This document shows positions 1 to 64,000 of a stretch of 64,000 nucleotides of DNA, piece by piece. The stretch comes from Thermophilibacter provencensis (GTDB lineage: Bacteria; Actinomycetota; Coriobacteriia; Coriobacteriales; Atopobiaceae): assembly GCF_030372065.1 (NCBI RefSeq), contig NZ_JAUDEA010000001.1:186001-250000 (forward strand). Reading direction: 5' to 3'. Positions within the stretch are counted from its first letter, which is position 1; the number at the start of each line of letters is the position of its first letter. The notes beneath the pieces were generated by a model that was not told the origin of the DNA, made no database searches, and saw only the letters and a program-made list of their open reading frames with translations. A program made the translations under genes and the position numbers.

Positions 1-1469
1 TAGGCGCCGGTGTCGAAGTTGATCTCGCAGTCGAGGCCGGTGAAGATGCCGTTCTCGTCGCAGCCGAGGGTGAAGGTGCCCTCCATGTAGTGGCGCTTTG
101 GGTGAAAGTTGATGGACTCCTGGCGCGCGAGCTTGCACTTGACGGGGCGCTGGAAGCGATAGGCGGCAAGCGCGGCCAGATGCTGCACGGAGACGTCCTC
201 CTTGCCGCCAAAGCCGCCGCCCACGAGCATGGTCTCCACGACCACGCGGTCCTGCTCGTCGTCCCAGCCAAACATGTGGGCGATCTCGTGGCGCGAGTCA
301 TAGGCGCCCTGGTCGGTGGACTGCACCCACACGCCGTTCTTGTACGGGTGGGCGACGGCGCACTCCGGCTCCAGGAACGCGTGCTCGGTGAAGGGCGTCG
401 TGAAGGTCTGCGTCGCCGTGTGGGCGGAGCCCGCGAGCGCTGCGGCAGCGTCGCCGCGGGTCACGTGGCGCTGCTGGCAGATGTTGTTCTCGAGAACGAC
501 CTCGTTGCCAAAGGCGTGGTAGCTCTTGTGAAGGATGGGGGCGTCCTCGGCGCGGGCCTCGGAGATGGAGCGGACGGGCTCGAGCACCTCGTAGTCAACC
601 TTCACGAGCTTCTTGGCCTTGGCGAGCGCCGCCTCGCTCTCCGCCACCACGAGGGCGATCGCGTCGCCCACGCAGCGGGTGACGTCGCCCTCGGCGATCA
701 TGACGTCCCAGTCCTGGATGATGTGACCCACCTGGTTGACCGGCACGTCACGCGCCGTGAGGACGCCCAGGACGCCCGGCACCGCCTCCGCCTTGGAGGT
801 GTCAATGCGCAGAACGCGGGCGCGCGGGTGGGAGGAGCGCACCGCGCTCGCATAGGCGAGGTCGGGATAGTCGCGCTCGTCGATGTCGTCCGGGTACTTG
901 CCAAAGCCCAGGACCTTGGGGCGAACGTCCACGCGGAATGCCCGCTCGCCCACGCCGTAGGCGTCGCCCCGCTCGAGGCCCTCCTCGATCTGGGCCTCTC
1001 CACGCAGCACCCTGGCGGCGAGCAGGATGCCCTCGATGATCTTCTTGTAGCCGGTGCAGCGGCAGACGTTGCCGCGGATGGCTCTCCTGACCTCGTCCTC
1101 GGTGGGGTCAGGAACGTGGTGGATAAGACCCGCGCCGCTCATGACCATGCCGGGAATGCAGAAGCCGCACTGCACGGCGCCCACGGCGCCGAAGGCGTAG
1201 ACGAAGGCCTCCTGCTCCTCCTTGGGCAGACCCTCCACGGTCACGACGTCATGCCCCGCGGCCAGGCGCGTGGTGAGGACGCACGCCTTCGTGGCGCGGT
1301 CGTCCACGAGCACGGTGCAGGTCCCGCACGCCCCCTCGGAGCAACCGTCCTTGGCGCTCGTGATGTGGAGGTCGTCACGCAGGTAGCGAAGGAGCGGCTT
1401 GTCCTCGTGGGTGACGCGCTCCTCTCCGTTGACGGTGAAGCGGTACTCGGCGCTTGCGCTTGCAGCCAT
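1..1469 (-). CDS. Selenium-dependent xanthine dehydrogenase, N-terminal part (3' end beyond window)
   Basis: Molybdenum hydroxylase of purine catabolism, expected to oxidise hypoxanthine/xanthine. Only the first ~489 residues are in the window. An N-terminal plant-type [2Fe-2S] domain has C43, C48 and C51 (CSEGACGTC); a second [2Fe-2S] domain has CGFC near residue 101 and CRCTG near 135. The molybdopterin domain follows, with GGGFGGKED near residue 420. Having both Fe-S domains fused to the Mo domain, beside ssnA and ygfK, matches the selenium-dependent XDH family (TIGR03311), in which Se is a labile cofactor and not selenocysteine. The ATG lies behind GGAGGAACAACC. It is the last gene visible of a minus-strand run after the polyferredoxin, 11 bp away. 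Confidence 0.85.
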   Translation of the reverse strand, partial: MAASASAEYRFTVNGEERVTHEDKPLLRYLRDDLHITSAKDGCSEGACGTCTVLVDDRATKACVLTTRLAAGHDVVTVEGLPKEEQEAFVYAFGAVGAVQCGFCIPGMVMSGAGLIHHVPDPTEDEVRRAIRGNVCRCTGYKKIIEGILLAARVLRGEAQIEEGLERGDAYGVGERAFRVDVRPKVLGFGKYPDDIDERDYPDLAYASAVRSSHPRARVLRIDTSKAEAVPGVLGVLTARDVPVNQVGHIIQDWDVMIAEGDVTRCVGDAIALVVAESEAALAKAKKLVKVDYEVLEPVRSISEARAEDAPILHKSYHAFGNEVVLENNICQQRHVTRGDAAAALAGSAHTATQTFTTPFTEHAFLEPECAVAHPYKNGVWVQSTDQGAYDSRHEIAHMFGWDDEQDRVVVETMLVGGGFGGKEDVSVQHLAALAAYRFQRPVKCKLARQESINFHPKRHYMEGTFTLGCDENGIFTGLDCEINFDTGA

Positions 1470-1480
1470 GGTTGTTCCTC

Positions 1481-1972
1481 CTACCTGCCCGCGAAGAGGC
1501 CAAAGGCATCGGCGATGGCGTCGCGCGGACACTTGGTGGCGCACATGCCGCACGAGATGCAGAGCGCGTGGTCAATGCGCGCGCAGCCGTCCGCCACTCG
1601 GATGGCGCCCACGGGGCAGGCGCGCTCGCACATGCCGCAGCCAATGCAACTCGTGGCACAGACCTTGCGCGCCACGGGGCCCGGGTCGGGGTTCACGCAG
1701 CGCACGGCGATGCGCTGGTCGGGGTCGATCATCTCAATCACGCCCCGTGGGCAGGAGCGCGCGCAGAGGCCGCAGCCGCGACAGGCCTCGCGGTCCACGA
1801 CGGCAACGCCGCGCTCGCCGATGCTCACGGCGCCAAAGCGGCAGGCCTCGACGCAGGCCCCGCAGCCAACGCAGCCGTGCTCGCAGCACGGCCCGCCCTC
1901 GGTCGCGGGAGTTCCGCCGCCGCAGCGCACAAAGGCCACGGGACGCGGCTTGCGCGAGCGCTTCTCTCCCAT
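1481..1972 (-). CDS. Polyferredoxin with four [4Fe-4S] motifs
   Basis: Small electron carrier of 163 residues. Four CxxCxxC...C motifs are visible in order: CVGCGACVEAC, CRGCGLCARSC, CIGCGMCERAC and CISCGMCATKC, most followed by the usual Pro or Arg-Phe. No membrane segment or signal is present, so it should be cytosolic. It lies between ygfK and the xanthine dehydrogenase, which suggests it carries electrons between the molybdenum hydroxylase and the YgfK flavoprotein; that role is inference from position. The ATG is behind GGGGAGAGAC. RnfB-like ferredoxins have a similar cluster layout but carry an extra domain not seen here. Confidence 0.85.
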   Translation of the reverse strand: MGEKRSRKPRPVAFVRCGGGTPATEGGPCCEHGCVGCGACVEACRFGAVSIGERGVAVVDREACRGCGLCARSCPRGVIEMIDPDQRIAVRCVNPDPGPVARKVCATSCIGCGMCERACPVGAIRVADGCARIDHALCISCGMCATKCPRDAIADAFGLFAGR

Positions 1973-2030
1973 GTCTCTCCCCTCTTTCCCTCAAGCCCGC
2001 AGGCTCTTATCGCCGTCCACCGCATCAGCC

Positions 2031-2063
2031 GTGTCCACTTTGTACCGGGCACAAAGTGGACAC
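2031..2063. repeat. 13-bp perfect inverted repeat between ygfK and the polyferredoxin gene
   Basis: Arms GTGTCCACTTTGT and ACAAAGTGGACAC are perfect complements around the loop ACCGGGC. It lies in the 104-bp gap inside the purine run. No T-run follows on either strand, so it is not a classical intrinsic terminator. A degenerate relative (CCACTTTGTACCGGGTAC) occurs near 32067, so this is a dispersed hairpin, grouped here with family A. Confidence 0.8.
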
Positions 2064-2076
2064 GGCGGGCTGGTCG

Positions 2077-5073
2077 TTACTTGGCGAGCAGGTACGTGTA
2101 GTTGTCGCGGACGGCGCAGATGGTGAGGCGCACGTCCTCGGGAAGGCCGCAGGCGGCGTCGCTCACGTCATAGACGCCCTCGCCGGAGGCGAGGCGCACG
2201 CGGAACGTACCATCGGGCAGCGGCAGGAAGCCGTGGTTCTCGCTCGCGTCCATGTCCTCGGCGCTCCAGAAGAGCGTGAGCTTGTCCTTGTAGGGACGGC
2301 CGCTCCACGGGCAGAAGACGGCGCAGTTGCCGCACTCGTTGCACATGCCGTCCACGTGAACGACCTGCTGCTGGGCGAGGCCGGGTACCTTGATCGCCAC
2401 GTTGGCGCGGTTGGGGCAGACGTCGCAGCAGACCTCGCAGACGGTCGCGCAGCCCAGGCAGCGGCTCGTCGTGCAGCCGGCCACGTCAAGGCAGATCTCG
2501 CCCTTGCGCGCCATGATGGCGTCGAGCTTGTCGGCGCGGACGTTCTTCTCGGCATAGGCGTTGAAGTCAACGCCGGCCAGGTCGCGGGCCACGGCCTGCG
2601 CGTCGGCGATGGCCTCCACAAAGGTGGCGGGGCCTCGGCGGCAGTCGCCGGCGGCCCAGACGTGGTCCACGCCGGTGGCGGTGCCGGCCGGGCGGCCGCG
2701 ACGGTCAACCTCGACGCCGGCGCCCTCGTAGAGCCCGCGCTCGATCTGCTCGCCCACGGCGCAGATGACGGCCGTCGCGGGAACCTGCGCGGTCTCGCCG
2801 GTGGGCTCGGGGCGACGGCGGCCGGAGCCGTCGGGCTCGCCGAGGCGCATGACGTCACAGGTGAGGACGCCGCCCTCCACGGCCTTGGGGGCAAGGAGCT
2901 CCATCAGCTCCACGCCCTCCTCGAGGGCAAGCTGCAGCTCCTCCTCGTCCGCCGGCATCTCCTTCTTGGTGCGACGGTAGACGATACGCACGTTCTCAAC
3001 GCCCGCGGAGCGCTTTGCCACGCGCGCGGCGTCCATGGCGGTGTTGCCCGCGCCCACGATCACGACGTCGGTGCCGAGCTCCATGGGCTCGCCGGCCTTC
3101 TCCGCCCTCAGGAAGTCCAGGACGTCGATCTCCTCGCCGCGCTCGAGGCCCACACGGCCCGGCGCCCAGGCACCCGTGGCCACCACCACATCCGTGAAGC
3201 CCTCGTCGAAGAGCTGCCGGACGCTCGTGACCTCGCGGCCCATCTGAACCTGCGCACCAAAGGCGAGGCAGAGGGCAACGTCATGGTCGATGTCCTCGTG
3301 GGAGATGCGGAACTCGGGGATGACGTGGCGCGCCACGCCGCCGAGACTGTCCGTGCGCTCGATGATCGTGACCCTGGCGCCGGCGCGCGTGAGGAAGAAC
3401 GCCGTGGCAAGGCCGGCCGGGCCGCCGCCGATCACGGCGACGTTCTTGTTGGCCGCCGCGGCGCTCTTGGCGGGGCCGGCGGCGCGGAGCTTGGCCACGA
3501 CCTCCTCGAAGCCGCCGCGCGCGGCGTCAAGCTTGTGGCCGCGGATGCGGGCACCGTCGGGCTCGTAGAAGCTGCGCTCGCACTTGGCCCCGCAGGGGTG
3601 CGGGCAGAGGTTGCCGGTGATGTGCGGCAGGGCGTTGCGCTCCACGATGATCTGGAGCGCCTCGGCGAACTTGCCCTCGTCAACGCGGGAGAGGTAGGCC
3701 GGGATGTCCTGCTGGATGGGGCAGCCGGAACGGCACGGCGCCGTGAAGCAGCTCATGAGCGGGAGCTCGGCGTCGATCTTGTGCGGCTTGGCCGGCTTGA
3801 TGGGCTTGCGGTAGTCCTTGCCGGAGGCAACGCGGGCGGCAAGCTCGGTCACGGCGTCCACGTCAACGACCTCGGAGCGCGGCGCGCCGGCAAGAAGGCC
3901 GGCGATCTGGTAGAAGCGCTCGTAGCCGCCGGGCTTGAGGACGTTGGTCGCCATGGTGATGGGCCAGATGCCGGCCGCGTAGAGGTCGCGGATGTTGCGG
4001 GCGTCCGCGCCGCCGGAGTAGGAGATGCGCAGGCGGCCGTCAAACTGGCGGGAGATGCGGCGCGCGAGCTCAACCGTGAGCGGGAAGAGCGAGCGGCCGG
4101 ACATGTACATCTCCTCGCTCGGCAGCTCGCCGCGGGTCACGTCCACCGGGAAGGTGTTCGTGAGCTTGACGCCAAACGCGAGGCCCTTCTCGTCGCAGAG
4201 CTTGATCAGGCGCTCGAACATGGGCACGGCGTCTGCCCACTGCAGGTCCTCGCGGAAGTGCGTGTCGTCGAAGGCGATGTAGTCAAAGCCGAGCTCGTTC
4301 AGGCGCTCGCGCGCGAAGTCGTAGCCCAGGAGCGTGGGGTTGCACTTAATGTAGGTGTTCACGCCCTTCTCGGTGATGAGGTAGGTGGCGATGCGCTCGA
4401 TCTCGTCGGGCGGGCAGCCGTGGAGCGTGGACTCGGTGACGGAGTTGGAGATCTGCGGAGAGACGGAGTTCACAAAGTCGGCGTCCACGTTCTGGAAGCG
4501 GTCGAGGTTGGCGAGCGCCCAGTCGCGGCACTCCGCCCAGACCTCGCTCCCGGAGGCGTCCTTCATGCCCTCGATGTACCTGTCGACCTTCTCGGACTTG
4601 ATGCCGTCGAGGCTGTAGCCCACGGACATGTTGAAGACAAAGCCGTCCGGGTCGCCGAGGCCGTACTCGCGGGCGATGAGCTTGCAGGCCCACCAGGCCT
4701 TGACGTACTCGGCAAAGGCCTGCGGGACGGTGAGCTCGGTGGACCACTCGCAGTTGTAGCACTCGTCCTCGGCCACGATGCAGGGCTTGTTCACGCAGGC
4801 GGAGAGCTCCTCGCCGTCCATGACCTGGACGGTCTTGAGCTCAAAGAAGCGCGAGCCGGCCACGTAGGACGCAATGATGTTCTGCGCGAGCTGGGTGTTG
4901 GGGCCGGCGGCGGGGCCAAAGGGCGTCTCGATCCTCTCCTCGAAGATCCTCTCGGCGCCGCCCTTGTGGACGTAGGCCTTGCGCACCCCAAAGATGCTGC
5001 CCTGGGTCTCGTGCTCGGTCAGCACCCAATCCATGACCTGGGCAAACGGAATCGGCCTCATGACGTCGCTCAT
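2077..5073 (-). CDS. ygfK: YgfK-type multidomain iron-sulfur flavoprotein (putative selenate reductase subunit)
   Basis: Large 998-residue oxidoreductase of the Se-linked purine cluster (TIGR03315 type). A TIM-barrel-like N-terminal half is followed by a GltD-like module: cysteines CRSGCPIQQD near residue 446, an FAD site GGGPAGLA near 550, and an NAD(P) site GAGNTAMDAA near 675. The C-terminus has Cys-rich Fe-S segments (CLGCATVCEVCCDVC near 870-890, CNECGNCAVFC near 910-920). It probably passes electrons between NAD(P)H and the molybdenum hydroxylase; the name selenate reductase comes from homologues and is not demonstrated here. The start is taken at the ATG behind GGAGAGGAGCAACA, eight codons inside the longest frame. 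Confidence 0.88.
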   Translation of the reverse strand: MSDVMRPIPFAQVMDWVLTEHETQGSIFGVRKAYVHKGGAERIFEERIETPFGPAAGPNTQLAQNIIASYVAGSRFFELKTVQVMDGEELSACVNKPCIVAEDECYNCEWSTELTVPQAFAEYVKAWWACKLIAREYGLGDPDGFVFNMSVGYSLDGIKSEKVDRYIEGMKDASGSEVWAECRDWALANLDRFQNVDADFVNSVSPQISNSVTESTLHGCPPDEIERIATYLITEKGVNTYIKCNPTLLGYDFARERLNELGFDYIAFDDTHFREDLQWADAVPMFERLIKLCDEKGLAFGVKLTNTFPVDVTRGELPSEEMYMSGRSLFPLTVELARRISRQFDGRLRISYSGGADARNIRDLYAAGIWPITMATNVLKPGGYERFYQIAGLLAGAPRSEVVDVDAVTELAARVASGKDYRKPIKPAKPHKIDAELPLMSCFTAPCRSGCPIQQDIPAYLSRVDEGKFAEALQIIVERNALPHITGNLCPHPCGAKCERSFYEPDGARIRGHKLDAARGGFEEVVAKLRAAGPAKSAAAANKNVAVIGGGPAGLATAFFLTRAGARVTIIERTDSLGGVARHVIPEFRISHEDIDHDVALCLAFGAQVQMGREVTSVRQLFDEGFTDVVVATGAWAPGRVGLERGEEIDVLDFLRAEKAGEPMELGTDVVIVGAGNTAMDAARVAKRSAGVENVRIVYRRTKKEMPADEEELQLALEEGVELMELLAPKAVEGGVLTCDVMRLGEPDGSGRRRPEPTGETAQVPATAVICAVGEQIERGLYEGAGVEVDRRGRPAGTATGVDHVWAAGDCRRGPATFVEAIADAQAVARDLAGVDFNAYAEKNVRADKLDAIMARKGEICLDVAGCTTSRCLGCATVCEVCCDVCPNRANVAIKVPGLAQQQVVHVDGMCNECGNCAVFCPWSGRPYKDKLTLFWSAEDMDASENHGFLPLPDGTFRVRLASGEGVYDVSDAACGLPEDVRLTICAVRDNYTYLLAK

Positions 5074-5089
5074 TGTTGCTCCTCTCCGA

Positions 5090-5118
5090 TGTGACAAAGG
5101 GACTGTCCCTTTGTCACA
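5090..5118. repeat. Family A hairpin (TGTGACAAAGGGA...)
   Basis: Arms TGTGACAAAGGGA and TCCCTTTGTCACA (13 bp, perfect) are separated by CTG. The hairpin starts 17 bp upstream of the ygfK start codon, just beyond its Shine-Dalgarno, so it could affect ygfK translation or processing of an ssnA-ygfK transcript. A second 7-bp hairpin (GCCGGCG/CGCCGGC) lies at about 5124-5145 in the same 108-bp gap. The sequence belongs to a dispersed hairpin family in this window. Confidence 0.8.
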
Positions 5119-5181
5119 TTCCTGCCGGCGAGACCGCGCGCCGGCGTAGAAGTGACTCGGCCCCGCGGAGGCCGTCAGTTC

Positions 5182-6525
5182 CTAGTACGAGCGCTCGTTG
5201 AGCTCCCCCCAGAGCTTCTTTGACTGCTCGAGCGTCCAGGCGTTGATGCGCTCCTCGTCAAAGGCCACGAACTCGCGGTCCTTGTAGAGGACCTTGCCGT
5301 TGACGATCGTGGTGCGGCAGTTCTTGCCCATCATGCCAAAGAGCATGTGGCCGTCGATGTTCTCGTCCGAGAAAGGCGTGAAGACCGGGTAGTCCATAAC
5401 GATGACGTCGGCCGCGGCGCCGGGCGCGAGCAGGCCGATCGTGCGCCCGAAGTACTCGCTCGCCATGGCGGGGTTGTTCTGGAAGAGCATCGTCATGGCC
5501 TCGACCCAGCCCACGTTGGGCATGGCCGCGTTGTGGCGCTGGATGATGAGGAAGACCTTGAGGCTCTCCAGCATGTCGTGCGTGTAGGCGTCCGTGCCCA
5601 TGTGGACGGGGATGCCGCGACGGAAGAACTCGAGCACCGGCGCGCAGCCCACCGCGTTGCCCATGTTGGACTCGGGGTTGTTGACGATGTGGGTGCCGGT
5701 CTCCTTGATGATGTCCATCTCGGCGGGCGTGACGTGGATGCAGTGGCCGAGCATCGTGCGCGGGCCGAGAAGGTCGTGCTGCAGCAGGCGCTCGATCGGG
5801 GAGATGCCGCCGCGGTTGAGGCGGGAGTCCCAGACGTCGTTCATGCCCTCGCAGACGTGGATGTGGAAGCCGGTGAGGCCGTCATTGGCCTCGGCCATCT
5901 TGTCCATCGTCTCATCGGAGAGCGTGAAGGTGGCGTGGCCGCCGAACATCGCGGCGATCATTCCGGAGTCCTGCGTGGCCGCCCAGCGCGCAAACTCGGC
6001 GTTCTCGGCAATCGACTGGTCGCGCTTCTCCTCGCCGCGACGGTCGGAGGTCTCGTAGCACAGGCACGCGCGGATGCCCGTCTCCTCGCAGACGTCCTTG
6101 ATGGCGAAGAGGGAGCCCGGGATCTCGCAGAAGCTCGCGTGGTGGTCAAAAATCGTGGTCACGCCGTCGCGCAGGCTGTCGAGCACGGTGGCGTAGGCGC
6201 TCGCGCGTGTGCCGTCGAGCGTGAGGTTGTCGTCGATCTTCCACCACTGCTGCTCGAGGTTCTCGAGGAAGTTGGTGGGGTTGCAGCCCTTGATGGAGAG
6301 GCCGCGGGCAAGGCCCGAGTAGATGTGGGTGTGGCAGTTCACGAGGCCCGGCATGATGACGCCGCCGTGTGCGTCAACGTAGTCGGCATCGGGGTTGGCG
6401 GCGCGCAGGGCGCTCTCGTCGCCCACCGCCGCAATCTTGTCGCCGTCGATCAGAACGGCACCATGCTCGAAGTAGGGGCTTGCAGGGTCGCGCGTGATGA
6501 CGCGTCCGTTTCCCACGAGAATCAT
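5182..6525 (-). CDS. ssnA: SsnA-type amidohydrolase (putative aminohydrolase)
   Basis: Metal-dependent amidohydrolase of 447 residues. The N-terminal beta-sandwich leads to the metal motif HTH at residues 65-67 (GLVNCHTHIYSG), and later metal ligands appear in GFHIHVCEG, GHCIHVTP and GTDAYTHD. The family (TIGR03314) accompanies ygfK and selenium-dependent hydroxylases and has been linked to anaerobic purine/uric acid breakdown in gut bacteria. The substrate is not established from sequence; guanine-deaminase-like activity on a purine or a ring-opened product is the usual guess. First gene of the minus-strand purine run, divergent from the YheO-type regulator. Confidence 0.87.
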   Translation of the reverse strand: MILVGNGRVITRDPASPYFEHGAVLIDGDKIAAVGDESALRAANPDADYVDAHGGVIMPGLVNCHTHIYSGLARGLSIKGCNPTNFLENLEQQWWKIDDNLTLDGTRASAYATVLDSLRDGVTTIFDHHASFCEIPGSLFAIKDVCEETGIRACLCYETSDRRGEEKRDQSIAENAEFARWAATQDSGMIAAMFGGHATFTLSDETMDKMAEANDGLTGFHIHVCEGMNDVWDSRLNRGGISPIERLLQHDLLGPRTMLGHCIHVTPAEMDIIKETGTHIVNNPESNMGNAVGCAPVLEFFRRGIPVHMGTDAYTHDMLESLKVFLIIQRHNAAMPNVGWVEAMTMLFQNNPAMASEYFGRTIGLLAPGAAADVIVMDYPVFTPFSDENIDGHMLFGMMGKNCRTTIVNGKVLYKDREFVAFDEERINAWTLEQSKKLWGELNERSY

Positions 6526-6633
6526 GTCTCTCCAATCGCCGTCGCATACCCGTGTGAGAAGACGCCAGACATGTCCTCGACATGCGTCGACATGCCCCCG
6601 GCGCCTTGTCAGTTCCTATTATGAGGTTGGGAT

Positions 6634-6657
6634 TCTTACAAAATGTCTGCTTACAAG
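6634..6657. promoter_or_regulatory. Direct repeat CTTACAA in the ssnA/regulator intergenic region
   Basis: Two copies of CTTACAA (within TCTTACAAA and GCTTACAAG), 15 bp apart, sit in an AT-rich patch unlike the GC-rich surroundings, between the divergent ssnA and yheO-like genes. Direct repeats here are candidate regulator sites controlling the purine genes. No protein has been assigned to them; the idea rests on position and composition. Confidence 0.35.
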
Positions 6658-6707
6658 AAAATCTGTTAGACGGTAGGTTGAGAGGGGCGAACGGCATGTT
6701 CAGACGT

Positions 6708-6738
6708 TTCACCGCGGTTATAGTTAAGTTAAAATAAC
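6708..6738 (+). promoter_or_regulatory. Candidate promoter and operator of the YheO-type regulator gene
   Basis: TTCACC, a 16-bp spacer and TAAAAT form a plausible -35/-10 pair about 30 bp upstream of the start codon. An inverted repeat GTTAT...ATAAC (6717-6721 and 6734-6738) spans the -10, as an autoregulatory operator would. This is a visual match only. Confidence 0.4.
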
Positions 6739-6765
6739 GGTCCTAGACCCACACAGGAGGACCCC

Positions 6766-7422
6766 ATGGAGAGCACACAACTCGACTTCTATCGCCGCCT
6801 TGCCAAGGCAATCGCGCTGCAGTTTGGAAGCGGCTGCGAGGTGGTCGTTCACGACCTCAAGTCCGACCCCTCCCACCCCATCGTTGCCATAGAGAACGGC
6901 CACGTCACGGGCCGCAAGGTGGGCGACGGGCCCTCGCGCGTGGTGCTCGAGACCCTGCATGCGAGCAAGGGCCGCCACTTTGAGGACCGCATCGGCTACC
7001 TCACCAAGACGGCGGACGGCAAGATCTTGCGCTCCTCCACCATCTTCATCAACGACGACGAGGGCAACGCCGTGGGCATCCTCGCCATCAACTACGACAT
7101 CACCCTCCTGCGCGCCACGCGCGGCCTGCTCTCTGAGCTCTGCGACACCGCGACCGAGTCCACCGAGCGCGAGCCCGAGCCCATCGTCCGCAACGTTGCC
7201 GACCTGCTCGACGACCTCATCGAGCAGAGCGTGGAGCTCGTGGGGACGCCCGTTGCCCTCATGACGCGCGAGGAGAAGGTCCAGGCCATCCGCTACCTCA
7301 ACGACACCGGCGCCTTCCTCATCACCAAGTCCGGCTACAAGGTGTGCAAGTACTTCGGCATCTCCAAGTACACCCTCTACAGCTATCTCGACGAGGCCAA
7401 GAACGGCCCCAAGGAGGAGTAG
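6766..7422 (+). CDS. YheO/DauR-type PAS-HTH transcriptional regulator
   Basis: 218 residues. The N-terminal ~115 residues match the YheO PAS-like sensor (SGCEVVVHDL, IFINDDEGNAVGILAINYD). The C-terminal ~60 residues form a helix-turn-helix of the HTH_22 type ending KYFGISKYTLYSYLDEA. It reads away from ssnA and is the only regulator beside the purine run, so it probably senses a purine-derived ligand and controls that run; this is inference from divergent orientation. The ATG follows CAGGAGGACCCC. Confidence 0.85.
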   Translation: MESTQLDFYRRLAKAIALQFGSGCEVVVHDLKSDPSHPIVAIENGHVTGRKVGDGPSRVVLETLHASKGRHFEDRIGYLTKTADGKILRSSTIFINDDEGNAVGILAINYDITLLRATRGLLSELCDTATESTEREPEPIVRNVADLLDDLIEQSVELVGTPVALMTREEKVQAIRYLNDTGAFLITKSGYKVCKYFGISKYTLYSYLDEAKNGPKEE

Positions 7423-7441
7423 GCGGCGGGCCAAGCAGTCC

Positions 7442-7686
7442 GGTTTTGGGCAAAACCTTTTATGCCCAATGCGCCCTTGCACGTTATTTCACCCCCGGCG
7501 AGAAGAGCGACCTGCGAAAACGTTGTCCCAAAGTCCCCAAGGGCCACTCAAACTCACGCACTTCTCGCGGCGATATAAAAAGTGTTGCCCAAAACCGGAT
7601 GAAACCCTATGAAAACGACGCCTCTGCAAACGCAAGGACGCAGATTTGGGGTCGCAGCCTCTCCCCAGGCATAAAAAGTTTCAACC
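7442..7686. repeat. Family C repeats, three units, in a 380-bp gap
   Basis: The space between the regulator and the YitT gene has no credible gene. It holds a forward unit at 7442-7465 (GGTTTTGGGCAAAACC, then TTTTATGC), an inverted unit at 7571-7596 (ATATAAAAAGTGTTGCCC, then AAAACC) and a diverged inverted half at 7669-7686 (GCATAAAAAGTTTCAACC). The same units recur near 45.7, 49.4 and 51.7 kb. The rest of the gap shows nothing I recognise. Confidence 0.75.
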
Positions 7687-7802
7687 ACCAGCGCGTGGGC
7701 GGGCAAGGAGCCCCCTCTCCGCTCATTCGGGGACATGCGCGAGGCTGCGCGGCCTATGCTACGACCTCGCACACGCCCTTTGGGGGCGCGAGGAACCCGA
7801 CG

Positions 7803-8747
7803 CTAGTTGACCCCGCGGAAGCCGCGGCCAATGATCTCCGAGCTGCTCGTGACAGTGATGAAGGCGCCCGGGTCCGTCGCGCGCACAAAGAGCCGCAGCT
7901 TCATGGCCTCGCGGCGGGAGAGCACGCTGGTGAGGATCACGACGCGCCTGCCGGAGAACGCGCCCCAGCCAAACTGAAGCGTTGCCGTGCGGCCGAGCTT
8001 CTTGACGATGAACTCCTCCACGTCGCGCGGGCGCGAGCAGATGACCTGGCAGACCTTGCGCTGACGGATGGACTCGATGAAGCCGTCCACCACGAAGGTC
8101 TTGCCGATGAGCGCCAGCACGCAGTAGAGGCCCACGCGAGCGCCAAAGAGGCCAATCGCCGCCACCACAACGGCCACGTCCACGGCAAAGAGAGCCTTGC
8201 CGATCTCTATGTCCGTGTGCTTGCGCAAGATCATGGCCAGGATGTCCGTGCCGCCGGTGGACGCGCCGATGTCAAAGACGATGGCCGAGCCCACAGCAGG
8301 CAGCAGCACCGCAAAGCAGACGTCGAGCCAGAGGTCGCCGGTGATGGACTGGGTCACGGGGAAGAGCCACTCAAAGAGCGAGGTGTAGCCAGAGAGCGCA
8401 AAGGACGCAAAGGCGCTCCACAGCACCACCTTGCGGTCTAGGAAGATGACGCCCAGAAGCACCAGTACGGCGTTCAGAATCCACATGTAGACCGAGACGG
8501 GCAGAGCCGGGATCAACGCGTTGAAGAGGATCGCAAAGCCCGTGGTGCCGCCAAAAGCCAAGTGGTTGGGCGTCTTGAAGAGCACGAGCGCAACGGCGGT
8601 GAGGATGAGGCCCACGTTGAGCAGGACGAAGAACTGGGGGAAGCTGTAGGCCATGCGCTTCTGCGAGAGCTTCTCGCCGCGCGCCTCCTCGTCCTCCGTT
8701 ACGACCTCTGAGACCGGCTCAACTGCCGCCTCGATCTGCTCGTCCAT
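7803..8747 (-). CDS. YitT family membrane protein (DUF161/DUF2179)
   Basis: 314 residues. About five hydrophobic membrane segments follow a ~40-residue charged N-terminus, with the family signatures FGGTTGFAILFN and DIGASTGGTDILAMI. A soluble DUF2179 domain forms the last ~90 residues (RQRKVCQVICSRPRDVEEFI onward). The function of YitT proteins is not known; they are inner-membrane and suspected transporters. The start chosen is the ATG behind GGGGAGCACG, 20 codons inside the longest frame. It stands alone between two repeat-rich gaps. Confidence 0.85.
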   Translation of the reverse strand: MDEQIEAAVEPVSEVVTEDEEARGEKLSQKRMAYSFPQFFVLLNVGLILTAVALVLFKTPNHLAFGGTTGFAILFNALIPALPVSVYMWILNAVLVLLGVIFLDRKVVLWSAFASFALSGYTSLFEWLFPVTQSITGDLWLDVCFAVLLPAVGSAIVFDIGASTGGTDILAMILRKHTDIEIGKALFAVDVAVVVAAIGLFGARVGLYCVLALIGKTFVVDGFIESIRQRKVCQVICSRPRDVEEFIVKKLGRTATLQFGWGAFSGRRVVILTSVLSRREAMKLRLFVRATDPGAFITVTSSSEIIGRGFRGVN

Positions 8748-8823
8748 CGTGCTCCCCTCGCGCCGCGTGGCCCCTCGGCTCGGCAGTCTATCAGGTTCGT
8801 ACGGCACAGTTGCCGAGAAGAAC

Positions 8824-8994
8824 GGGCACTCCGCGGACGGTTTGGACCGGAAAAACGTCCACAGGCCGCCCGCACCTCAAACACGGGCAAGTTCCGGACG
8901 GTCTGGACCATCGGAACGTCCACAAGCTGCCCGTACTTTATGTAGGGGCAGGTTCCGGACTGTCTGGCGACAAGAACCGTCCGAATGTTGCCCC
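8824..8994. repeat. Family D palindromes, three units
   Basis: Three ~48-bp imperfect palindromes at 8824-8871, 8885-8932 and 8945-8994, spaced about 60 bp. Each has an outer GGGCA...TGCCC-type pair and an inner core GGAC(G/T)GT(T/C)TGG ... AACGTCC or AACCGTCC. Further copies lie at 33.9-34.1 kb and 43.3 kb. They are between the YitT gene and the 3' end of gatB, with no gene in this stretch. Confidence 0.75.
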
Positions 8995-9083
8995 ACCAGA
9001 CGCGGCGGCGCCCCACGTGGCTAAGCAGGATCTTCCGCGAAGCGCAGTCCTGCGTGCCACGTGGGGCGCCGCGGCATCTGGTG
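8994..9083. repeat. Family E nested stem-loop, copy 1, just 3' of gatB
   Basis: Outer arms of 27 bp (8994-9020 and 9057-9083; CCCCACGTGG innermost, two mismatches) enclose a 36-nt core at 9021-9056 containing GGATCTTCCGCGAAGCGCAG. The core folds again: GCAGGA pairs with TCCTGC around a CTTC/GAAG hairpin. The identical core occurs at 21933-21968 within quite different arms. The element ends 6 bp before the gatB stop. No T-run follows, so a simple intrinsic terminator is unlikely; a structured 3' UTR or mobile palindrome fits better. Confidence 0.8.
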
Positions 9084-9089
9084 CGGTCG

Positions 9090-10594
9090 CTAGCCCTCGA
9101 GCTTCTCGGCAAGCATCTTGTTGAACGCCTTGGGGTTGCCGGAGCCCTTGGCCGCCTTCATGCACTGGCCCACGAGGAACCCGAGCACCTTCTTGTTGCC
9201 GTCACGGTACTGCTGGACCTGGTCCGTGCAACGCGCGAGCACCTCGTCCACGATGGCGCCGAGCGCGTCCGCGTCCGTGGACTGGCGCATGCCGTGGGCG
9301 TCCACGTAGGCCGCCGGGTCCTCCTCGGTGCCGTTGATCGCGTCGAGCACCTCGCGTGCCTGGGCAAACGTGATCGCGTCCTCGGCGAGAAGCGCGGCGA
9401 TTCCGCGGACCTGGGCCACCGTGAGCGCGTCGTAGCTCGGTGCGAGGTTCACCATCACGTTGGCCAGCGTGCCCACGACCTTCTCGCCTGCGCCCTCGAG
9501 GGCCCGCTCGAAGAAGGCTGCGACCTTCGGGTCGCCCGCAAGCTGGGCGGCATCGGCGCGCTTGAGGCCAAAGCTGGCCATATAGCGGTCGCGCTTGGCG
9601 TCCGGCAGCTCCGGGATGCGCGCACGGCAGCGCTCCACGAACTCGTCCGTGAGGTCGAAGGGAGCGAGGTCCGGGTCCGGGAAGAGGCGGTAGTCGTCCG
9701 CAGTCTCCTTGACGCGCATGACCACGGTGCGGCGGCGGCTCGGCTCCCAGTGACGCGTCTCCTGGTAGACGATGCCGCCCTCCTCGAGCACCTCGGCCTG
9801 ACGGCAGATCTCGTACTCGAGCGCGTCGTGCAGGCTCTTGAACGAGTTGATGTTCTTCATCTCGGTCTTGGTGCCAAACCTGGTCTCGCCGCGGCGACGC
9901 AGCGATATGTTGCCGTCGCAGCGCATGGAGCCGCTCTCGAGCGAGCAGTCTGAGATGCCGAGCGTGAGGAAGGTCTGGCGCAGCTTCTCCATGAAGAGGC
10001 GCGCCTCCTCGGGCGTGCGCAGGTCGGGCTCGGTGACGAGCTCGATGAGCGGGGTGCCGCAGCGGTTGTAGTCGATGAGGCTCTCGGTGGCGGCGGTGAT
10101 GCGGCCCTCCTCGCCGCCCACGTGCACCATCTTGGCGGCGTCCTCCTCCATGTGGATGCGCAGGATCCGGATGGGCGCCACGTAGGAGCCGTCGTCGTTC
10201 TTCTCGACGGTGGAGTCCGGGCGCTCCTTGGCGCCGGCGCCGGAGACCTCCAGGTCCAGGTGGCCGTGCATGCAGAACGCCACGGGGCCCTGCGTGGTCT
10301 GGAAGTTCTTGGCCATGTCCGGGTAGAAGTAGTGCTTGCGGTAGAACATGGAGTGGCGCTGGATCTCACAGTTGGTAGCCAGGCCCGCCATCACGATCGA
10401 CTCGATGGCCTTCTCGTTGGGCACGGGCAGCGCGCCCGGCATGCCCAGGCAGACGGGGCAGACGTTGGTGTTGGGCGCATCGTCGTGGGAGAGACGGCAG
10501 TTGCAGAACATCTTGGTCTCGAGCGTGGTGAGCTCGGTGTGGACCTCGAGGCCGATCACGGCCTCCCAGTCCTTGAGGACCTCAGCGAGCTTCT

Positions 10595-10598
<4 letters not shown>
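9090..10598 (-). CDS. gatB: Aspartyl/glutamyl-tRNA amidotransferase subunit B
   Basis: Kinase-like subunit of GatCAB, which converts Glu-tRNA(Gln) (and Asp-tRNA(Asn)) to the amide form. 502 residues, usual length. The conserved start VIGLEVHTELTT, the cysteine pairs CNCRLSH and CPVCLGMPGALPV (zinc site), YNRCGTPLIELVTEPD and RCDGNISLR are present; the C-terminal YqeY-like domain ends KAFNKMLAEKLEG. The ATG overlaps the gatA stop by four bases (ATGA), so the two are translationally coupled. Order is gatC-gatA-gatB. Confidence 0.97.
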
Positions 10599-12096
<1,498 letters not shown>

Positions 12097-12097
<1 letters not shown>

Positions 12098-12414
12098 TAG
12101 CGGTCACCCCCCTGGTCGCCGAGGATGGACGGCACGCGGAAGCTGCGCTCGCGGCTGGCACCGGCGTTGGACAGCGCCACGTCCACGGGGAGGTGGCGGA
12201 CCTCGTCATCGGGCACGTCCTGTGACATGACGTTGGACAGGTCCCCGATGGGATGGAACGTGGGCTCGACCCCCTCGAGGTCGTACTGGCGGATGGGCTC
12301 GAGCAGCGCCACGGCCTCGTTCATGTACGCGGTCATCTCGTCGAGCTCCGCGTCCGTGAGGGCGATCCGCGCGTAGTCGGCGATGCTGCCGACGTCTTCT
12401 CTAGAAAGCGGCAT
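12097..12414 (-). CDS. gatC: Aspartyl/glutamyl-tRNA amidotransferase subunit C
   Basis: Small 105-residue belt subunit that holds GatA and GatB together. Features of the family: an N-terminal LSREDVGSIADYARIALTD helix and the FHPIGDLSNVMSQDVP segment. The ATG follows CAGGAGGACCC. First gene of the gatCAB operon; no further upstream minus-strand gene until ilvE. Confidence 0.95.
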
Positions 12415-12509
12415 GGGTCCTCCTGTCGTTTGCTGGGGACATTCTACGACAGGGGCCGGGCGCGGGCGCGACGTGGAGACGCGGCCGCAACAAACGCCGG
12501 GGCACGGGC

Positions 12510-12710
12510 GGCACCGTCACGCTCCGGACCGACCGCTCGGGCACCACGGACGCGCTGCTCACGCTCGACGGGGAGACGATGCGCCTGCGGCAGGACAGCC
12601 TCGCCGGGGGCGCCGCACGCTACGCGCTCGTCGACGTCGACGCCTTCGCGCGCCTCTTCGGCCTCGACGCGACGGTAGACGAGAAGGACGGCGTCGTCGT
12701 GCTGTCCTAG
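12510..12710 (+). pseudogene. Remnant of a stalk/copper-amine-oxidase-N-like domain gene
   Basis: Between gatC and ilvE one plus-strand frame reads as real protein for 66 codons with no suitable start: GTVTLRTDRSGTTDALLTLDG, later ALVDVDAFARLFGLDATVDE, then DGVVVLS and a stop. The pattern resembles the end of a secreted stalk-type (copper amine oxidase N-terminal-like) repeat domain. No signal, start codon or ribosome site is in frame upstream, so it looks like the 3' end of a deleted gene. Short length makes this tentative. Confidence 0.35.
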
Positions 12711-12777
12711 GGAGACGCCCGGCGAGACGCATGGTCCCGCCGGGCGCCCCAGCCGTGCGCTGTGAGGTTCTTCTCGC

Positions 12778-13824
12778 CTAGCAGATCTTGACGACCCAAC
12801 CCTCGGGGCCCTCGACCTCGCCGTCCTGGATGCCGGTCAGCGTCTCGCGCAGCTTGGCCATCACGGGGCCAACGTGCTCCATGCCGCCCTCGCCGAAGGT
12901 GACCTCGGTCTCGCCGCTCACGACCTTGCCGACGGGGCTGATCACGGCAGCGGTGCCGCACATGCCGCACTCCACGAAGGCACCCTCGGCCACCTCGGAG
13001 AACTTCACCGGGCGCTCCACCACGGTCATGCCGAGCAGGTCCTGCGCCACCTGCACGAGGCTGCGGCGCGTGATGGAGGGCAGGATGGAGTCCGTGGCGG
13101 ACTGCGGCACCACGAGCGTGCCGTCCTTGTCCACGAACAGGAAGTTGGCGCCGCCGGACTCCTCCACGTAGGTGTGGGTCTGCGGGTCGAGGAACATGTT
13201 GTCCGCAAAGCCCTCGGCGTGCGCCTGGACGCTCGGGTAGAGACTCATGGCGTAGTTGAGGCCGGCCTTGATGGCGCCGGTGCCGTGGGGCGCGGCGCGG
13301 TCGTACTCGGGGACCTTCACGGCCACGGGCTTGACGCCGCCGGAGTAGTACGGGCCCACCGGCGTCACGAGAATGCGGAACTGGTACTCGTCGGCCGGCT
13401 TGACGCCGATGACCTCGCCGGTTGCCACCATGATCGGGCGCACGTAGAGCGTGGCGCCGGAGCCGAAGGGCGGCACCCAGGCCTCGTTGGCCTTGACGAC
13501 CATCTTGACGGCCTCGACGAACTTGTCCTCCGGGAAGGGCGGCATCACGATGCGACACGCGGAGTCGGCCATGCGGGAGGCGTTGAGGTCCGGGCGGAAG
13601 CAGACGATGTCGCCGCTCTTGGTGGTGTAGGCCTTGAGGCCCTCGAAGACCTCCTGGCAGTAGTGGAAGATGCCCGCGCACTCGGAGAGCGTGAGGGTGT
13701 GGTCGGTGGTGAGGCCGCCCTCCTCCCAGGCACCGTCCTTGTAGTTGCAGACGTAGCTGTAGTCGGTGGGCTGGTAGGCAAAGCCGAGGCTGCCCCAGTC
13801 GATGTCCTTCTTCTCCACTGCCAT
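12778..13824 (-). CDS. ilvE: Branched-chain amino acid aminotransferase
   Basis: PLP enzyme of fold type IV making or degrading Leu, Ile and Val. 348 residues from the ATG behind GGGGGCAACAACC. Recognisable are GLKAYTTKSGDIVCFRPDLN, the catalytic-lysine region GAIKAGLNYAMSLYP, TYVEESGGANFLFVDKDG and ECGMCGTAAVISPVG of the long-form (group II) IlvE proteins. It stands alone, divergent from the threonine aldolase gene across a 328-bp gap. Confidence 0.93.
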   Translation of the reverse strand: MAVEKKDIDWGSLGFAYQPTDYSYVCNYKDGAWEEGGLTTDHTLTLSECAGIFHYCQEVFEGLKAYTTKSGDIVCFRPDLNASRMADSACRIVMPPFPEDKFVEAVKMVVKANEAWVPPFGSGATLYVRPIMVATGEVIGVKPADEYQFRILVTPVGPYYSGGVKPVAVKVPEYDRAAPHGTGAIKAGLNYAMSLYPSVQAHAEGFADNMFLDPQTHTYVEESGGANFLFVDKDGTLVVPQSATDSILPSITRRSLVQVAQDLLGMTVVERPVKFSEVAEGAFVECGMCGTAAVISPVGKVVSGETEVTFGEGGMEHVGPVMAKLRETLTGIQDGEVEGPEGWVVKIC

Positions 13825-14022
13825 GGTTGTTGCCCCCTCGTGCCGGGATTGTGTGCTGCGCACACGATAAACCCTCCGCGACGTGGCCGCGCCCACCTTT
13901 GCGAGGTTGTAACATTGCCCGGCGAGGCGGGGCGCACCGTCTTCTCGCCGCGCGGTTGCCCCCTCTCAAACCTTCATTTCATGCCTCAGAAGCGAGATTT
14001 GAGCGGCGTTAAGCTTTCTGAA

Positions 14023-14069
14023 CCCTCCCAAACCCACATTCTGACGAGAAAAACGTGGGTTTGGGAGGG
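14023..14069. repeat. 15-bp perfect hairpin in the ilvE/ltaE divergent region
   Basis: CCCTCCCAAACCCAC and its complement GTGGGTTTGGGAGGG flank a 17-nt loop. The 328-bp gap around it holds the two divergent promoters, including TACAAT at 14111-14116, a candidate -10 for the aldolase gene. The hairpin could insulate the two units or bind a regulator; it has no T-run. Nothing else was recognised in the gap. Confidence 0.6.
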
Positions 14070-14152
14070 GTGACGGGCGCCGCGGGAGGGGTGGCGGGCG
14101 CGCGGCAGCGTACAATCGAGCCGAGAAAATCGTCGAGAAGAAGAGGCCCGCC

Positions 14153-15208
14153 ATGCGCATGTTCCGCAACGACTACTCCGAGGGCGCCGCTCCCGAGATC
14201 CTGGCCGCGCTCGCGGCAACCAACGACGAGCAGACCGTTGGCTACACCGAGGGCGACCCCCACTGCGAGCGGGCGCGCGAGCTCATTCGCGCCGCCTGCG
14301 GCCGCGACGACGTGGACGTGGAGTTCTGCGTGGGCGGCACCTCCGCCAACGTCATCGGCGTGACCGGCCTCCTGCGCGAGTGGGAGGGCGCCGTCTGCAC
14401 CAAGGACGCCCACATCAACGTGCACGAGACGGGCGCCGTCGCCGCGTGCGGCCGCACCGTGCTGCCCACCGACGACTCCGACGGCTTCCTCTCCCCCGAG
14501 GCGGCCGAGCGCGTGTGGCGCTTCCAGAACTCGTGCGGGCGCCACATGACGCGCCCCGGCTGCGTCTACATCTCCGACACCACCGAGCTCGGCGGCGTGT
14601 GGGACCTCGAGCGCTTCGACGCCATCTGCGACTGGGCCGACTCCCACGACCTGCCCGTCTTCCTCGACGGGGCGCGCCTGGGCAGCGCCCTCACCTCCCC
14701 CGCCGCGGGCGGCCTCACGCTGGAGCACATCGCCCGCCGCTGCGGGGCCTTTTACATCGGCGGCACCAAGAACGGCCTGCTCTTCGGCGAGGCCATGGTC
14801 ATCGCCCACCCGCGCCTGCGCGAGGCCTTCCCGTTCCTGCAGAAGGAGCGCTGCGGGCTTCTGGCCAAGGGGCGCCTGCTCGGCGTGCAGTTTGAGACGG
14901 CCTTCGAGCCTGCGGCGGACGGCGGCGAGACGCTCTACTGGAGGCTGGCGAGAAACGCCAACGAGTGCGCGCTGCGGCTGCGCGCGGGGCTCGTGGAGCT
15001 TGGCTTCAAGCCCTACGGTGACTCTGCCTCCAACCAGCAGTTCTTTGTCGTGACGCCCGCCCAGCGCGACGCCCTCGAGGCGGCCTGCGGCTGCGAGACC
15101 TTCTACGAGCTCAGCGACGAGCAGGTGGTCGTGCGCTTTGTGTGCTCCTGGGCCACCGGCGAGAAGGACGTGGACGAGCTGATTGCCCTGGCCGGCACGC
15201 TCGCGTAG
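14153..15208 (+). CDS. ltaE: Low-specificity L-threonine aldolase family protein
   Basis: PLP enzyme of fold type I that should cleave threonine or related beta-hydroxy amino acids to glycine plus an aldehyde. 351 residues. Motifs: FRNDYSEGAAPEIL at the start, GGTSANVIG, DGARLGSAL, and the Schiff-base lysine in FYIGGTKNGLLFG. Single gene with its own promoter and a terminator-like hairpin downstream. Substrate range cannot be read from sequence. Confidence 0.9.
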   Translation: MRMFRNDYSEGAAPEILAALAATNDEQTVGYTEGDPHCERARELIRAACGRDDVDVEFCVGGTSANVIGVTGLLREWEGAVCTKDAHINVHETGAVAACGRTVLPTDDSDGFLSPEAAERVWRFQNSCGRHMTRPGCVYISDTTELGGVWDLERFDAICDWADSHDLPVFLDGARLGSALTSPAAGGLTLEHIARRCGAFYIGGTKNGLLFGEAMVIAHPRLREAFPFLQKERCGLLAKGRLLGVQFETAFEPAADGGETLYWRLARNANECALRLRAGLVELGFKPYGDSASNQQFFVVTPAQRDALEAACGCETFYELSDEQVVVRFVCSWATGEKDVDELIALAGTLA

Positions 15209-15236
15209 GCCACGCCCGGCCCACACCCGCCTCACG

Positions 15237-15277
15237 AAGGGCCCCGCCGCGACTCGTCCGCGACGGGGCCCCTTTCC
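15237..15277 (+). terminator. Terminator downstream of the threonine aldolase gene
   Basis: GGGCCCCGCCGCG pairs with CGCGACGGGGCCC (one G-T) around ACTCGTC and is followed by CTTTCCT. The hairpin begins about 30 bp after the stop codon. Good stem, short T tract. Confidence 0.65.
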
Positions 15278-15444
15278 TACCCTATGTGCTGGACCTCGTT
15301 CCAGCCCGCGCTACCTCGCTGCGCGACGCCTGGAGAGGAGGACGAAAGCTTTGTTTTATTACAGCCTTTTCGCTATCTGTTCTTAATGTCCCAATATGCT
15401 CAAATGCTGCTCGCGTCCTTTCTGATAAAACTATTCCGCCCCTT

Positions 15445-18400
15445 TTACTTTCCGATCAGGCTTTTACGCCTTGTGAGCAGGAAAGCCAGCAGACCAATCA
15501 ATCCAGCCAGAGAGACGCTGGCGATTCCAACCGAGACATACACAAGGGTTTTCAAATGGGAAATCTCTGTGCTGCCCATAGCAGCCGGCGTTTCCGCTGT
15601 CCGGACAATCCCGGCGTTCAATTCGGTGCCGTTGGTGAGGGTAACGATCAGTTCGCCGTTTTCATTGATGGAAACGCCGGAGATACCAACGCCGTCCTCG
15701 CCCTTTACCTTGCCGAGATTGTTCTCGGTGCCATCGGTGAGGGTGATAATCAGCTCGCCGTTTTCGTTGAGCTTGATGTCGGCAATTCCAACGCCATCCG
15801 CACCGTTTTTACCGTTTGTGCCGTTCTTGCCGTTTGCGCCATTTGTACCTGCGGCCTTAATGCCGGTATCGGTGGTTCCGATCCACCAGTTGCCATTACT
15901 GCCAACATAGGGGGTCAGGCCATCTGTACCGTCTTTACCATCCTGGCCATCTTTACCGTCGGAGCCATTGGAACCGTTTGAACCGTCTGTGCCGCTGGCT
16001 TTAATGCCGGTATCGGTGGTTCCGATCCACCAGTTGCCATTATCGCCTATGTAGGGAGTATCGCCATCTTCACCGGGATCGCCTTTGTCGCCCTTATCGC
16101 CTTTGATGCCTTGCAGGGCAGACAGGGCAATCAGGTTTTGCCAATCGCTGTCGGCGTCATATTTCCATTGGATGTAGCCGCCCTCAACGCGAAGCTCCAC
16201 CTGTTTGCCGTCTGCACCATCCGAACCGGTAATATCGGAGAGGGCAACCAGGTCTTTCCATTCCGTTTCGCCCTTGTACCGCCACTGGATGCTGGTACCG
16301 TTATTTTGTAGTTCCACCTCGCGGCCATCTTCACCGGGATCGCCTTTGTCGCCCTTATCGCCTTTGATGCCTTGCAGGGCAGACAGGGCAATCAGGTTTT
16401 GCCAATCGCTGTCGGCGTCATACTTCCATTGGATGTAGCCGCCCTCAACGCGAAGCTCCACCTGTTTGCCGTCTGCACCATCCGAACCGGTAATATCGGA
16501 GAGGGCAACCAGGTCTTTCCATTCCGTTTCGCCCTTGTACCGCCACTGGATCTGGCGGGTTTCCTCATTGGTGCGAAGTTCCACCTCGCGGCCATCTTCA
16601 CCGGGATCGCCCTTCAGGTCGGAGAGGGCCAATAGGTTCGTCCACTGGCTATCGGTATCATATTTCCACTGGATATAGCCGCTGTCCACACGGAGCTGAA
16701 CTTCTCTACCGTCTGCACCGTCGCCGCCGGTGATAGCGTCCAACGCCACCAGGTCACGCCATGCGTCATCGTCCTCGCCCGCATACCGCCACTGGATATG
16801 GGTGTCGTTGGTGCGAAGCTCCACCTCCCGGCCATCCTGGCCGCCGGAGCCGCTCACCAGCTGAACGTCACCCAAATTTCGGATGGAAGCAACACCGTCA
16901 TTCACGGTGATCGGCACATCCACCGTCGGACTGGCAAAATCGGTGCTTCTACTGTTTTTCTGTTCGGTGTAAAGCCGCAGGGTGTAGTCGCCGTCGGTAA
17001 CGCCGGTGAGAGGAATGTCGACCGTGCCGCTGGAGGCGGAACTCTCCTTCAAATTGGCCAGGGTGTTGTAATAGAGAATATTGTTGTCTCCGTCGGCGGT
17101 GAGGACGCAGGCAAGATACAGGTTTTCGCCGGTGGTAGCAACATAGCCAAAGGAGAGCTTTTCGCCGGTCTGGCTTGCCTGTGTGGGATTGGCAGTCATG
17201 GATAGCGCCAGGCTGCCGTCAAAAATGGTGTATTTATATTGCTCATAGTTTTCCAACACCAACGGATAGGGGTTACCGCCAATCACTGCCTTTTTGGCAT
17301 CTTTTGCAAGGTAGAAAGCATTGGAAATATCCAGATAGAAGGCTGGGCGCACACCGCAGTAATAGCGGGCATAATAAGAATCAACGCTACCATCATTAGC
17401 ATTCACTGCATAAACAAGATCAGTGCCATCTGGATCTGTTGTACGAAGCCAATAATACTCGAGAAGGTCTATCTCCTCGGCCTTGAGGATCTCGGCGTTG
17501 CCAATGCTATCCGCTTCGAATTTCGAGAGGGGCCAGAAGGGCTGGTTTTCCGCAGGATTGCCGGTAATTTCATCTGCCACCGTCAGGGTGCGGGGCACGA
17601 TAAGGGAGCTTTCTTTGCCGGCCAATGTCAGATTGCTGGCGAAATCCGCCATTTGTTCCTGCAACTCGCTGCCCATATACTCCTGGTCGGTTGAGCTTTG
17701 CAGTGGGCTCGAGGGGCTCTCAAACAGAGTGACGGTGTTCTCAGGGCCGGGTACCGAGCCATTTGCTCCCTGACCCACGACATACCACCACTGGCCGCCG
17801 AAGGCAACATACTTCAGCTCCGTGGTAGCCGGGTTCGGCTTCTTCGTCAAAGCGGACGCCTTCACATACATTGCGGGGCGGCAATAACGTTCAAAAAATG
17901 AGTCTTCTTCAATGATTGAATTCGTAAAACCATCGTAGGCATATACCATCTCGCCCACCGCGGTACGGGTATAATAGTCTAATCCTGTTTTAAAAGTTAG
18001 CACAGAAGGAGGAAGGATTTCCAGCTCAGCCTTGCTGAGCGGCCACAGGATTTGGTTCTTGGGGGAGTTGCCCGAAATGCCGTCCAGCGTTTCGCGGACA
18101 ACGATGTTCGAGTTCCCGCGCAAATTCTCTGCGCCGTCGCTCTCATTTATAGCCTCGTATAACTTGCTGTCAATATAATCTGTACTTTCGCCGCTTGATG
18201 CAAACGCAGTACGCCCAAACACATTATCCAAGGCAAACAGGGTATAGCAACCCTCCGGAGCTTTGACGCCTTCCGTTTCAGTGCCGATGATGTACCACTC
18301 ATACCCGGCAAACAACACCGTGTCTCCAATGTTATACTGGCTTGCGGCGAAGGCCGCCGTGCCCATGCCCGGCATCAGCCCGATTAGCATGCACAGGCAG

Positions 18401-18453
18401 AGCAGTGCGGCAACGAGTCTTTTCTTCGAGCTGTTGTGCCCCTTGGTCTTCAT
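15445..18453 (-). CDS. Collagen-like surface protein with DUF6273-like domains and C-terminal membrane anchor
   Basis: 1002 residues. A signal peptide (KKRLVAALLCLCMLIGLMPG ... AFA) is followed by two related DUF6273-like domains (WYIIGTETEG..., WWYVVGQGANG...), then modules alternating IQWRYKGETEWKDLVALSD/IQWKYDADSDWQNLIALSA with Gly-X-Y collagen stretches such as GIKGDKGDKGDPGEDG and GKDGQDGKDGTDG. It ends in one membrane helix plus RRKSLIGK; no LPXTG is seen. The start codon is the ATG before the signal peptide. Base composition is clearly lower in GC than neighbours and codons such as AAA and TTT are common, pointing to acquisition, probably from Firmicutes-like donors. Likely adhesion or host-contact protein. 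Confidence 0.8.
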   Translation of the reverse strand: MKTKGHNSSKKRLVAALLCLCMLIGLMPGMGTAAFAASQYNIGDTVLFAGYEWYIIGTETEGVKAPEGCYTLFALDNVFGRTAFASSGESTDYIDSKLYEAINESDGAENLRGNSNIVVRETLDGISGNSPKNQILWPLSKAELEILPPSVLTFKTGLDYYTRTAVGEMVYAYDGFTNSIIEEDSFFERYCRPAMYVKASALTKKPNPATTELKYVAFGGQWWYVVGQGANGSVPGPENTVTLFESPSSPLQSSTDQEYMGSELQEQMADFASNLTLAGKESSLIVPRTLTVADEITGNPAENQPFWPLSKFEADSIGNAEILKAEEIDLLEYYWLRTTDPDGTDLVYAVNANDGSVDSYYARYYCGVRPAFYLDISNAFYLAKDAKKAVIGGNPYPLVLENYEQYKYTIFDGSLALSMTANPTQASQTGEKLSFGYVATTGENLYLACVLTADGDNNILYYNTLANLKESSASSGTVDIPLTGVTDGDYTLRLYTEQKNSRSTDFASPTVDVPITVNDGVASIRNLGDVQLVSGSGGQDGREVELRTNDTHIQWRYAGEDDDAWRDLVALDAITGGDGADGREVQLRVDSGYIQWKYDTDSQWTNLLALSDLKGDPGEDGREVELRTNEETRQIQWRYKGETEWKDLVALSDITGSDGADGKQVELRVEGGYIQWKYDADSDWQNLIALSALQGIKGDKGDKGDPGEDGREVELQNNGTSIQWRYKGETEWKDLVALSDITGSDGADGKQVELRVEGGYIQWKYDADSDWQNLIALSALQGIKGDKGDKGDPGEDGDTPYIGDNGNWWIGTTDTGIKASGTDGSNGSNGSDGKDGQDGKDGTDGLTPYVGSNGNWWIGTTDTGIKAAGTNGANGKNGTNGKNGADGVGIADIKLNENGELIITLTDGTENNLGKVKGEDGVGISGVSINENGELIVTLTNGTELNAGIVRTAETPAAMGSTEISHLKTLVYVSVGIASVSLAGLIGLLAFLLTRRKSLIGK
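16063..16554. repeat. Tandem 261-bp repeat within the collagen-like gene
   Basis: The block 16063-16293 recurs almost identically at 16324-16554 (I noted one substitution), a period of 261 bp or 87 codons; a third, shorter start of the module is at about 16585. The near-identity implies recent duplication and a repeat number likely to vary between strains. Confidence 0.85.
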
Positions 18454-18617
18454 TTTTCTCAGTTCCCTTCGCCGTTGCCAACGCTGTCGGTTAGAGATGG
18501 AGCCTTGCCGGCTCGACCGTGTCCTGGTGGAAAGCCTCTGTCCTTGCCACTCCCAGCATCTTTGGGCCCCTTGGGCGTGATGACTAGGTTCGTCGCTGGG
18601 TATTGCGCCCATTTCAA

Positions 18618-18752
18618 TCAAATGGGCGTGCCCACGCGCGGTTTATTGCCCGTATCCAAACACCTATTGACGGAGCCATAGCGAGCACTGGGGCGATGAG
18701 GGCAGGGAGCTAGTGAAAATATTAATGCCTGACCCTGCAGAATGCGCTTCAT
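18618..18752 (-). CDS. Possible 44-residue leader ORF upstream of the surface protein
   Basis: ATG behind TTGAGGAGGTTGACTC, one of the better ribosome sites in the area, opens a 44-codon frame starting MKRILQGQALIFSLA. A frame shift after that point would give a hydrophobic continuation (LPALIAPVLAMAPSIGVW), so this may be a frameshifted small membrane peptide or a leader. The rest of the ~500-bp gap (18454-18949) has a GCCCATTT/AAATGGGC hairpin at 18607-18627 and one at 18839-18872; no riboswitch was recognised. Confidence 0.25.
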   Translation of the reverse strand: MKRILQGQALIFSLAPCPHRPSARYGSVNRCLDTGNKPRVGTPI

Positions 18753-18838
18753 GAGTCAACCTCCTCAAGCCGATGCGGGGCGATCCCGCCGAGGTGCGAA
18801 AACGTTGGCATCATTATCCCGTGAGGGCCCTGAGGTGT

Positions 18839-18872
18839 GTATCACCCGTTTCGTTGGCGAAATGGGTGATAC
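18839..18872. terminator. Hairpin downstream of the LuxR-family gene
   Basis: GTATCACCCGTTTCG pairs with CGAAATGGGTGATAC with one wobble around TTGG. It lies about 80 bp beyond the LuxR stop codon and ahead of the surface-protein leader. It lacks a strong T-run, so the terminator role is only likely. Confidence 0.4.
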
Positions 18873-18949
18873 CCATCGTGCCCCTCTAGAATCGCACCCA
18901 CCACTGCAGCATCCCCCAGCTTGAGGCAGACCAAGGCATCTCGCGCCAT

Positions 18950-19972
18950 CTAGCGCAGCATGTAGTGCTCAAGCCCCTTGCGGCTCCCCACGCCGAGCTT
19001 CTCCATGGCGTGAGAAAGGTGCCGCTTTGCGGTGTTGATGGAGACGCCCAGGTGGTCGGCGATCTCTTGGTTGGTCCACCCTCGGGCCGCGAGCATCGCG
19101 GAGGCGAACTCCGTGGTGGTCAGGTTGTCCGCCACCTCCTCGCCCGTCACGGGGTTGTGGACGAGCCTCCAGCCGGCGGAAAAGCGGTAGGTGATGTCGA
19201 TGATGCGCCGGAAGTCGTCCGGCCACCCGCGCTTGATGACCGCCTCGAGCATGCCGCCGAGGAGGCCGTGGTGCTCGCCGAAGGGCTCGATGAGGCCGTC
19301 GGGTCGGGCGAGGTCCCACGCAGTCAGCAGGTGCGCGCGGGCAGCACCCACGTCCCTCATGCCGACGTAGCCCATGACGCAGGCGAGGTGCAGGTAGGTG
19401 TTGGTGATGGGCCGCGCCTCGCCCTGGACGGCGAGCGCCGCCTCGGCGACGCCCACGCACCGGCCGTGCTCGCCCACGAGGTACGCCTGGTGCGCCAGCA
19501 CGTAGAGGGCGAAGGGCCGCAGGCCCTCCGGGAGGAGCCCGACGCAATCCTCGAGGGGCGGGACGCGCTCGGGGAGCGGCAGGTGGAGAAGGGTGCGCGC
19601 CGTGGTGACGAAGAACGAGGCGACGGCTGAGGCCAGGGGGTCGGCGTCGTCGAGGCCCTCCCCCACCGCGGCCCGGGCGGTGCCGAGCGCCGCGCGGGCG
19701 TCGTCGGCCTGGCCGAGCGAGAGGCTCGCGTAACCGAGGACGAGGCTCGCGGAGAGGAGCACAGAGAGGTCGTCGCTCGTCAGGAGCGGGCGCGCCGCGG
19801 CGGCGGCCGCCTCGGCCTGGCCGGTGAAGTAGAGGAGCTCGGCGCGGGCAACGTCGCGAGCCGGCCCCTCCGGCATCGACTCGACGAGCTCACGGCACCT
19901 CCCCGGCTCGAACGCCGAGCTCAGGAGCGGCATGGGGTCGCACAGGGGGTGTCGCGCGGTCACGGCGCCCAC
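18950..19972 (-). CDS. LuxR-family transcriptional regulator with helical-repeat N-terminus
   Basis: 340 residues in the longest frame. The first ~270 residues are Ala/Leu-rich helical pairs of a TPR/MalT-like kind; the last ~60 form a LuxR helix-turn-helix (LTTTEFASAMLAARGWTNQEI, then ADHLGVSINTAKRHLSHAMEKLGV). Starts are uncertain: GTG at 19972, GTG at 19963 (better spaced from AGGGGG) or ATG at 19933. It follows the HAD gene by a few bases, so the two are probably co-transcribed. Signal and targets unknown; such regulators are abundant in Coriobacteriia (general knowledge). Confidence 0.8.
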   Translation of the reverse strand: MGAVTARHPLCDPMPLLSSAFEPGRCRELVESMPEGPARDVARAELLYFTGQAEAAAAAARPLLTSDDLSVLLSASLVLGYASLSLGQADDARAALGTARAAVGEGLDDADPLASAVASFFVTTARTLLHLPLPERVPPLEDCVGLLPEGLRPFALYVLAHQAYLVGEHGRCVGVAEAALAVQGEARPITNTYLHLACVMGYVGMRDVGAARAHLLTAWDLARPDGLIEPFGEHHGLLGGMLEAVIKRGWPDDFRRIIDITYRFSAGWRLVHNPVTGEEVADNLTTTEFASAMLAARGWTNQEIADHLGVSINTAKRHLSHAMEKLGVGSRKGLEHYMLR

Positions 19973-19975
19973 CCC

Positions 19976-20617
19976 CTAGAGGATGAAGCCGAGATAGCTG
20001 TCCACGACCTCGTCAGCGGCGGAGAGGTCCTGCCCGAGCGAGCAGCCCGAGTAGCCGATGGCATGGAGCCCGGCGGAGTGCGCCGAGGCTATCCCCGCCG
20101 GCGAGTCCTCCACCGCCAAGGCCTCCCCCGCGCCCACGCCCAGGAGGTCGAGCGCGCGCAGGTAGGGGTCTGGGTGCGGCTTGCGCCTCTCGACCATGTC
20201 ACCCGTCACCACCACGTCGAAGAGGTCGAGCGCGCGCAGGCGGTCGAGGGCGGTGAGCACGCAGCGCGCGACCGTCGTCGAGACGAGCGCCACGGCGACC
20301 CCGCGGCCGCGCAGGGACGAGACGAGCTCGCGAGCGCCCGGCTCGAGGGCGAGCGGGGCCTGGGAGTAGGTCCGGTAGCAGCCGTCGCGGCGGCGCTCGT
20401 ACTCCTCGATATCGTAGGGGGACCCGTAGCGCTCCAGGATCGGCGGGATGACCACGCGGTCGTCCCCGCCGGCTATGGAGAGGAGCTCCTCGTCGCTCAC
20501 GGGCGCGTCGAGCTCCACCAGCACCTCGCGGACTAGCGCGAGGTTGTGCCGCTCGGTGTCGCACAGTGTCCCGTCGAAGTCAAACAGGACCGCCCCCAGG
20601 GTCTCCGGCCTTGCCAT
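19976..20617 (-). CDS. HAD-superfamily phosphatase, beta-phosphoglucomutase-like subgroup
   Basis: 213 residues. All HAD motifs are present: DFDGTLCDT (nucleophile Asp and acid/base Asp), VALVSTT, KPHPDPYL and VEDSPAGIASAHSAG. The helical cap after motif I puts it with subfamily I sugar-phosphate phosphatases/mutases. Substrate unknown. The ATG follows a GGGGGT-rich stretch. It precedes the LuxR gene in the same direction. Confidence 0.87.
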   Translation of the reverse strand: MARPETLGAVLFDFDGTLCDTERHNLALVREVLVELDAPVSDEELLSIAGGDDRVVIPPILERYGSPYDIEEYERRRDGCYRTYSQAPLALEPGARELVSSLRGRGVAVALVSTTVARCVLTALDRLRALDLFDVVVTGDMVERRKPHPDPYLRALDLLGVGAGEALAVEDSPAGIASAHSAGLHAIGYSGCSLGQDLSAADEVVDSYLGFIL

Positions 20618-20689
20618 GGCACCCCCTCCCCTCGTCTCGTCCCGCTAGTGTAGCAGAGGGGGCGCCGAGGCAGCCTTCCCCCGCGCAGG

Positions 20690-21826
20690 CTAGCCCGCCA
20701 GGCGGCCTGCGAAGTCCGCGAGCGTGCCGGGGATGTCGATCTGCTGCGGGCACACTGCCGCGCAGCTTCCGCAGCCTATGCAGGCAGTCGGGCGCTTGTC
20801 CTCGGGCAGCGCGGAGAGGGCCATCGGGGCGATGAAGTCGCCCTTGCCGGTGACCACGAGCTGGTTGTAGAGCGAAAGCAGGTGCGGGATGTCGAGCCCC
20901 ATCGGGCAGTGGCTCGTACAGTAGTGGCACGCCGTGCACGGCACGGTCCCTTGCGCGCCCATCTCGTGGGCGATGTCCATGAGGGCGGCGAGCTCCTCCT
21001 CGGACAGCGGGCGCTCCTCGGAGTAGGTCTGGACGTTCTCCTTCAGCTGCTCGAAGTCGGACATGCCTGAGAGCGTCACCGTGACCTCGGGGATGCCCTG
21101 CAGGAAGCGGAACGCCCAGGCAACGGGGCGCTCGTCGGGGCGCAGGGCGGCGAGGCGCGCCTCGTCCTTCTCGCCAAGGCGCGCGAGCTTGCCGCCGCGG
21201 ACCGGCTCCATGACCCACACGGGGATGCCCCACTTGCGCAGGAGGTCGACCTTGCCGCGAGCGTCCTGGAACTCCCAGTCGAGGTAGTTGAGCTGAATCT
21301 GGCAGAACTCCATCTCCTTGCCGTAAGCCTCGAGGAAGCGCTCCATCACCGGGATGGCGCCGTGCGCGGAGAAGCCCAGGTGGCGGATGCGGCCCGCACG
21401 CTTCTGCTCAAGCAGGTAGTCAAGGATGCCGTTGGCGGGGTCGAGGTAGCCGTCTACGTTCATCTCGCACACGTTGTGGAAGAGGTAGAAGTCGAAGTAG
21501 CCGGCGCCGGTCTTCTCGAGCTGGCGCTCGAAGATCTCCTTGACCTTGCCCATGTTGGAGAGGTCGTAGCCGGGGAACTTGTCGGCGAGGCAGAAGGAGT
21601 CGCGCGGGTGGCGTGCGAGCGCGCGGCCCAGGACGACCTCCGAGTTGCCCGCGTGGTAGCCCCACGCCGTGTCGAAGTAGTTGACGCCGTGCTCGATGGC
21701 GTAGTCGACCATCTCGTCCACGGCGGCCTGGTTGGGCTGCGCGTCGTCCCCGTCCACGCACGGCAGGCGCATCGCGCCGAAGCCCAGCCGAGAAAGGCGC
21801 TCCCCCTTGAAGTCACGGTACAGCAT
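20690..21826 (-). CDS. Aldo/keto reductase with C-terminal [4Fe-4S] ferredoxin domain
   Basis: 378 residues. An AKR barrel (GFGAMRLP start; catalytic-type FDTAWGYH, YFDFYLFHNV, GFSAHG) is followed by CTACHYCTSHCPMGLDIP and CIGCGSCAAVCPQQIDIP, two Fe-S motifs typical of anaerobe AKRs. Probably a cytosolic NAD(P)H- or ferredoxin-linked reductase; substrate unknown. The ATG follows GGAGAGGGGACCCGC. Single gene. Confidence 0.9.
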   Translation of the reverse strand: MLYRDFKGERLSRLGFGAMRLPCVDGDDAQPNQAAVDEMVDYAIEHGVNYFDTAWGYHAGNSEVVLGRALARHPRDSFCLADKFPGYDLSNMGKVKEIFERQLEKTGAGYFDFYLFHNVCEMNVDGYLDPANGILDYLLEQKRAGRIRHLGFSAHGAIPVMERFLEAYGKEMEFCQIQLNYLDWEFQDARGKVDLLRKWGIPVWVMEPVRGGKLARLGEKDEARLAALRPDERPVAWAFRFLQGIPEVTVTLSGMSDFEQLKENVQTYSEERPLSEEELAALMDIAHEMGAQGTVPCTACHYCTSHCPMGLDIPHLLSLYNQLVVTGKGDFIAPMALSALPEDKRPTACIGCGSCAAVCPQQIDIPGTLADFAGRLAG

Positions 21827-21908
21827 GCGGGTCCCCTCTCCATAAGCGACGCCATGTCACCACCAGTATACCGCGCCACCCGTCTCCCGGTAAGAGAACC
21901 CGCCGCCG

Positions 21909-21992
21909 CGCCAGACACCGGGGCCCGGCCTTCTAAGCAGGATCTTCCGCGAAGCGCAGTCCTGCGTGAAGGTCGGGCCCTGGCGTCTGGCG
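21909..21992. repeat. Family E nested stem-loop, copy 2, 3' of the PhoU-like gene
   Basis: Outer arms of 24 bp (21909-21932 and 21969-21992) pair with 21 Watson-Crick pairs, two G-T and one mismatch. Their sequence is unrelated to copy 1, yet the enclosed 36-nt core (21933-21968) is identical to the core at 9021-9056. Both copies have CCAGAC near the outer left end and TCTGG near the right. It ends 32 bp before the stop of the minus-strand PhoU-like gene. Confidence 0.8.
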
Positions 21993-22023
21993 GGGCGGTC
22001 CCACGCGCGAGACGTTCTTCTCG

Positions 22024-22650
22024 CTATGCGTCCTTCATGATGATGTCGCGCACAATACCCGAGACGCGGTCGCACGCATCAAGGCAGAGCTCCATGCGGT
22101 CAAAGATACGCAGCCAGGTGACCGCGTACTTGCCGCTCGCGTCCTCCTCGTCGGAGAAGAGGCGGCGCAGCGCCTTCTGGTAGACGGTGTCGCCCTCGTC
22201 CTCCACGGTACCGATCTCGATGGCCTTCTCGAGCACAACGCGGTCCTTCTTGTAGTCGGGCAGGTGGTCGATCATCTCCTGCATCTCGCGCACCGCGTGA
22301 AGCGTGAGCTCGGAGATCTGCTTGGCCTCAAGGCGCAGGTCGCCAATGTTGAAGAGGTCCAGGCGCACCGCAACGCCGTACATGGAGTCCATCACGTCGT
22401 CCATGGCAAGCGCCAGGCTGGAGATGTCCTCGCGGTCGATGGGGGTGATGAAGGAGGTGTAGAGCTTGGCCATGATGGCCTTGACGCGCTCATCGCAGGT
22501 GGACTCGTAGACCTTCATCTGCGGGATGCTGCTCGTGGACTCGGGGAAGTCGCAGATGATCGTGTTGTACTCCTCCGCCGCCTCGACGATGAGCGCGGAG
22601 AACTCCCTGAGCATGGTGTAGAACTCGTCTTCCTTCTTGATGCGGGGCAT
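22024..22650 (-). CDS. PhoU-like DUF47 family protein
   Basis: 208 residues, all-helical, with the DUF47 pattern FYTMLREFSALIVEAAEEY, SSLALAMDDVMDSMYGVA and repeated acidic helices that in relatives bind metal. DUF47 genes pair with Pit transporters and are thought to control them. Here it follows the transporter gene by ~60 bp on the same strand. The ATG behind AAAGGAGTCCAC is chosen over the longer frame. Confidence 0.88.
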   Translation of the reverse strand: MPRIKKEDEFYTMLREFSALIVEAAEEYNTIICDFPESTSSIPQMKVYESTCDERVKAIMAKLYTSFITPIDREDISSLALAMDDVMDSMYGVAVRLDLFNIGDLRLEAKQISELTLHAVREMQEMIDHLPDYKKDRVVLEKAIEIGTVEDEGDTVYQKALRRLFSDEEDASGKYAVTWLRIFDRMELCLDACDRVSGIVRDIIMKDA

Positions 22651-22709
22651 GTGGACTCCTTTACGTATGAGCTGGGAGAAGAACGTGCGGCCGGGCGCGC
22701 GGCCCAAAA

Positions 22710-23759
22710 CTAGAACAGGACGAGGAAGAGCTTGGCGAGCAGGTAGCCGATGATGCCGCAGCCCGGAAACGTGAAGACCCAGGTGAGGACCATCTCCTTG
22801 GCGACGCCCCAGTTGACGGACTTGGGGTCCTTGGCGGCGCCGGCGCCCATGATCGCGGCAGTCTTGGTGTGCGTGGTGGAGACGGGAAGGCCCGTCAGGG
22901 TAGCGATGAGCAGGCTCGCGGTGGCGCTGACGGAGGCGGCAAAGCCCTGGTACTTATCCAGGCGCACCATCTCCATGCCAACCTTCTTGATGATCTTCTT
23001 GCCGCCCACGGCGGTGCCGATGGCCATGACCGCGGCGCAGAGCACCATGATCCAGAGCGGAAAGCCGCCCATCTCGCCCACCGTCATGTTGAGGGAGAGC
23101 GCGATGGCGAGCATGGCGGTGGACATGAACTTCTGGCCGTCCTGTGCGCCGTGCATGAGGGCCACGCCGGCGGCGCCGAGCACCTGCATGCGGCCAAAGA
23201 AGTTGTTGGCCGTGCGACGGTCGGCGTTCTTGCAGGCAATGGGGATGACCTTGGAGATCGCCCAGCCGGCAAGAAAGCCCAGCACCGTGGAGAGCACAAG
23301 GCCGTAGACGACCTTGATCCACTCGCCGCCGTTCACGCCGTCGAGGCCGCCCGAAACCGCGAGCGCGGCGCCCGTGAGGCCCGCGATGAGCGCGTGGCTC
23401 TCGGAGGTGGGGATGCCAAAGAGCCAGGCGCCCACGCCCCAGGCGACGATACCGACGGTGGCGGCGGCAAGCGCAATGAGCGCCGCGTGGGTATCTCCGC
23501 CAAAGTCCACCATGCCAGAGATGGTGTCCGCAACGGCCGTGGAGATGAACGACATGGCCACGAGGCCCACAAAGTTGCAGATGACGCTCATCAGGATGGC
23601 GGAGTCGACGTCGATCGAGCGCGTGCCCACCGGCTCGGCGATGGCGTTTGCCGCGTCGGTGGCGCCGTTGACGAAGATGGTCCCCATCACGAGGAGCATG
23701 ACGATGATCAGAAAGGGATTGCTCGACAGAACGCCGAGAAACTGCTCAAAGCTAATCAA
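22710..23759 (-). CDS. pit: Low-affinity inorganic phosphate transporter, PiT family
   Basis: About ten membrane segments, with the duplicated PiT signatures FVNGATDAANAIAEPVGT and LMHGAQDGQKFMSTAML. Cation-coupled phosphate uptake at the cytoplasmic membrane. The start is uncertain: TTG at 23759 behind AAAGGAAGCGAG gives 349 residues beginning LISFEQFL; the open frame runs back to GTG 23849 but that extension looks non-coding. Pairs with the DUF47 gene just downstream; a Pho-box-like direct repeat lies upstream. Confidence 0.88.
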   Translation of the reverse strand: MISFEQFLGVLSSNPFLIIVMLLVMGTIFVNGATDAANAIAEPVGTRSIDVDSAILMSVICNFVGLVAMSFISTAVADTISGMVDFGGDTHAALIALAAATVGIVAWGVGAWLFGIPTSESHALIAGLTGAALAVSGGLDGVNGGEWIKVVYGLVLSTVLGFLAGWAISKVIPIACKNADRRTANNFFGRMQVLGAAGVALMHGAQDGQKFMSTAMLAIALSLNMTVGEMGGFPLWIMVLCAAVMAIGTAVGGKKIIKKVGMEMVRLDKYQGFAASVSATASLLIATLTGLPVSTTHTKTAAIMGAGAAKDPKSVNWGVAKEMVLTWVFTFPGCGIIGYLLAKLFLVLF

Positions 23760-23893
23760 GGGCGGACTCGCTTCCTTTGGAGGCCGGTCGGGGCGGCCAT
23801 TTGTCACAGCTTTGTAAACGCTCGATAAGGATAGCGTAAACGCGCGCACGTCAAATGCGAGAAGGGCGAGAAAGACGGGTCCGTTTGCCGTCC

Positions 23894-23911
23894 CTTACAT
23901 TGCGCTTACAT
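23894..23911. promoter_or_regulatory. Pho-box-like direct repeat upstream of the phosphate transporter
   Basis: CTTACAT TGCG CTTACAT: two copies with an exact 11-bp period, followed by a weaker third (TGTGAAC). An 11-bp period of TTACA-like hexamers is what PhoP/PhoB-type response regulators recognise (established for other species). It is ~135-180 bp upstream of the transporter start and near the tRNA terminator. Inference from pattern and position. Confidence 0.4.
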
Positions 23912-23932
23912 TTTGTGAACGATGCCGCACGC

Positions 23933-23963
23933 AAAAGGCCGCCGGGCGAGAAACCCGACGGCC
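23933..23963 (-). terminator. Intrinsic terminator of the tRNA-Thr gene
   Basis: On the minus strand GGCCGTCGGG pairs with CCCGGCGGCC (one wobble) around TTTCTCG and is followed by TTTTGC. It lies 12 bp beyond the tRNA 3' end. Confidence 0.8.
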
Positions 23964-23974
23964 TGCACTTACGC

Positions 23975-24050
23975 TGGAGCCAGCTACCAGACTCGAACTG
24001 GTGACCCCCGCTTTACGAGAGCGGTGCTCTACCAACTGAGCTAAGCTGGC
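23975..24050 (-). tRNA. tRNA-Thr (anticodon CGT)
   Basis: 76 nt with the CCA encoded. Acceptor GCCAGCT/AGCTGGC pairs perfectly; D arm GCTC-AGTTGGTA-GAGC; anticodon stem CCGCT/AGCGG with loop CTCGTAA giving anticodon CGT (reads ACG); T arm ACCAG-TTCGAGT-CTGGT. All canonical positions are in place. It is single, between the phosphate transporter and the TudS-PNP gene, with its own terminator. Confidence 0.97.
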
Positions 24051-24102
24051 GTAAGCGGCTAACTACTATACGAGAAGCGCGGCGCGCACGCAAGCCTGTT
24101 TT

Positions 24103-25299
24103 TTACAGCAGGCGCAGCACGCCGCGGACGAGACGCTCGAAGTCGTCCGCGTGCTCCCCCGCCGCGGCGAGCACGGTCTCGTGACTGACCGCCGGAGCGC
24201 CGGACTCGTTGGCGGCAAGCGTGAGCCCGAGCACGTTCATACCGAGCGCCCGCGCCATGACGACCTCACACACCGTGGACATGCCCACATAGGAGACGCC
24301 GAGCGTCCGCAGCGCCGCCACCTCGGCCGGGGTCTCGAAGCAGGGGCCGAGCACCCCGGCATAGACTCCCTCCTCAACGGCGATGCCAAGGTCGTCCGCC
24401 ACGCCGCGCGCGATGGTGCGCAGGTACGGCGAGTAGGCGTCGTTCATGTCCACGAAGGGGCTCTCCACGTCGCGCAGGCCGTCCCACTCGGCGAGCGGGT
24501 TGCGTCCGGTGAGGTTGACCTGGTCCGTGAGAATTCCCAGGCCCGTGTGCGCCCGCCCGGGCACGGCGCCCGTGGCGCACGCAAAGACGATGTCGCGACA
24601 GCCCAGGTGGTGCGCGTGACGCACGAGAGCGGTCACCTCGGCGGCGGAGTAGCCCTGGTAGAGGTGAATGCGGCCGGGGTAGACCACCACGGGCACGTCG
24701 TCGATCGTGCCGATGGTTGCCTCAAAGCGGTGCCCCGCCACCGGGCGCGCCGAGAGCGGGAAGCCGTCAATGTCACGGTAGTCTATGCGACGCACGGGAC
24801 GCACAAGCGAGCCAAGGTGACCCAGCCCGCTCCCCAGCACGATGGCCACGGGATGCTCCACGCTCGGCTTGCACGCCCTCACGGTATCCTCGGTTACCAC
24901 GCAGACCCCCTCCTTCTCGAGCTTTTCGGCAAAGACGCCGTCGCCCGGTACCAGCTTTCCTGAGTAGGTTCCATCGTAGACGAGTCCGACGCCACATGAG
25001 GGACTCTTTGCCTTGAGCACGGCCAGCGAGACCGGTGAGCGTCGCAGCGCCTCAAGGCACCTCTGCGCGCCGCGCTCAAAGTCCCCCGTCACGTCGCGCC
25101 CGTCGGAAAGAAAGACGCGCCCCTCGCGCTGCTCCGCGGGCGGCCGGGGCACGGGGAGCCCCGAGGCCGTCTCGGGGCACACGCGCAGGACGTCGACCTT
25201 TCTCGCCAGCTCGCGAACCTCGTCAGCGGGCTTGGACCCCCCGTCATAGCGAACGGGGGCTCCAAGCAGGCAGGCGCTTATCGCCACGCGCACGGTCAC
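24103..25299 (-). CDS. Fusion of DUF523 (TudS-like desulfidase) and purine nucleoside phosphorylase
   Basis: 398 residues made of two enzymes. Residues 1-~140 are DUF523, with the three cysteines C10 (ISACLLGAPVRYDG), C41 (VCPE) and C102 (SPSCGVG) that hold the [4Fe-4S] cluster in thiouracil desulfidase TudS. Residues ~150-398 are a trimeric-type purine nucleoside phosphorylase: VLGSGLGHLG, YPGRIHLYQGYSA, QVNLTGRNPL and GPCFETPAEVAAL with VSYVGMST. The usual NAAGG phosphate loop reads CATGAV, a deviation. A bifunctional salvage enzyme acting on thiolated nucleosides or bases is inferred. Start is GTG at 25299 or the GTG two codons later. It follows the SurA-like gene by 6 bp. Confidence 0.85.
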   Translation of the reverse strand: MTVRVAISACLLGAPVRYDGGSKPADEVRELARKVDVLRVCPETASGLPVPRPPAEQREGRVFLSDGRDVTGDFERGAQRCLEALRRSPVSLAVLKAKSPSCGVGLVYDGTYSGKLVPGDGVFAEKLEKEGVCVVTEDTVRACKPSVEHPVAIVLGSGLGHLGSLVRPVRRIDYRDIDGFPLSARPVAGHRFEATIGTIDDVPVVVYPGRIHLYQGYSAAEVTALVRHAHHLGCRDIVFACATGAVPGRAHTGLGILTDQVNLTGRNPLAEWDGLRDVESPFVDMNDAYSPYLRTIARGVADDLGIAVEEGVYAGVLGPCFETPAEVAALRTLGVSYVGMSTVCEVVMARALGMNVLGLTLAANESGAPAVSHETVLAAAGEHADDFERLVRGVLRLL

Positions 25300-25305
25300 G
25301 CCCCC

Positions 25306-26211
25306 CTACTCAACCAGAGAGCCGATCTGGATCGTGGCGCGGGAGAGCAGGGAGTCGGTGTAGGCGCCCCACTCCTCGCTGAGCTGCGTCGAGGCGTCCT
25401 TGTAGGCGCTCTGGGCAACGCTGTAGGCGGCGCTCGCCGCGGCGTAGGTGGCCGCGTCGTTTGAGATCTCGTAGCCGGAGAGCGTGGCGTAGTAGGTGCC
25501 GTCCGTGCGGGCCCAGTCGTTGGCCTCGCTGTCCCACTCGTCGCCGAGAAGACCGATCACGTAGCTCGCGTACTCCTCGGTGGGCTCGTCCTCCTCGCCC
25601 TCGGCGGGCTCGGACGGCGCCGTGGGCTGCTCGGGGAGCGTGACCGTGGTGACCTCGTCCTCGAGCTTGGTCACCAGGACGTTGTCGGTCAGGATGTCCT
25701 TGACCGCCTCCTCGTCCAGGCCAACCTGCTCGGCGATGGCGGCAAAGTCGTTGGTACCCACCGTCGAGGTAGCGTAGTCGGAGAGCTCCTCGTCGCTCAC
25801 GGTGATGCCTCGCGCAGCGGCGTCGTCGAGGATGAGCTTGTTCTGCACGTAGGCCAGCACGTCCGAGGCAGCGGGCACGGTGTAGGTGCCGTCGTCGTTC
25901 GCCGGGAGGTTGGAGCTGCCCTGGACCTCCTCGAGCACCTCGCGCGCCGTCACGTTGGTCGACTGGCCGTCGAAGGAGTACGTCGCAATGGTGCTGTCGA
26001 GCTCGCTCGCGGAGAGCGCGGTGCGGCCGTTCAGCGCCACCCCGCTCGGGCCGCCGAGCAGGAAGTGCCCGGCCAGCACGCCCAGAATCACCGCCACGAC
26101 GCAGATGACCACCCATGCGGCGACCGGCAGGGCGCGCAGGCCCGCGGCGCTCTTCTCGGCGTCCCTCTCGATGTCCTTCTCGGCGTTCATCTCGATGTCC
26201 TTCTCGTCCAT
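25306..26211 (-). CDS. Membrane-anchored SurA-N-like (foldase-like) protein
   Basis: 301 residues: a charged ~30-residue cytosolic head (MDEKDIEMNAEKDIERDAEK), one membrane helix (AWVVICVVAVILGVLAGHFL), then an extracytoplasmic domain of SurA/trigger-factor-like helices (SDVLAYVQNKLILDDAAARG, SDEELSDYATS) and an acidic EPAEGEEDEPTEE linker. No peptidyl-prolyl isomerase domain is evident. A chaperone role in secretion is inferred. The ATG follows GGGAAGGCGC. It is followed 6 bp later by the TudS-PNP gene. Confidence 0.6.
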   Translation of the reverse strand: MDEKDIEMNAEKDIERDAEKSAAGLRALPVAAWVVICVVAVILGVLAGHFLLGGPSGVALNGRTALSASELDSTIATYSFDGQSTNVTAREVLEEVQGSSNLPANDDGTYTVPAASDVLAYVQNKLILDDAAARGITVSDEELSDYATSTVGTNDFAAIAEQVGLDEEAVKDILTDNVLVTKLEDEVTTVTLPEQPTAPSEPAEGEEDEPTEEYASYVIGLLGDEWDSEANDWARTDGTYYATLSGYEISNDAATYAAASAAYSVAQSAYKDASTQLSEEWGAYTDSLLSRATIQIGSLVE

Positions 26212-26312
26212 GCGCCTTCCCTTGGCCAAAGGCCCGCCGCGGGGCGGGCCAGACGTTTCTTCTTCAGGTAATTCTATGCGCCGCCCGACGTCTCCTCGCG
26301 GGCGCCACATAC

Positions 26313-26876
26313 CTATGAGAGAGCTTGAAGGATCTCCCCCGAGAGGGCCTTGACGTAGCCGGCGCCGTTCTCGGCGTCAAAGCTCACGCGCGCCGCCAGG
26401 GCCTTCTTGGTCTCGTCGGAGGAGGCGCCGCGGGCAAGCTCGAGAAGCGCCACGAGCATGTCGCGGTACTCGGCGTCTCCGTGGTAGCACTGGATGGCCT
26501 CGTCGAGCAGCGGCCAGGCCATGTTGGAGCGCTCGGGCGAGCTCGCCGCAAGGCGGGAGAGAAGGATGAACGCCGCCAGGCGCACCGTCGCGGAGCCGTC
26601 GTCAAAAAGCGACGCCTCGGCGCCGTCAAAGGCGTCCACGACCTTCTCCGGGTGCTCGATGGCAATCGCGGAGAGGGCGTCCAGGGCCTCCCAGCGCGTC
26701 TGCGCCTCGGGACGATAGAGCGCGTCGACGAGCGCGTCCACATACGGGATCACGATGCCCGCGTTTGCGCGCGCGGTGAGGGCGATCTGGTGAGCGACCT
26801 CCTGGCGACGGCGCCTGCTCGCACCGGAGAGCTCCTCGATGAGGCCCGCGATCTGCGAGCTTTCGGCTGCTGCCAT
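26313..26876 (-). CDS. HEAT-repeat protein
   Basis: 187 residues of paired helices typical of HEAT/armadillo repeats: RRRRQEVAHQIALTARANAG, ALYRPEAQTRWEALDALSAI, SATVRLAAFILLSRLAA. No signal or membrane segment. The ATG behind AAGGAGGTCTTATTC is far better than the longer frame. It follows the NYN gene by 16 bp, so they are co-transcribed; it may be a scaffold partner. Function not known. Confidence 0.7.
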   Translation of the reverse strand: MAAAESSQIAGLIEELSGASRRRRQEVAHQIALTARANAGIVIPYVDALVDALYRPEAQTRWEALDALSAIAIEHPEKVVDAFDGAEASLFDDGSATVRLAAFILLSRLAASSPERSNMAWPLLDEAIQCYHGDAEYRDMLVALLELARGASSDETKKALAARVSFDAENGAGYVKALSGEILQALS

Positions 26877-26892
26877 GAATAAGACCTCCTTG

Positions 26893-27675
26893 TTACTCGC
26901 AGAACCCGTCGACCACGGCCGTGCCGCTCTTGGGGTCCTGGTGAATCTCAATAAAGCCGAGCTTCGACGCCTCTCGAAGCAGCGACGTGAACGAACGATA
27001 CCCGTAGCTCGCCTCTGAGAACTGCGGGCGCTTGCGCTTCATCGTGTCCTTGAGGCGCGAGGCGAGGATGAAGCTGTCGCTCTCGCGCTGCAGCGCGTCG
27101 ATCGTCTCAAAGAGCAGCTGGTAGCACTCCTGCTTCTCACGCGGGACCTTGGCAGAGAAGTCCGGGATGCCCGCGCCGCGGGTGATGTCCTCGTAGAAGA
27201 TGAACTCGTCGCAGACCTCCGTGAGCAGGCTGCTCGTGGCCTCCTTCATGCCCACGCCGATGACGGTCTTGCCAAACTCCTTGAGCTTTGAGACGAGCGG
27301 CGAGAAGTCCGAGTCTCCGGAGAGGATGGCAAAGGTGTCGATGTGGTCCTTCGTGAGGCAGATCTCCATGGCGTCCACGGCGAGGCGGATGTCGGCCGAG
27401 TTCTTGCCTGTATAGGCGCGGTCCGGGATCTCTATGAGCTCGATGCCCAGCTCGTGCAGGGGCGTGATGGCGTCCGAGAAGCGCTGCCAGTCACAGTAGG
27501 CGCGCTTGGCCGTGATGCGGCCCTTGTCCACAAGGCGCTCGAGGATGAGCTTGACGTCGGGCAGGGGCCCCGGCTCCTGGTGGCCGCGGCGGTTGCGCTT
27601 CCCGGTGCCCAGGGCGAGGTTCTCAAAGTCGATGAGCACCGCAATGGAGCTCTGCGGCATGTCGGTATCGTTCAA
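26893..27675 (-). CDS. NYN-domain nuclease-like protein with OST-HTH/LOTUS domain
   Basis: 260 residues. The N-terminal ~165 residues are a NYN (PIN-like, DUF88/LabA) domain with its acidic site residues: AVLIDFENLA, NSADIRLAVDAMEI and ILSGDSDFSPLVSKLKEFGK. The last ~75 residues (SRLKDTMKRKRPQFSEASYG, then YRSFTSLLREASKLGF) match the OST-HTH/LOTUS fold, which binds RNA. So a predicted RNA-processing or RNA-binding ribonuclease. Start TTG at 27675 or ATG five codons in; the nearest ribosome-like site is AAGGAG. Co-oriented with the HEAT gene. Confidence 0.85.
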   Translation of the reverse strand: MNDTDMPQSSIAVLIDFENLALGTGKRNRRGHQEPGPLPDVKLILERLVDKGRITAKRAYCDWQRFSDAITPLHELGIELIEIPDRAYTGKNSADIRLAVDAMEICLTKDHIDTFAILSGDSDFSPLVSKLKEFGKTVIGVGMKEATSSLLTEVCDEFIFYEDITRGAGIPDFSAKVPREKQECYQLLFETIDALQRESDSFILASRLKDTMKRKRPQFSEASYGYRSFTSLLREASKLGFIEIHQDPKSGTAVVDGFCE

Positions 27676-27697
27676 AACTGATGTGTCTCCTTATGGG

Positions 27698-27719
27698 AAT
27701 TGGGGGGCAGTCCCCAATT
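27698..27719. repeat. AATTGGGG/CCCCAATT hairpin
   Basis: Eight-bp perfect arms around GGCAGT in the 60-bp gap between the dehydrogenase and NYN genes. It resembles the GGGAC-type family A hairpins in form and may serve as a terminator, though no T-run follows. Confidence 0.5.
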
Positions 27720-27736
27720 AACGGAAATGCTCGATG

Positions 27737-28777
27737 CTAGTGGTGGCAGTGGCACTCATGGCCGTCACCGTGGTCGTGGTGGTGGCCGCCGCAGCACTCG
27801 TGGTCCTCGCCGTGGTCGTGGCCGCAGGCGCACTCGTGGTCGTGCTCGTCGTCGCCCTGGTCGAGCAGGGACCAGTCAAGGCCCGCCGCGGCGCAGGTGG
27901 CCTCCTCCTGGTAGAGCAGGGTAAGCGCCTGGGTGCCCATGCGCGCGCCGCCAATCTGGCAGAGCATGTCAAAGAGCGTGAAGGCGGTCTCGGCGCCCGG
28001 GAGCGTGATGTCGAGGTCCTCGGAGCGCTGCAGGGCGAGCGCGATGTCCTTGCGCAGGTGCTCGGCCATGAAGCCGGGCTTGTAGTCGCCGGCGAGCGAC
28101 TTGGGCGCCAGGGTCTTGGAGGCGCCGGAGCCGCCCGTCCCGCTCGCCATCACCTCGAGCACGCGGTCCACGTCGATGCCGGACTGCTCCGCGAGCGCGA
28201 TGGCGTCCGCGTAGCCCACCATGCAGGAGGCAAGGCTCACCTGGTTGCAGAGCTTGGCCGTCTGGCCGCCGCCGGCAACGTCAAAGAAGAAGCGCTTTGC
28301 CGAGAAGGTCTTGAGCACGGGGAGCACGGGCGCCGCGGCCTCCTCGGAGATGCCCATGATGAGCGTGAGGGTGCCGTCGATCGCGCCCTGCTCGCCGCCC
28401 GTGACGGGGCAGTCAAAGGCGTGCTTGTCCTCGACCTCGGCGGCGTCGTGGATGTCGCGCGCGAGCTGCGGGGAGCTCGTGGTGAGGTCGATGAGCCAGG
28501 CGCCCTTCTTGGCGGTGCGGATCAGGCCGTCGGTGGCAAGGTAGACGTCCTCCACATCCGTGGGGTAGCCCACCATCGTAAAGACAACGTCAGCGTCCGC
28601 GGCGGCCTCGGCGGGGCTGTCCGCCCAGCGCGCCCCCTTGGCGAGAAGCCCCTCGGCCTTCTCGCGCGTGCGGTTGTAGACCGTGACGTCATAGCCGGCA
28701 TCGAGGATGTGCCCGGCAATGGGCGCGCCCATGATGCCGGTACCGATGAAGGCGATCTTCTTGATCTGCAAGGTCAT
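27737..28777 (-). CDS. Beta-hydroxyacid (3-hydroxyisobutyrate-type) dehydrogenase with His/Cys-rich tail
   Basis: About 346 residues. NAD(P) site FIGTGIMGAPIAGHI at the start, substrate loop DCPVTGGEQGAIDG, and catalytic Lys in GGGQTAKLCNQ are those of the tartronate semialdehyde reductase/HIBADH family; ~300 residues is the family norm. Beyond that is an extra tail of ~38 residues with 13 His and 6 Cys (e.g. ECACGHDHGEDHECCGGHHH), which looks like a metal-binding or storage tail. Start uncertain: ATG 28777 sits directly on GGAAAGGA; TTG 28771 has better spacing. Substrate unknown. Confidence 0.85.
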   Translation of the reverse strand: MTLQIKKIAFIGTGIMGAPIAGHILDAGYDVTVYNRTREKAEGLLAKGARWADSPAEAAADADVVFTMVGYPTDVEDVYLATDGLIRTAKKGAWLIDLTTSSPQLARDIHDAAEVEDKHAFDCPVTGGEQGAIDGTLTLIMGISEEAAAPVLPVLKTFSAKRFFFDVAGGGQTAKLCNQVSLASCMVGYADAIALAEQSGIDVDRVLEVMASGTGGSGASKTLAPKSLAGDYKPGFMAEHLRKDIALALQRSEDLDITLPGAETAFTLFDMLCQIGGARMGTQALTLLYQEEATCAAAGLDWSLLDQGDDEHDHECACGHDHGEDHECCGGHHHDHGDGHECHCHH

Positions 28778-28798
28778 TCCTTTCCACATGCATGGTTG

Positions 28799-28899
28799 AT
28801 GACAAAAGTGACAGGGTAGTTTGTCAGGTTCTTGCGTGGGAACCCCAATCGAGGCAAGCCTGCCAAGAACCTGACAAACTACCCTGTCACTTTTGTCAT
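28799..28899. repeat. Family A hairpin with 36-bp perfect arms
   Basis: Arms at 28799-28834 and 28864-28899 are exact complements (ATGACAAAAGTGACAGGG at the outer end) around a 29-nt loop. It fills the gap between the DegV gene (ends 28904) and the dehydrogenase start, so it would be at the 3' end of the hpf-degV transcript. Perfect pairing without wobble suggests a recent or actively maintained palindrome. Confidence 0.9.
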
Positions 28900-28903
28900 G
28901 TGT

Positions 28904-29956
28904 CTACTGCCCGCGGACCTTACGGGCAATGCGGTCGGTAAACGAGAGGCTCTCGCGCCGATCCTTGCCCCAGAAGAGCAGCGCCACCATGCCCGGGCCC
29001 ACGTGCGCGCCGATGACCGGACCCACGGAGCTGTAGATGATGGGCACGTCGGAGCAGCCGGGCTCGCGGCGCACCTGGTCGGCGAGCCAGCGCGCGTCCT
29101 TCTCGGCATCGGCGGAGACGATGGCCATGGGGAGCTTCTCGTCCCCGCCCTCGGCGCCGAGGTAGTTGGCCTTGAAGTCCGCGAGGATGGCGCGCAGGGC
29201 CTTCTTGCGGCCGCGGCACATGCCGCGCAGCGTGAGGGCACCGTTGGTGTCGTAGGAGAGCTCGGGCTTGATGTCGAGCTTGCCGCCCACCGTGGCCGCC
29301 GCCGGCGGGATGCGCCCGCCACGGGCCAGGGCATCGAAGGAGTCCAGCGTGAAGTAGCCGTGGACGTAGTAGCGCGCCTCCTCGGCCCAGGCGACGAGCT
29401 CCTTGGCCGTGAGGCCGTTTGCCGCCTGGTGCACTGCCTCGATGGCAAGAAGCTCGGCGGCAGCCGACGGGCACACGTTGTCGATCACATAGATCTCAAA
29501 GTCGGGGTGGCTCTCGCGCACCATCTCCGCCGCCTGACGCGCCGCGTCCACGCTCGAGGAGAGGCCGCGCGTGAAGGCGAGGTAGACCGTCGGGGTGCCC
29601 TCATCGGCAGCGCGCTCGAAGACCTCGAGGTAGTGGCCGGGCGTCACGGCCGAGGTGGTGGCAACCTCACCGGCGCGCATGCGGTCGTAGAACTCCTTGG
29701 CCGACATCGTCTGCCAGAGGTCGTCGGCATACTCCGTGCCGCTCATCACATAGGTGAAGTTCACGATCTCCACGCCCAGGGCGCGCGCGACCTCCGGCGC
29801 AAAGTCGGCGCAGGAGTCCACGATGATCCTCACGTTGGACTTGCGGTGATAAGCGCGGCCCAGGCGCGCAGCCTCCTGCGACGCCTGGGCGTTGTCGGCC
29901 CCCTCCTGAGCGGGGACCGCCTGCTCTATGTTCTTGTCGGTATCGCTACTGCTCAT
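28904..29956 (-). CDS. DegV family fatty-acid-binding protein
   Basis: 350 residues. After a ~45-residue charged lead come the DegV features: IIVDSCADFAPEVARALGVE, TTSAVTPGHYLEVFE, FTRGLSSSVDAARQAAE, GYFTLDSFDALARGGRI and GPVIGAHVGPG near the end. DegV proteins (FakB in Staphylococcus) bind fatty acids for the kinase FakA; no kinase gene is near. Its ATG overlaps the end of hpf by 11 bases, so the two are coupled. Confidence 0.9.
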   Translation of the reverse strand: MSSSDTDKNIEQAVPAQEGADNAQASQEAARLGRAYHRKSNVRIIVDSCADFAPEVARALGVEIVNFTYVMSGTEYADDLWQTMSAKEFYDRMRAGEVATTSAVTPGHYLEVFERAADEGTPTVYLAFTRGLSSSVDAARQAAEMVRESHPDFEIYVIDNVCPSAAAELLAIEAVHQAANGLTAKELVAWAEEARYYVHGYFTLDSFDALARGGRIPPAAATVGGKLDIKPELSYDTNGALTLRGMCRGRKKALRAILADFKANYLGAEGGDEKLPMAIVSADAEKDARWLADQVRREPGCSDVPIIYSSVGPVIGAHVGPGMVALLFWGKDRRESLSFTDRIARKVRGQ

Positions 29957-30539
29957 TCTCTTCCTCGATCTTGGGCTTGATAATTCCGTACCCGCCATTC
30001 TTGCGGTGATAGATCACGTTGACAAGCCCCGTGGTGGCATTTGTGAAGACATAGAAGTCGTGGCCGATGAGGTCGGTCTGGACGAGCGCCTCCTCCTCGG
30101 TCATGGGGAGCAGGTCGACGTACTTCTCGCGAACGAGCTGATCGTCCTCGGTCTCGTCCGGCGCGGGCTCAATGAGGGCCGCCAGGTCCTCCTGGGTGAC
30201 GGTGCCGCCCTTTGCGGCCGCCACGCGCTGGCGCCGGTCAATGACGCGGGTCTTGTACTTGCGCAGCTGGCGGGTGACCTTGTCGGCGGCGTCGTCGATG
30301 GCGGTGTACATGTCGTCCGAGCTTGCGACCACGCGAACCACGTTGTCGCGGACAAAGACGGTGACCTCGCAGGCCTTGCGCTCCGGGTTGGAGGGGTTCT
30401 TGTCAACACGGAGAACCACGTCACAGGTCATGGGCTTGATGTCGAATACCTTGAGGGCATCGCCCACCTTCTCCTCCACGTGCTCGCGCAGGGAGTCGGA
30501 GACGCTCACCTTGCGGCCCGAGATCTTGATGTCCACCAT
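29946..30539 (-). CDS. hpf: Long-form ribosome hibernation promoting factor
   Basis: 197 residues. The N-terminal S30AE domain (VDIKISGRKVSVSDSLREHV) and the C-terminal dimerisation domain (HDFYVFTNATTGLVNVIYHR) make it the long form that joins 70S ribosomes into inactive 100S dimers. The ATG follows GTAAGGAGGTTCGC. Upstream on the same strand are a lipoprotein gene, a candidate raiA-type RNA and comF, an order that resembles the comFC-raiA neighbourhood of other Gram-positives. Confidence 0.95.
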   Translation of the reverse strand: MVDIKISGRKVSVSDSLREHVEEKVGDALKVFDIKPMTCDVVLRVDKNPSNPERKACEVTVFVRDNVVRVVASSDDMYTAIDDAADKVTRQLRKYKTRVIDRRQRVAAAKGGTVTQEDLAALIEPAPDETEDDQLVREKYVDLLPMTEEEALVQTDLIGHDFYVFTNATTGLVNVIYHRKNGGYGIIKPKIEEENEQ

Positions 30540-30663
30540 GCGAACCTCCTTACGGTTGAACGTGGGTGCGCGCCTTTGCGACTGCGCCCCTACGACACTG
30601 ATACCCACTTCCGTGGGTGGCAGTCCACCACGAGGCACCAAAAATGCACGCGAGCGGGCGCTC

Positions 30664-31731
30664 CTACTCGGCGGGCGTAGCGTCGCCGGCGTAGGTGCCG
30701 TCTGCCATGGGGTCGGCCGTTCCGTCGGCCGCGCCGCCCTCTGCGCCGTACTCCGCATCGTCGGCCGTGCCGTCCTCCGTGCCCTCGGCCGCGCCGTCCT
30801 CAGCCGGAGCCTCGCCGTCCTCGGCAGGCTCCTCCTCGGTCTCGGGCGCGGGAGCCACGATGCCGGTCACCTTGGTCGTGTCTGTGAGCGTTGGGAGGTC
30901 GCCCACCCAGTTAACGCGCAGCAGGTCGCCCACGCCGTTGGTCTGGACCTCCTCGAGCGCGGCCTGGACGGGGGCCTGAAGCTCGGCGGACGCGACGGCG
31001 ATGCTCGTGGGCGCGGGGTCGTCGAGCGTGCCCGCAAAGGTGATGCCGTCATAGGCGGTGGCAAGGTACGCCCCGGAGTAGGCGTCGCACGCCACGTAGC
31101 TCACCGTGCCGGCGAGAAGGGCGTCGAAGGCCTCGTTGAGGTTGGAGAAGGTCGTCTCCACGGCGCCGGTGCCCAGCTCGGCGAGGGCGCGCTGCGAGAC
31201 GGAGCCCTGCTGGACGCCCACGCTCGCCCCGGAGAGCGCCGAGGCGTCGATGGGCGCGGCCGCCCCCTGTGCGGTGAAGATGCCCGTGGCGCCCTGGGCG
31301 TAGTTTCCCACGAGCGTGGCGCCCCACGAGTTGTCCGCGGTGACGCCCATGACCACGTCGCAGCTCTCCTGGAGGGCGGCGGCCACGTCGGTCACCGAGA
31401 CAAACGAGACGCTGCCCAGGCCAAGCTCGTCCGCGAGGGCGTGCGCGAGGTCAACGTCGAGCCCCGTGCGCGAGCCATCGGAGCCCGTGACGGCGAGCGG
31501 GGCGCTCTCGATAGCGGGAATGCCCACCGTGAGGGTCCCGGGCTGCTTGAGCGCGGAGTCGTCCACGGCGGGGACGAGCTCGGCCATGCGGGCCGCGCGG
31601 GCGTCCGCCACGGAGGTGGTCATGAGAAAGTCGTCGAGGTCGACGGGGCCAATCGAGCAGGCCCCGAGCCCAAGCGCAACGCCCATCGCCGCGCCTGCGG
31701 CAACGAGCGACCTGATGTGGATGTGCGGCAT
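30664..31731 (-). CDS. Extracellular solute-binding lipoprotein (amino-acid type)
   Basis: 355 residues. Signal peptide with lipobox LGAC (Cys25) is followed by a type 3 periplasmic-binding fold: GTLTVGIPAIESAPLAV, GLDVDLAHALADELGL, GVQQGSVSQRAL. The last ~60 residues are a low-complexity Ala/Glu/Gly/Asp tail (ETEEEPAEDGEAPAEDG). No permease or ATPase gene is adjacent, so it is an orphan binding protein or a sensor. The ATG follows GGGGAGAGGGACAGC. Confidence 0.8.
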   Translation of the reverse strand: MPHIHIRSLVAAGAAMGVALGLGACSIGPVDLDDFLMTTSVADARAARMAELVPAVDDSALKQPGTLTVGIPAIESAPLAVTGSDGSRTGLDVDLAHALADELGLGSVSFVSVTDVAAALQESCDVVMGVTADNSWGATLVGNYAQGATGIFTAQGAAAPIDASALSGASVGVQQGSVSQRALAELGTGAVETTFSNLNEAFDALLAGTVSYVACDAYSGAYLATAYDGITFAGTLDDPAPTSIAVASAELQAPVQAALEEVQTNGVGDLLRVNWVGDLPTLTDTTKVTGIVAPAPETEEEPAEDGEAPAEDGAAEGTEDGTADDAEYGAEGGAADGTADPMADGTYAGDATPAE

Positions 31732-31849
31732 GCTGTCCCTCTCCCCAAGGTTTAGGCAGTTGCGTCTCTCCCAGCTGACCTGGTCTTTGCCCCCACACCC
31801 GCGCACTGGAGACGTCGCTTGCGGCGCCGCGGCGCCTCCACTCTTGCCC

Positions 31850-32026
31850 CTCTCGCCCGCGAGGCCGGATGCCTCATGCGTATGACGGGCGGTACGACTT
31901 ACCTCTAGGACGAGCCATGATCGCTCGGGCGCGCACGCCCGGGCTTACGTGGATCCCTTTGCCCTCGTCTGGCATGGACTTGGGCAACGCGCAGCATCGC
32001 CCGCAACCACAGACCTGGTCGAGACT
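31850..32026 (-). ncRNA. Candidate raiA-motif structured RNA
   Basis: The 365-bp gap between comF and the lipoprotein gene has no good gene but folds well on the minus strand. A hairpin GCCCGGGCG-TGCG-CGCCCGAGC (31944-31923) lies inside a GACGAG/CTCGTC helix (31969-31964 with 31914-31909); further 3' CGCCCG pairs with CGGGCG around a GAGGC/GCCTC hairpin. A -10-like TATACT precedes the first base. Known raiA-motif RNAs of Firmicutes and Actinobacteria lie between comFC and raiA/hpf, which is the setting here except that a lipoprotein gene intervenes. No covariance model was run. Confidence 0.5.
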
Positions 32027-32031
32027 TTTTA

Positions 32032-32037
32032 AGTATA
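32032..32037 (-). promoter_or_regulatory. -10 element (TATACT) for the structured RNA
   Basis: TATACT followed by TTAAAAAGTC on the minus strand gives a clear -10 in otherwise GC-rich DNA, 6-8 bp ahead of the folded region. No convincing -35 hexamer was found. Confidence 0.5.
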
Positions 32038-32096
32038 CCTGCCGAGCCCGGCACGTGCGCCCACTTTGTACCGGGTACGTTTTGGACAGACGCGGG

Positions 32097-32828
32097 CTAC
32101 CACACGCGAGCCAGGACGCAGGCGGTCACGGACGCGGCGCCCCGGGCGAGAAGCGCACCCGTCGCCTCGTTGAGCGACGCCCCGGTGGTGGCAACGTCAT
32201 CGAGCAGCAGCAGGCGCGCGCCACGGACGTCCTCGCAGGTGCGCATGGTTCCGGCGAGGTTTGCCGCGCGGTCCTCCTTTCCCAGATCGCGCTGGTCTCG
32301 GGCGGCTCCGCGGACGAGCACGTCGGCGAGCGGGAGCCCGGACATGCCGGCGAGCTCGCGCGAGACGAGCTCCATGTGGTCAAAGCCGCGCCGTGCGTAG
32401 GCGCTTGCGGTAGCGGGAACAAAGCAGATGCCGTCAACGTCTGCCGCCGAGAAGCGCGGCGCGTCGTCGGGCGCCGGCCAGGCGGAGGCCTCCTCGAGCG
32501 CCGTGAGCATGACCGCCGCCATCACGGGGGCCAGGCGCAGCTCGTGGGCGTCCTTGAGGCAGGTGACCATGCGGGCGGCGGTGCCGCGAAAGCCCAGTGC
32601 GGCGACCGTGGCGCGCGGCGTCCAGGTGCCGTCGCACTCCGTGCAGGTGAGAAAGCCGTACGGCGCGCCGCAGACCGGGCACGCCAGGCGCTGCTCAACC
32701 CACGGGAGCGCGGCGCGGCACTCGTCGCAGATAAGCTCGCCGGGCTGGTCGCAGCTCACACAGCGCGTGGGCCAGAGGACCTCCGCAAGCTCGCCCGCCG
32801 CGGCGCGGGCAAGACGTTCGATGCGCAT
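32097..32828 (-). CDS. comFC: ComF family phosphoribosyltransferase-like protein
   Basis: 243 residues. Two zinc-ribbon Cys pairs (CVSCDQPGELICDEC, CPVCGAPYGFLTCTEC) precede a PRTase fold with the PRPP loop RLLLLDDVATTGASLNEA near the C-terminus. ComFC helps take in transforming DNA in competent bacteria, but many non-competent species keep it. The ATG follows GGAAGGGGGTCGC and TACACT (32873-32878) is a possible -10. No comFA gene is in the window. Confidence 0.88.
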   Translation of the reverse strand: MRIERLARAAAGELAEVLWPTRCVSCDQPGELICDECRAALPWVEQRLACPVCGAPYGFLTCTECDGTWTPRATVAALGFRGTAARMVTCLKDAHELRLAPVMAAVMLTALEEASAWPAPDDAPRFSAADVDGICFVPATASAYARRGFDHMELVSRELAGMSGLPLADVLVRGAARDQRDLGKEDRAANLAGTMRTCEDVRGARLLLLDDVATTGASLNEATGALLARGAASVTACVLARVW

Positions 32829-32914
32829 GCGACCCCCTTCCTGTGGCGGATGGGGGTCGCGTAGGTGGAACGAGTGTAGCACGCGGGGTGCACGGGATAC
32901 GAGTGGAGCGACGT

Positions 32915-33253
32915 GCCGAGAAAAACCGGCTGCTGTACCAGGCCGCGCCGACCCTTGGATCAGTGCGCCGAGAAAACCCGGCCGCTGTACCACTTTCCCG
33001 AAGGCGCGCCGAGAGAATCCGTCCTCTGTACACCGCGCGGGTCCCCCCGGACAGCCGCCCCCGTCACAGAGGGCCGTTTTTCTCGGCAGCGGGGCCGGCA
33101 AGTTGGTACAGTCGGCGGCATTTCTCGGCGTGAGAGCGAGCGGATGGTACACTCGGCGGCATTTCTCGGCAACGCACGAGGCGCACCGGTACAGAGGCGG
33201 GTATTTCTCGGCGTGCCATTGCAAGAGTGGTACAGAGGACGGGTTTTCTCGGC
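32915..33253. repeat. Family B array: eight 26-nt units with 41-42 bp period
   Basis: Three forward units (starts 32915, 32967, 33008; GCCGAGAAAA ... CTGTACCA) face five inverted units (starts ~33062, 33104, 33145, 33187, 33228; TGGTACAG ... TTTCTCGGC). Starts are 41-42 bp apart except one 52-bp step, so 26-nt units alternate with ~15-nt unique spacers. No cas gene is near, and units are degenerate in the middle. The array fills the gap between comF and the next plus-strand gene. Confidence 0.85.
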
Positions 33254-33330
33254 AACGGTGGGCTCGGAGCACAGGGAGGGCCCCGGCAGCGCCGTGCTAC
33301 CATGCGAGAAAGTCGACGAGAGGAGCGGGC

Positions 33331-33894
33331 ATGCAGGCAGAGGGTCACCGCGCGGCGCTCATAAACGCCGACCCACCGGCAAGCGAGAAAATCACCCGCT
33401 GCCTGCTCGACGACCTCGCCGAGGCGTTGCCCGTCTACGCGCGCCTGGCAGACGTCAGCGTCCCGGAGCTCTTCCAGGCACCGCCCGACAAGAACCTCCC
33501 CCGCTGCGACGCGGCGCTTCTCGCCTACGCCCTTCAAGACCCCGCCCCTGCGCACGATGCCGCAACAAGAATCGCACCCGGGACGCGCGTCTATGCCCTC
33601 ACGCACCTCGAGGGCCGTGCGGGCACCGAGGCGGCAACGTCCTTCTCGCAGCTTGAGGCGCTCTGCGAGGCGGCGGGCGCACGCTGGATGGGAGGCCTCG
33701 TTGTCTGCGGCGACGAGCTGGTGCTCCCCGCGGCGGGCTCCCCGCGCATGGGATGGAGGCGCCGCTGGGTCTCCGAGCCCCTTGACCAGCTCATCATTGC
33801 CCTTCTCGCCGGCACGGACGCCGGCACCCTCACAGCCCGGCCCGGAGCGCTCCTCTGGACGTGCCGGCACATCTTCCCTGGCCGACGGAGCTAG
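33331..33894 (+). CDS. Hypothetical protein, weakly flavodoxin-like
   Basis: 187 residues, no signal or membrane helix. The ATG follows AGAGGAGCGGGC with TACCAT further upstream as a possible -10. The second half (SFSQLEALCEAAGARWMGGL, then VVCGDE) is reminiscent of NAD(P)H-dependent FMN reductase/flavodoxin-fold proteins, but the flavin loop is not evident. I do not recognise the family with confidence. Confidence 0.55.
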   Translation: MQAEGHRAALINADPPASEKITRCLLDDLAEALPVYARLADVSVPELFQAPPDKNLPRCDAALLAYALQDPAPAHDAATRIAPGTRVYALTHLEGRAGTEAATSFSQLEALCEAAGARWMGGLVVCGDELVLPAAGSPRMGWRRRWVSEPLDQLIIALLAGTDAGTLTARPGALLWTCRHIFPGRRS

Positions 33895-33910
33895 CCGCCG
33901 CCCACCAACA

Positions 33911-34082
33911 ACGGACAACACACGGACGTTCTGCGGGCAGAGACCGTCTAGAACTCGCCCCAGCGAGAAGAACGGGCGGGGTGTGGACGTTCTGGAGACC
34001 CAAACCGTCCACACCCCGCCCCATTTTTGGAAGCGGGCGGCTCCCGGACGTTTTAGCCCGGAAACCGTCCGATTGTTGCCCC
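33911..34082. repeat. Family D palindromes, three units
   Basis: Units at about 33911-33961, 33974-34022 and 34033-34082. The middle one has long complementary arms (GGGCGGGGTGTGGACG with CGTCCACACCCCGCCC) that differ from those at 8.8 kb, while the inner GGACGTTCTGG ... AACCGTCC is kept. They fill the convergent gap between the hypothetical gene and tatD. Confidence 0.7.
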
Positions 34083-35093
34083 TTACAGCCCAAAGAAGCC
34101 GCAGGCGTTTCTCCACAGCGCGTCATAGGTTGCCTTGCGGCTGCTGCGACCGGCCTTCTCGCGCACGTCTGCTAGGGCCGCCGCCGTGAAGGCGACCATC
34201 GCGGGCTCGCACTCCTCGCCGCGCAGGGGAACCGGCGCCATGTAGGGGCTGTCGGTCTCCGTGAGCAGCTTGCGCTCGGCGCAGAAGGTGGCCGCCTCGC
34301 GAATGTCCTCGGAGCGGGTGAAGGTGAGCGCGCCGCCAAAGGCGATGTGGCAGCCCATGCTCGTGAAGTTCTCCATGACCTTGAGGCCGGCGGTAAAGCA
34401 GTGCAGGTCGCAGCCCTTCTCGGGCACGCCCTCGTCGCGCAGGATGCGCGCCGCGTCAACGTAGGCGTTGGCGATCATGTCGCCGGCGGTGGCGCGGATG
34501 TGCAGCTCCGCGGGCAGCTCGAGCTCGTGGGCGAGGCGCAGGTGATAGCGGAAGACCTCCTCCTGGACCTCGCGGGGCACCCTGCTGTAGGGCCCGAGGT
34601 CCAGGCCGAACTCGCCCACGCCCACGCAGCGGGGACTGGCGAGAAGCTCGGCGAGGCGGGCCTTGGCGTCGTCGTCAAAGACCTCGGCGCCGTAGGGGTG
34701 CGCGCCGGCCACGATGTGGATGTTGTCGAGCAGGTCGGGAGCGTCCACGCCCTCAAAGGCAGGCGGCACGAAGCCCTTCTCGGCGCACTCGGCGAGGCAC
34801 GCGCGAGCGAGCTCGACCTCCTCGTCCAGCCAGGAGAGGAACGCGCCCACGCTCTCCCACCGGCGCGGGATGTCGTCGATGGGGTCCACGGGCACGACGA
34901 GCAGACGCACACCCGCGAGCGCCGCGCGCGTGAGAGCCACGGCCGGGTCGTGCTCGCGGAAGCTCGTGAGGTGGCCGTGTGTGTCCGCCAGCGGGGCCAG
35001 CGGCGCGGGCAGCGGGCAGACCTGGCCCTTGTGGTCGTGGAAGAGCTCGCCGTCGGCGAGCGAGAGGTCATCGAGTGCGATCAGCTTGGACAT
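34083..35093 (-). CDS. tatD: TatD family metal-dependent hydrolase
   Basis: 336 residues. Metal-site motifs are GDTHGH-like (ADTHGHLTSF), GEFGLDLGPYS, ELHIRATAGD, DLHCFTAGLKV and TETDSPYMAP. TatD proteins are 3'-5' exonucleases/phosphodiesterases. It is longer than typical (~260) because of a ~60-residue insert after the first motif. The ATG lies behind CTAGGAGCAACC, 8 bp after rsmA, completing a metG-rsmA-tatD run. Confidence 0.87.
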   Translation of the reverse strand: MSKLIALDDLSLADGELFHDHKGQVCPLPAPLAPLADTHGHLTSFREHDPAVALTRAALAGVRLLVVPVDPIDDIPRRWESVGAFLSWLDEEVELARACLAECAEKGFVPPAFEGVDAPDLLDNIHIVAGAHPYGAEVFDDDAKARLAELLASPRCVGVGEFGLDLGPYSRVPREVQEEVFRYHLRLAHELELPAELHIRATAGDMIANAYVDAARILRDEGVPEKGCDLHCFTAGLKVMENFTSMGCHIAFGGALTFTRSEDIREAATFCAERKLLTETDSPYMAPVPLRGEECEPAMVAFTAAALADVREKAGRSSRKATYDALWRNACGFFGL

Positions 35094-35101
35094 GGTTGCT
35101 C

Positions 35102-35971
35102 CTAGGAAAGCGCGTTGGAAAGAAGGGCGAAGTCGGCCGGGGCGAGCGTCTCGGCGCGACAGGTCGGCGATATCCCGCAGGCCGCAAAGGCCGCGTCGAG
35201 CGCGTCCTTGGCAAAGCCGGAGGCGGACATGGAGTTGCGGATGGTCTTGCGGCGCTGCGCGAACGCGGCGTCGATCACGTTGGCGGTGGCGGCAAGGCGC
35301 TCACGCGAGAGCGGCTCGCCCGTTGCCGGGTCGAGCATTGGGGCGCGCTCGATGCGCACCACCGCGGAGTTCACGTGCGGGGGCGGCATGAAGTTGCCGG
35401 GACCCACCTCAAAGCGGCCGCTCACGCGCCCGTAGAGCGCGAGCTTGGCCGTGTAGGCGCCGTAGGTGCGGTTGCCCGGCTCCGCGCAGATGCGGTCGGC
35501 CACCTCGGCCTGCACCATCACGACGGCGCGTCGCAGCGCCGGCATGGTCTGGAAGAACGCAAGGATGATGGTGGCGGCCACGTTGTAGGGCAGGTTGGAG
35601 ACCAGCATGGTGGGCTCGCCGCCCGCGGCCCCCGCGATCTCCTCCGGCGTCACGCGCAGGGCGTCGCCCATGATGAACGAGAAGTTCGCGTGCGCCGCGG
35701 CGTGCGCGGAGAGGACCGCCTCGAGCTCACGGTCCATCTCGATGGAGACCACGCGACCCGCCTCGGCGAGAAGTGCCAGCGTGAGCGTGCCGATGCCCGG
35801 CCCCACCTCGAGCACCGTCTCCTTGGGGCCAGGCTCCGCCAGCGCCATGATCTTCTCGATCACGGCGTTGTTCACCAGGAAGTTCTGGCCGAGGCTGTGC
35901 TTGGTGGCAAGGCCGTACGCCTCGAGAAGCGCGCGCGTGGCACCCGGGCTTGCGAGAGGAGATCCGCCCAC
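35102..35971 (-). CDS. rsmA: 16S rRNA dimethyladenosine transferase
   Basis: Methylates the two adjacent adenines in helix 45 of 16S rRNA. 289 residues. LGQNFLVNNAVIEKI, the SAM site LEVGPGIGTLTLAL, and the catalytic NLPYNVAATIIL are clear. GTG start, six bases after metG ends. In many Gram-positives rnmV sits between tatD and rsmA; here it is absent from the cluster. Confidence 0.95.
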   Translation of the reverse strand: MGGSPLASPGATRALLEAYGLATKHSLGQNFLVNNAVIEKIMALAEPGPKETVLEVGPGIGTLTLALLAEAGRVVSIEMDRELEAVLSAHAAAHANFSFIMGDALRVTPEEIAGAAGGEPTMLVSNLPYNVAATIILAFFQTMPALRRAVVMVQAEVADRICAEPGNRTYGAYTAKLALYGRVSGRFEVGPGNFMPPPHVNSAVVRIERAPMLDPATGEPLSRERLAATANVIDAAFAQRRKTIRNSMSASGFAKDALDAAFAACGISPTCRAETLAPADFALLSNALS

Positions 35972-35977
35972 GCTTGC

Positions 35978-37585
35978 CTACTTCTTGGTGTCCAGGCGCG
36001 GGAAGAGCGCGTCGCCCTTGGTCACGGCCACGCCGCCGGCAAGGCCGCCCCACGCACAGGCCGCGCGCAGGTCGTCCGTGGCGGCCTCGCCCTCGAGCGA
36101 CATGCGGCGCAGGACCTCGGCCGAGGTCTCGGGCATGAACGGCGCGAGCAGGTGCGCGGAGATGCGAATGGACTCGAGCAGGCTCACGATGATCTGGGCG
36201 AGCTCGCCGGCACGCTCCGGGTCCTTGGCCACGGCCCAGGGCGCGGAGTCCTCGATGTAGTGGTTGGCGGCGTGGACGAGCTCCATGACCACGTCCTTGG
36301 CGCCGGCGTAGTCGAAGACCTCCATGCGGCTCGCATAGCGGTCGTAGATGCCCTCGGCAACGCCCTTGAGCGTGCCGTCCTCCTGCGCCCAGCCCTCGGC
36401 CAACTCGGGCGTCTTGCCGTCGAAGTACTTGGCGCTCATGTTGAGGGCGCGGGAGACCAGGTTGCCCCAGCTGTTGGCCAGGTCGGCGTTGTAGACCTGC
36501 TCCATGCGCTCGAAGGAGATGGCCGAGTCGTCGCCGTGGACCACGTCGGTCATGAAGTAGTAGCGGTAGCCCTCGACGCCCAGCAGGTTGATGACGTCGC
36601 GCGGGGCGATGGCGTTGCCGCGGGACTTGGACATCTTCTCGGCCTGGCCGGTCTCGGGGTTGCGCACCGTGAGGAAGCCGTGCACGAAGACGTGCTCGGG
36701 CAGGGCCTCGTCGATGGCCATGAGCATGGCGGGCCAGAGGATGCAGTGGAAGCGGATGATGTCCTTGCCGATGAGGTGGCACTGGGCGGGCCAGCGGCGG
36801 GCGAGCTCGGCGCGGGACTCGGCGTCGTCCAGGCTGTAGCCCACGGCGGTCATGTAGTTGAGCAGGGCGTCAAACCACACGTAGGTGACGTGCTTGTCGT
36901 CAAAGGGCACCTTGATGCCCCAGTCGAAGGTCGTGCGGGAGACCGAGGTGTCCGTGAGGCCGCCCTCCACGAAGCTGCGGACCTCGTTCATGCGGAAGTC
37001 AGGCTGCACGAAGTCGGGGTGCTCGTCGTAGAGCTTGAGCAGGCGGTCCTGGAAGGCGGAGAGCTTGAAGAAGTAGGACTCCTCCTGGACGCGCTCGAGC
37101 GGGCGGCCGCAGTCCGGGCAGAGGTGCTCGCCCTTGGTGCCGCGCTCCTCGTCGGCCTTCTCGACCTGAGTCTCGGTGAAGTAGGTCTCCTCCGGCACGC
37201 AGTACCAGCCGTCGTAGGAGCCCTTGTAGAGGTAGCCGCTCTCCAGCATGCGGTCCCACAGGTACTGGACCGCGTGGTGCTGGCGGGGCTCGGTGGTGCG
37301 GATGAAGTCGTCGTTGGAGACCTCGAGCTCGCGCCAGAGGTCCTGGAAGAGCGGGGCCTGGGAGTCGCACCACTCCTGCGGGGTCATGCCGTGCTCGGAG
37401 GCGGCCTCGGCGACCTTCTCGCCGTGCTCGTCCATGCCGGTCAGGAACTTGACGTCGTAGCCAGCGGCGCGACGGAAACGCGCCTGGACGTCGGCAAGCA
37501 GGGTGCAGTAGGCGGTGCCCAGGTGCGGCGCGGCGTTGACGTAGTAGATGGGGGTGGTGACAAAGTAGGACGGCTTCTCTGCCAT
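35978..37585 (-). CDS. metG: Methionyl-tRNA synthetase
   Basis: 535 residues, the short form without the C-terminal tRNA-binding domain. HIGH-like PHLGTAYC at the N-terminus, zinc-binding cysteines C-P-D-C (GEHLCPDCGRPLERV), and KMSKSRGNAI are present. The ATG lies behind GAGGAGCAGCCA; TACAAT (37647-37652, minus strand) is a possible -10. Divergent from the XRE regulator. No T-box was recognised in the leader. Confidence 0.97.
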   Translation of the reverse strand: MAEKPSYFVTTPIYYVNAAPHLGTAYCTLLADVQARFRRAAGYDVKFLTGMDEHGEKVAEAASEHGMTPQEWCDSQAPLFQDLWRELEVSNDDFIRTTEPRQHHAVQYLWDRMLESGYLYKGSYDGWYCVPEETYFTETQVEKADEERGTKGEHLCPDCGRPLERVQEESYFFKLSAFQDRLLKLYDEHPDFVQPDFRMNEVRSFVEGGLTDTSVSRTTFDWGIKVPFDDKHVTYVWFDALLNYMTAVGYSLDDAESRAELARRWPAQCHLIGKDIIRFHCILWPAMLMAIDEALPEHVFVHGFLTVRNPETGQAEKMSKSRGNAIAPRDVINLLGVEGYRYYFMTDVVHGDDSAISFERMEQVYNADLANSWGNLVSRALNMSAKYFDGKTPELAEGWAQEDGTLKGVAEGIYDRYASRMEVFDYAGAKDVVMELVHAANHYIEDSAPWAVAKDPERAGELAQIIVSLLESIRISAHLLAPFMPETSAEVLRRMSLEGEAATDDLRAACAWGGLAGGVAVTKGDALFPRLDTKK

Positions 37586-37748
37586 TGGCTGCTCCTCATG
37601 ACGGACGGGATGGCATATGCGCGCGGCGCGGGCCGCAAGCCCTCTGATTGTACTCTTTGCGTGCTGATGGGGCAGCTTCTCGTTGGCTGTTCTTACAAGA
37701 CAGCCGGCACAAGGTCTTGTCTCGTTGTACTTTGCCCAGACACGGGCA

Positions 37749-37773
37749 GAAAGTCTATTGAACGCAGACTTTC
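37749..37773. promoter_or_regulatory. Inverted repeat GAAAGTCT...AGACTTTC, candidate operator
   Basis: Eight-bp perfect arms with a 9-bp spacer, between divergent metG and the XRE gene. It is nested within a longer imperfect pair (CTCGTTGTACTTTGCCC with TTGGGCAACGAGAG), and GAGAGT...ACTCTC lies just before the XRE start codon. Such stacked dyads are typical of an autoregulated HTH gene; this is inference. Confidence 0.45.
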
Positions 37774-37820
37774 TTGCGCTTTGGGCAACGAGAGTATTCG
37801 TCAACAGAACGGAGACTCTC

Positions 37821-38159
37821 ATGCCAAAGAAGCACAAGACGGCGCTCGCCCAGATTCGTCGCACAGCGGGACTCACGCAGGTCCAGGTTGCGGGTCAGCT
37901 TGGTGTGAGCAAGGCCACCTATAGCGCATGGGAGACCGGTCGTGCCGAGCTGGGCGCCGAGAGGCTCTACGCGCTCAGCGAGCTTTTCCGCTGCACGCCC
38001 AACGACATCCTCGGGTACACCCACTCGGGCAGGCGCTTCGCGGCGATCTCCAAGGAGGACGAGCGGGTGCTCGACCTCTTCAACGCTCAGCCGCCCAGCA
38101 TCCGGGAGCACTTCATCGGCCTCATGGCATACAACGCCAAGGGCCGCCGCTGGCGCTAA
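37821..38159 (+). CDS. XRE-family (Cro/CI-type) transcriptional regulator
   Basis: 112 residues. Residues ~7-60 are an HTH_3 domain (IRRTAGLTQVQVAGQLGVSK, ATYSAWETGRAELGAERLYA). The remainder (DERVLDLFNAQPPSIREHFI) is a short helical tail. ATG behind ACGGAGACTCTC. No toxin, phage or restriction gene is beside it, so its target is probably its own promoter or metG; not known. Confidence 0.85.
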   Translation: MPKKHKTALAQIRRTAGLTQVQVAGQLGVSKATYSAWETGRAELGAERLYALSELFRCTPNDILGYTHSGRRFAAISKEDERVLDLFNAQPPSIREHFIGLMAYNAKGRRWR

Positions 38160-38205
38160 TCGCGTCCCGAAAAGTGGTGTAAGGCCGCCCCCTGTTGCCC
38201 GCACC

Positions 38206-39066
38206 CTAGCGTGAGGCAGCCACCACGGCATCGTAAACCTCGGCACGCGGCCGCGAGAAGGACTTGGCCAGCCGCTTGGCGAGCGCGCTCTTGGGCTCTC
38301 CCGCCGCAAGCCCCGCGGCGATCTCGTCCTCCAGGGTGCGCTCCGGACCAGACGCGGCAGCCCGACGCTGCGAGAGCTCATCGTCGCTGGGCTCCGCGAT
38401 CACGATGACGCACTCCCCGCGCACCTCCTCGCGCGCGGCCACGGTCGCCGCGAGCTCCGACGCCTCGCCACGCACGACCTCCTCGTGCAGCTTGGTGAGC
38501 TCGCGCGCGAGGGCAACGCGGCGCCCCGGCATCACGGCGGCGACGTTGGCGAGCGTGTCCGCCACGCGGCGCGGGCTCTCGTAGATCACGAGCGTGCCGG
38601 GCACAGAGGCGAGCTCCTCCAGACGCGAGCGCTGCGCGCCGGCACGACGCGGCAGGAAGCCCTCAAAGAAGAAGTGCTCGCTCGCAAGCCCGGAGGCGGC
38701 AAGCGCACAGGTGACGGCACTCGGCCCGGGAATCACCTCAACGCGCAGACCGGCGTCGAGCGCGGCGTCCACGAGCCTCTGCCCGGGATCGGAGACGCCA
38801 GGCATGCCCGCGTCCGAGACGAAGGCAACCCGCTCCCCCAGCGCAATGCGCTCGAGCACGCCCTCGACCTTCTCGGCCATGACGTTCTCGTCGCAGCGCT
38901 CGAGGCGGACGTGCAGCCCAAAGGCGGACACGAGCTTGGCGGTGACGCGCGTGTCCTCGCAGAGCACCACATCGGCCGAGGAGAGGGTGTCGATCACGCG
39001 CGGGGACGCGTCGCGAAGGTTGCCGATGGGCGTCCCCACGATGGAGAGCGTGCCGGAAGGCCCCAT
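38206..39066 (-). CDS. rsmI: 16S rRNA (cytidine-1402-2'-O)-methyltransferase
   Basis: 286 residues of the tetrapyrrole-methylase fold. GTPIGNLRDASPRVIDTL at the N-terminus, CEDTRVTAKLV, SDAGMPGVSDPGQRLV and GFLPRRAG are the RsmI signatures. Its ATG overlaps the stop of the GH5-like gene by four bases (ATGA), so the two are translated together. Confidence 0.95.
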   Translation of the reverse strand: MGPSGTLSIVGTPIGNLRDASPRVIDTLSSADVVLCEDTRVTAKLVSAFGLHVRLERCDENVMAEKVEGVLERIALGERVAFVSDAGMPGVSDPGQRLVDAALDAGLRVEVIPGPSAVTCALAASGLASEHFFFEGFLPRRAGAQRSRLEELASVPGTLVIYESPRRVADTLANVAAVMPGRRVALARELTKLHEEVVRGEASELAATVAAREEVRGECVIVIAEPSDDELSQRRAAASGPERTLEDEIAAGLAAGEPKSALAKRLAKSFSRPRAEVYDAVVAASR

Positions 39067-40109
39067 CAGACGATCATCCCGCGCTCAAAGGTCGCCAGAG
39101 CCACGCGCGCGTCCCAGCCGCCGAGCATCCCGGAGGTCTTCCAGGTGTTGAAGAACCACGCCGGGCAGCTCTCGTAGGCGGCGATCTGCTCAGAGGTGTA
39201 GACGCGCTCGAGCGCGATGCGGCCCTCGGGCGTCATCTGGGCGTCCGCCACCGGCAGCGACGACGACCACTTGCCCACCATGACGGGCATGCCGGAGCGG
39301 CGCGCCTCGCGGATCGCGCGGTCGTGAGCGGCCACGAGCTTGCGCACGCCGGAGGGTCCGGCGACGTCCGTGCGCGTGGTGACGCGATCGAGGTGGCAGT
39401 CAAGCCAGACGTTGCGGTAGTGGCGCTGCGCCATGAAGCGGCCCCAGCCGCCCGGGATGCCGCCGTCCGGCAGGATGACGACGGGGTCCTCCCCCGCGGC
39501 GCTCCGCACGAGCTCGTAGGCCTCGCGATAGTAGTTGCGCAGGCGGTGGATGGGGGTGCCGTCCGTGAGCGCGAGGCCGCGGCGCACCTGGGAGACCACG
39601 TCGTCCGCAAGCTCGAGGCCGAAGAACCCCACGCGGGAGGCGTAGCGCTTGGAGAGGGCAAAGACCACGTCGAGCATCTCGTCGCGCGTGACGTGGCAGT
39701 CCGCGTTATCCGGCGCGATGCCGTTGTCCGTGTGCGGCGCGCCCAGGTTTATCGCCAGCGCAAAGACGACCTTGAGGTCAATCTCCTCGGCCCAGTTGAG
39801 CGCCTCGTCCACGAGCTCGATGCAGCCCAGGTACGGGCCGGGCTCCGGGCCCTGCTCGCCATAGACGTACCAGGGGATGGGCAGGCGCACGGCATTGAAG
39901 CCGCGGGCCGCGATCTTGACGAAGTCCTCGCGCGTGATGAAGCTCTCCCGGTGGCGGCGGACGCACTCCGCATAGCGCTTCGGGCCAAGGGCGAGGGCGA
40001 GCGCCTCCTCGTCAAGGGCACCTGCCTCGGCAAAGAGCTCGGGCGTGACCCACGACTCGAGCGTCAGCCACCCCGTCAGGTTGACCCCGTGCAGGGAATG
40101 TCCGCCCAT
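39066..40109 (-). CDS. GH5-like glycoside hydrolase with missing nucleophile
   Basis: 347 residues with the exo-glucanase/cellulase (GH5) fold: GVNLTGWLTLESWVTPELF at the start, GFNAVRLPIPWYVYG, and WLDCH. The acid/base position retains Glu166 (FFGLELADD) though the usual Asn before it is Leu. The nucleophile motif GEWS reads GKWS, with Lys280 (AAG) in place of Glu. If the alignment is right the protein cannot act as a retaining glycosidase and may be a carbohydrate-binding pseudoenzyme. No signal peptide. Translationally coupled to rsmI. Confidence 0.75.
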   Translation of the reverse strand: MGGHSLHGVNLTGWLTLESWVTPELFAEAGALDEEALALALGPKRYAECVRRHRESFITREDFVKIAARGFNAVRLPIPWYVYGEQGPEPGPYLGCIELVDEALNWAEEIDLKVVFALAINLGAPHTDNGIAPDNADCHVTRDEMLDVVFALSKRYASRVGFFGLELADDVVSQVRRGLALTDGTPIHRLRNYYREAYELVRSAAGEDPVVILPDGGIPGGWGRFMAQRHYRNVWLDCHLDRVTTRTDVAGPSGVRKLVAAHDRAIREARRSGMPVMVGKWSSSLPVADAQMTPEGRIALERVYTSEQIAAYESCPAWFFNTWKTSGMLGGWDARVALATFERGMIV

Positions 40110-40216
40110 GACGCACCTCCGTCTCTCCCCGGCCAGCATTCTCCCCCTCCCGCAAGTATAGCGAGACAACGGGCGGCGCGGCGCATGCTTGCAGAACTGG
40201 GGGCAGGCGGCGGGCG

Positions 40217-40654
40217 CTATCTGGCGGGCGGCTCCTCCGCCACGTAGGTGGCGCAGTTGAGCGGCGTCTCGTAGACGTCAACCTGCGAGCAGGGCATGCC
40301 GCGCCCCCGCAGGCGCTCGCAGAAGTGGCGGGCGAGGTTCTCTGCCGTGGTGCGGAAGGGCAGCATCGTGAGGGAGAACCCCTCGGAGGTCAGGGCCTCG
40401 ATCGTGGCCGGCGCGAGGGTGCCCTCCTCCACGAGGAAGGTGTGGTCGAGCTCCTCCGCGAGGGCGCGGACCTCGCGCTTGAAGACGCCGAAGTCACAGA
40501 CCATGTCGCGCTGCGTGCCCGTGGCGCCCAGCTCGTCCGCGCGCAGATAGGCCACCACGCGCCAGCGGTGGCCGTGAAGGTTCTCGCACTTGCCGTAGTA
40601 GTCCGCAAGAAAGTGCGCGGAGTCAAAGCTGGCCTCGGTCTTGAGTCCGTACAT
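40217..40654 (-). CDS. queD: 6-carboxy-5,6,7,8-tetrahydropterin synthase-like protein (QueD/PTPS family)
   Basis: 145 residues. Zinc ligands and catalytic Cys in FDSAHFLADYYGKCENLHGH with a second His in the same segment, FGVFK, DHTFL and NLARHF match the family. QueD makes the deazapurine precursor for queuosine; no other que gene is in the window, so a related pterin role is possible. Start is the ATG behind GAAAGGACCCC. Confidence 0.85.
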   Translation of the reverse strand: MYGLKTEASFDSAHFLADYYGKCENLHGHRWRVVAYLRADELGATGTQRDMVCDFGVFKREVRALAEELDHTFLVEEGTLAPATIEALTSEGFSLTMLPFRTTAENLARHFCERLRGRGMPCSQVDVYETPLNCATYVAEEPPAR

Positions 40655-40761
40655 GGGGGTCCTTTCGGTTGGGGGCTCCATCGTAGCGCTTGCGCGATGG
40701 GGCGAGAAGGGCGGCGATGGGGTACCATGTCCGGGCACGCACCCGTGACCAAGGAGCAGCC

Positions 40762-43320
40762 ATGTCGCTCTCAGCCGAGCTCATCGCCTACGCAGCCGCC
40801 CGCCACGACGCCCGACGCCCCCTTCTGGGCGAGAAGGACCGCGAGGTGGAGGCGCTTCTCGCCCCGCTCTCTGCGGACGAGGCCGCGCTCATGCGCTACC
40901 TCGTGGCAACGCTGCCGCTCACGGACGTGTTTGACACGCCGCTCGAGGTGCTTCTCGCCCACGTGCGCCACGCGCTCATGCTGCGCGAGGGGCCGGCGGC
41001 CGGGCTCCCCGAGGACGTCTTTGTGCACTACGTGGCGTGCCCGCGCGTGAACAACGAGCCGCTCGACCGCTGTCGCGAGGCCCTCTGGGAGGAGCTCGCG
41101 CCGCGTGTGGCCGGCCTTGACGCCGAGCACGCCGTGATAGAGGTCAACTACTGGTGCGCCGAGATGGCCACCTACCAGATCACAGACGGTCGCACGCTCG
41201 GCGCCCTTGGCGTGGTGGCCGGCGCCGCGGGCCGCTGCGGCGAGGAGTCCACGCTGCTCGTCTCGGCGCTGCGCTCGGTGGGCATCCCCGCCCGCCAGCT
41301 CTACGTGCCCTGGTGGGCGCACTGCGACGACAACCACGCCTGGGTTGAGGCATATGCAAACGGTGCCTGGCACTACCTCGGCGCCTGCGAGCCCGAGGAG
41401 GCGCTCGACCGCGGCTGGTTCACGGCGGCCTCCGGGCGCGCCCCGATGGTGGCCACGCGGCTCTTCTCGGACTTTGGCTGCAGCGAGAAGGACGTGGTGG
41501 GGCGCATTGGCTGCACGGTGCTCGTCAACGTGACGCAGAGCTACGCCGCAACGACGCACCTCTGCGTGCGGGTGACGCTGCCGGACGGCACGCCCGCCGC
41601 AGGAGCCGCGGTGGCGTTTGAGGTGCTCAACATGGCGGGGTGGCGCCCGCTCTGCGTCCTTTGCGCCGACGCCAAGGGGCGCTGCGAGGTTGAGCTGGGT
41701 CACGGCAGCGTTCGCGCTCACGCCTCGCTGGGCGACCTCGTGGCCGAGATGGACGTGGACGCCGCTGGGGTCGCTGATTCCGAGGTGGAGCTGCGGCTTG
41801 CCCCTGCAGCCACGGACGGCGCCTGGCACGACCTTGACGTGCGCGCGCCCGAGGACCACCCCGCCCCCACGCAGGCGCTCTCCCCGGAGCAGGCCGCGCG
41901 CGGGCGCGTGCGCAAGGCCGTGGCGGACGAGTCGCGCGCCATGCGCGTGGCCGCCATGCGCTCGCACGCCGCGCAGCTCGCACGCCAGGCGGCGCTCGTT
42001 CGCCCGGACGACGACGCCGAGCTCGTGGCGCAGATTCTCGACGCCGCGCGCGGCAACGCCGACGCGATCTACGACTTCCTCACCGCCGGCGCCGAGCCGG
42101 AGCGCCTGGCGCTTCTCTCCGGCCTTGCCGAGAAGGACTACCTGGACGCCCGGCCCGAGCTGCTGGAGGGACACCTCCGCGCGGCGCTCGCCGCTCCGCG
42201 GCGCCACGACCTTGACGCCAAGACCTGGGAGCGCTTTGCGCTCTGCCCGCGCATCGGCCTCGAGCACCTGAGCGCCTGGCGCCCCGCGCTGCCGGGGGCG
42301 CTGCCCGAGGAGCTCTCCGAGCTCGTGCGCACGAGCCCCGCCGCTGCCTGGGCGTGGCTGCGCGAGCACCTGTCCTTCTCGCCTGCCGAGCACCTGGCCA
42401 AGCTTGCCGGGACGCCCATCGGCGCGCTCGCGTCCGGGGAGGCCTCCGACGTCACGCTGCGCACGCTCTTCGTGGCCGCCTGCCGCAGCCTGGGCGTGCC
42501 GGCGCGCCTGGCGCCCGCGGACGGGCGGGCAGAGGTCCTTCTCGATGGGCGCTGGTCCTGCATGGAGGGAGCGCTTGCCGCCGAGAAGACCTTTGAGCTG
42601 CGGCTCGTTGCCCCCGAGGGGCGCGCGCTCGTCTATGGGACGGACTGGGGACTCGCTCGTCTGGGCGCCGAGATGCAGGTGGGGGGCCAGGTGCTCTACG
42701 GCTTCCACCAGCTCGAGCTTTGGGGGTGCGATCCGGCGGAGCTTGAGGTTCCGGCCGGGACGTACCGCCTCACCACCACGGTGCGCCTGCCCAACGGAAA
42801 CCAGCAGGCCTCTGAGCTGGTCTTCTCTGTTAGTGAATCCACAGAGGTGGAGCTGCGCCTGCGCGAGCCGAAGCCCGAGGACATGCTTCAGCGCATCGCC
42901 CTGCCGGATGCCGCGCCGCTGGTTGGGGGAGCGGGCGGCCTTGCCCTGGTCGCGTTCCTGGAGCCCGCCGAGGAGCCCACCGAGCACCTGCTCAACGAGC
43001 TCGTCGAACGCGCCGATGACGTTGCCGCCGCGGGGCTTAGCGTCACCCTCCTTACACGAAGGGAAGATTCGGACGATAATACCCTCTCGCGCGCCCTTGG
43101 TGTAATGATGGCCGCGGGAGCCGACGCCAAGGTTGCCCACGACGACTTCTCCGAGCTACCCGAGCGCCTTGCCCGGCGCATGTTCGCCAACCCGGAGCTG
43201 CTGCCGCTCGCGATTCTGCTCGATCTGCGCGGCGAGGGGGCGCCCGTTGGCCTCTTTGCCCGCGGGGGCTACGCCGTGGGCACCGTCGACCTCGTCCTGA
43301 GGCTCGCGGCCCTGGCCTAG
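40762..43320 (+). CDS. Large cytoplasmic transglutaminase-like protein
   Basis: 852 residues. Near residues 170-240 is a transglutaminase core: Cys in GRCGEESTLLVSALRSVG, His in DDNHAWVEAY, then HYLGACEPEEALDRGW. An Ig/carboxypeptidase-regulatory-like domain (RVTLPDGTPAAGAAVAFEV) follows, then a second, degenerate transglutaminase-like region (LRTLFVAACRSLGVPARL). There is no signal peptide. Long, mostly Ala/Glu/Arg-rich helices separate the domains. ATG behind CCAAGGAGCAGCC; TACCAT upstream is a possible -10. The reaction (protease, amidase or cross-linking) is not known. Confidence 0.75.
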   Translation: MSLSAELIAYAAARHDARRPLLGEKDREVEALLAPLSADEAALMRYLVATLPLTDVFDTPLEVLLAHVRHALMLREGPAAGLPEDVFVHYVACPRVNNEPLDRCREALWEELAPRVAGLDAEHAVIEVNYWCAEMATYQITDGRTLGALGVVAGAAGRCGEESTLLVSALRSVGIPARQLYVPWWAHCDDNHAWVEAYANGAWHYLGACEPEEALDRGWFTAASGRAPMVATRLFSDFGCSEKDVVGRIGCTVLVNVTQSYAATTHLCVRVTLPDGTPAAGAAVAFEVLNMAGWRPLCVLCADAKGRCEVELGHGSVRAHASLGDLVAEMDVDAAGVADSEVELRLAPAATDGAWHDLDVRAPEDHPAPTQALSPEQAARGRVRKAVADESRAMRVAAMRSHAAQLARQAALVRPDDDAELVAQILDAARGNADAIYDFLTAGAEPERLALLSGLAEKDYLDARPELLEGHLRAALAAPRRHDLDAKTWERFALCPRIGLEHLSAWRPALPGALPEELSELVRTSPAAAWAWLREHLSFSPAEHLAKLAGTPIGALASGEASDVTLRTLFVAACRSLGVPARLAPADGRAEVLLDGRWSCMEGALAAEKTFELRLVAPEGRALVYGTDWGLARLGAEMQVGGQVLYGFHQLELWGCDPAELEVPAGTYRLTTTVRLPNGNQQASELVFSVSESTEVELRLREPKPEDMLQRIALPDAAPLVGGAGGLALVAFLEPAEEPTEHLLNELVERADDVAAAGLSVTLLTRREDSDDNTLSRALGVMMAAGADAKVAHDDFSELPERLARRMFANPELLPLAILLDLRGEGAPVGLFARGGYAVGTVDLVLRLAALA

Positions 43321-43371
43321 GGGCAACTTCCGGACGCTCTGCGGCCCCAAACCGTCCGCACCGCGCCCCTA
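43321..43371. repeat. Family D palindrome, single copy
   Basis: GGGCAACTTCCGGACGCTCT ... AAACCGTCCGCACCGCGCCCC, immediately after the transglutaminase-like stop codon and before the converging lacI remnant. Same plan as the units at 8.8 and 33.9 kb. Confidence 0.65.
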
Positions 43372-43377
43372 CGGGAC

Positions 43378-43806
43378 CTACGCCCCCGCCGGCGCCGCCA
43401 CGCTCGTGCCCACCACGAGCTCGGGCGCCACGATGCTCAGCCCCGGCTCGCGCGCGCTGCCGTTGATTCTGTCCATGAGCAGCTCAAACGCACGCGCGGC
43501 GAGCTGGCCCACGTCCTGGCGCACGGAGGTGATCCCCGGCAGGAAGAGCGCCGAGGCCTCGTTGCGGTCAAAGCTCACCACCGAGACGTCCTCCGGCACG
43601 CGCACGCCCAGCTCGGTCAGGCGGCTCATCACGCCCACCGTCATGAGGTCGCTCGTGGAGAAGATCGCCGTCACGCCCGTGGCGAGAAGCCCCTCCACCT
43701 CACGGTAGCCGCTCTCGCTGTGGTAGTCGCACTCGCGCACCCACTCGGGCCGCAGCTCAATCCCGTGCTCGGCAAGGGCGTTCTCGTAGCCACGCAGGCG
43801 CAGGCG
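43378..43806 (-). pseudogene. C-terminal remnant of a LacI-family repressor
   Basis: Reads RLRGYENALAEHGIELRPEW through FSTSDLMTVGVMSRLTELGV, DVSVVSFDRNEASAL and TSVRQDVGQLAARAFELLMD, the last ~140 residues of the ligand-binding half of a LacI/RbsR repressor. The helix-turn-helix and the N-terminal lobe are missing. Its 5' end is joined, out of frame, to a truncated nucleoside hydrolase at about 43802-43810, so a deletion removed the middle of both genes. Confidence 0.8.
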
Positions 43807-44330
43807 GCCGTCTCGGGATCGGTTGCCACGTTGAACTCGGAGAGCACGCCCTTGTTGCCGCGCGCGGCGGTGCCGCCCATGAGGACGATGCGCTCGATGT
43901 GGCTCTTGACCTCGGGATACGCCTTCAGCGTGAGGGCCACGTTGGTGAGCGGCGCCAAGGCGACGATGGTCACGGGCTCCTCGGAGGAGAGCAGGGCGTC
44001 GCGCATGGCGTCCACCGCGTTCTTCTCGAGGAGGAGCGAGCGGTCGGGCTCGTCGAACTCCCAGCCCTCCATGCCGCTCGCGCCGTGGACGTTGCTCGCG
44101 TCCACGAGCTCTCGGACAAGCGGCTCGGCGGCGCCCGCCGCGACCGGCACGCGCTTGCCGAAGAAGCTCACGAGCTTGAGGGCGTTGTCGGTGGTGTGCT
44201 CGATGCCCACGTTGCCGCCGACGGTGGTGATGAGCCGCACGTCGAGCTCCTCGGCGAAGAGGGCGATGGCAATGGCGACGGCGTCGTCGATGCCGGGGTC
44301 GGTGTCAATGATCACGGGCTTCTTACTCAT
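43802..44330 (-). pseudogene. Truncated nucleoside hydrolase, N-terminal ~176 residues
   Basis: Starts MSKKPVIIDTDPGIDDAVAI, the calcium-site Asp cluster of ribonucleoside hydrolases, and continues through ALAPLTNVALTLKAYPEV, MGGTAARGN and FNVATDPETAA. Homology then stops; the frame runs on into the lacI remnant and ends at 43671. The family is ~310 residues, so about 140 including a conserved metal-binding Asp/active-site region are gone. Overlaps rbsK by 8 bases, hence a former ribokinase-hydrolase operon. Confidence 0.82.
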
Positions 44331-45249
44331 GACCCGCCTCCTTGAGATACTCGTCTACCTCCAGTGCCGTTGGAATCGCCTGCTGGGCGCCCACGCGAGA
44401 CGCGGTGATGCCCGCCGCGCACGACGCCCACCGCATCCCCTCCTCGAGCGGAAGGCCCGAGACCATGGACGCCGCAACGACGCCGATGAACGTGTCGCCC
44501 GCTGCCGTGGTGTCAACGGCGCGCACGCGCAGGGCCTCCTGCCGGATGAGCCGGCCGTCGCTCAGCGCAACGGAGCCGCGCCCGCCGAGCGTCACGATCG
44601 CGGTGCTCGGGCCCTTGGCGGCAAGGGCCGCGAGGGCGCGCTTGAGCGAGTCCTCGTCGTCGGGGAAGATGCCGCAGACCGCGTCGCACTCCGTCTCGTT
44701 GACGCAGACGACGTCGATGTTCGCCCACGCCTCGTCGGGCAGGTCGCGCGGCGGCGCCACGTTCACGATGGTGCGCATGCCACGGGCCTTGGCGCTCGCG
44801 AGGGCGGCGACGGTCGTCTCGAAGTCGCACTCGAGCTGGGCGAGAAACACGTCCCCCCTGCGCGCCACGTAGTCGAGCGCGGAATCCACGTCGGCAATCT
44901 TGAGCGCGTGGTTTGCGCTGGGACTGAGGACGATGCGGTTGTCCCCCTGAGACCTGAGCACAACGGCCACGCCCGTCTCCACGTCCTTGGTGCGAGCGAG
45001 CTCGTCGCAGCGCACGCCGTGGCCCACGAGGCCGGAGACGAGCTGGTCGCCAAAGAGGTCCTGCCCCACCGCGCCAATGAGATAGGTGGGCACGCCGGAC
45101 TTTGCGGCGGCGACGGCCTGGTTGGCGCCCTTGCCGCCCGGGTTGGTGAAGAACCCCTTGCCGGGAATGGTCTCTCCCTGCAGCGGCATGCGCTCGCTCT
45201 CGATGGTGAGGTCCATGTTCAGGCTTCCAAACACAACAACGCTGTTCAT
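44323..45249 (-). CDS. rbsK: Ribokinase
   Basis: PfkB-family kinase of 308 residues phosphorylating ribose at O5. Signatures: FGSLNMDLTIESERMPLQGE, NPGGKGANQAVAAAKSG, and the C-terminal DTTAAGDTFIGVVAASM. It looks intact. Upstream are AGGAGGAGAAATCG for translation and a LacI-type operator. With the hydrolase broken, it could still use free ribose if a transporter exists elsewhere. Confidence 0.95.
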   Translation of the reverse strand: MNSVVVFGSLNMDLTIESERMPLQGETIPGKGFFTNPGGKGANQAVAAAKSGVPTYLIGAVGQDLFGDQLVSGLVGHGVRCDELARTKDVETGVAVVLRSQGDNRIVLSPSANHALKIADVDSALDYVARRGDVFLAQLECDFETTVAALASAKARGMRTIVNVAPPRDLPDEAWANIDVVCVNETECDAVCGIFPDDEDSLKRALAALAAKGPSTAIVTLGGRGSVALSDGRLIRQEALRVRAVDTTAAGDTFIGVVAASMVSGLPLEEGMRWASCAAGITASRVGAQQAIPTALEVDEYLKEAGHE

Positions 45250-45295
45250 TCGATTTCTCCTCCTTTCTGCGGGTAGCTCGATTCCGTTCGTTTGT

Positions 45296-45311
45296 GCTAA
45301 AGCGCTTTAGC
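45296..45311. promoter_or_regulatory. LacI-type operator upstream of rbsK
   Basis: GCTAAAGCGCTTTAGC, a perfect 16-bp palindrome with the central CG seen in many LacI-family operators, 46 bp upstream of the rbsK start. The adjacent LacI gene is a truncated remnant without its DNA-binding domain, so the local repressor is probably lost unless a paralogue binds. Confidence 0.75.
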
Positions 45312-45393
45312 GTACGAGCGGGCGAACGGTGCGCTTGGCTCCGCGAGCGGTGGTGAGGCCTTCTCGCCTCGGCGTCCTCCTCGCCGCCTCCCT

Positions 45394-45555
45394 GCCGAGA
45401 AAACCCTGGGACTGCACCCCACCTGGCCACGATGTGCGCACTAAATGCGCCCTCTGTGCCAAGGACAGGCCCCTAGGTGCATTCACGCTGGTACAGAGTC
45501 AGGTTTTTCTCGGCGCGTGTTCTGGATTTTGGTACAGAGACAGCATTCTCTCGGC
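45394..45555. repeat. Family B units (one forward, two inverted)
   Basis: Forward unit 45394-45420 (GCCGAGAAAACCC ... ) and inverted units starting at 45489 and 45530, exactly 41 bp apart (TGGTACAGAG ... CTCGGC). Part of a ~590-bp gene-free stretch between rbsK and the PSP1 gene. Confidence 0.75.
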
Positions 45556-45675
45556 ACGAAGGGCATGACGCGCGCCAGACCCCGATTGGTTAAGTCTTTT
45601 TGCACCTGTTGGGGTGGTTTTGGGTTTGGCGGCCACGCGCGCTTCCCGGGCACCGTTCCAGAGACCATAACGGGA

Positions 45676-45831
45676 GGTTTTGGGCAACACCTTTTATGTC
45701 CGGAGGCGACTCGGGGCCCCTTGAGGTCCTTCTCAGCAGATTTGAGATGCATTTTCCCAGATAAACGTGCTCCTCGCGACCAAAGAAACCGCGAGGAGCA
45801 CACGTTGCATCAAACTTGTTGCCCAAAACCG
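45676..45831. repeat. Family C units facing each other
   Basis: Forward unit 45676-45700 (GGTTTTGGGCAACACC, TTTTATG) and inverted unit 45804-45831 (GCATCAAACTTGTTGCCC, AAAACC). Between them nothing was recognised. Confidence 0.7.
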
Positions 45832-45901
45832 GGGAAACCGGACGGGGGCCGAGAAACGCAGGGGGTATGAAGCGCAAGGGGCCGAGAAGCGCCTCCGCCC
45901 G

Positions 45902-47370
45902 CTACTCGCCGGCGGGCGCTCCGCCCTCGGCAGAGCCGCCCTTGCCGCGACCGCCACGACGACGGCGCCGGCGCTTGGCCGCGCCCTCCGCGCCCGACCG
46001 CGGCTTCGTCTCCGAAGACGGCTGGCCTCCCTGGGCCGCGGCCTGCTGCGCGCGCTTCTTGCGCGACGGCTGCATCCCGCGCGGCTGCGTGCCCTTCTCG
46101 GCCGCGAGCTGTCCGCCCTTGTCGCCCGGACGGCGCGTGCGGCGCACGCCCTGGGCCGCGGCCTGCTGAGATCCGGCGTCACCCGAGGCGTCCTCGCCTG
46201 CCTGGTGGTGCCGGCGACGGCGCGTCGTGGCGGCGCCCGGCTGCGCCGCGGCAACGTCCTCGGCAGCGCCCGCCCCGCCGTCGCCCGGACGGCGCTTGCG
46301 ACGGCGGCGAGTTGCGCCGGCGCCCTCCTCGCCCATCGCCGCAGCGGCATCGGCACGCTCGCCCGTCGGCGCGCCACTCGAGGCGCGGCGACGCTTGCGC
46401 TTGGGCTCCACGAAGATGTCGGACGCGTCCACCTCGGGTTCCGCGAGCACGCCGTTCTTGCGGTCGAGCTCGGCAAGGGCCATCTGCACGTCCGGGGACT
46501 CCAGGCGGTCGAGCACCTCGCGCGTCACGGTGTCCGGGCGGCACGGGCAGCCCAGCTCCTCGCTCTTCTTGTGCGCGGCCTCGGAGGCGGTCATGTCCGC
46601 AAGCGCCACGCGAATCTGCTTGCCGTTCTCAAGGCGCAGGACGATCTGCTCCTTGGGCGTGTCGTACTCCACGATCTTGCCCTTGCCGAGCGGCGTGTCG
46701 ATGACGGCGTTGCGCTTGGGCGCGCGCGTCTTGAAGTCGCGGTACGCCTCAAACTCGTAGCGCAGGCAGCACATGAGGCGGCCGCACGCGCCGGAGATCT
46801 TGGTCGAGTTGAGGGGGAGGTCCTGTTCCTTGGCCATGCGGATGGAGACCGGGTCAAAGCCGGTGGCAAAGCGGCGGCAGCAGAGCTCCTGGCCGCAGTG
46901 ACCGTAGCCGCCCACGATGGCGGCCTCCTCGCGCACGCCGATCTGGCGCATGTCGATGCGCACGTGAAACTCGCGGGCAAGGTCGCGCACGAGCTGGCGA
47001 AAGTCCACGCGCTCCTCGGCGGCAAAGTAGCACACGGCCTTCTCGCCGTCGAAGAGGTACTCAACGCCCACGGGCTTCATGTCCAGGCCGGACTCCGCCA
47101 CGTGACGGCGGAAGGCGGGCATGGCGTCCTCGCCGCGGCGGGCGAGCTCCTCGGCGCGCTCGAGGTCGGCATCGGTGGCAATGCGGTCCACGGCGCGCAG
47201 CTGGGCGCCGCCAATCGTGGCCTCGAGCTCCTCGGGCGTAACCTCGCGCGCATCCGCGGTGGCAAGGCCAATCTCGCGCCCGCGCTCGGTGGTGCAGATG
47301 ACGTGGTCGCCCTCCTGGGCGCCCGTGTCCGCCGGATCGAACCAGAGGTCGCGGGCGGCATAGGTGAACT

Positions 47371-47392
<22 letters not shown>
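45902..47392 (-). CDS. PSP1-domain (RicT/YaaT-like) protein with long basic tail
   Basis: 496 residues. Residues ~1-270 are the PSP1 core with the cysteine pairs HCGQELCCRRF and ACGRLMCCLRYEFEAY, which bind an Fe-S cluster in B. subtilis RicT of the RNase Y specificity (Y-) complex. The C-terminal ~190 residues are low complexity, Arg/Gly/Ala/Gln-rich (KRRRRRRGGRGKGG), unlike the short RicT, and probably bind RNA. ATG overlaps holB by 22 bases; the order tmk-holB-ricT is common. Confidence 0.88.
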
Positions 47393-48497
<1,105 letters not shown>

Positions 48498-48501
<4 letters not shown>

Positions 48502-49133
48502 GGGCGGCCCACGTCCACAAGGTCCGCCAGGGCATCGAGCGCGCGGGCGAGAACCGCGCTCTTCTCGCCCGATGCGTCAACGACGCGCACACGTGCGGGC
48601 TCCTCCTGGGCAAGGCGCAGGTACGCCGCGCGGACGCGCTCCTGAAACGCGAGGCCCTCCGCCTCCATGCGGTCGGCGCCACCTGCCGTGGCGCGCGCGT
48701 AGGCCGTCGCCGGGTCGAGGTCAAAGACGAGCGTGCGGTCCGGCGTGCGGCCGCAGCTGCCGAGCGCGTTGGCGCGGCGCACGAGCTCGTCGGAGAGGCC
48801 GCGGCCCCCGGCCTGATAGGCGTAGGTGGAGTCGTAGTAGCGGTCGCACAGCACCACGGCGCCTCGGGCGAGGGCGGGCTCGATGACCTCGCGCGTGAGC
48901 TGGGCGCGGCTGGCCTCGTAGAGCATGAGCTCGCACTGGTCGCACATCTCGGCGTTTGCGGGGTCGAGCAGGATGGCGCGGATCTTCTCGGAGATGGGGG
49001 TGCCGCCCGGCTCGCGCAGGCGCACGACCTCGCGGCCGGCGACCTCGAGCGCAGGGGCGATGAGCTCCGCCTGCGTGGACTTTCCGCAGCCGTCCGCCCC
49101 CTCGAGCGTGATGAAGACACCGTCAGCGCGCAT
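48498..49133 (-). CDS. tmk: Thymidylate kinase
   Basis: 211 residues. P-loop EGADGCGKSTQAELI, REPGGTPISEKIRAILLD, DRYYDSTYAYQAGGRGL and the DLDPATAYAR segment identify dTMP kinase. The ATG at the start of MRADGVFITLEG is chosen; the longer frame upstream is repeat DNA. GCTACCAT just upstream supplies a possible -10. Confidence 0.95.
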
Positions 49134-49331
49134 GGACCCTCCCTTGGTTTCGTAACCCTTCCATGGTAGCGCCAAGTGCCTCGCCCCGCGAGAAAACCAT
49201 CTGTCGGGACCAGCGACGCGCTTCTCGCCGCAACGCCCTTCTCGCCCCGGGCGCGGACGGCGACCCGGCCCCGTCACCGTCCCGAGCCAAACCCCCGCTC
49301 CGCCGTAGACCCCGCCCCGAGCCAAACTCCC

Positions 49332-49486
49332 GGTTTTGGGCAAAAGATTTGATGCGTAGCGGCCCCCAGCATCAATTGTTTTGCCCAAAACCAGGAGAAA
49401 CAGCGCACGACCGAGAAAACCCGCAGGTCGCAATTACGCACAAGCTCAATCGGGCCCATGCGATATAAAAGGTTTTGCCCAAAACC
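49332..49486. repeat. Family C units: one inverted pair plus one more
   Basis: Forward 49332-49355 (GGTTTTGGGCAAAAGA...GATGC) and inverted 49369-49392 form 24-nt arms with two mismatches around a 13-nt loop; another inverted unit is at 49461-49486 (CGATATAAAAGGTTTTGCCC). They lie in the ~490-bp gene-free gap between tmk and the GH2 gene, otherwise unremarkable. Confidence 0.75.
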
Positions 49487-49621
49487 ACCGTAAAACGCCA
49501 AAATCAGCGACTTCGCAAGGACCGAGAAAGGTCAAAACCCAAAACTAGTGTGTTTTGGACACAGGGATGACGAGAGAAGGGCGGCGAGAAGAACGATGGG
49601 CAGCGAGCGGGCAGGCGACGG

Positions 49622-51466
49622 CTATCCGGGCAGGGCGTCTCCCAGCTTGCAGACGCGCCGGTCGTAGGTGAGAAGACCGTTGCTCTCGGCCTCAACGTCG
49701 CTGAGCTGGGTGTACACAAAGCCCGTGAGGCCCTCCGGCTCCAGCGCGTCCGCGGCGGCCAGCTGCGCGCGGACCTTCTCGGCAAACTCGCCCGCGTCCG
49801 CGGCGGCGTCGTAGCCATACGAGCCCGCGATGCAGCCATGGTCCGGGACCACCCAGTTCACGCCGCCAAACTCGGAGATCACAAACGCGCGCGGCGGCCG
49901 TGCCGGGTCGCGCCAGACCGCGAGCGGGCGGAAGTAGTTGTGCACGCTGAAGAAGTCCCCGCAGCGGCGGTCGTACCAGCCGCTCGTGGCGTCGATCGGC
50001 CGCGTGGGGTCGAGCCTGCGCACGGCGTCGGCCGCCTCGCACGCGTCAAACTGCCCCCAGCCCTCGTTGAAGAGCACCCAGCCCACGACGCACGGGTGCT
50101 CACGCAGCAGCTTGACCGTGTCCACGCAGGTCCGCCGCCACTCGTGGCGATACGGCCTGTCATCCGAGGAGAGCCGCCGGTGCGCGCGCTCGCCCTCGTC
50201 GGTGCCGCGCGTCCAGCTCGCACGAAGCAGCGTGGGCACGTAGCTCGTGTGCACCGCGCTGTAGGTGCCGCCGCCGGAGACCATGTCCTGCCAGACGAGC
50301 ATGCCCAGCCGGTCGCAGATCGCGTAGAAGCGTCCCTGCTCCACCTTGATGTGCTTGCGCAGCAGGTTGAAGCCCAGCTCGCGCATGGTGCGGACATCGT
50401 GCTCCAGAGCCTCCTCCGAGGGCGCCGTCATGAGCCCGTCCGGCCAATAGCCCTGGTCGAGCACGCCGCGCAGGAAGACGGGCTCGCCGTTGAGAAGAAC
50501 GCGCGGCGTGCCGTGCGCGTCCGGGCGCACCTCAACGGTGCGGAAGGCGCAGTAGCTCCGCACGCGGTCCGTGCCAAACGAGACCTCAACGTCATAGAGG
50601 CGCGGGTCGTCCGGGCTCCAGAGCCGCGGGTTGGAGACGGGCAGCTCAAGGCGGACGTCGCCCTTCTCGGCAACGACCTTGATGACGCGGGCGATCTCTC
50701 GGCCCTCGTCCAGCAGGCGCACGTCAAGGGTCCCGCTCCCCTCAACGCGGGCGAGAAGCACCATGCGCCGCTCGTCCGGCTGCGGCTCATAGGAGAGCCC
50801 GACCACGTGCGCCGCGGGCACGACCTCGTACCACGCATCCAGCCAGATGCCGCTCTGCGCCGTGTACCAGATGCCGCCGCGCGCCAGGCGCTGCTTGCCG
50901 CGCAGCTGGGTGCCCGTCTCGGACGGGTCGTGCACGCAGAGCCCCAGGCGGTTCTCCCCCGGCCGGAGCGCGTCGGTGATGTCAAACGAGAAGGGCAGGT
51001 AGCCACCCACGTGCTCGCCCACGCGCTGGTCGTTCACGTAGACGGAGCACGCCCAGTCCACCGCGTCGAGGTGCAGGACGAGCCGCTCCCCCGCCGCGAG
51101 CTCGGGCGCCTCAAACGAGCGGCGATACCACAGCAGCTCATCGGGCCTGAGCTGGCGGCGAACCCCCGAGAGCGGCGCCTCGGGCGAGAAGGGCACGAGG
51201 ATGGGCTGCCACGCCGCACCGTCCGCCGGCGGCTCCGCGCTGCGCCAGGCGTCGGCTGCGTCCGGGGCGTCCACGAAGGCGCACTCCCAGGTACCGTTGA
51301 GCGAGGCCCACGTGGCGCGCGCGAGTAGCGGGCGCGGATGGGAGCACGAGGCCACGTCCTTCTCGCCCGCCGCGATCTTCTCGCCCCACGGGGTCCAGAG
51401 CTCGGCCAGCTCGGGCTCGTCGGGCTTGCGCAGCCCCTTGACGAGCACCCGTCTCACGTCCAGCAT
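49622..51466 (-). CDS. Glycoside hydrolase family 2 (beta-galactosidase/glucuronidase-like)
   Basis: 614 residues, cytosolic (no signal). Sugar-binding and jelly-roll domain (LVLHLDAVDWACSVYVNDQR), Ig-like domain, then TIM barrel with acid/base Glu in VLFNEGWGQFD and nucleophile Glu in ISEFGGVNW. The second-domain loop GFNLLRKHIKVE is typical. Substrate (galactoside, mannoside, glucuronide) cannot be fixed. It stands alone between repeat-rich gaps, splitting the topA-tmk neighbourhood. ATG behind AAAGGAGGCGCG. Confidence 0.9.
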   Translation of the reverse strand: MLDVRRVLVKGLRKPDEPELAELWTPWGEKIAAGEKDVASCSHPRPLLARATWASLNGTWECAFVDAPDAADAWRSAEPPADGAAWQPILVPFSPEAPLSGVRRQLRPDELLWYRRSFEAPELAAGERLVLHLDAVDWACSVYVNDQRVGEHVGGYLPFSFDITDALRPGENRLGLCVHDPSETGTQLRGKQRLARGGIWYTAQSGIWLDAWYEVVPAAHVVGLSYEPQPDERRMVLLARVEGSGTLDVRLLDEGREIARVIKVVAEKGDVRLELPVSNPRLWSPDDPRLYDVEVSFGTDRVRSYCAFRTVEVRPDAHGTPRVLLNGEPVFLRGVLDQGYWPDGLMTAPSEEALEHDVRTMRELGFNLLRKHIKVEQGRFYAICDRLGMLVWQDMVSGGGTYSAVHTSYVPTLLRASWTRGTDEGERAHRRLSSDDRPYRHEWRRTCVDTVKLLREHPCVVGWVLFNEGWGQFDACEAADAVRRLDPTRPIDATSGWYDRRCGDFFSVHNYFRPLAVWRDPARPPRAFVISEFGGVNWVVPDHGCIAGSYGYDAAADAGEFAEKVRAQLAAADALEPEGLTGFVYTQLSDVEAESNGLLTYDRRVCKLGDALPG

Positions 51467-51607
51467 CGCGCCTCCTTTGGTCGTAGGCCCTATTCTCACA
51501 CAGGGAGCGGGCGCGTGGCGCAGAGGATGACACGCACGGTTTAGGAAGTTTTGCGTTTTAGAGGTCCCGCGCGCTCTGCCGACGGCCGTTTCCGTGTCAT
51601 ATTAGCT

Positions 51608-51751
51608 GGTATTGGGCCACATTTTTTATATCGGTCCCGCAGCGCGAGGTCCTTCTCGCCTCGTTTTGCCGCATATGGCACGTTAAAACAGGTTTTGGGC
51701 AACATCTTTGATGCGAGAGGGGACGTTGCATCAAAGATGTTGCCCAAAACC
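51608..51751. repeat. Family C units with a 24-bp perfect hairpin
   Basis: A diverged forward unit at 51608-51632 (GGTATTGGGCCACATT), then a forward unit 51691-51714 and its exact complement 51728-51751 (GGTTTTGGGCAACATCTTTG at the left) around a 13-nt loop. It lies ~75 bp beyond the topoisomerase stop codon and may terminate it, though no T-run follows. Confidence 0.8.
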
Positions 51752-51824
51752 GGGGCAAAGCGTCAGGGACCAAGAAGGCCGGCGCAGGCACAAGGCGTCA
51801 GGCAGCGCCGAGAAGAACCCGCGG

Positions 51825-54320
51825 CTAGGACTTCTTCCTCGTCCCGCGGCGCGCGCCGCGCCTCGGGGCCGCGGCCTTCTTCTCGCGGCCGGGGCAGTCC
51901 ATGTTGGGGCAGAGCTTCCACGGACCGCGCGCCGTCGTCACCACGACCATCGGCGCGCCGCAGTCCGGGCAGGTCTCGCCCGTGGCCTCGAGCGCGCCGC
52001 GCGCGGGCAGCGGGTAGCTCGTCCCGCACTCGTCGTAGTTGGTGCAGCGGATGAAGCGCTTGCCGCTCTTCTCGGACTTGTGCGCAACCAGGCGCCCGGA
52101 GCGCCCGGCCTCGCGGCACGCGGGGCACTCCCCCACGTCCACGTCGGGCTCGCGGTTGGTGGGGCACGCGGGGTTCACGCACACCTCGTACGCGCGGCTG
52201 CGGAACGGCTGCACCTTCACGCGCGGCGCGCCGCACTCCGGGCACACGGCCGCCTCGCCCTCCAGGGCAATGATCTTTCCCTGCGGCAGCGGGTAGGTGA
52301 CGTCGCACTCCGGCCAGCCCATGCACCCCGCAAAGCTGCCGCGCGTCTTGGCCGAGGTCTTGACCACGAGGTCGCGCCCGCACTTGGGGCACACGCCGAT
52401 CTTGGCGTCGGCCGTCACGGCGTCGGCGATCTGCTCGGAGAGGTCCTCGGTGTGCTCCACGAGCGCGTCCATGAGGCCGGCGAGAAGCGCGCGAGAGTGG
52501 TTGACCACCTGCTCCTGCGTCTCGGCTCCCTCGGCAACGTGCGTCATGTCGGCCTCGAGCTCGGCCGTCATCTCGGGCGAGGTGATGCGTGGCGCGTACT
52601 GCGTCAGGGCGTCGATGATGGCCATGCCCAGCTGGCTCGGCTCCACCGGGTCGCCGCGGAAGTACTTGCGCTCGTAGAGGGTGTCGATGATGCTCGCGCG
52701 CGTGGACTTGGTGCCCAGGCCGAGCTTCTCCATCTCCTGGATGAGCTTGCCCTGGCTGTAGCGCGCCGGGGGCTCGGTCTGCTTGCCGAGAAGCTCCATC
52801 TCGCTGACGGCCACCACGTCGCCCTCGGCAAGGGCCGGGAGCTGGTCGTCCTTCTTGAGGCCGTAGGGGTAGGCGGCACGGAAGCCCGCCGAGACGAGCA
52901 CACTGCCCGTCACCGTGAAGGGCTCGCCGGAAACGTCGAGGGTGACCTTGGTGCCCTCGATGGTGGCGGGACCCATGAGCGTGGCCAGGAAGCGCCGCGC
53001 GATGAGGTTGTAGAGCTTCCACTCCGCGGGCTGAAGCTTGTCCGGGGACGCCGGCGCCGTGGGGTAGATCGGCGGGTGGTCGGTGGTCTCCTGCTTTCCG
53101 CGGGTTGCGGTGAGCTTGTCCTGCTTGAGCAGCTCGTGGCACACGGAGCCGTAGGCCGGCACCGTGGAGAGCATGCGGACACACTCGCGCAGGTCGAGCG
53201 AGGTGGGGTAGACGGTGTTGTCCACGCGCGGATACGAGATGAGGCCGTCCATGTAGAGGCTCTCGGCCAGGCGCATCGTGCGCGCGGGCGAGATGCCCTC
53301 GGCAGCGGCGGCCGCCTGGAGGCTCGTGGTGTTGAACGGAGCGGGCGGGCGCTGGGTGCGGCTCTTGCGCTCCACGGCCGTCACGCGACCCTCCGTCGCG
53401 CCCTCAACGTGGCCGAAGGCGGTCTGGGCCTCGGCCTGGTCCCAGAAGCGGGCGGTGGCGTGCGTGATGCGGAAGGGGCCCGCGGCATCGCCGTCCTTCT
53501 CGGCCTGGCCTTGGATGACCCAGTAGTCCTCGGGCTTGAAGGCAAGGCGCTCGCGCTCGCGCTCAACCACGAGGGCGAGCGTGGGCGTCTGGACGCGGCC
53601 GGCCGAGCGCACGTTGCCAAGCCCGCTCCAGCGCGCCGCCGTGAGGTAGCGCGTGAGAACGGCGCCCCAGATGAGGTCGATGTACTGGCGGGACTCGCCG
53701 GCGTCGGCGAGGTCCTGGTCGAGCTCCACGAGGTTGGAGAAGGCGTGATCTATCTCGGCGCGCGTGAACGCGGAGTAGCGGGCGCGCGAGACGGGCACGT
53801 CGGGCGCCACCTCGCGCACCTGGCGCAGGGCGTCCGAGCCGATGAGCTCGCCCTCGCGGTCAAAGTCCGTGCCAATGATCACGCTGTCGGCCTTCTTGGC
53901 GAGGTTCTTGAGCGCGCGGATGATCTCCTTCTCGGCGGGGAGCTTCTCGATGGGCGCCCACACCAGATACGGGAGGCTGGCGATCTTCCAACCCTTGAGA
54001 TTCACGCCGTTTGCCATGAAGGGCTTGCGCTTGGACTTGTAGGGCGGGCGCGCAAGGCCGTCGGGAACGTCTGCCGGGAGCAGCTCGCCATCGGCCGTGA
54101 GGCCCTGCCAGCCGTTCTTGTCGTCAAAGGTCAGCTGGACCGGAAAGTCAACCTTGAGGATGTGGCCGCGCAGGCCGATGGTCACGCAGTCCTCACCGTC
54201 CCAGGTGAAGCGATAGACGGGCGTGTTGTAGACCTTGTCGGCCTTGGGCTTGCCAGAGGCCGAGAGCAGCCTCGCGATCTGCTGGGCGGCGTCGTTCTTC
54301 TCGGTGATGATGAGCCTCAA
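51825..54320 (-). CDS. topA: Type IA DNA topoisomerase with four C-terminal zinc ribbons
   Basis: 831 residues. TOPRIM domain (LIITEKNDAAQQIARLL; FDREGELIGSDALRQV), catalytic Tyr in DGLISYPRVDNTVYP, and four Cys4 ribbons at the C-terminus (CPKCGRDL, CPECGAP, CPACREAG, CPDCGAP), ending in a Lys/Arg-rich tail. The N-terminal GLRGHILKVDFP and ISYPRVDN forms resemble archaeal-type topoisomerase I more than E. coli TopA. TTG start, 12 bp after tatC, with AGGTGACGC as ribosome site. It relaxes negative supercoils. Confidence 0.88.
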   Translation of the reverse strand: MRLIITEKNDAAQQIARLLSASGKPKADKVYNTPVYRFTWDGEDCVTIGLRGHILKVDFPVQLTFDDKNGWQGLTADGELLPADVPDGLARPPYKSKRKPFMANGVNLKGWKIASLPYLVWAPIEKLPAEKEIIRALKNLAKKADSVIIGTDFDREGELIGSDALRQVREVAPDVPVSRARYSAFTRAEIDHAFSNLVELDQDLADAGESRQYIDLIWGAVLTRYLTAARWSGLGNVRSAGRVQTPTLALVVERERERLAFKPEDYWVIQGQAEKDGDAAGPFRITHATARFWDQAEAQTAFGHVEGATEGRVTAVERKSRTQRPPAPFNTTSLQAAAAAEGISPARTMRLAESLYMDGLISYPRVDNTVYPTSLDLRECVRMLSTVPAYGSVCHELLKQDKLTATRGKQETTDHPPIYPTAPASPDKLQPAEWKLYNLIARRFLATLMGPATIEGTKVTLDVSGEPFTVTGSVLVSAGFRAAYPYGLKKDDQLPALAEGDVVAVSEMELLGKQTEPPARYSQGKLIQEMEKLGLGTKSTRASIIDTLYERKYFRGDPVEPSQLGMAIIDALTQYAPRITSPEMTAELEADMTHVAEGAETQEQVVNHSRALLAGLMDALVEHTEDLSEQIADAVTADAKIGVCPKCGRDLVVKTSAKTRGSFAGCMGWPECDVTYPLPQGKIIALEGEAAVCPECGAPRVKVQPFRSRAYEVCVNPACPTNREPDVDVGECPACREAGRSGRLVAHKSEKSGKRFIRCTNYDECGTSYPLPARGALEATGETCPDCGAPMVVVTTARGPWKLCPNMDCPGREKKAAAPRRGARRGTRKKS

Positions 54321-54332
54321 AGCGTCACCTGC

Positions 54333-55121
54333 CTAGAGCTTGTCAAACTCGCGCTGCTCGTAGTCCTCGCGGGACCACTTGAGGGCCTCCCTGCCGTCGC
54401 GCGCGACGATGATGAAGCGCGCCACCGCGAGCGCGGCCTCGTAGAGGAAGATCAGCACCGCAAACATGAGGACCATGGTCACGGGGGAGGCATCAGGCGT
54501 CACCACGGCGGAGAGCACCATGAAGGCCACGTAGACGATGCGCCACTGCGAGCGGAACGTCCTGTACGGCACCAGGTGGAAGATCGAGAGGTAGAAGATC
54601 AGCAGCGGCAGCTGGAAGGCAAGGCCAAAGCCGATCTCGAGCAGCATGAAGATGTTGAGGTAGTCCTCGGCGTTGGCCATGCTCTGCGCAAACTCAAAGG
54701 TCTGGTCGAGCAGCCAGCCAAAGGCGGCGGGCTGGATCACAAAGAAGCAGAAGACCATGCCCAGGAAGAACAGGGCCACCATCGCCGCAACCGTGGGGAC
54801 GACCCACTTGCGCTCGTTGGGCTTGAGCGCCGGCAGGAAGAAGGCCATGACCTCCCAGATGATGATGGGGCAGCACACAATGACCGAGAAGAACAGGGCC
54901 ACCTTGAAGCGGATGGTAAAGCCGCCGAGCACGGTGAAGATGTAGAGGTCACCGCCGCGCATGGCCTCGCGAATCTGGTCGATCATCATCTCGATGAGCG
55001 TGGGCGTGGCCATGTAGACGACAAGGGCGCAGACGATCACAGAGACCACGATGATGGTGACGCGGCGACGGAGCTCGCCGAGGTGATCCATGATGGGCAT
55101 GCGCGCGGGTCCGATCGGCAT
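54333..55121 (-). CDS. tatC: Sec-independent protein translocase TatC
   Basis: 262 residues, six membrane helices. The start MPIMDHLGELRRRV carries the conserved Glu, and FEFAQSMANAEDYL and PFQLPL-like FGLAFQLPLLIFYL are typical. It forms the twin-arginine substrate receptor. It follows tatA by 3 bp and precedes the topoisomerase gene by 12 bp. Confidence 0.95.
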   Translation of the reverse strand: MPIGPARMPIMDHLGELRRRVTIIVVSVIVCALVVYMATPTLIEMMIDQIREAMRGGDLYIFTVLGGFTIRFKVALFFSVIVCCPIIIWEVMAFFLPALKPNERKWVVPTVAAMVALFFLGMVFCFFVIQPAAFGWLLDQTFEFAQSMANAEDYLNIFMLLEIGFGLAFQLPLLIFYLSIFHLVPYRTFRSQWRIVYVAFMVLSAVVTPDASPVTMVLMFAVLIFLYEAALAVARFIIVARDGREALKWSREDYEQREFDKL

Positions 55122-55124
55122 GGT

Positions 55125-55805
55125 TTAGGCCTCCTTCTCGTCGGTCGTGGCTGCAGCGGCGCCGGCAGCGCCGAGGTCTCCCTCGACCGCTCGGCGCTCG
55201 GCGCTGTGCGCCTCGCTCGCTTCGCGACTCGCGTCGAGGGAGACCTCGGCGCTGCCGGCGCTCGCGGCGGGGCGAGAAGGACGCTTCATCGTGTAGAGAT
55301 CGTTCACGGTCGGCTTGCTGGGAGCGGGGGTGGGCTGGGGGTCGTTGGCGGCTTCGCCGGCAGGGGTGTTTTGGTCGGCGCTCGATGCGGAGTCGTCCCT
55401 GTCGGCGTCCTCGTCGGCGGGAGCGGCCTCCGCAGCGGACGCGGCCTCCTTCTCGGCGGCCTCGCGGGCGGCCTTCTCCTCGGCCAGGCGCTTCTTGCGC
55501 TCGGCAAAGGTCTCCGTGCGCCTGGGGCGCTCCGCCTCCTCGCCCTCGGGGAGCTCGAGGTCGGAGTCCTCGTCATACTCCTCGTGGCGCTTGCGGTTGG
55601 GACGCTTGGGCGTGTCGCTCATCGCCTCGGCAGCGGGGTCCACGATGTTGGTCTGCACGACCTCCGTGAAGCCCTCCTGGGCGTTCTTGAACTGCCTAAG
55701 CGCGCGCCCGAGGGTGCGGCCCATGCCCGGGAGCTTGTCCGGGCCAAAGATCATGAACGCAAAGAGCACGATGAGAACGAGCTCGGTCTCTCCTATGCCA
55801 AACAC
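55125..55805 (-). CDS. tatA: Twin-arginine translocase TatA/E with long C-terminal tail
   Basis: 226 residues; TatA is usually 60-100. The N-terminal helix MFGIGETELVLIVLFAFMIF, GPDKLPGMGRTLG hinge and amphipathic helix are standard. After residue ~90 comes a charged, low-complexity extension, and residues ~175-215 are encoded by a 103-bp palindrome (55159-55261) that looks inserted. GTG start. No tatB is nearby, so this may serve both roles. Confidence 0.9.
   Translation of the reverse strand: MFGIGETELVLIVLFAFMIFGPDKLPGMGRTLGRALRQFKNAQEGFTEVVQTNIVDPAAEAMSDTPKRPNRKRHEEYDEDSDLELPEGEEAERPRRTETFAERKKRLAEEKAAREAAEKEAASAAEAAPADEDADRDDSASSADQNTPAGEAANDPQPTPAPSKPTVNDLYTMKRPSRPAASAGSAEVSLDASREASEAHSAERRAVEGDLGAAGAAAATTDEKEA
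55159..55261. repeat. Long inverted repeat inside tatA
   Basis: 29-bp perfect arms (55159-55187 and 55233-55261; GCGCCGGCAGCGCCGAGG at the left) around a 45-nt GC-rich loop. The translated segment (AEVSLDASREASEAHSAERR) has no counterpart in ordinary TatA tails. It keeps the frame open. Confidence 0.9.
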
Positions 55806-55843
55806 GTGCCAGGTTCCTTCCTTCTCGCTGCCCGGCAGCTACG

Positions 55844-56146
55844 CTATGCCTCGCGGACGTTGAGGTCGGCCGAGACGCCCAGAAGCCCGAGCACGCGCTC
55901 GACGTTCTTCTGCGGGCGGACGACCTCGAAGCGGACGTTCTTCTCGGCGGCGCGGTGCGCGGCGCCCACGAGGACGCCGATGCCGGTCGAGTCGATGTAG
56001 GGAACCTGGGCGAGGTCCACGCTCAGCTCAGCGCTCCCGGACTCAAGCTGGGCGTCGAGCGCCGAGCGCAGCTGGTCGGCATTGGAGACGTCGACCTCGC
56101 CCGCCACGGACACGACGCCGCTCTTGGCTGTGATGGAAAGGCTCAT
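55844..56146 (-). CDS. STAS-domain anti-sigma factor antagonist
   Basis: 100 residues, one STAS domain like SpoIIAA/RsbV. The phosphorylatable serine is in YIDSTGIGVLVGA. No anti-sigma kinase or sigma factor gene is adjacent. The ribosome site is a direct duplication (CTAAGGAGAA twice) overlapping the stop of the upstream TPR gene, so the two are coupled. Confidence 0.88.
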   Translation of the reverse strand: MSLSITAKSGVVSVAGEVDVSNADQLRSALDAQLESGSAELSVDLAQVPYIDSTGIGVLVGAAHRAAEKNVRFEVVRPQKNVERVLGLLGVSADLNVREA

Positions 56147-56166
56147 GGGCTTCTCCTTAGTTCTCC

Positions 56167-56952
56167 TTAGTTCTCCGAGTCGTCGGAGCTCGTCTCGTCA
56201 GAGGCGCCCTCGCCGGAGGTGCCGTCGTCAGAGGTACCCTCGCCGGAGGTTCCGTCGGAATCCTCGTCAGAGGTCTCCTGCAGGGACTCGATGCGGCTCT
56301 CGGCGCTGTCCTTGACGCCCTGCTCGCCCTCCGGGTCAAGCTCCACGGCCTTCTCGTAGGCGGCGATGGCATCCTCGTTCTCGTCCTGGGCCTGGTAGAT
56401 GACGCCGAGGTTGAGCCACGAGGAGGCGTAGTCGGGGTCAGACTCGGTGAGCGCCTCGAGGTCGTTGATGGCGGTCGAGGTGTCACCCTGGTAGTACTCG
56501 CACATCGCGCGGTTGACGCTGACGTCCGAGTTCTCGCCGAGCGCAAGGAGGCTGTCATACGTTGCGATGGCCTTGTCGAAGAGCTCGTTGGCATGCGAGG
56601 TCTCCTCATCGGTGGTGGCGAGGACGGTGACGTAGGTGCCCCACGTCATGTACGTGTCGCCGAGCGTGCGCAGGGACTCGCTGTCCTCGGGGTTCTCGCT
56701 GACCTTGGCCTCGAGGTCCGCGGCATCGCCCTCGTACTGGGCGTCGATGGACTCAACGTTGAGCTCCACGCTCTCGCCAGACTGCGTGGACTGGAACACC
56801 GAGGCAAGGGCACCGGCGAGCGTGGAGAGCGCAAAGACGACCACAAAGAGCACGATGACAATCTTCTGGAAGCGGGAGAGCTCTCCGGGCTTGCGCGCAG
56901 ACTTTGCCCCCGACTGCGGCTTGTTGGCCGAGGACTTGCTCTTGTTGGACAT
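56167..56952 (-). CDS. Membrane-anchored TPR protein
   Basis: 261 residues. A basic cytosolic head (KPQSGAKSARKPGELSRFQK), one membrane helix (IVIVLFVVVFALSTLAGALA), then three to four TPR units (LRTLGDTYMTWGTYV, NDLEALTESDPDYASSWLNL, GVIYQAQDENEDAIAAYEKA) outside, and a Ser/Asp/Gly tail repeating GTSGEG and SDD. A scaffold role at the envelope is likely; partners unknown. Start ATG follows AAGGTGTTGCTTC. Confidence 0.8.
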   Translation of the reverse strand: MSNKSKSSANKPQSGAKSARKPGELSRFQKIVIVLFVVVFALSTLAGALASVFQSTQSGESVELNVESIDAQYEGDAADLEAKVSENPEDSESLRTLGDTYMTWGTYVTVLATTDEETSHANELFDKAIATYDSLLALGENSDVSVNRAMCEYYQGDTSTAINDLEALTESDPDYASSWLNLGVIYQAQDENEDAIAAYEKAVELDPEGEQGVKDSAESRIESLQETSDEDSDGTSGEGTSDDGTSGEGASDETSSDDSEN

Positions 56953-57094
56953 GAAGCAACACCTTTCGATTGGGTGGCGCCGTGAGCGCCGTGCGCGGCC
57001 GATAATAACAGAACTCTGTGAGCCGGGCGTGACAGGCCCCCTCCGCGGGGTCCCGCGCACCCGGCGCACGGCAGCTCACGAGAGTCTGGCCAGG

Positions 57095-58378
57095 CTAGCG
57101 CTCGGCCTTGGCCAGACGTGCGGAGACGAGCTTGACCGCCACGACAAAGACGTCGAGCGCCTGGCCGAGCTCATCGAGGCTCGGGTACGTGGGGGCAATG
57201 CGGATGTTGGTGTCGCGCGGGTCGCGCCCGTAGGGCCAGGGGGCACCGGCGGGCGTGAGCGTGACGCCGAGCTCCTTGGCGAGGGCGACGATGGCCTTGG
57301 CCGAGCCCTCCGGACCCTCGAAGGAGACGAAGTAGCCGCCCTTGGGGTGCGTCCACGTGGCCACGTCGAGGTCCGCGAGGCCGTCCGTGAGCTTCTTCTC
57401 CACGAGCGCGAAGCGCGGGGCCACGAGCGCGGCGTGCTTCTTCATGTGCTCGGCCACGCCAGCTGCGTCCTTCAGGAAGCGCACGTGCGCGAGCTGGGAG
57501 ATCTTCTCCGGGGAGACGCGCATGGCGGCAAAGGCGCCGCGCAGCTCGGCCATGTCGGCAGGGCTCGCGGTGACCCACGCCATGCCGGAGCTGGGAAAGG
57601 TCACCTTGGCCGTGGAGGCGAACTCGTAGACGCGGTTCTCGGCGCCCGCCTCGGCAAGGGCATCAAAGATGTTCATGAGCTCGTCGCCCTCGCCCTCGAA
57701 GGTGTGGACGGCGTAGGCGTTGTCCCAGAAGATGCGGAAGTCGGGAGCCGCGGGCTTGAGCGCGGCGAAGGCGCGAACGACCTCGTCGGAGTAGGTCACG
57801 CCGGTGGGGTTGGCGTACTTGGGCACGCACCAGATGCCCTTGACCGTGGCGTCCTTCTCCACGTACTCGCGGACCACGTCCATGTCCGGGCCGTCCTCGC
57901 GCATGGGCACGGGGACGTTCTGGATGCCAAAGCTCTCCGTCACGGTGAAGTGGCGGTCGTAGCCGGGCGCGGGGCAGAGGAACTTGACCTCGCCCTGCTG
58001 GCACCAGGGCTTCTCGCCGGCGATGCCGTGGATGTAGCCGTGGAGCACGCACTCGTACATGAGGTTGAGGCTCGAGGAGCCCATCACGGAGACGTTGGCC
58101 GCGTCCACGCCGAGCAGCTCCGCCGCAAGGGCGCGCGCGGAGGGCAGGCCGTCGGGCGCGCCGTAGTTATCGGCGTCAACGCCCTGGTCGGAAAGGTCGG
58201 ACTCGCTGGTGAGCAGGTCGAGCATGGGCTTGGAGAGCGCGGTCTGCTCGGGGCTCGGCTTGCCGCGGGCCATGTCGAGCTTGAGGTTCAGGGCGCGCAG
58301 CTCATCCGCCTGGCGCTCGAGGTCCGCGAGGGCGGCGTCGAGCTCGGCGTCGGTCATCTTCTGGTAGGCAGATGCCAT
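57095..58378 (-). CDS. Aspartate-type aminotransferase, class I subgroup Ic-like
   Basis: 427 residues of PLP fold type I. The start MASAYQKMTDAELDAALADL, RGKPSPEQ, NYGAPDGLPSARAL, MGSSSLNLMYECVLHG and the Schiff-base Lys in EFASTAKVTFPSSGMAW match the Aminotran_MocR (Asp aminotransferase Ic) group. Likely transfers between Asp and 2-oxoglutarate. Single gene, ATG behind GAAGGAGGACCCC, divergent from a small hypothetical gene. Confidence 0.87.
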   Translation of the reverse strand: MASAYQKMTDAELDAALADLERQADELRALNLKLDMARGKPSPEQTALSKPMLDLLTSESDLSDQGVDADNYGAPDGLPSARALAAELLGVDAANVSVMGSSSLNLMYECVLHGYIHGIAGEKPWCQQGEVKFLCPAPGYDRHFTVTESFGIQNVPVPMREDGPDMDVVREYVEKDATVKGIWCVPKYANPTGVTYSDEVVRAFAALKPAAPDFRIFWDNAYAVHTFEGEGDELMNIFDALAEAGAENRVYEFASTAKVTFPSSGMAWVTASPADMAELRGAFAAMRVSPEKISQLAHVRFLKDAAGVAEHMKKHAALVAPRFALVEKKLTDGLADLDVATWTHPKGGYFVSFEGPEGSAKAIVALAKELGVTLTPAGAPWPYGRDPRDTNIRIAPTYPSLDELGQALDVFVVAVKLVSARLAKAER

Positions 58379-58496
58379 GGGGTCCTCCTTCAGGTTCCCA
58401 GCGTTTGTCTCGCATAGTATAGACGCAAGCGAGCCGGGGGCTGCTACCATGTTCCAGACGAAAACGAACGCTTACAGGGTCTACAGGGAGGGCGCC

Positions 58497-58763
58497 ATGT
58501 TTGGCACCGACATCCGCTCGGAGGACTACGGCGAGCTGCAGCGCGTGGTCAACGCCGTGTTTGCGCCCGGCATCTCGTCGCTTGCCACGTGCTCCAAGCT
58601 CGACGTGGTGGCCCGCGCGGAGATCTTCGACCTCTGTGACGACCTGCGTGAGGTGGTGGAGGCCCTCCCCTCGCGCACCTACACGCGCCAGCGGCTCTGC
58701 GACCAGCTCAACTCGATCCTCGTCGGCCATGGCTGGGCAGGTGTCTACGGCACGGTGGAGTAG
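58497..58763 (+). CDS. Small hypothetical protein
   Basis: 88 residues from the ATG behind CAGGGAGGGCGCC (an alternative ATG at 58449 adds 16 residues). Mixed charge, no membrane helix; MFGTDIRSEDYGELQRVVNA and VGHGWAGVYGTVE are the ends. I do not recognise it. Codon use is like neighbours, and TACCAT upstream is a plausible -10, so it is probably real. Confidence 0.6.
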   Translation: MFGTDIRSEDYGELQRVVNAVFAPGISSLATCSKLDVVARAEIFDLCDDLREVVEALPSRTYTRQRLCDQLNSILVGHGWAGVYGTVE

Positions 58764-58786
58764 CGCGGGGCCTCTTTGCCGGCGGT

Positions 58787-59084
58787 GCCGAGTAAAGCCG
58801 GCCTCTGTACCACTTTCTCGTGATCGCGCCGAGAAAAGATGGGGGCTGTACCAGAGCCCGCGCTCCCTTGCCGAAAAAAGCCGGAGGCTGCACCACCCCA
58901 TGGGCCTCGTGCCGATAAAACCCGGGGGCTGTACCGTCAGCTGCCGATAAAACCCGGTGGGCTGTACCGTCTTGCTGGCACCAGAGCCGTCCCGCCGGGG
59001 CCTTAAACCAGCGGCGATGGTACAGAGGGCGATTTTTCTCGGCGCACTTTCCAGAAACTGGTACAGAGGCGGGGTTTTCTCGGC
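58787..59084. repeat. Family B array: five forward and two inverted units
   Basis: Forward units start at 58787, 58828, 58870, 58911 and 58943 (GCCGAGAAAA or GCCGATAAAA ... CTGTACC); inverted units start at 59018 and 59059. Steps are 41, 42, 41 and 32, then 41 bp. Same unit and period as at 32.9-33.25 kb. It occupies the convergent gap between the small hypothetical gene and yebC. Confidence 0.85.
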
Positions 59085-59091
59085 AATGACA

Positions 59092-59162
59092 GACCGCCCG
59101 GTCCTTCTCGCCGAGCGACTTTTGCGCAAAGCGCAATGAGCTGGGAGAAGGACCGGGCGGTC
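59092..59162. repeat. Family E-like nested stem-loop, copy 3, 3' of yebC
   Basis: Perfect 18-bp arms GACCGCCCGGTCCTTCTC and GAGAAGGACCGGGCGGTC enclose a 35-nt core (59110-59144) that resembles the family E core: TTTTGCGCAAAGCGCAAT against TCTTCCGCGAAGCGCAGT. It ends 22 bp before the yebC stop, the same placement as the other two copies. Confidence 0.6.
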
Positions 59163-59184
59163 CAGACTGCGTATGGGACGAGCG

Positions 59185-59985
59185 CTACTCGTCGGCCTCC
59201 AGGGCGGCGACGATCTCGTCGGTCATGTCCATGGTGTGGTAGACGTTCTGGACGTCCTCAAGCTCGTCGAGACGGTCAACGAGGCGCTGGACCTTCTTGG
59301 CGTCGGCCACGGAGACCTGCGTCGGGGTGGTGGGGACCATGGTGAGCTCGGAGCCCTTGACCTCGATGCCCTGGGCCTCGAGACCCTTCTGGACGTCCTG
59401 CATCTTGTCGTAGGCGGTCCAGACGATCCACTCCTCGCCGGCGTCCTCGTAGTCCTCGCCGCCAGCCTCGGCCACGGCCATCATGAACTCGTCCTCGTCC
59501 ACGGCGTTCTCGCGGTCGGCGACCTTCTTGTCCTCGGACTTGATGATCTTGTCGACGGCGATGGAGCCCTTGCGCTCAAACTGGAACGCAACGGAACCGG
59601 AGGTGCCGAGCGAGCCGCCGGAGTGAGAGAAGGCGGAGCGCACGTCGGCGGCGGTGCGGTTCTTGTTGTCGGTCAGGCAGTCAACGTAGACGGCCACGCC
59701 GGCGGGACCATAGCCCTCGTAGGTGATCTCGGCGTAGTTGGCGGCGTCGGCGCCGGAGCCAAAGGCCTTGTCGATGGCCGCCTTGATCTTGGCGTTGGGC
59801 ATGGAGACCATGCGCGCGCGGGCCACAGCGGCGGCAAGCGTCGCGTTGTTGTCCGGGTTGGGGTCGCCGCCGAGCTTGGCCGCAACGGTGATGTTGCGGG
59901 AGAGCTTGGAGAAGAGCGACGAGCGCTTGGCGTCGATAGCGGCTTTCTTGTGCTTGGTGGTTGCCCACTTAGAGTGTCCGGACAT
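59185..59985 (-). CDS. yebC: YebC/PmpR family protein
   Basis: 266 residues. The start MSGHSKWATTKHKKAAIDAK is diagnostic; NVKNAIDKA-like AKIKAAIDKAFG and ALEAQGIEVKGSELTMVP follow. YebC_II-type proteins have been shown to relieve ribosome stalling at polyproline stretches, and others bind DNA. ATG behind GAAGGGGATGTGC. A consensus-like promoter lies upstream. Confidence 0.93.
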   Translation of the reverse strand: MSGHSKWATTKHKKAAIDAKRSSLFSKLSRNITVAAKLGGDPNPDNNATLAAAVARARMVSMPNAKIKAAIDKAFGSGADAANYAEITYEGYGPAGVAVYVDCLTDNKNRTAADVRSAFSHSGGSLGTSGSVAFQFERKGSIAVDKIIKSEDKKVADRENAVDEDEFMMAVAEAGGEDYEDAGEEWIVWTAYDKMQDVQKGLEAQGIEVKGSELTMVPTTPTQVSVADAKKVQRLVDRLDELEDVQNVYHTMDMTDEIVAALEADE

Positions 59986-60024
59986 GCACATCCCCTTCGT
60001 TGATTCATGGCATGAAACATGCCT

Positions 60025-60053
60025 ACGATAGCGAAGCGTCGTGCCGTTGTAAA
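60025..60053 (-). promoter_or_regulatory. Promoter of yebC
   Basis: On the minus strand TTTACA, 17-bp spacer, TATCGT; about 40 bp before the start codon. The best sigma-70-like match seen in this window. Confidence 0.65.
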
Positions 60054-60083
60054 GGGCTGGTGCAACGGTTTCCAAGGGGGCGC

Positions 60084-60159
60084 GCCGAGAAAAGCCGTCG
60101 GGTGTACCGGATTCGGGGAGGCGCGCCGGGAATTGGTACAGCCGGCGGCTTTTCTCGGC
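60084..60159. repeat. Family B unit pair
   Basis: Forward unit 60084-60109 (GCCGAGAAAAGCCGTC...) and inverted unit starting 60134 (TGGTACAG...TTTTCTCGGC), between yebC and the ECF S-component gene. Confidence 0.75.
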
Positions 60160-60187
60160 ATAAGGCCCTGTGAGAAGGCGGCGCCTC

Positions 60188-60898
60188 TCACAGCTCGTAC
60201 TTGGCAACCACGCGGCGGATGGACCCGCCCCAGGGCAGCCAGATCGCGGCGAGAAAGGCCACCGTCGCCACCCCGTGCGTCACATCGAGCGGGAGGCTCG
60301 CCACGCAGGCGGCGACCACCGCAGGCCACGTGAGCGGGTGCACGTAGCCGAGCACGTGGTAGCCGTTCAGGATGAGGCCGTAGACGAGGGCGGAGAGAAA
60401 GCCCCAGCCGTAGAGCGCAACGCCATGCGAGAGCAAGTCCTTCTCGCCGAGCACTCCCCCGACGTAGCCCACGAGGCCCCACGCATACATCTGCCAGGGC
60501 GTCCACGGTCCCTGGCCAAAGAAGAAGTTTGAGACGAGCGCCGCCAGGGCGCCCACCACAAAGCCGCTCCTCCGCCCGAGCGCCGCACCCGCCACGATGG
60601 CGATGGCCGAGACGGGCTTGACGTCGGGCACCGGCGCAAAGAGGACGCGCCCCGCGGCGGCAACGGCGGCGAGCACCGCGGTGGGCATGAGCTGGCGCAG
60701 CGCCGGCCTGGATGCCTCAAAGCTCGCCAGCATGAGCGCGAGGGCAAGAAGCGCCACGAGCAACGTGAGTCCCGCCGACGCGGAAACGTCCGCAGCGGCG
60801 AGCGCGACCATCACCACCGGCACGGCAAGAAGCGCCGGCACCTCAGCGGCGGCAAAAGCGCGGGCGAGCGCGCCAGATGTTTGCGAGCGGACAATCAT
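60188..60898 (-). CDS. ECF transporter substrate-binding (S) component
   Basis: 236 residues, six or more membrane helices. DVKPVSAIAIVAGAALGRRS, GFVVGALAALVSNFFFGQGP and WTPWQMYAWGLVGYVGG are typical of ECF S components. The T and fused A-A' genes are 0.6 kb away on the same strand, with a DUF4430 gene; a cobalamin-type (CbrT-like) substrate is likely by context. ATG start overlaps the divergent small gene's promoter region. Confidence 0.82.
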   Translation of the reverse strand: MIVRSQTSGALARAFAAAEVPALLAVPVVMVALAAADVSASAGLTLLVALLALALMLASFEASRPALRQLMPTAVLAAVAAAGRVLFAPVPDVKPVSAIAIVAGAALGRRSGFVVGALAALVSNFFFGQGPWTPWQMYAWGLVGYVGGVLGEKDLLSHGVALYGWGFLSALVYGLILNGYHVLGYVHPLTWPAVVAACVASLPLDVTHGVATVAFLAAIWLPWGGSIRRVVAKYEL

Positions 60899-60943
60899 GG
60901 GTACCAGTTTGCCATAGCGCAGGCAGCCGGCAAGGAGGACACC

Positions 60944-61375
60944 ATGCTGTACATTGGCAACTTCAGCTACAACGACGACTCGGACAGCAAGGACAACTAC
61001 TGCCTCATGCCCTGCATCGTGGAGGCCGAGGACGCCGAGCAGGCCATGGAGAAGTTCGCCGAGCACTTCCAGCAGATTCGCAAGAGCTCCGACCTTCTTG
61101 ACGGCGCGCACGAGATCTACCTCGACTCCCTCACCGAGCTGGAGGCCGCGCCCACCGAGCCCGTCATCTGCCAGTGGCAGAAGATCGTCCCCGCCATGAA
61201 CGGCCTCTGCAGCATCACGAGCGCGCTGCCCGTAGTGGACGAGGACAGCGACTTTGCCAACGCCTACGCGTGGGGCGAGGACGAGGATGAGGACGACGGG
61301 CACGGGCACTACGACGACCTCGAGGAGATCGACGAGGACTCCATGGCGGAGAGCGAGCCGTTCCTGCTGTTCTAG
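60944..61375 (+). CDS. Acidic hypothetical protein
   Basis: 143 residues behind CAAGGAGGACACC. Starts MLYIGNFSYNDDSDSKDNYC; the C-terminal third is very acidic (AYAWGEDEDEDDGHGHYDDL). No membrane helix. It is divergent from the S-component gene by 45 bp. Family not recognised; a good ribosome site and normal codon use argue it is expressed. Confidence 0.75.
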   Translation: MLYIGNFSYNDDSDSKDNYCLMPCIVEAEDAEQAMEKFAEHFQQIRKSSDLLDGAHEIYLDSLTELEAAPTEPVICQWQKIVPAMNGLCSITSALPVVDEDSDFANAYAWGEDEDEDDGHGHYDDLEEIDEDSMAESEPFLLF

Positions 61376-61400
61376 GCGTCGCCGCCGATTCTTCGCGCGG

Positions 61401-61514
61401 GGTGGCGGGGCTGACGGGAGTGATGACAAAGGTGACAGGGTAGATTGTCACCATGGTTTCATGGTGACAATCTACCCTGTCACCTTTGTCATCACTCCCG
61501 TCAGCCCCGCCACC
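61401..61514. repeat. Family A hairpin with 55-bp perfect arms
   Basis: Arms 61401-61455 and 61460-61514 are exact complements with only GTTT between; the inside carries GATGACAAAGGTGACAGG and its complement. It lies in the convergent gap between the acidic hypothetical gene and the ECF ATPase gene, where it would form the 3' end of both transcripts. The longest perfect hairpin in the window. Confidence 0.95.
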
Positions 61515-61528
61515 TCTGTCGTCACGGC

Positions 61529-62914
61529 CTACGAGTAGAGCCAGGAGTTGGAGAAGAACTCGTCGGTGGGCTCGGTCACGGTAATGGCGCCATCAAACAT
61601 GAGCGACACGTTGTCCGCAACGGCGCGGACAAATTCCAGGTCATGCGTGGCGAGAAGCACCGTTGCGCCGTCGGAGCGCGCCTCGGCAACGCGCCGCGCA
61701 ACCCGCTCACGAGCCGAGCGGTCGAGCCCCTTGGTGGGCTCGTCGAGCAGGAGCAGCCGCGGCCGCACGAGCAGGAGCTTCTCCAGGGCAAGAAGCTGCT
61801 GCTGGCCGCCGGAGAGGTCGTGGGGATGGCGCTCGGCCGCATCGGCAAGGCCCAGACGCTCGAGTGCCGCCGCGACCTCGGCCTCGCCGTATCCGCCAGC
61901 GCGCGACCACTCCATGAGCTCCGCGCGCACCGTCTCGTGCGCGAGAAGGGCCTTGGGGCTCTGGGGCAACAGCGCCTGAGAGGCGGCGAGGGCGTTGCGA
62001 ACCCTGCCACGCTGCGGGCGCAGCACCCCGGCGAGCACGGAGAGCAGCGTGGACTTGCCGCAGCCGTTTGACCCCACGAGCGCGCGCACCTCTCCCCCGG
62101 AAAGCTCCAGGCCCAGGCCGCGCAGCACCCAGCGGGCGTCACGGTCGTAGCGCAGCCAGACGTCGCGCATCCCCGCACCTCCCCCGCCGGTGCTGACAAA
62201 GGTGACAGGCACCTTTGTCAGCATCTCGGGCGCGCGCGGCGGGTCAACGGGCCGCACCGAGCCGTCTGCCAGCTCAAAGGCGCAGGTGGCGTAGTCCGCC
62301 ATCGTCTCCGGGGTGTGCGTGGCCACCACAACGGTGATGTTGAGCTCGCGGTTTGCCCGGAAGAGCAGCGCGAGGAAGTTCTTCTCGGCAAGAGGGTCGA
62401 GCATGCTCGTGGGCTCGTCGAGCAGGAGCAGGCGCGGGCGCATGACGAGCGCGGACGCTAGTGCAAGAATCTGGCGCTGGCCGCCGGAGAGCTCGGCCGT
62501 CCGCGCGCGAAACCACGGCTCAATGCCCAGGAAGTTGCACGTCTCTGCCACGCGCCGGCGCATCTCGGGCTCCGGAACGCCCAGGTTTTCCAGGCCAAAC
62601 GCCATCTCGTGCCAAACGGTGTCGCACACCACCTGCGCATCCGGGTTCTGGAAGACGTAGCCCACGGCGTGCGCAGATGCCTGCGGGTCAAACGCCCGAA
62701 CGTCCTCGCCAAAGACACGCACGCCGCCCTCCAGGGCACCCGCGGGAGAGATCTCCGGCTTGGCAAGGCGCAACAGAGTCGACTTTCCCGATCCCGTGGC
62801 GCCGGCGAACAGGGCAAACGCACCCTCCGGAACCACAAGGGACACCTCACGCAAAACCGGTGCGTCGGCTCCGGCATACGCAAAGCTCACGCGATCAAGC
62901 TCGAGCGCGCTCAT
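61529..62914 (-). CDS. ECF transporter fused A-A' ATPase
   Basis: 461 residues with two ABC domains. First: FAGATGSGKSTLLRL, Q-loop YVFQNPDAQV, LSGGQRQILALASALV, LLLDEPTSMLD. Second: LVGSNGCGKSTLLSV, LSGGQQQLLALEKLL, LLLDEPTKGLD. Usually CbiO-type ATPases are separate proteins. The linker between domains (MLTKVPVTFVST) is encoded by a family A hairpin. Start ATG 62914 overlaps the T-component end by 4 bases; ATG 62920 is an alternative. Confidence 0.92.
   Translation of the reverse strand: MSALELDRVSFAYAGADAPVLREVSLVVPEGAFALFAGATGSGKSTLLRLAKPEISPAGALEGGVRVFGEDVRAFDPQASAHAVGYVFQNPDAQVVCDTVWHEMAFGLENLGVPEPEMRRRVAETCNFLGIEPWFRARTAELSGGQRQILALASALVMRPRLLLLDEPTSMLDPLAEKNFLALLFRANRELNITVVVATHTPETMADYATCAFELADGSVRPVDPPRAPEMLTKVPVTFVSTGGGGAGMRDVWLRYDRDARWVLRGLGLELSGGEVRALVGSNGCGKSTLLSVLAGVLRPQRGRVRNALAASQALLPQSPKALLAHETVRAELMEWSRAGGYGEAEVAAALERLGLADAAERHPHDLSGGQQQLLALEKLLLVRPRLLLLDEPTKGLDRSARERVARRVAEARSDGATVLLATHDLEFVRAVADNVSLMFDGAITVTEPTDEFFSNSWLYS
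62192..62222. repeat. Family A hairpin inside the A-A' ATPase gene
   Basis: 13-bp perfect arms GCTGACAAAGGTG and CACCTTTGTCAGC around ACAGG, in frame within the inter-domain linker. Confidence 0.85.
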
Positions 62915-63795
62915 CGGCATCCCCCCTCGTGGCAGATGGTGACAAAAGTGCCTGTCACCATTGTCATCACCGGCAGGGCGGCGAGAAGGGCAAAGGGCAG
63001 GTAGAGCCACCAGGGGGCAAGGCCCCTCATCGTGGGATAGAAGCGCCAGCTCGAGCAGGCCGCCCACGCGCACGTCGCGCATAGGACGAGCAGCGCGGCG
63101 ATGCCCGCGAGTGCCGCCGTGTCGCACCCGCGGAGGCGCTCCGGCCGATACTGGGTCCGCGGCACGCCGGACTCCCAGCCACGGGCGCGCATGGCGTCCG
63201 CGCGTTCGACGGAGTCCTCGAGCGACCACGTGAGCAGCATCGTTGACGTGCGCACGAGCTCGTCGCGCAGGCGGGGGCGCGGACCCGCCGCCGTACAGGC
63301 GGCAAGCGTCGAACGCGCCGTTCGGGCGCGACCGAGCAGCTGCGGCACGAGCTGAAGGGCCATGCTCGTCACCAGCGGCAACGCCCGCGCGCGCCCACCC
63401 GCAAGGGCGAGCAGCCGGTCCTGCGCGAGCACCGCCGCGGCACCCTCAAACCACAGCACCACCGCCACCATGAGCGCGCCCATCGTGGCACCATAGGCAA
63501 GGCTCTCCAGGTAGACGCTACGCGTCCCCAGCTTAAAGAGGAGCGTGGAACCAGACGCCGAGAAGAGCGGGTTGAGCAGGCACACGAGCGCGAGCAGCGG
63601 CAGCTGCCAGACGAGGCCGCGCGCCGTGGCGGCAGCGCCCCGCACCGCGAGGGAGAAGGCCAGCGCGCCCGCGAGCGAGATGCCCACGAAGACCGGGTGC
63701 ACCGCCAGCATCGAGAGCGCGACCACCCCCGCAAAGAGCGTCGCGGGGACGGCCGCGTGACAGGTGCCAAAGGGTATGAAACGCGCGGGCGCCAC
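62911..63795 (-). CDS. ECF transporter transmembrane (T) component, CbiQ-like
   Basis: 294 residues, about six membrane helices. The ARG-type coupling motifs appear as LEDSVERADAMRARGWESG and the preceding TARSTLAACTAAGPRPRLRD. GTG start behind GAGAAGAAC. The last ~12 residues (MTMVTGTFVTICHEGG) are encoded by a family A repeat. It is translationally coupled to the ATPase gene. Confidence 0.88.
   Translation of the reverse strand: MAPARFIPFGTCHAAVPATLFAGVVALSMLAVHPVFVGISLAGALAFSLAVRGAAATARGLVWQLPLLALVCLLNPLFSASGSTLLFKLGTRSVYLESLAYGATMGALMVAVVLWFEGAAAVLAQDRLLALAGGRARALPLVTSMALQLVPQLLGRARTARSTLAACTAAGPRPRLRDELVRTSTMLLTWSLEDSVERADAMRARGWESGVPRTQYRPERLRGCDTAALAGIAALLVLCATCAWAACSSWRFYPTMRGLAPWWLYLPFALLAALPVMTMVTGTFVTICHEGGCR
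62936..62966. repeat. Family A repeat at the 3' end of the T-component gene
   Basis: TGACAAAAGTGCCTGTCA and onward: on the minus strand it differs from the copy at 62194-62220 at only 2 of 27 positions. It supplies the last codons of the T component. Confidence 0.75.
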
Positions 63796-63809
63796 GTTCT
63801 TCTCGCCGG

Positions 63810-64000
63810 CTACTCGGTAAACTCGGTCACGTAGATCCAGGTCACAACGTCGCCGTCGGCAAGCTGGTACTCGGAGCAGCCGACCTCGGCCATCTCGTCG
63901 TTGACCTCGAACATCCAGCCGCTCATGTCGCCAAAGTCACCGGCGGCAAGGCCGTTGATGCCGGCAACGTACATGCCGTAGTCGGAGTCGGACGCGTTGA
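63810..64000 (-). CDS. DUF4430-domain protein, C-terminal end (5' part beyond window)
   Basis: The last ~62 residues are present: YGMYVAGINGLAAGDFGDMS, GWMFEVNDEMAEVGCSEYQL and DGDVVTWIYVTEF. This is the DUF4430/transcobalamin-like C-terminal domain, common in secreted proteins near ECF cobalamin transporters. It ends 14 bp before the T-component start, so it is the preceding gene of the operon. Confidence 0.8.
   Translation of the reverse strand, partial: NASDSDYGMYVAGINGLAAGDFGDMSGWMFEVNDEMAEVGCSEYQLADGDVVTWIYVTEFTE

What the first reader, a model, noticed from the sequence alone, without database searches (positions are those of the whole stretch)
32915..33253. Family B arrays: 26-nt units repeated with a strict 41-42 bp period
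Eight units here, and others at 45394-45555, 58787-59084 and 60084-60159 (20 in all), share the ends TGGTACAG and TTTCTCGGC. Successive starts are 41 or 42 bp apart in most steps (33062, 33104, 33145, 33187, 33228; 58787, 58828, 58870, 58911; 45489, 45530). The ~15-nt spacers are unrelated. Forward units are followed by inverted ones at every site. Forty-one bp is close to four helical turns, so proteins bound to each unit would line up on one DNA face. I know of no described element with this plan; it is not CRISPR (units too degenerate, spacers too short, no cas genes).
Basis: seen in the sequence. Interest (0 to 1): 0.8.

Follow-up and report, generated by a model that had tools for sequence, protein, structure and literature searches.

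The report
Helically phased, back-to-back binding-site arrays
Olsenella-type gut bacteria carry many short DNA arrays between their genes in which one site is repeated at whole turns of the double helix and mirrored about a centre; related species keep this layout but use a different repeated sequence, which points to an unknown DNA-binding protein whose target keeps changing.

Summary
All 20 units are present; the genome has 207 near-exact sites (0 in the control), and I fetched 35 arrays. Three rules hold. (2) Spacings fall on whole helical turns, best period 10.45-10.50 bp: 41/42, also 31/32 and about 52, and 43/54/64/75 across the centre. (3) Contact positions are conserved while spacers and cores drift: in 9 orthologous G028/G030 arrays 9% of contact positions differ, against about 50% of spacer and variable unit positions. 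Unexpectedly, other species of the genus, and two species of another Atopobiaceae genus, carry arrays of the same plan with other, largely species-private units, sometimes in the same intergenic region. I read them as assembly sites of an unidentified, cooperatively binding protein with fast-changing specificity; a chromosome-organising role is my best guess, and a transposase-like (TnsB/Mu-style) origin the main rival. CRISPR, REP/RAYT and hairpin-RNA readings do not fit. The protein was not found, its binding is inferred, and my paper searches found no description of such arrays.

The parts
32915..33253 (.). Array 1: 3 reverse + 5 forward units, between a ComF-like gene (-) (Pribosyltran + DZR_2 domains) and a gene without Pfam match (+)
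32915..32939 (-). unit, array 1
   Evidence: 0 mismatches
32967..32991 (-). unit, array 1
   Evidence: 0 mismatches
33008..33032 (-). unit, array 1
   Evidence: 2 mismatches
33063..33087 (+). unit, array 1
   Evidence: 2 mismatches
33105..33129 (+). unit, array 1
   Evidence: 0 mismatches
33146..33170 (+). unit, array 1
   Evidence: 1 mismatch
33188..33212 (+). unit, array 1
   Evidence: 0 mismatches
33229..33253 (+). unit, array 1
   Evidence: 0 mismatches
45394..45555 (.). Array 2: 1 reverse + 2 forward units, between a PfkB-family gene and a PSP1-domain gene (both -); at this locus G025, G010, G002 and G020 also carry arrays, the last three with other units
45394..45418 (-). unit, array 2
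   Evidence: 1 mismatch
45490..45514 (+). unit, array 2
   Evidence: 0 mismatches
45531..45555 (+). unit, array 2
   Evidence: 1 mismatch
58787..59084 (.). Array 3: 5 reverse + 2 forward units
58787..58811 (-). unit, array 3
   Evidence: 1 mismatch
58828..58852 (-). unit, array 3
   Evidence: 0 mismatches
58870..58894 (-). unit, array 3
   Evidence: 2 mismatches
58911..58935 (-). unit, array 3
   Evidence: 1 mismatch
58943..58968 (-). unit, array 3, core one base longer
   Evidence: 1 mismatch
59019..59043 (+). unit, array 3
   Evidence: 0 mismatches
59060..59084 (+). unit, array 3
   Evidence: 0 mismatches
60084..60159 (.). Array 4: 1 reverse + 1 forward unit; the same gene pair flanks arrays of another unit family in G028 (L261) and G030 (L294)
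60084..60108 (-). unit, array 4
   Evidence: 1 mismatch
60135..60159 (+). unit, array 4
   Evidence: 0 mismatches

Best explanation
Each unit is a 26-27 bp asymmetric, bipartite binding site: an inner block (YGGTACAG here), a weakly constrained core, and an outer block (TTTTCTCGGCR here). Units stand in two polar rows, back to back about a dyad, so that proteins on successive units sit on one face of the DNA. Shown here: the unit, the phasing, the orientation rule, slow change of contact positions against fast change of spacers and cores, and replacement of the unit sequence between species. Inferred: a dedicated host protein binds the units cooperatively and forms a compact nucleoprotein complex at some tens of intergenic loci per chromosome, in some species with a bent centre; the complex organises or anchors the chromosome rather than regulating particular neighbours; the protein's specificity changes from species to species and its sites follow.
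For: Whole-turn phasing within rows and across the centre. Orientation rule in 117 of 117 arrays of seven genomes at the stricter cut-off. In 9 orthologous G028/G030 arrays contact positions differ at 61/647, variable unit positions at 130/252, spacers at 197/412, centre at 351/831, flanks at 514/2694; in the family-B arrays that could be aligned 69/818, 92/338 (core) and 175/724 (spacer). 9 of 10 sampled G030 array loci have an array at the orthologous G028 locus. Same plan with private units in G002, G010, G028/G030 and G075/G076. No gene-orientation preference (28 divergent, 19 convergent, 67 co-directional of 114 scored) and no enriched neighbour family. The G028/G030 centre carries an AT-rich motif at a fixed offset in 26 of 29 arrays.
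Against: No protein was identified and no binding measured. The chromosome-level role rests on scatter and lack of neighbour bias alone; in G028 there is no significant ori-ter trend, so no positional signature of a known organiser. Contact conservation could in principle come from copying of units between arrays, although copying would also carry cores and spacers. One aligned pair (L079/L076) shows no slower contacts (12/97 against core 4/42 and spacer 9/89). Some G000/G025 loci with 90-93% identical flanks have unalignable arrays, so whole rows can turn over. The distribution in the family is patchy as far as sampled.
Confidence: 0.5

Rival explanations
1. Transposase-type sites: the arrays are gene-less left-plus-right ends (MITE-like), or sites of a domesticated transposase, with several transposase-binding sites per end in opposite orientation, as in Tn7-like, Mu-like or IR/DR elements.
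For: Polar rows in opposite orientation, helical spacing and an AT-rich, possibly bent module resemble Tn7-like ends, where several TnsB sites per end, spacing effects at about 10-bp intervals and an IHF site are reported (PMC10201428, passages). Unit families private to species, and one G010-family array in G029, would suit families with cognate enzymes.
Against: Spacers, cores and centres are not shared between arrays of a genome as in copies of one element. Array loci are inherited between G028 and G030 (9 of 10) and contacts are conserved in place. Row length varies from 1 to about 10 units. No transposase family was found beside the arrays beyond two isolated neighbours (an rve protein, a Mutator-type protein).
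Confidence: 0.22
2. Operators of a global transcription regulator: clusters of sites for one regulator upstream of its regulon.
For: Arrays avoid gene starts by a promoter's length (9 of 123 distances to a start are under 50 bp, 54 of 105 to a gene end), and several lie between divergent genes.
Against: 19 of 114 scored arrays lie between convergent genes (gene calls by my own simple caller). The neighbours share no family or pathway among 63 and 73 proteins scanned. Loci shared by species with different units sit beside ordinary genes.
Confidence: 0.15
3. REP/BIME-like repeats spread by a RAYT (Y1) transposase.
For: Intergenic, species-specific repeat populations; Y1_Tnp genes in 8 of 10 genomes searched, 3 of them in G000.
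Against: Units are not palindromes. No Y1_Tnp in G002 and G005 (both 99% complete), which carry arrays. Fixed helical spacing and conservation in place are not expected of it.
Confidence: 0.04
4. The mirrored rows are transcribed into long hairpin RNAs.
For: The two rows could pair unit by unit.
Against: Cores of mirror-image units are hardly more alike (0.505 +- 0.013) than other opposite-row pairs (0.482 +- 0.006) in 64 arrays. No Rfam family at gathering score at the arrays of the five sources searched. A 10.45-bp period is a property of DNA.
Confidence: 0.03

Closest known systems
Ends of Tn7-like/CAST transposons (TnsB sites); also Mu ends and IR/DR transposons (the latter two recalled)
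   Same: Several transposase sites per end; spacing effects at about 10-bp intervals; IHF site in one end (PMC10201428, passages)
   Different: No cargo or transposase between the rows; shared sequence limited to the sites; inherited loci; 1 to about 10 units per row
Plasmid F sopC, the SopB centromere of 43-bp repeats
   Same: Tandem repeats of about four helical turns bound by one protein (43-bp repeat seen only as a title in the reference list of PMC9499535; the rest recalled)
   Different: sopC is one plasmid locus in one direction (recalled); here there are two opposed rows at many chromosomal loci with random spacers
Noc and SlmA sites (nucleoid occlusion)
   Same: Scattered chromosomal sites; about 70 for Noc (PMC4331003, passages)
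   Different: Noc sites are palindromic and absent from the terminus region (same passages); here asymmetric units in arrays, with no significant ori-ter trend in G028
REP/REPIN with RAYT
   Same: Intergenic repeat populations that persist in bacterial genomes (PMC8049555, abstract; PMC3116915, search listing)
   Different: Not palindromic; whole-turn spacing; Y1_Tnp absent from two array-bearing genomes

Membership tests
CRISPR array | Near-identical repeats in one orientation with regular spacers of about 25-40 bp (recalled) | tested here: not met
   Degenerate units in two orientations, spacers mostly 14-15 nt
CRISPR array | cas genes nearby | not tested
   No Cas-specific search was run; only the Pfam scans of neighbours, whose top lists show none
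REP/BIME with RAYT | Imperfect palindromic unit | tested here: not met
   Unit matrix is asymmetric
REP/BIME with RAYT | A Y1_Tnp (RAYT) gene in the genome | tested here: not met
   Present in 8 of 10, absent from G002 and G005, which carry arrays
MITE or transposon ends (TnsB/Mu/IR-DR type) | Copies share terminal and internal sequence | tested here: not met
   Only units are shared; spacers, cores and most of the centres differ between arrays; the G028/G030 centre motif is a partial exception
MITE or transposon ends (TnsB/Mu/IR-DR type) | Empty sites and target-site duplications | tested here: inconclusive
   No clean empty site seen in the orthologous pairs compared; no strain-level comparison was possible
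MITE or transposon ends (TnsB/Mu/IR-DR type) | Several polar sites per end in helical register | tested here: met
ParB/Noc/SlmA-type chromosome sites | Palindromic site | tested here: not met
   Asymmetric unit
ParB/Noc/SlmA-type chromosome sites | Bias toward the origin or away from the terminus | tested here: inconclusive
   19 G028 arrays: KS p 0.27; the largest gap (396 kb) spans the point opposite dnaA, the second largest (313 kb) spans dnaA
Operators of a transcription regulon | Sites upstream of a coherent gene set | tested here: not met
   19 of 114 between convergent genes, no enriched neighbour family
Operators of a transcription regulon | Expression of neighbours depends on the sites | not testable with these tools
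   No expression data

The most novel reading that the evidence does not exclude
An undescribed chromosome-wide nucleoprotein system of Atopobiaceae: tens of inherited intergenic loci per genome, each a mirrored pair of polar rows of sites spaced by whole helical turns. Its recognition sequence is rewritten from species to species, in part at the same loci, while the layout and a skeleton at the outer end of the unit (T-rich block, then ..GCR) stay. It would be a bacterial counterpart of fast-evolving centromere or PRDM9-type recognition, read by a protein family not yet named.
Probability: 0.4. Interest if true: 0.92.

Novelty: categorically new. Interest (0 to 1): 0.82.

Why it matters
Hundreds of sites per genome whose contact bases stay fixed while everything round them drifts, yet whose sequence differs from species to species, imply a strong function and a quickly changing protein that has not been named. 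The unit, spacing and orientation rules are now exact enough to test in vitro. If the factor organises the chromosome it would stand beside ParB, Noc, SlmA and MatP as a new class; if it is a domesticated transposase it would be a new route from end-binding to host function.

Tried and rejected
CRISPR: two orientations, degenerate units, 14-15 nt spacers. Hairpin RNA: mirrored cores 0.505 against 0.482; no Rfam family at the arrays of five sources; in 32800-33400 no promoter-like and one terminator-like match, shuffles 0.4 on average. REP/RAYT. Regulon. Carriage by phages, plasmids or viruses: array 1 has no match in the phage or plasmid collections; the family-B unit hits five viral contigs once each, taken as chance; the G028 and G002 units hit none. 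In one search, ten of 65 stretches come from unrelated bacteria with one site each, also taken as chance.

Gene beside an array as the cognate protein: neighbours in L212, L034, L203 and L201 are RNase H, PolA, a PTS component, HNH_2, YaaA, TerB, SpoU, peptide deformylase and unknowns; 3 of 73 neighbours have HTH_3, one identified as L283; no recurring candidate. ParB_N counts gave no lead.

Centre motif of G028/G030 elsewhere: strong in the G008 array (16.7, above 99.9% of 765 background windows), 99th percentile in one G005 array and not in the other, not in G000, G025, G022 or G002 (highest of these: L032 at the 95th percentile); several G002 centres end in ..TACCTGG and hold GGCGAGAAG copies.

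Other genera, 100 kb each: at the strict setting none in G058, G071, G086, G052 and G032, one array region in G075; the same setting missed an array in the G028 sample, so absence is weak evidence. Loci shared between unit families were not corrected for intergenic length. Papers: searches found no description of such arrays in Olsenella or Atopobiaceae; some searches were for comparison.

Full report
WHAT IS THERE. The window is C1:186001-250000 of a 2.23-Mb draft genome (G000). Relatives with the same unit are named uncultured Olsenella and Candidatus Olsenella pullicola, family Atopobiaceae. The 20 units of the finding are at their coordinates. The matrix from 236 units reads YGGTACAG-nnnnnn-G-n-TTTTCTCGGC-R: inner and outer blocks nearly fixed, core weakly biased. 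Near-exact units (up to 1 mismatch) number 207 in G000 with 0 in the control, 309 in G022 and 345 in G025; of the other 28 genomes of the genus searched, G009, G026 and G004 have 14, 12 and 9, the rest 0-3. I fetched 22 stretches round the listed clusters and two more and count 35 arrays of two or more units in G000. The list of places was capped, so more may exist.

GEOMETRY. In G000, G025 and G022 together 399 same-strand steps have a best period of 10.50 bp, the 69 of them that are not 41 or 42 bp have 10.45 bp, and the 61 steps across the centre have 10.45 bp with a phase of about 1.6 bp. So 31/32, 41/42, 52, 62 and 83 within a row, and 43, 54, 64, 75, 86 and 96 across the centre, are close to whole turns; a few steps (for example 38, 46, 51) are not. 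No forward unit is followed by a reverse unit in these 460 steps, nor in 117 of 117 arrays of seven genomes at the stricter cut-off. A looser scan shows three such neighbours: L054 (weak unit), L075 and L091, the last with two good units. Spacers of 14 nt are AT-richer than spacers of 15 nt in all three genomes, as if sequence-dependent twist were balanced by length (inference).

SAME PLAN, OTHER SEQUENCES. At the locus of array 2, next to the PSP1-domain gene, G009 has a degraded array and G010 an array of the same plan with a different unit; G002 and G020 have other units beside the same gene. Pattern counts in 31 genomes show the families to be private: the G002 unit has 74 sites in G002 and 0-1 in each other genome; the G010 unit has 26 in G010, 4 in G029 (one array) and 0-3 elsewhere. 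G028 and G030 share a third unit (57 and 59 sites at up to 3 mismatches, controls 2 and 5; G005 and G008 have 9 and 6, controls 6 and 5). Scans without a given motif on 100 kb each of G028, G005, G008 and G004 showed candidate arrays in all four, with at least two further unit types in G004; at a stricter setting the G028 one is missed. In another genus (g24), G075 and G076 have further versions (20 and 34 sites at up to 2 mismatches, 0-2 elsewhere in 140 genomes) with 42- and 31-bp steps. Laid outer end to outer end, the matrices of G000, G002 and G010 share a T-rich block followed by ..GCR.

THE CLEANEST FORM. In G028 19 of 19 arrays examined, and in G030 10 of 10, are two reverse plus two forward units; the step is 40 bp in 56 of 58 cases (39 and 41 in the others); the centre step is 127-129 bp in 26 of 29, 118 in two and 138 in one. 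The centre carries an asymmetric AT-rich motif at an offset of 5-6 in 26 of 29 (one of them, L275, with a poor score), 13 in each orientation; log-likelihood 558 against at most 279 on one shuffled set. The G008 array, with another unit, has a similar centre. Bending by HU or IHF is inference.

CONSERVATION IN PLACE. Nine of 10 sampled G030 array loci have an array at the orthologous G028 locus. Over these nine, contact positions differ at 61/647, variable unit positions at 130/252, spacers at 197/412, the centre at 351/831 and flanks, partly coding, at 514/2694; deleted positions are 0-3 in seven and 10-11 in two (insertions not counted). The matrix that defined contact positions was trained partly on these loci. 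In family B, 6 of 16 locus pairs could be aligned through the array; contacts differ at 69/818, cores at 92/338, spacers at 175/724, flanks at 84/1049; one pair, L079/L076, shows no such contrast. Other G000/G025 loci have 90-93% identical flanks and unalignable arrays, so whole rows also turn over.

WHERE. Of 120 arrays in nine genomes 114 could be scored: 28 between divergent, 19 between convergent, 67 between co-directional genes; median distance 130 bp to gene starts and 45 bp to gene ends (genes called by my own simple script). Neighbours are ordinary genes without an enriched family. In G028 19 arrays show no significant ori-ter trend (KS p 0.27). Some gene intervals hold arrays of different families in different species: the PSP1 gene, array 4 (the gene left of it looks like YebC to me from its translation, by recall), L038 with L222, L081 with L278, L088 with L228 and L282, L213 with L221. 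I did not correct their number for interval length.

READING. I take the arrays as assembly sites for an unidentified protein, or a small family of proteins with private specificities, binding cooperatively along one DNA face in two opposed rows. Scattered, inherited, neighbour-blind loci favour a chromosome-level role (0.5 for the whole statement). The layout works like the ends of Tn7-like transposons, for which about 10-bp periodicity of spacing effects and an IHF site are reported (PMC10201428, passages), so a transposase-derived factor is the main rival (0.22). CRISPR, REP/RAYT, ParB/Noc-type sites and a regulon each fail at least one tested feature. The protein, its binding and its function are not shown.

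Noticed in passing
window 1-64000: The 9-mer GGCGAGAAG occurs 45 times (both strands; 0.8 expected from base composition), 34 in called genes and 11 outside, often in inverted pairs; codon preference may explain part, but it resembles a DNA-uptake or terminator word.
   Followed up: partly
window 8822-8990 and 33923-34070: A different repeat family: tandem imperfect palindromes (GGACGKTYTGG ... AACCGTCC type) at a 61-bp period; similar ones in L107 and L110. G000 has three Y1_Tnp genes that might belong to it.
   Followed up: partly
window 31766-32023 (-): raiA RNA (RF03072, 144 bits) close to array 1.
   Followed up: no
window about 45295-45325: GCTAAAGCGCTTTAGC palindrome upstream of the PfkB-family gene, kept in G009 and G010; looks like a LacI-type operator (name recalled).
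   Followed up: no
window 49367-49484: Repeat of GTTTTGCCCAAAACC 94 bp apart in a long intergenic stretch.
   Followed up: no
L034 1957-3423: HNH_2 endonuclease gene and an unknown gene next to an array; this locus and its array are about 93% identical in G000 and G025, more than most other loci compared.
   Followed up: partly
L240 19094-19545: In genus g21 (G071) related-looking repeats (CAGACTGCGCTTTTCCGTGAGG type) at about 31-42 bp, but with forward before reverse copies; relation to the arrays unclear.
   Followed up: no
L101 (G010): The interval that matches array 2 in G010 holds two arrays side by side with different units (TGGGAC... and CTACCCACGG...), so one genome can carry more than one family.
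   Followed up: partly
L065, L066, L067, L070, L076-L078, L081, L082, L084, L085: In draft assemblies contigs often end in or soon after an array, so short-read genomes may under-count arrays.
   Followed up: no
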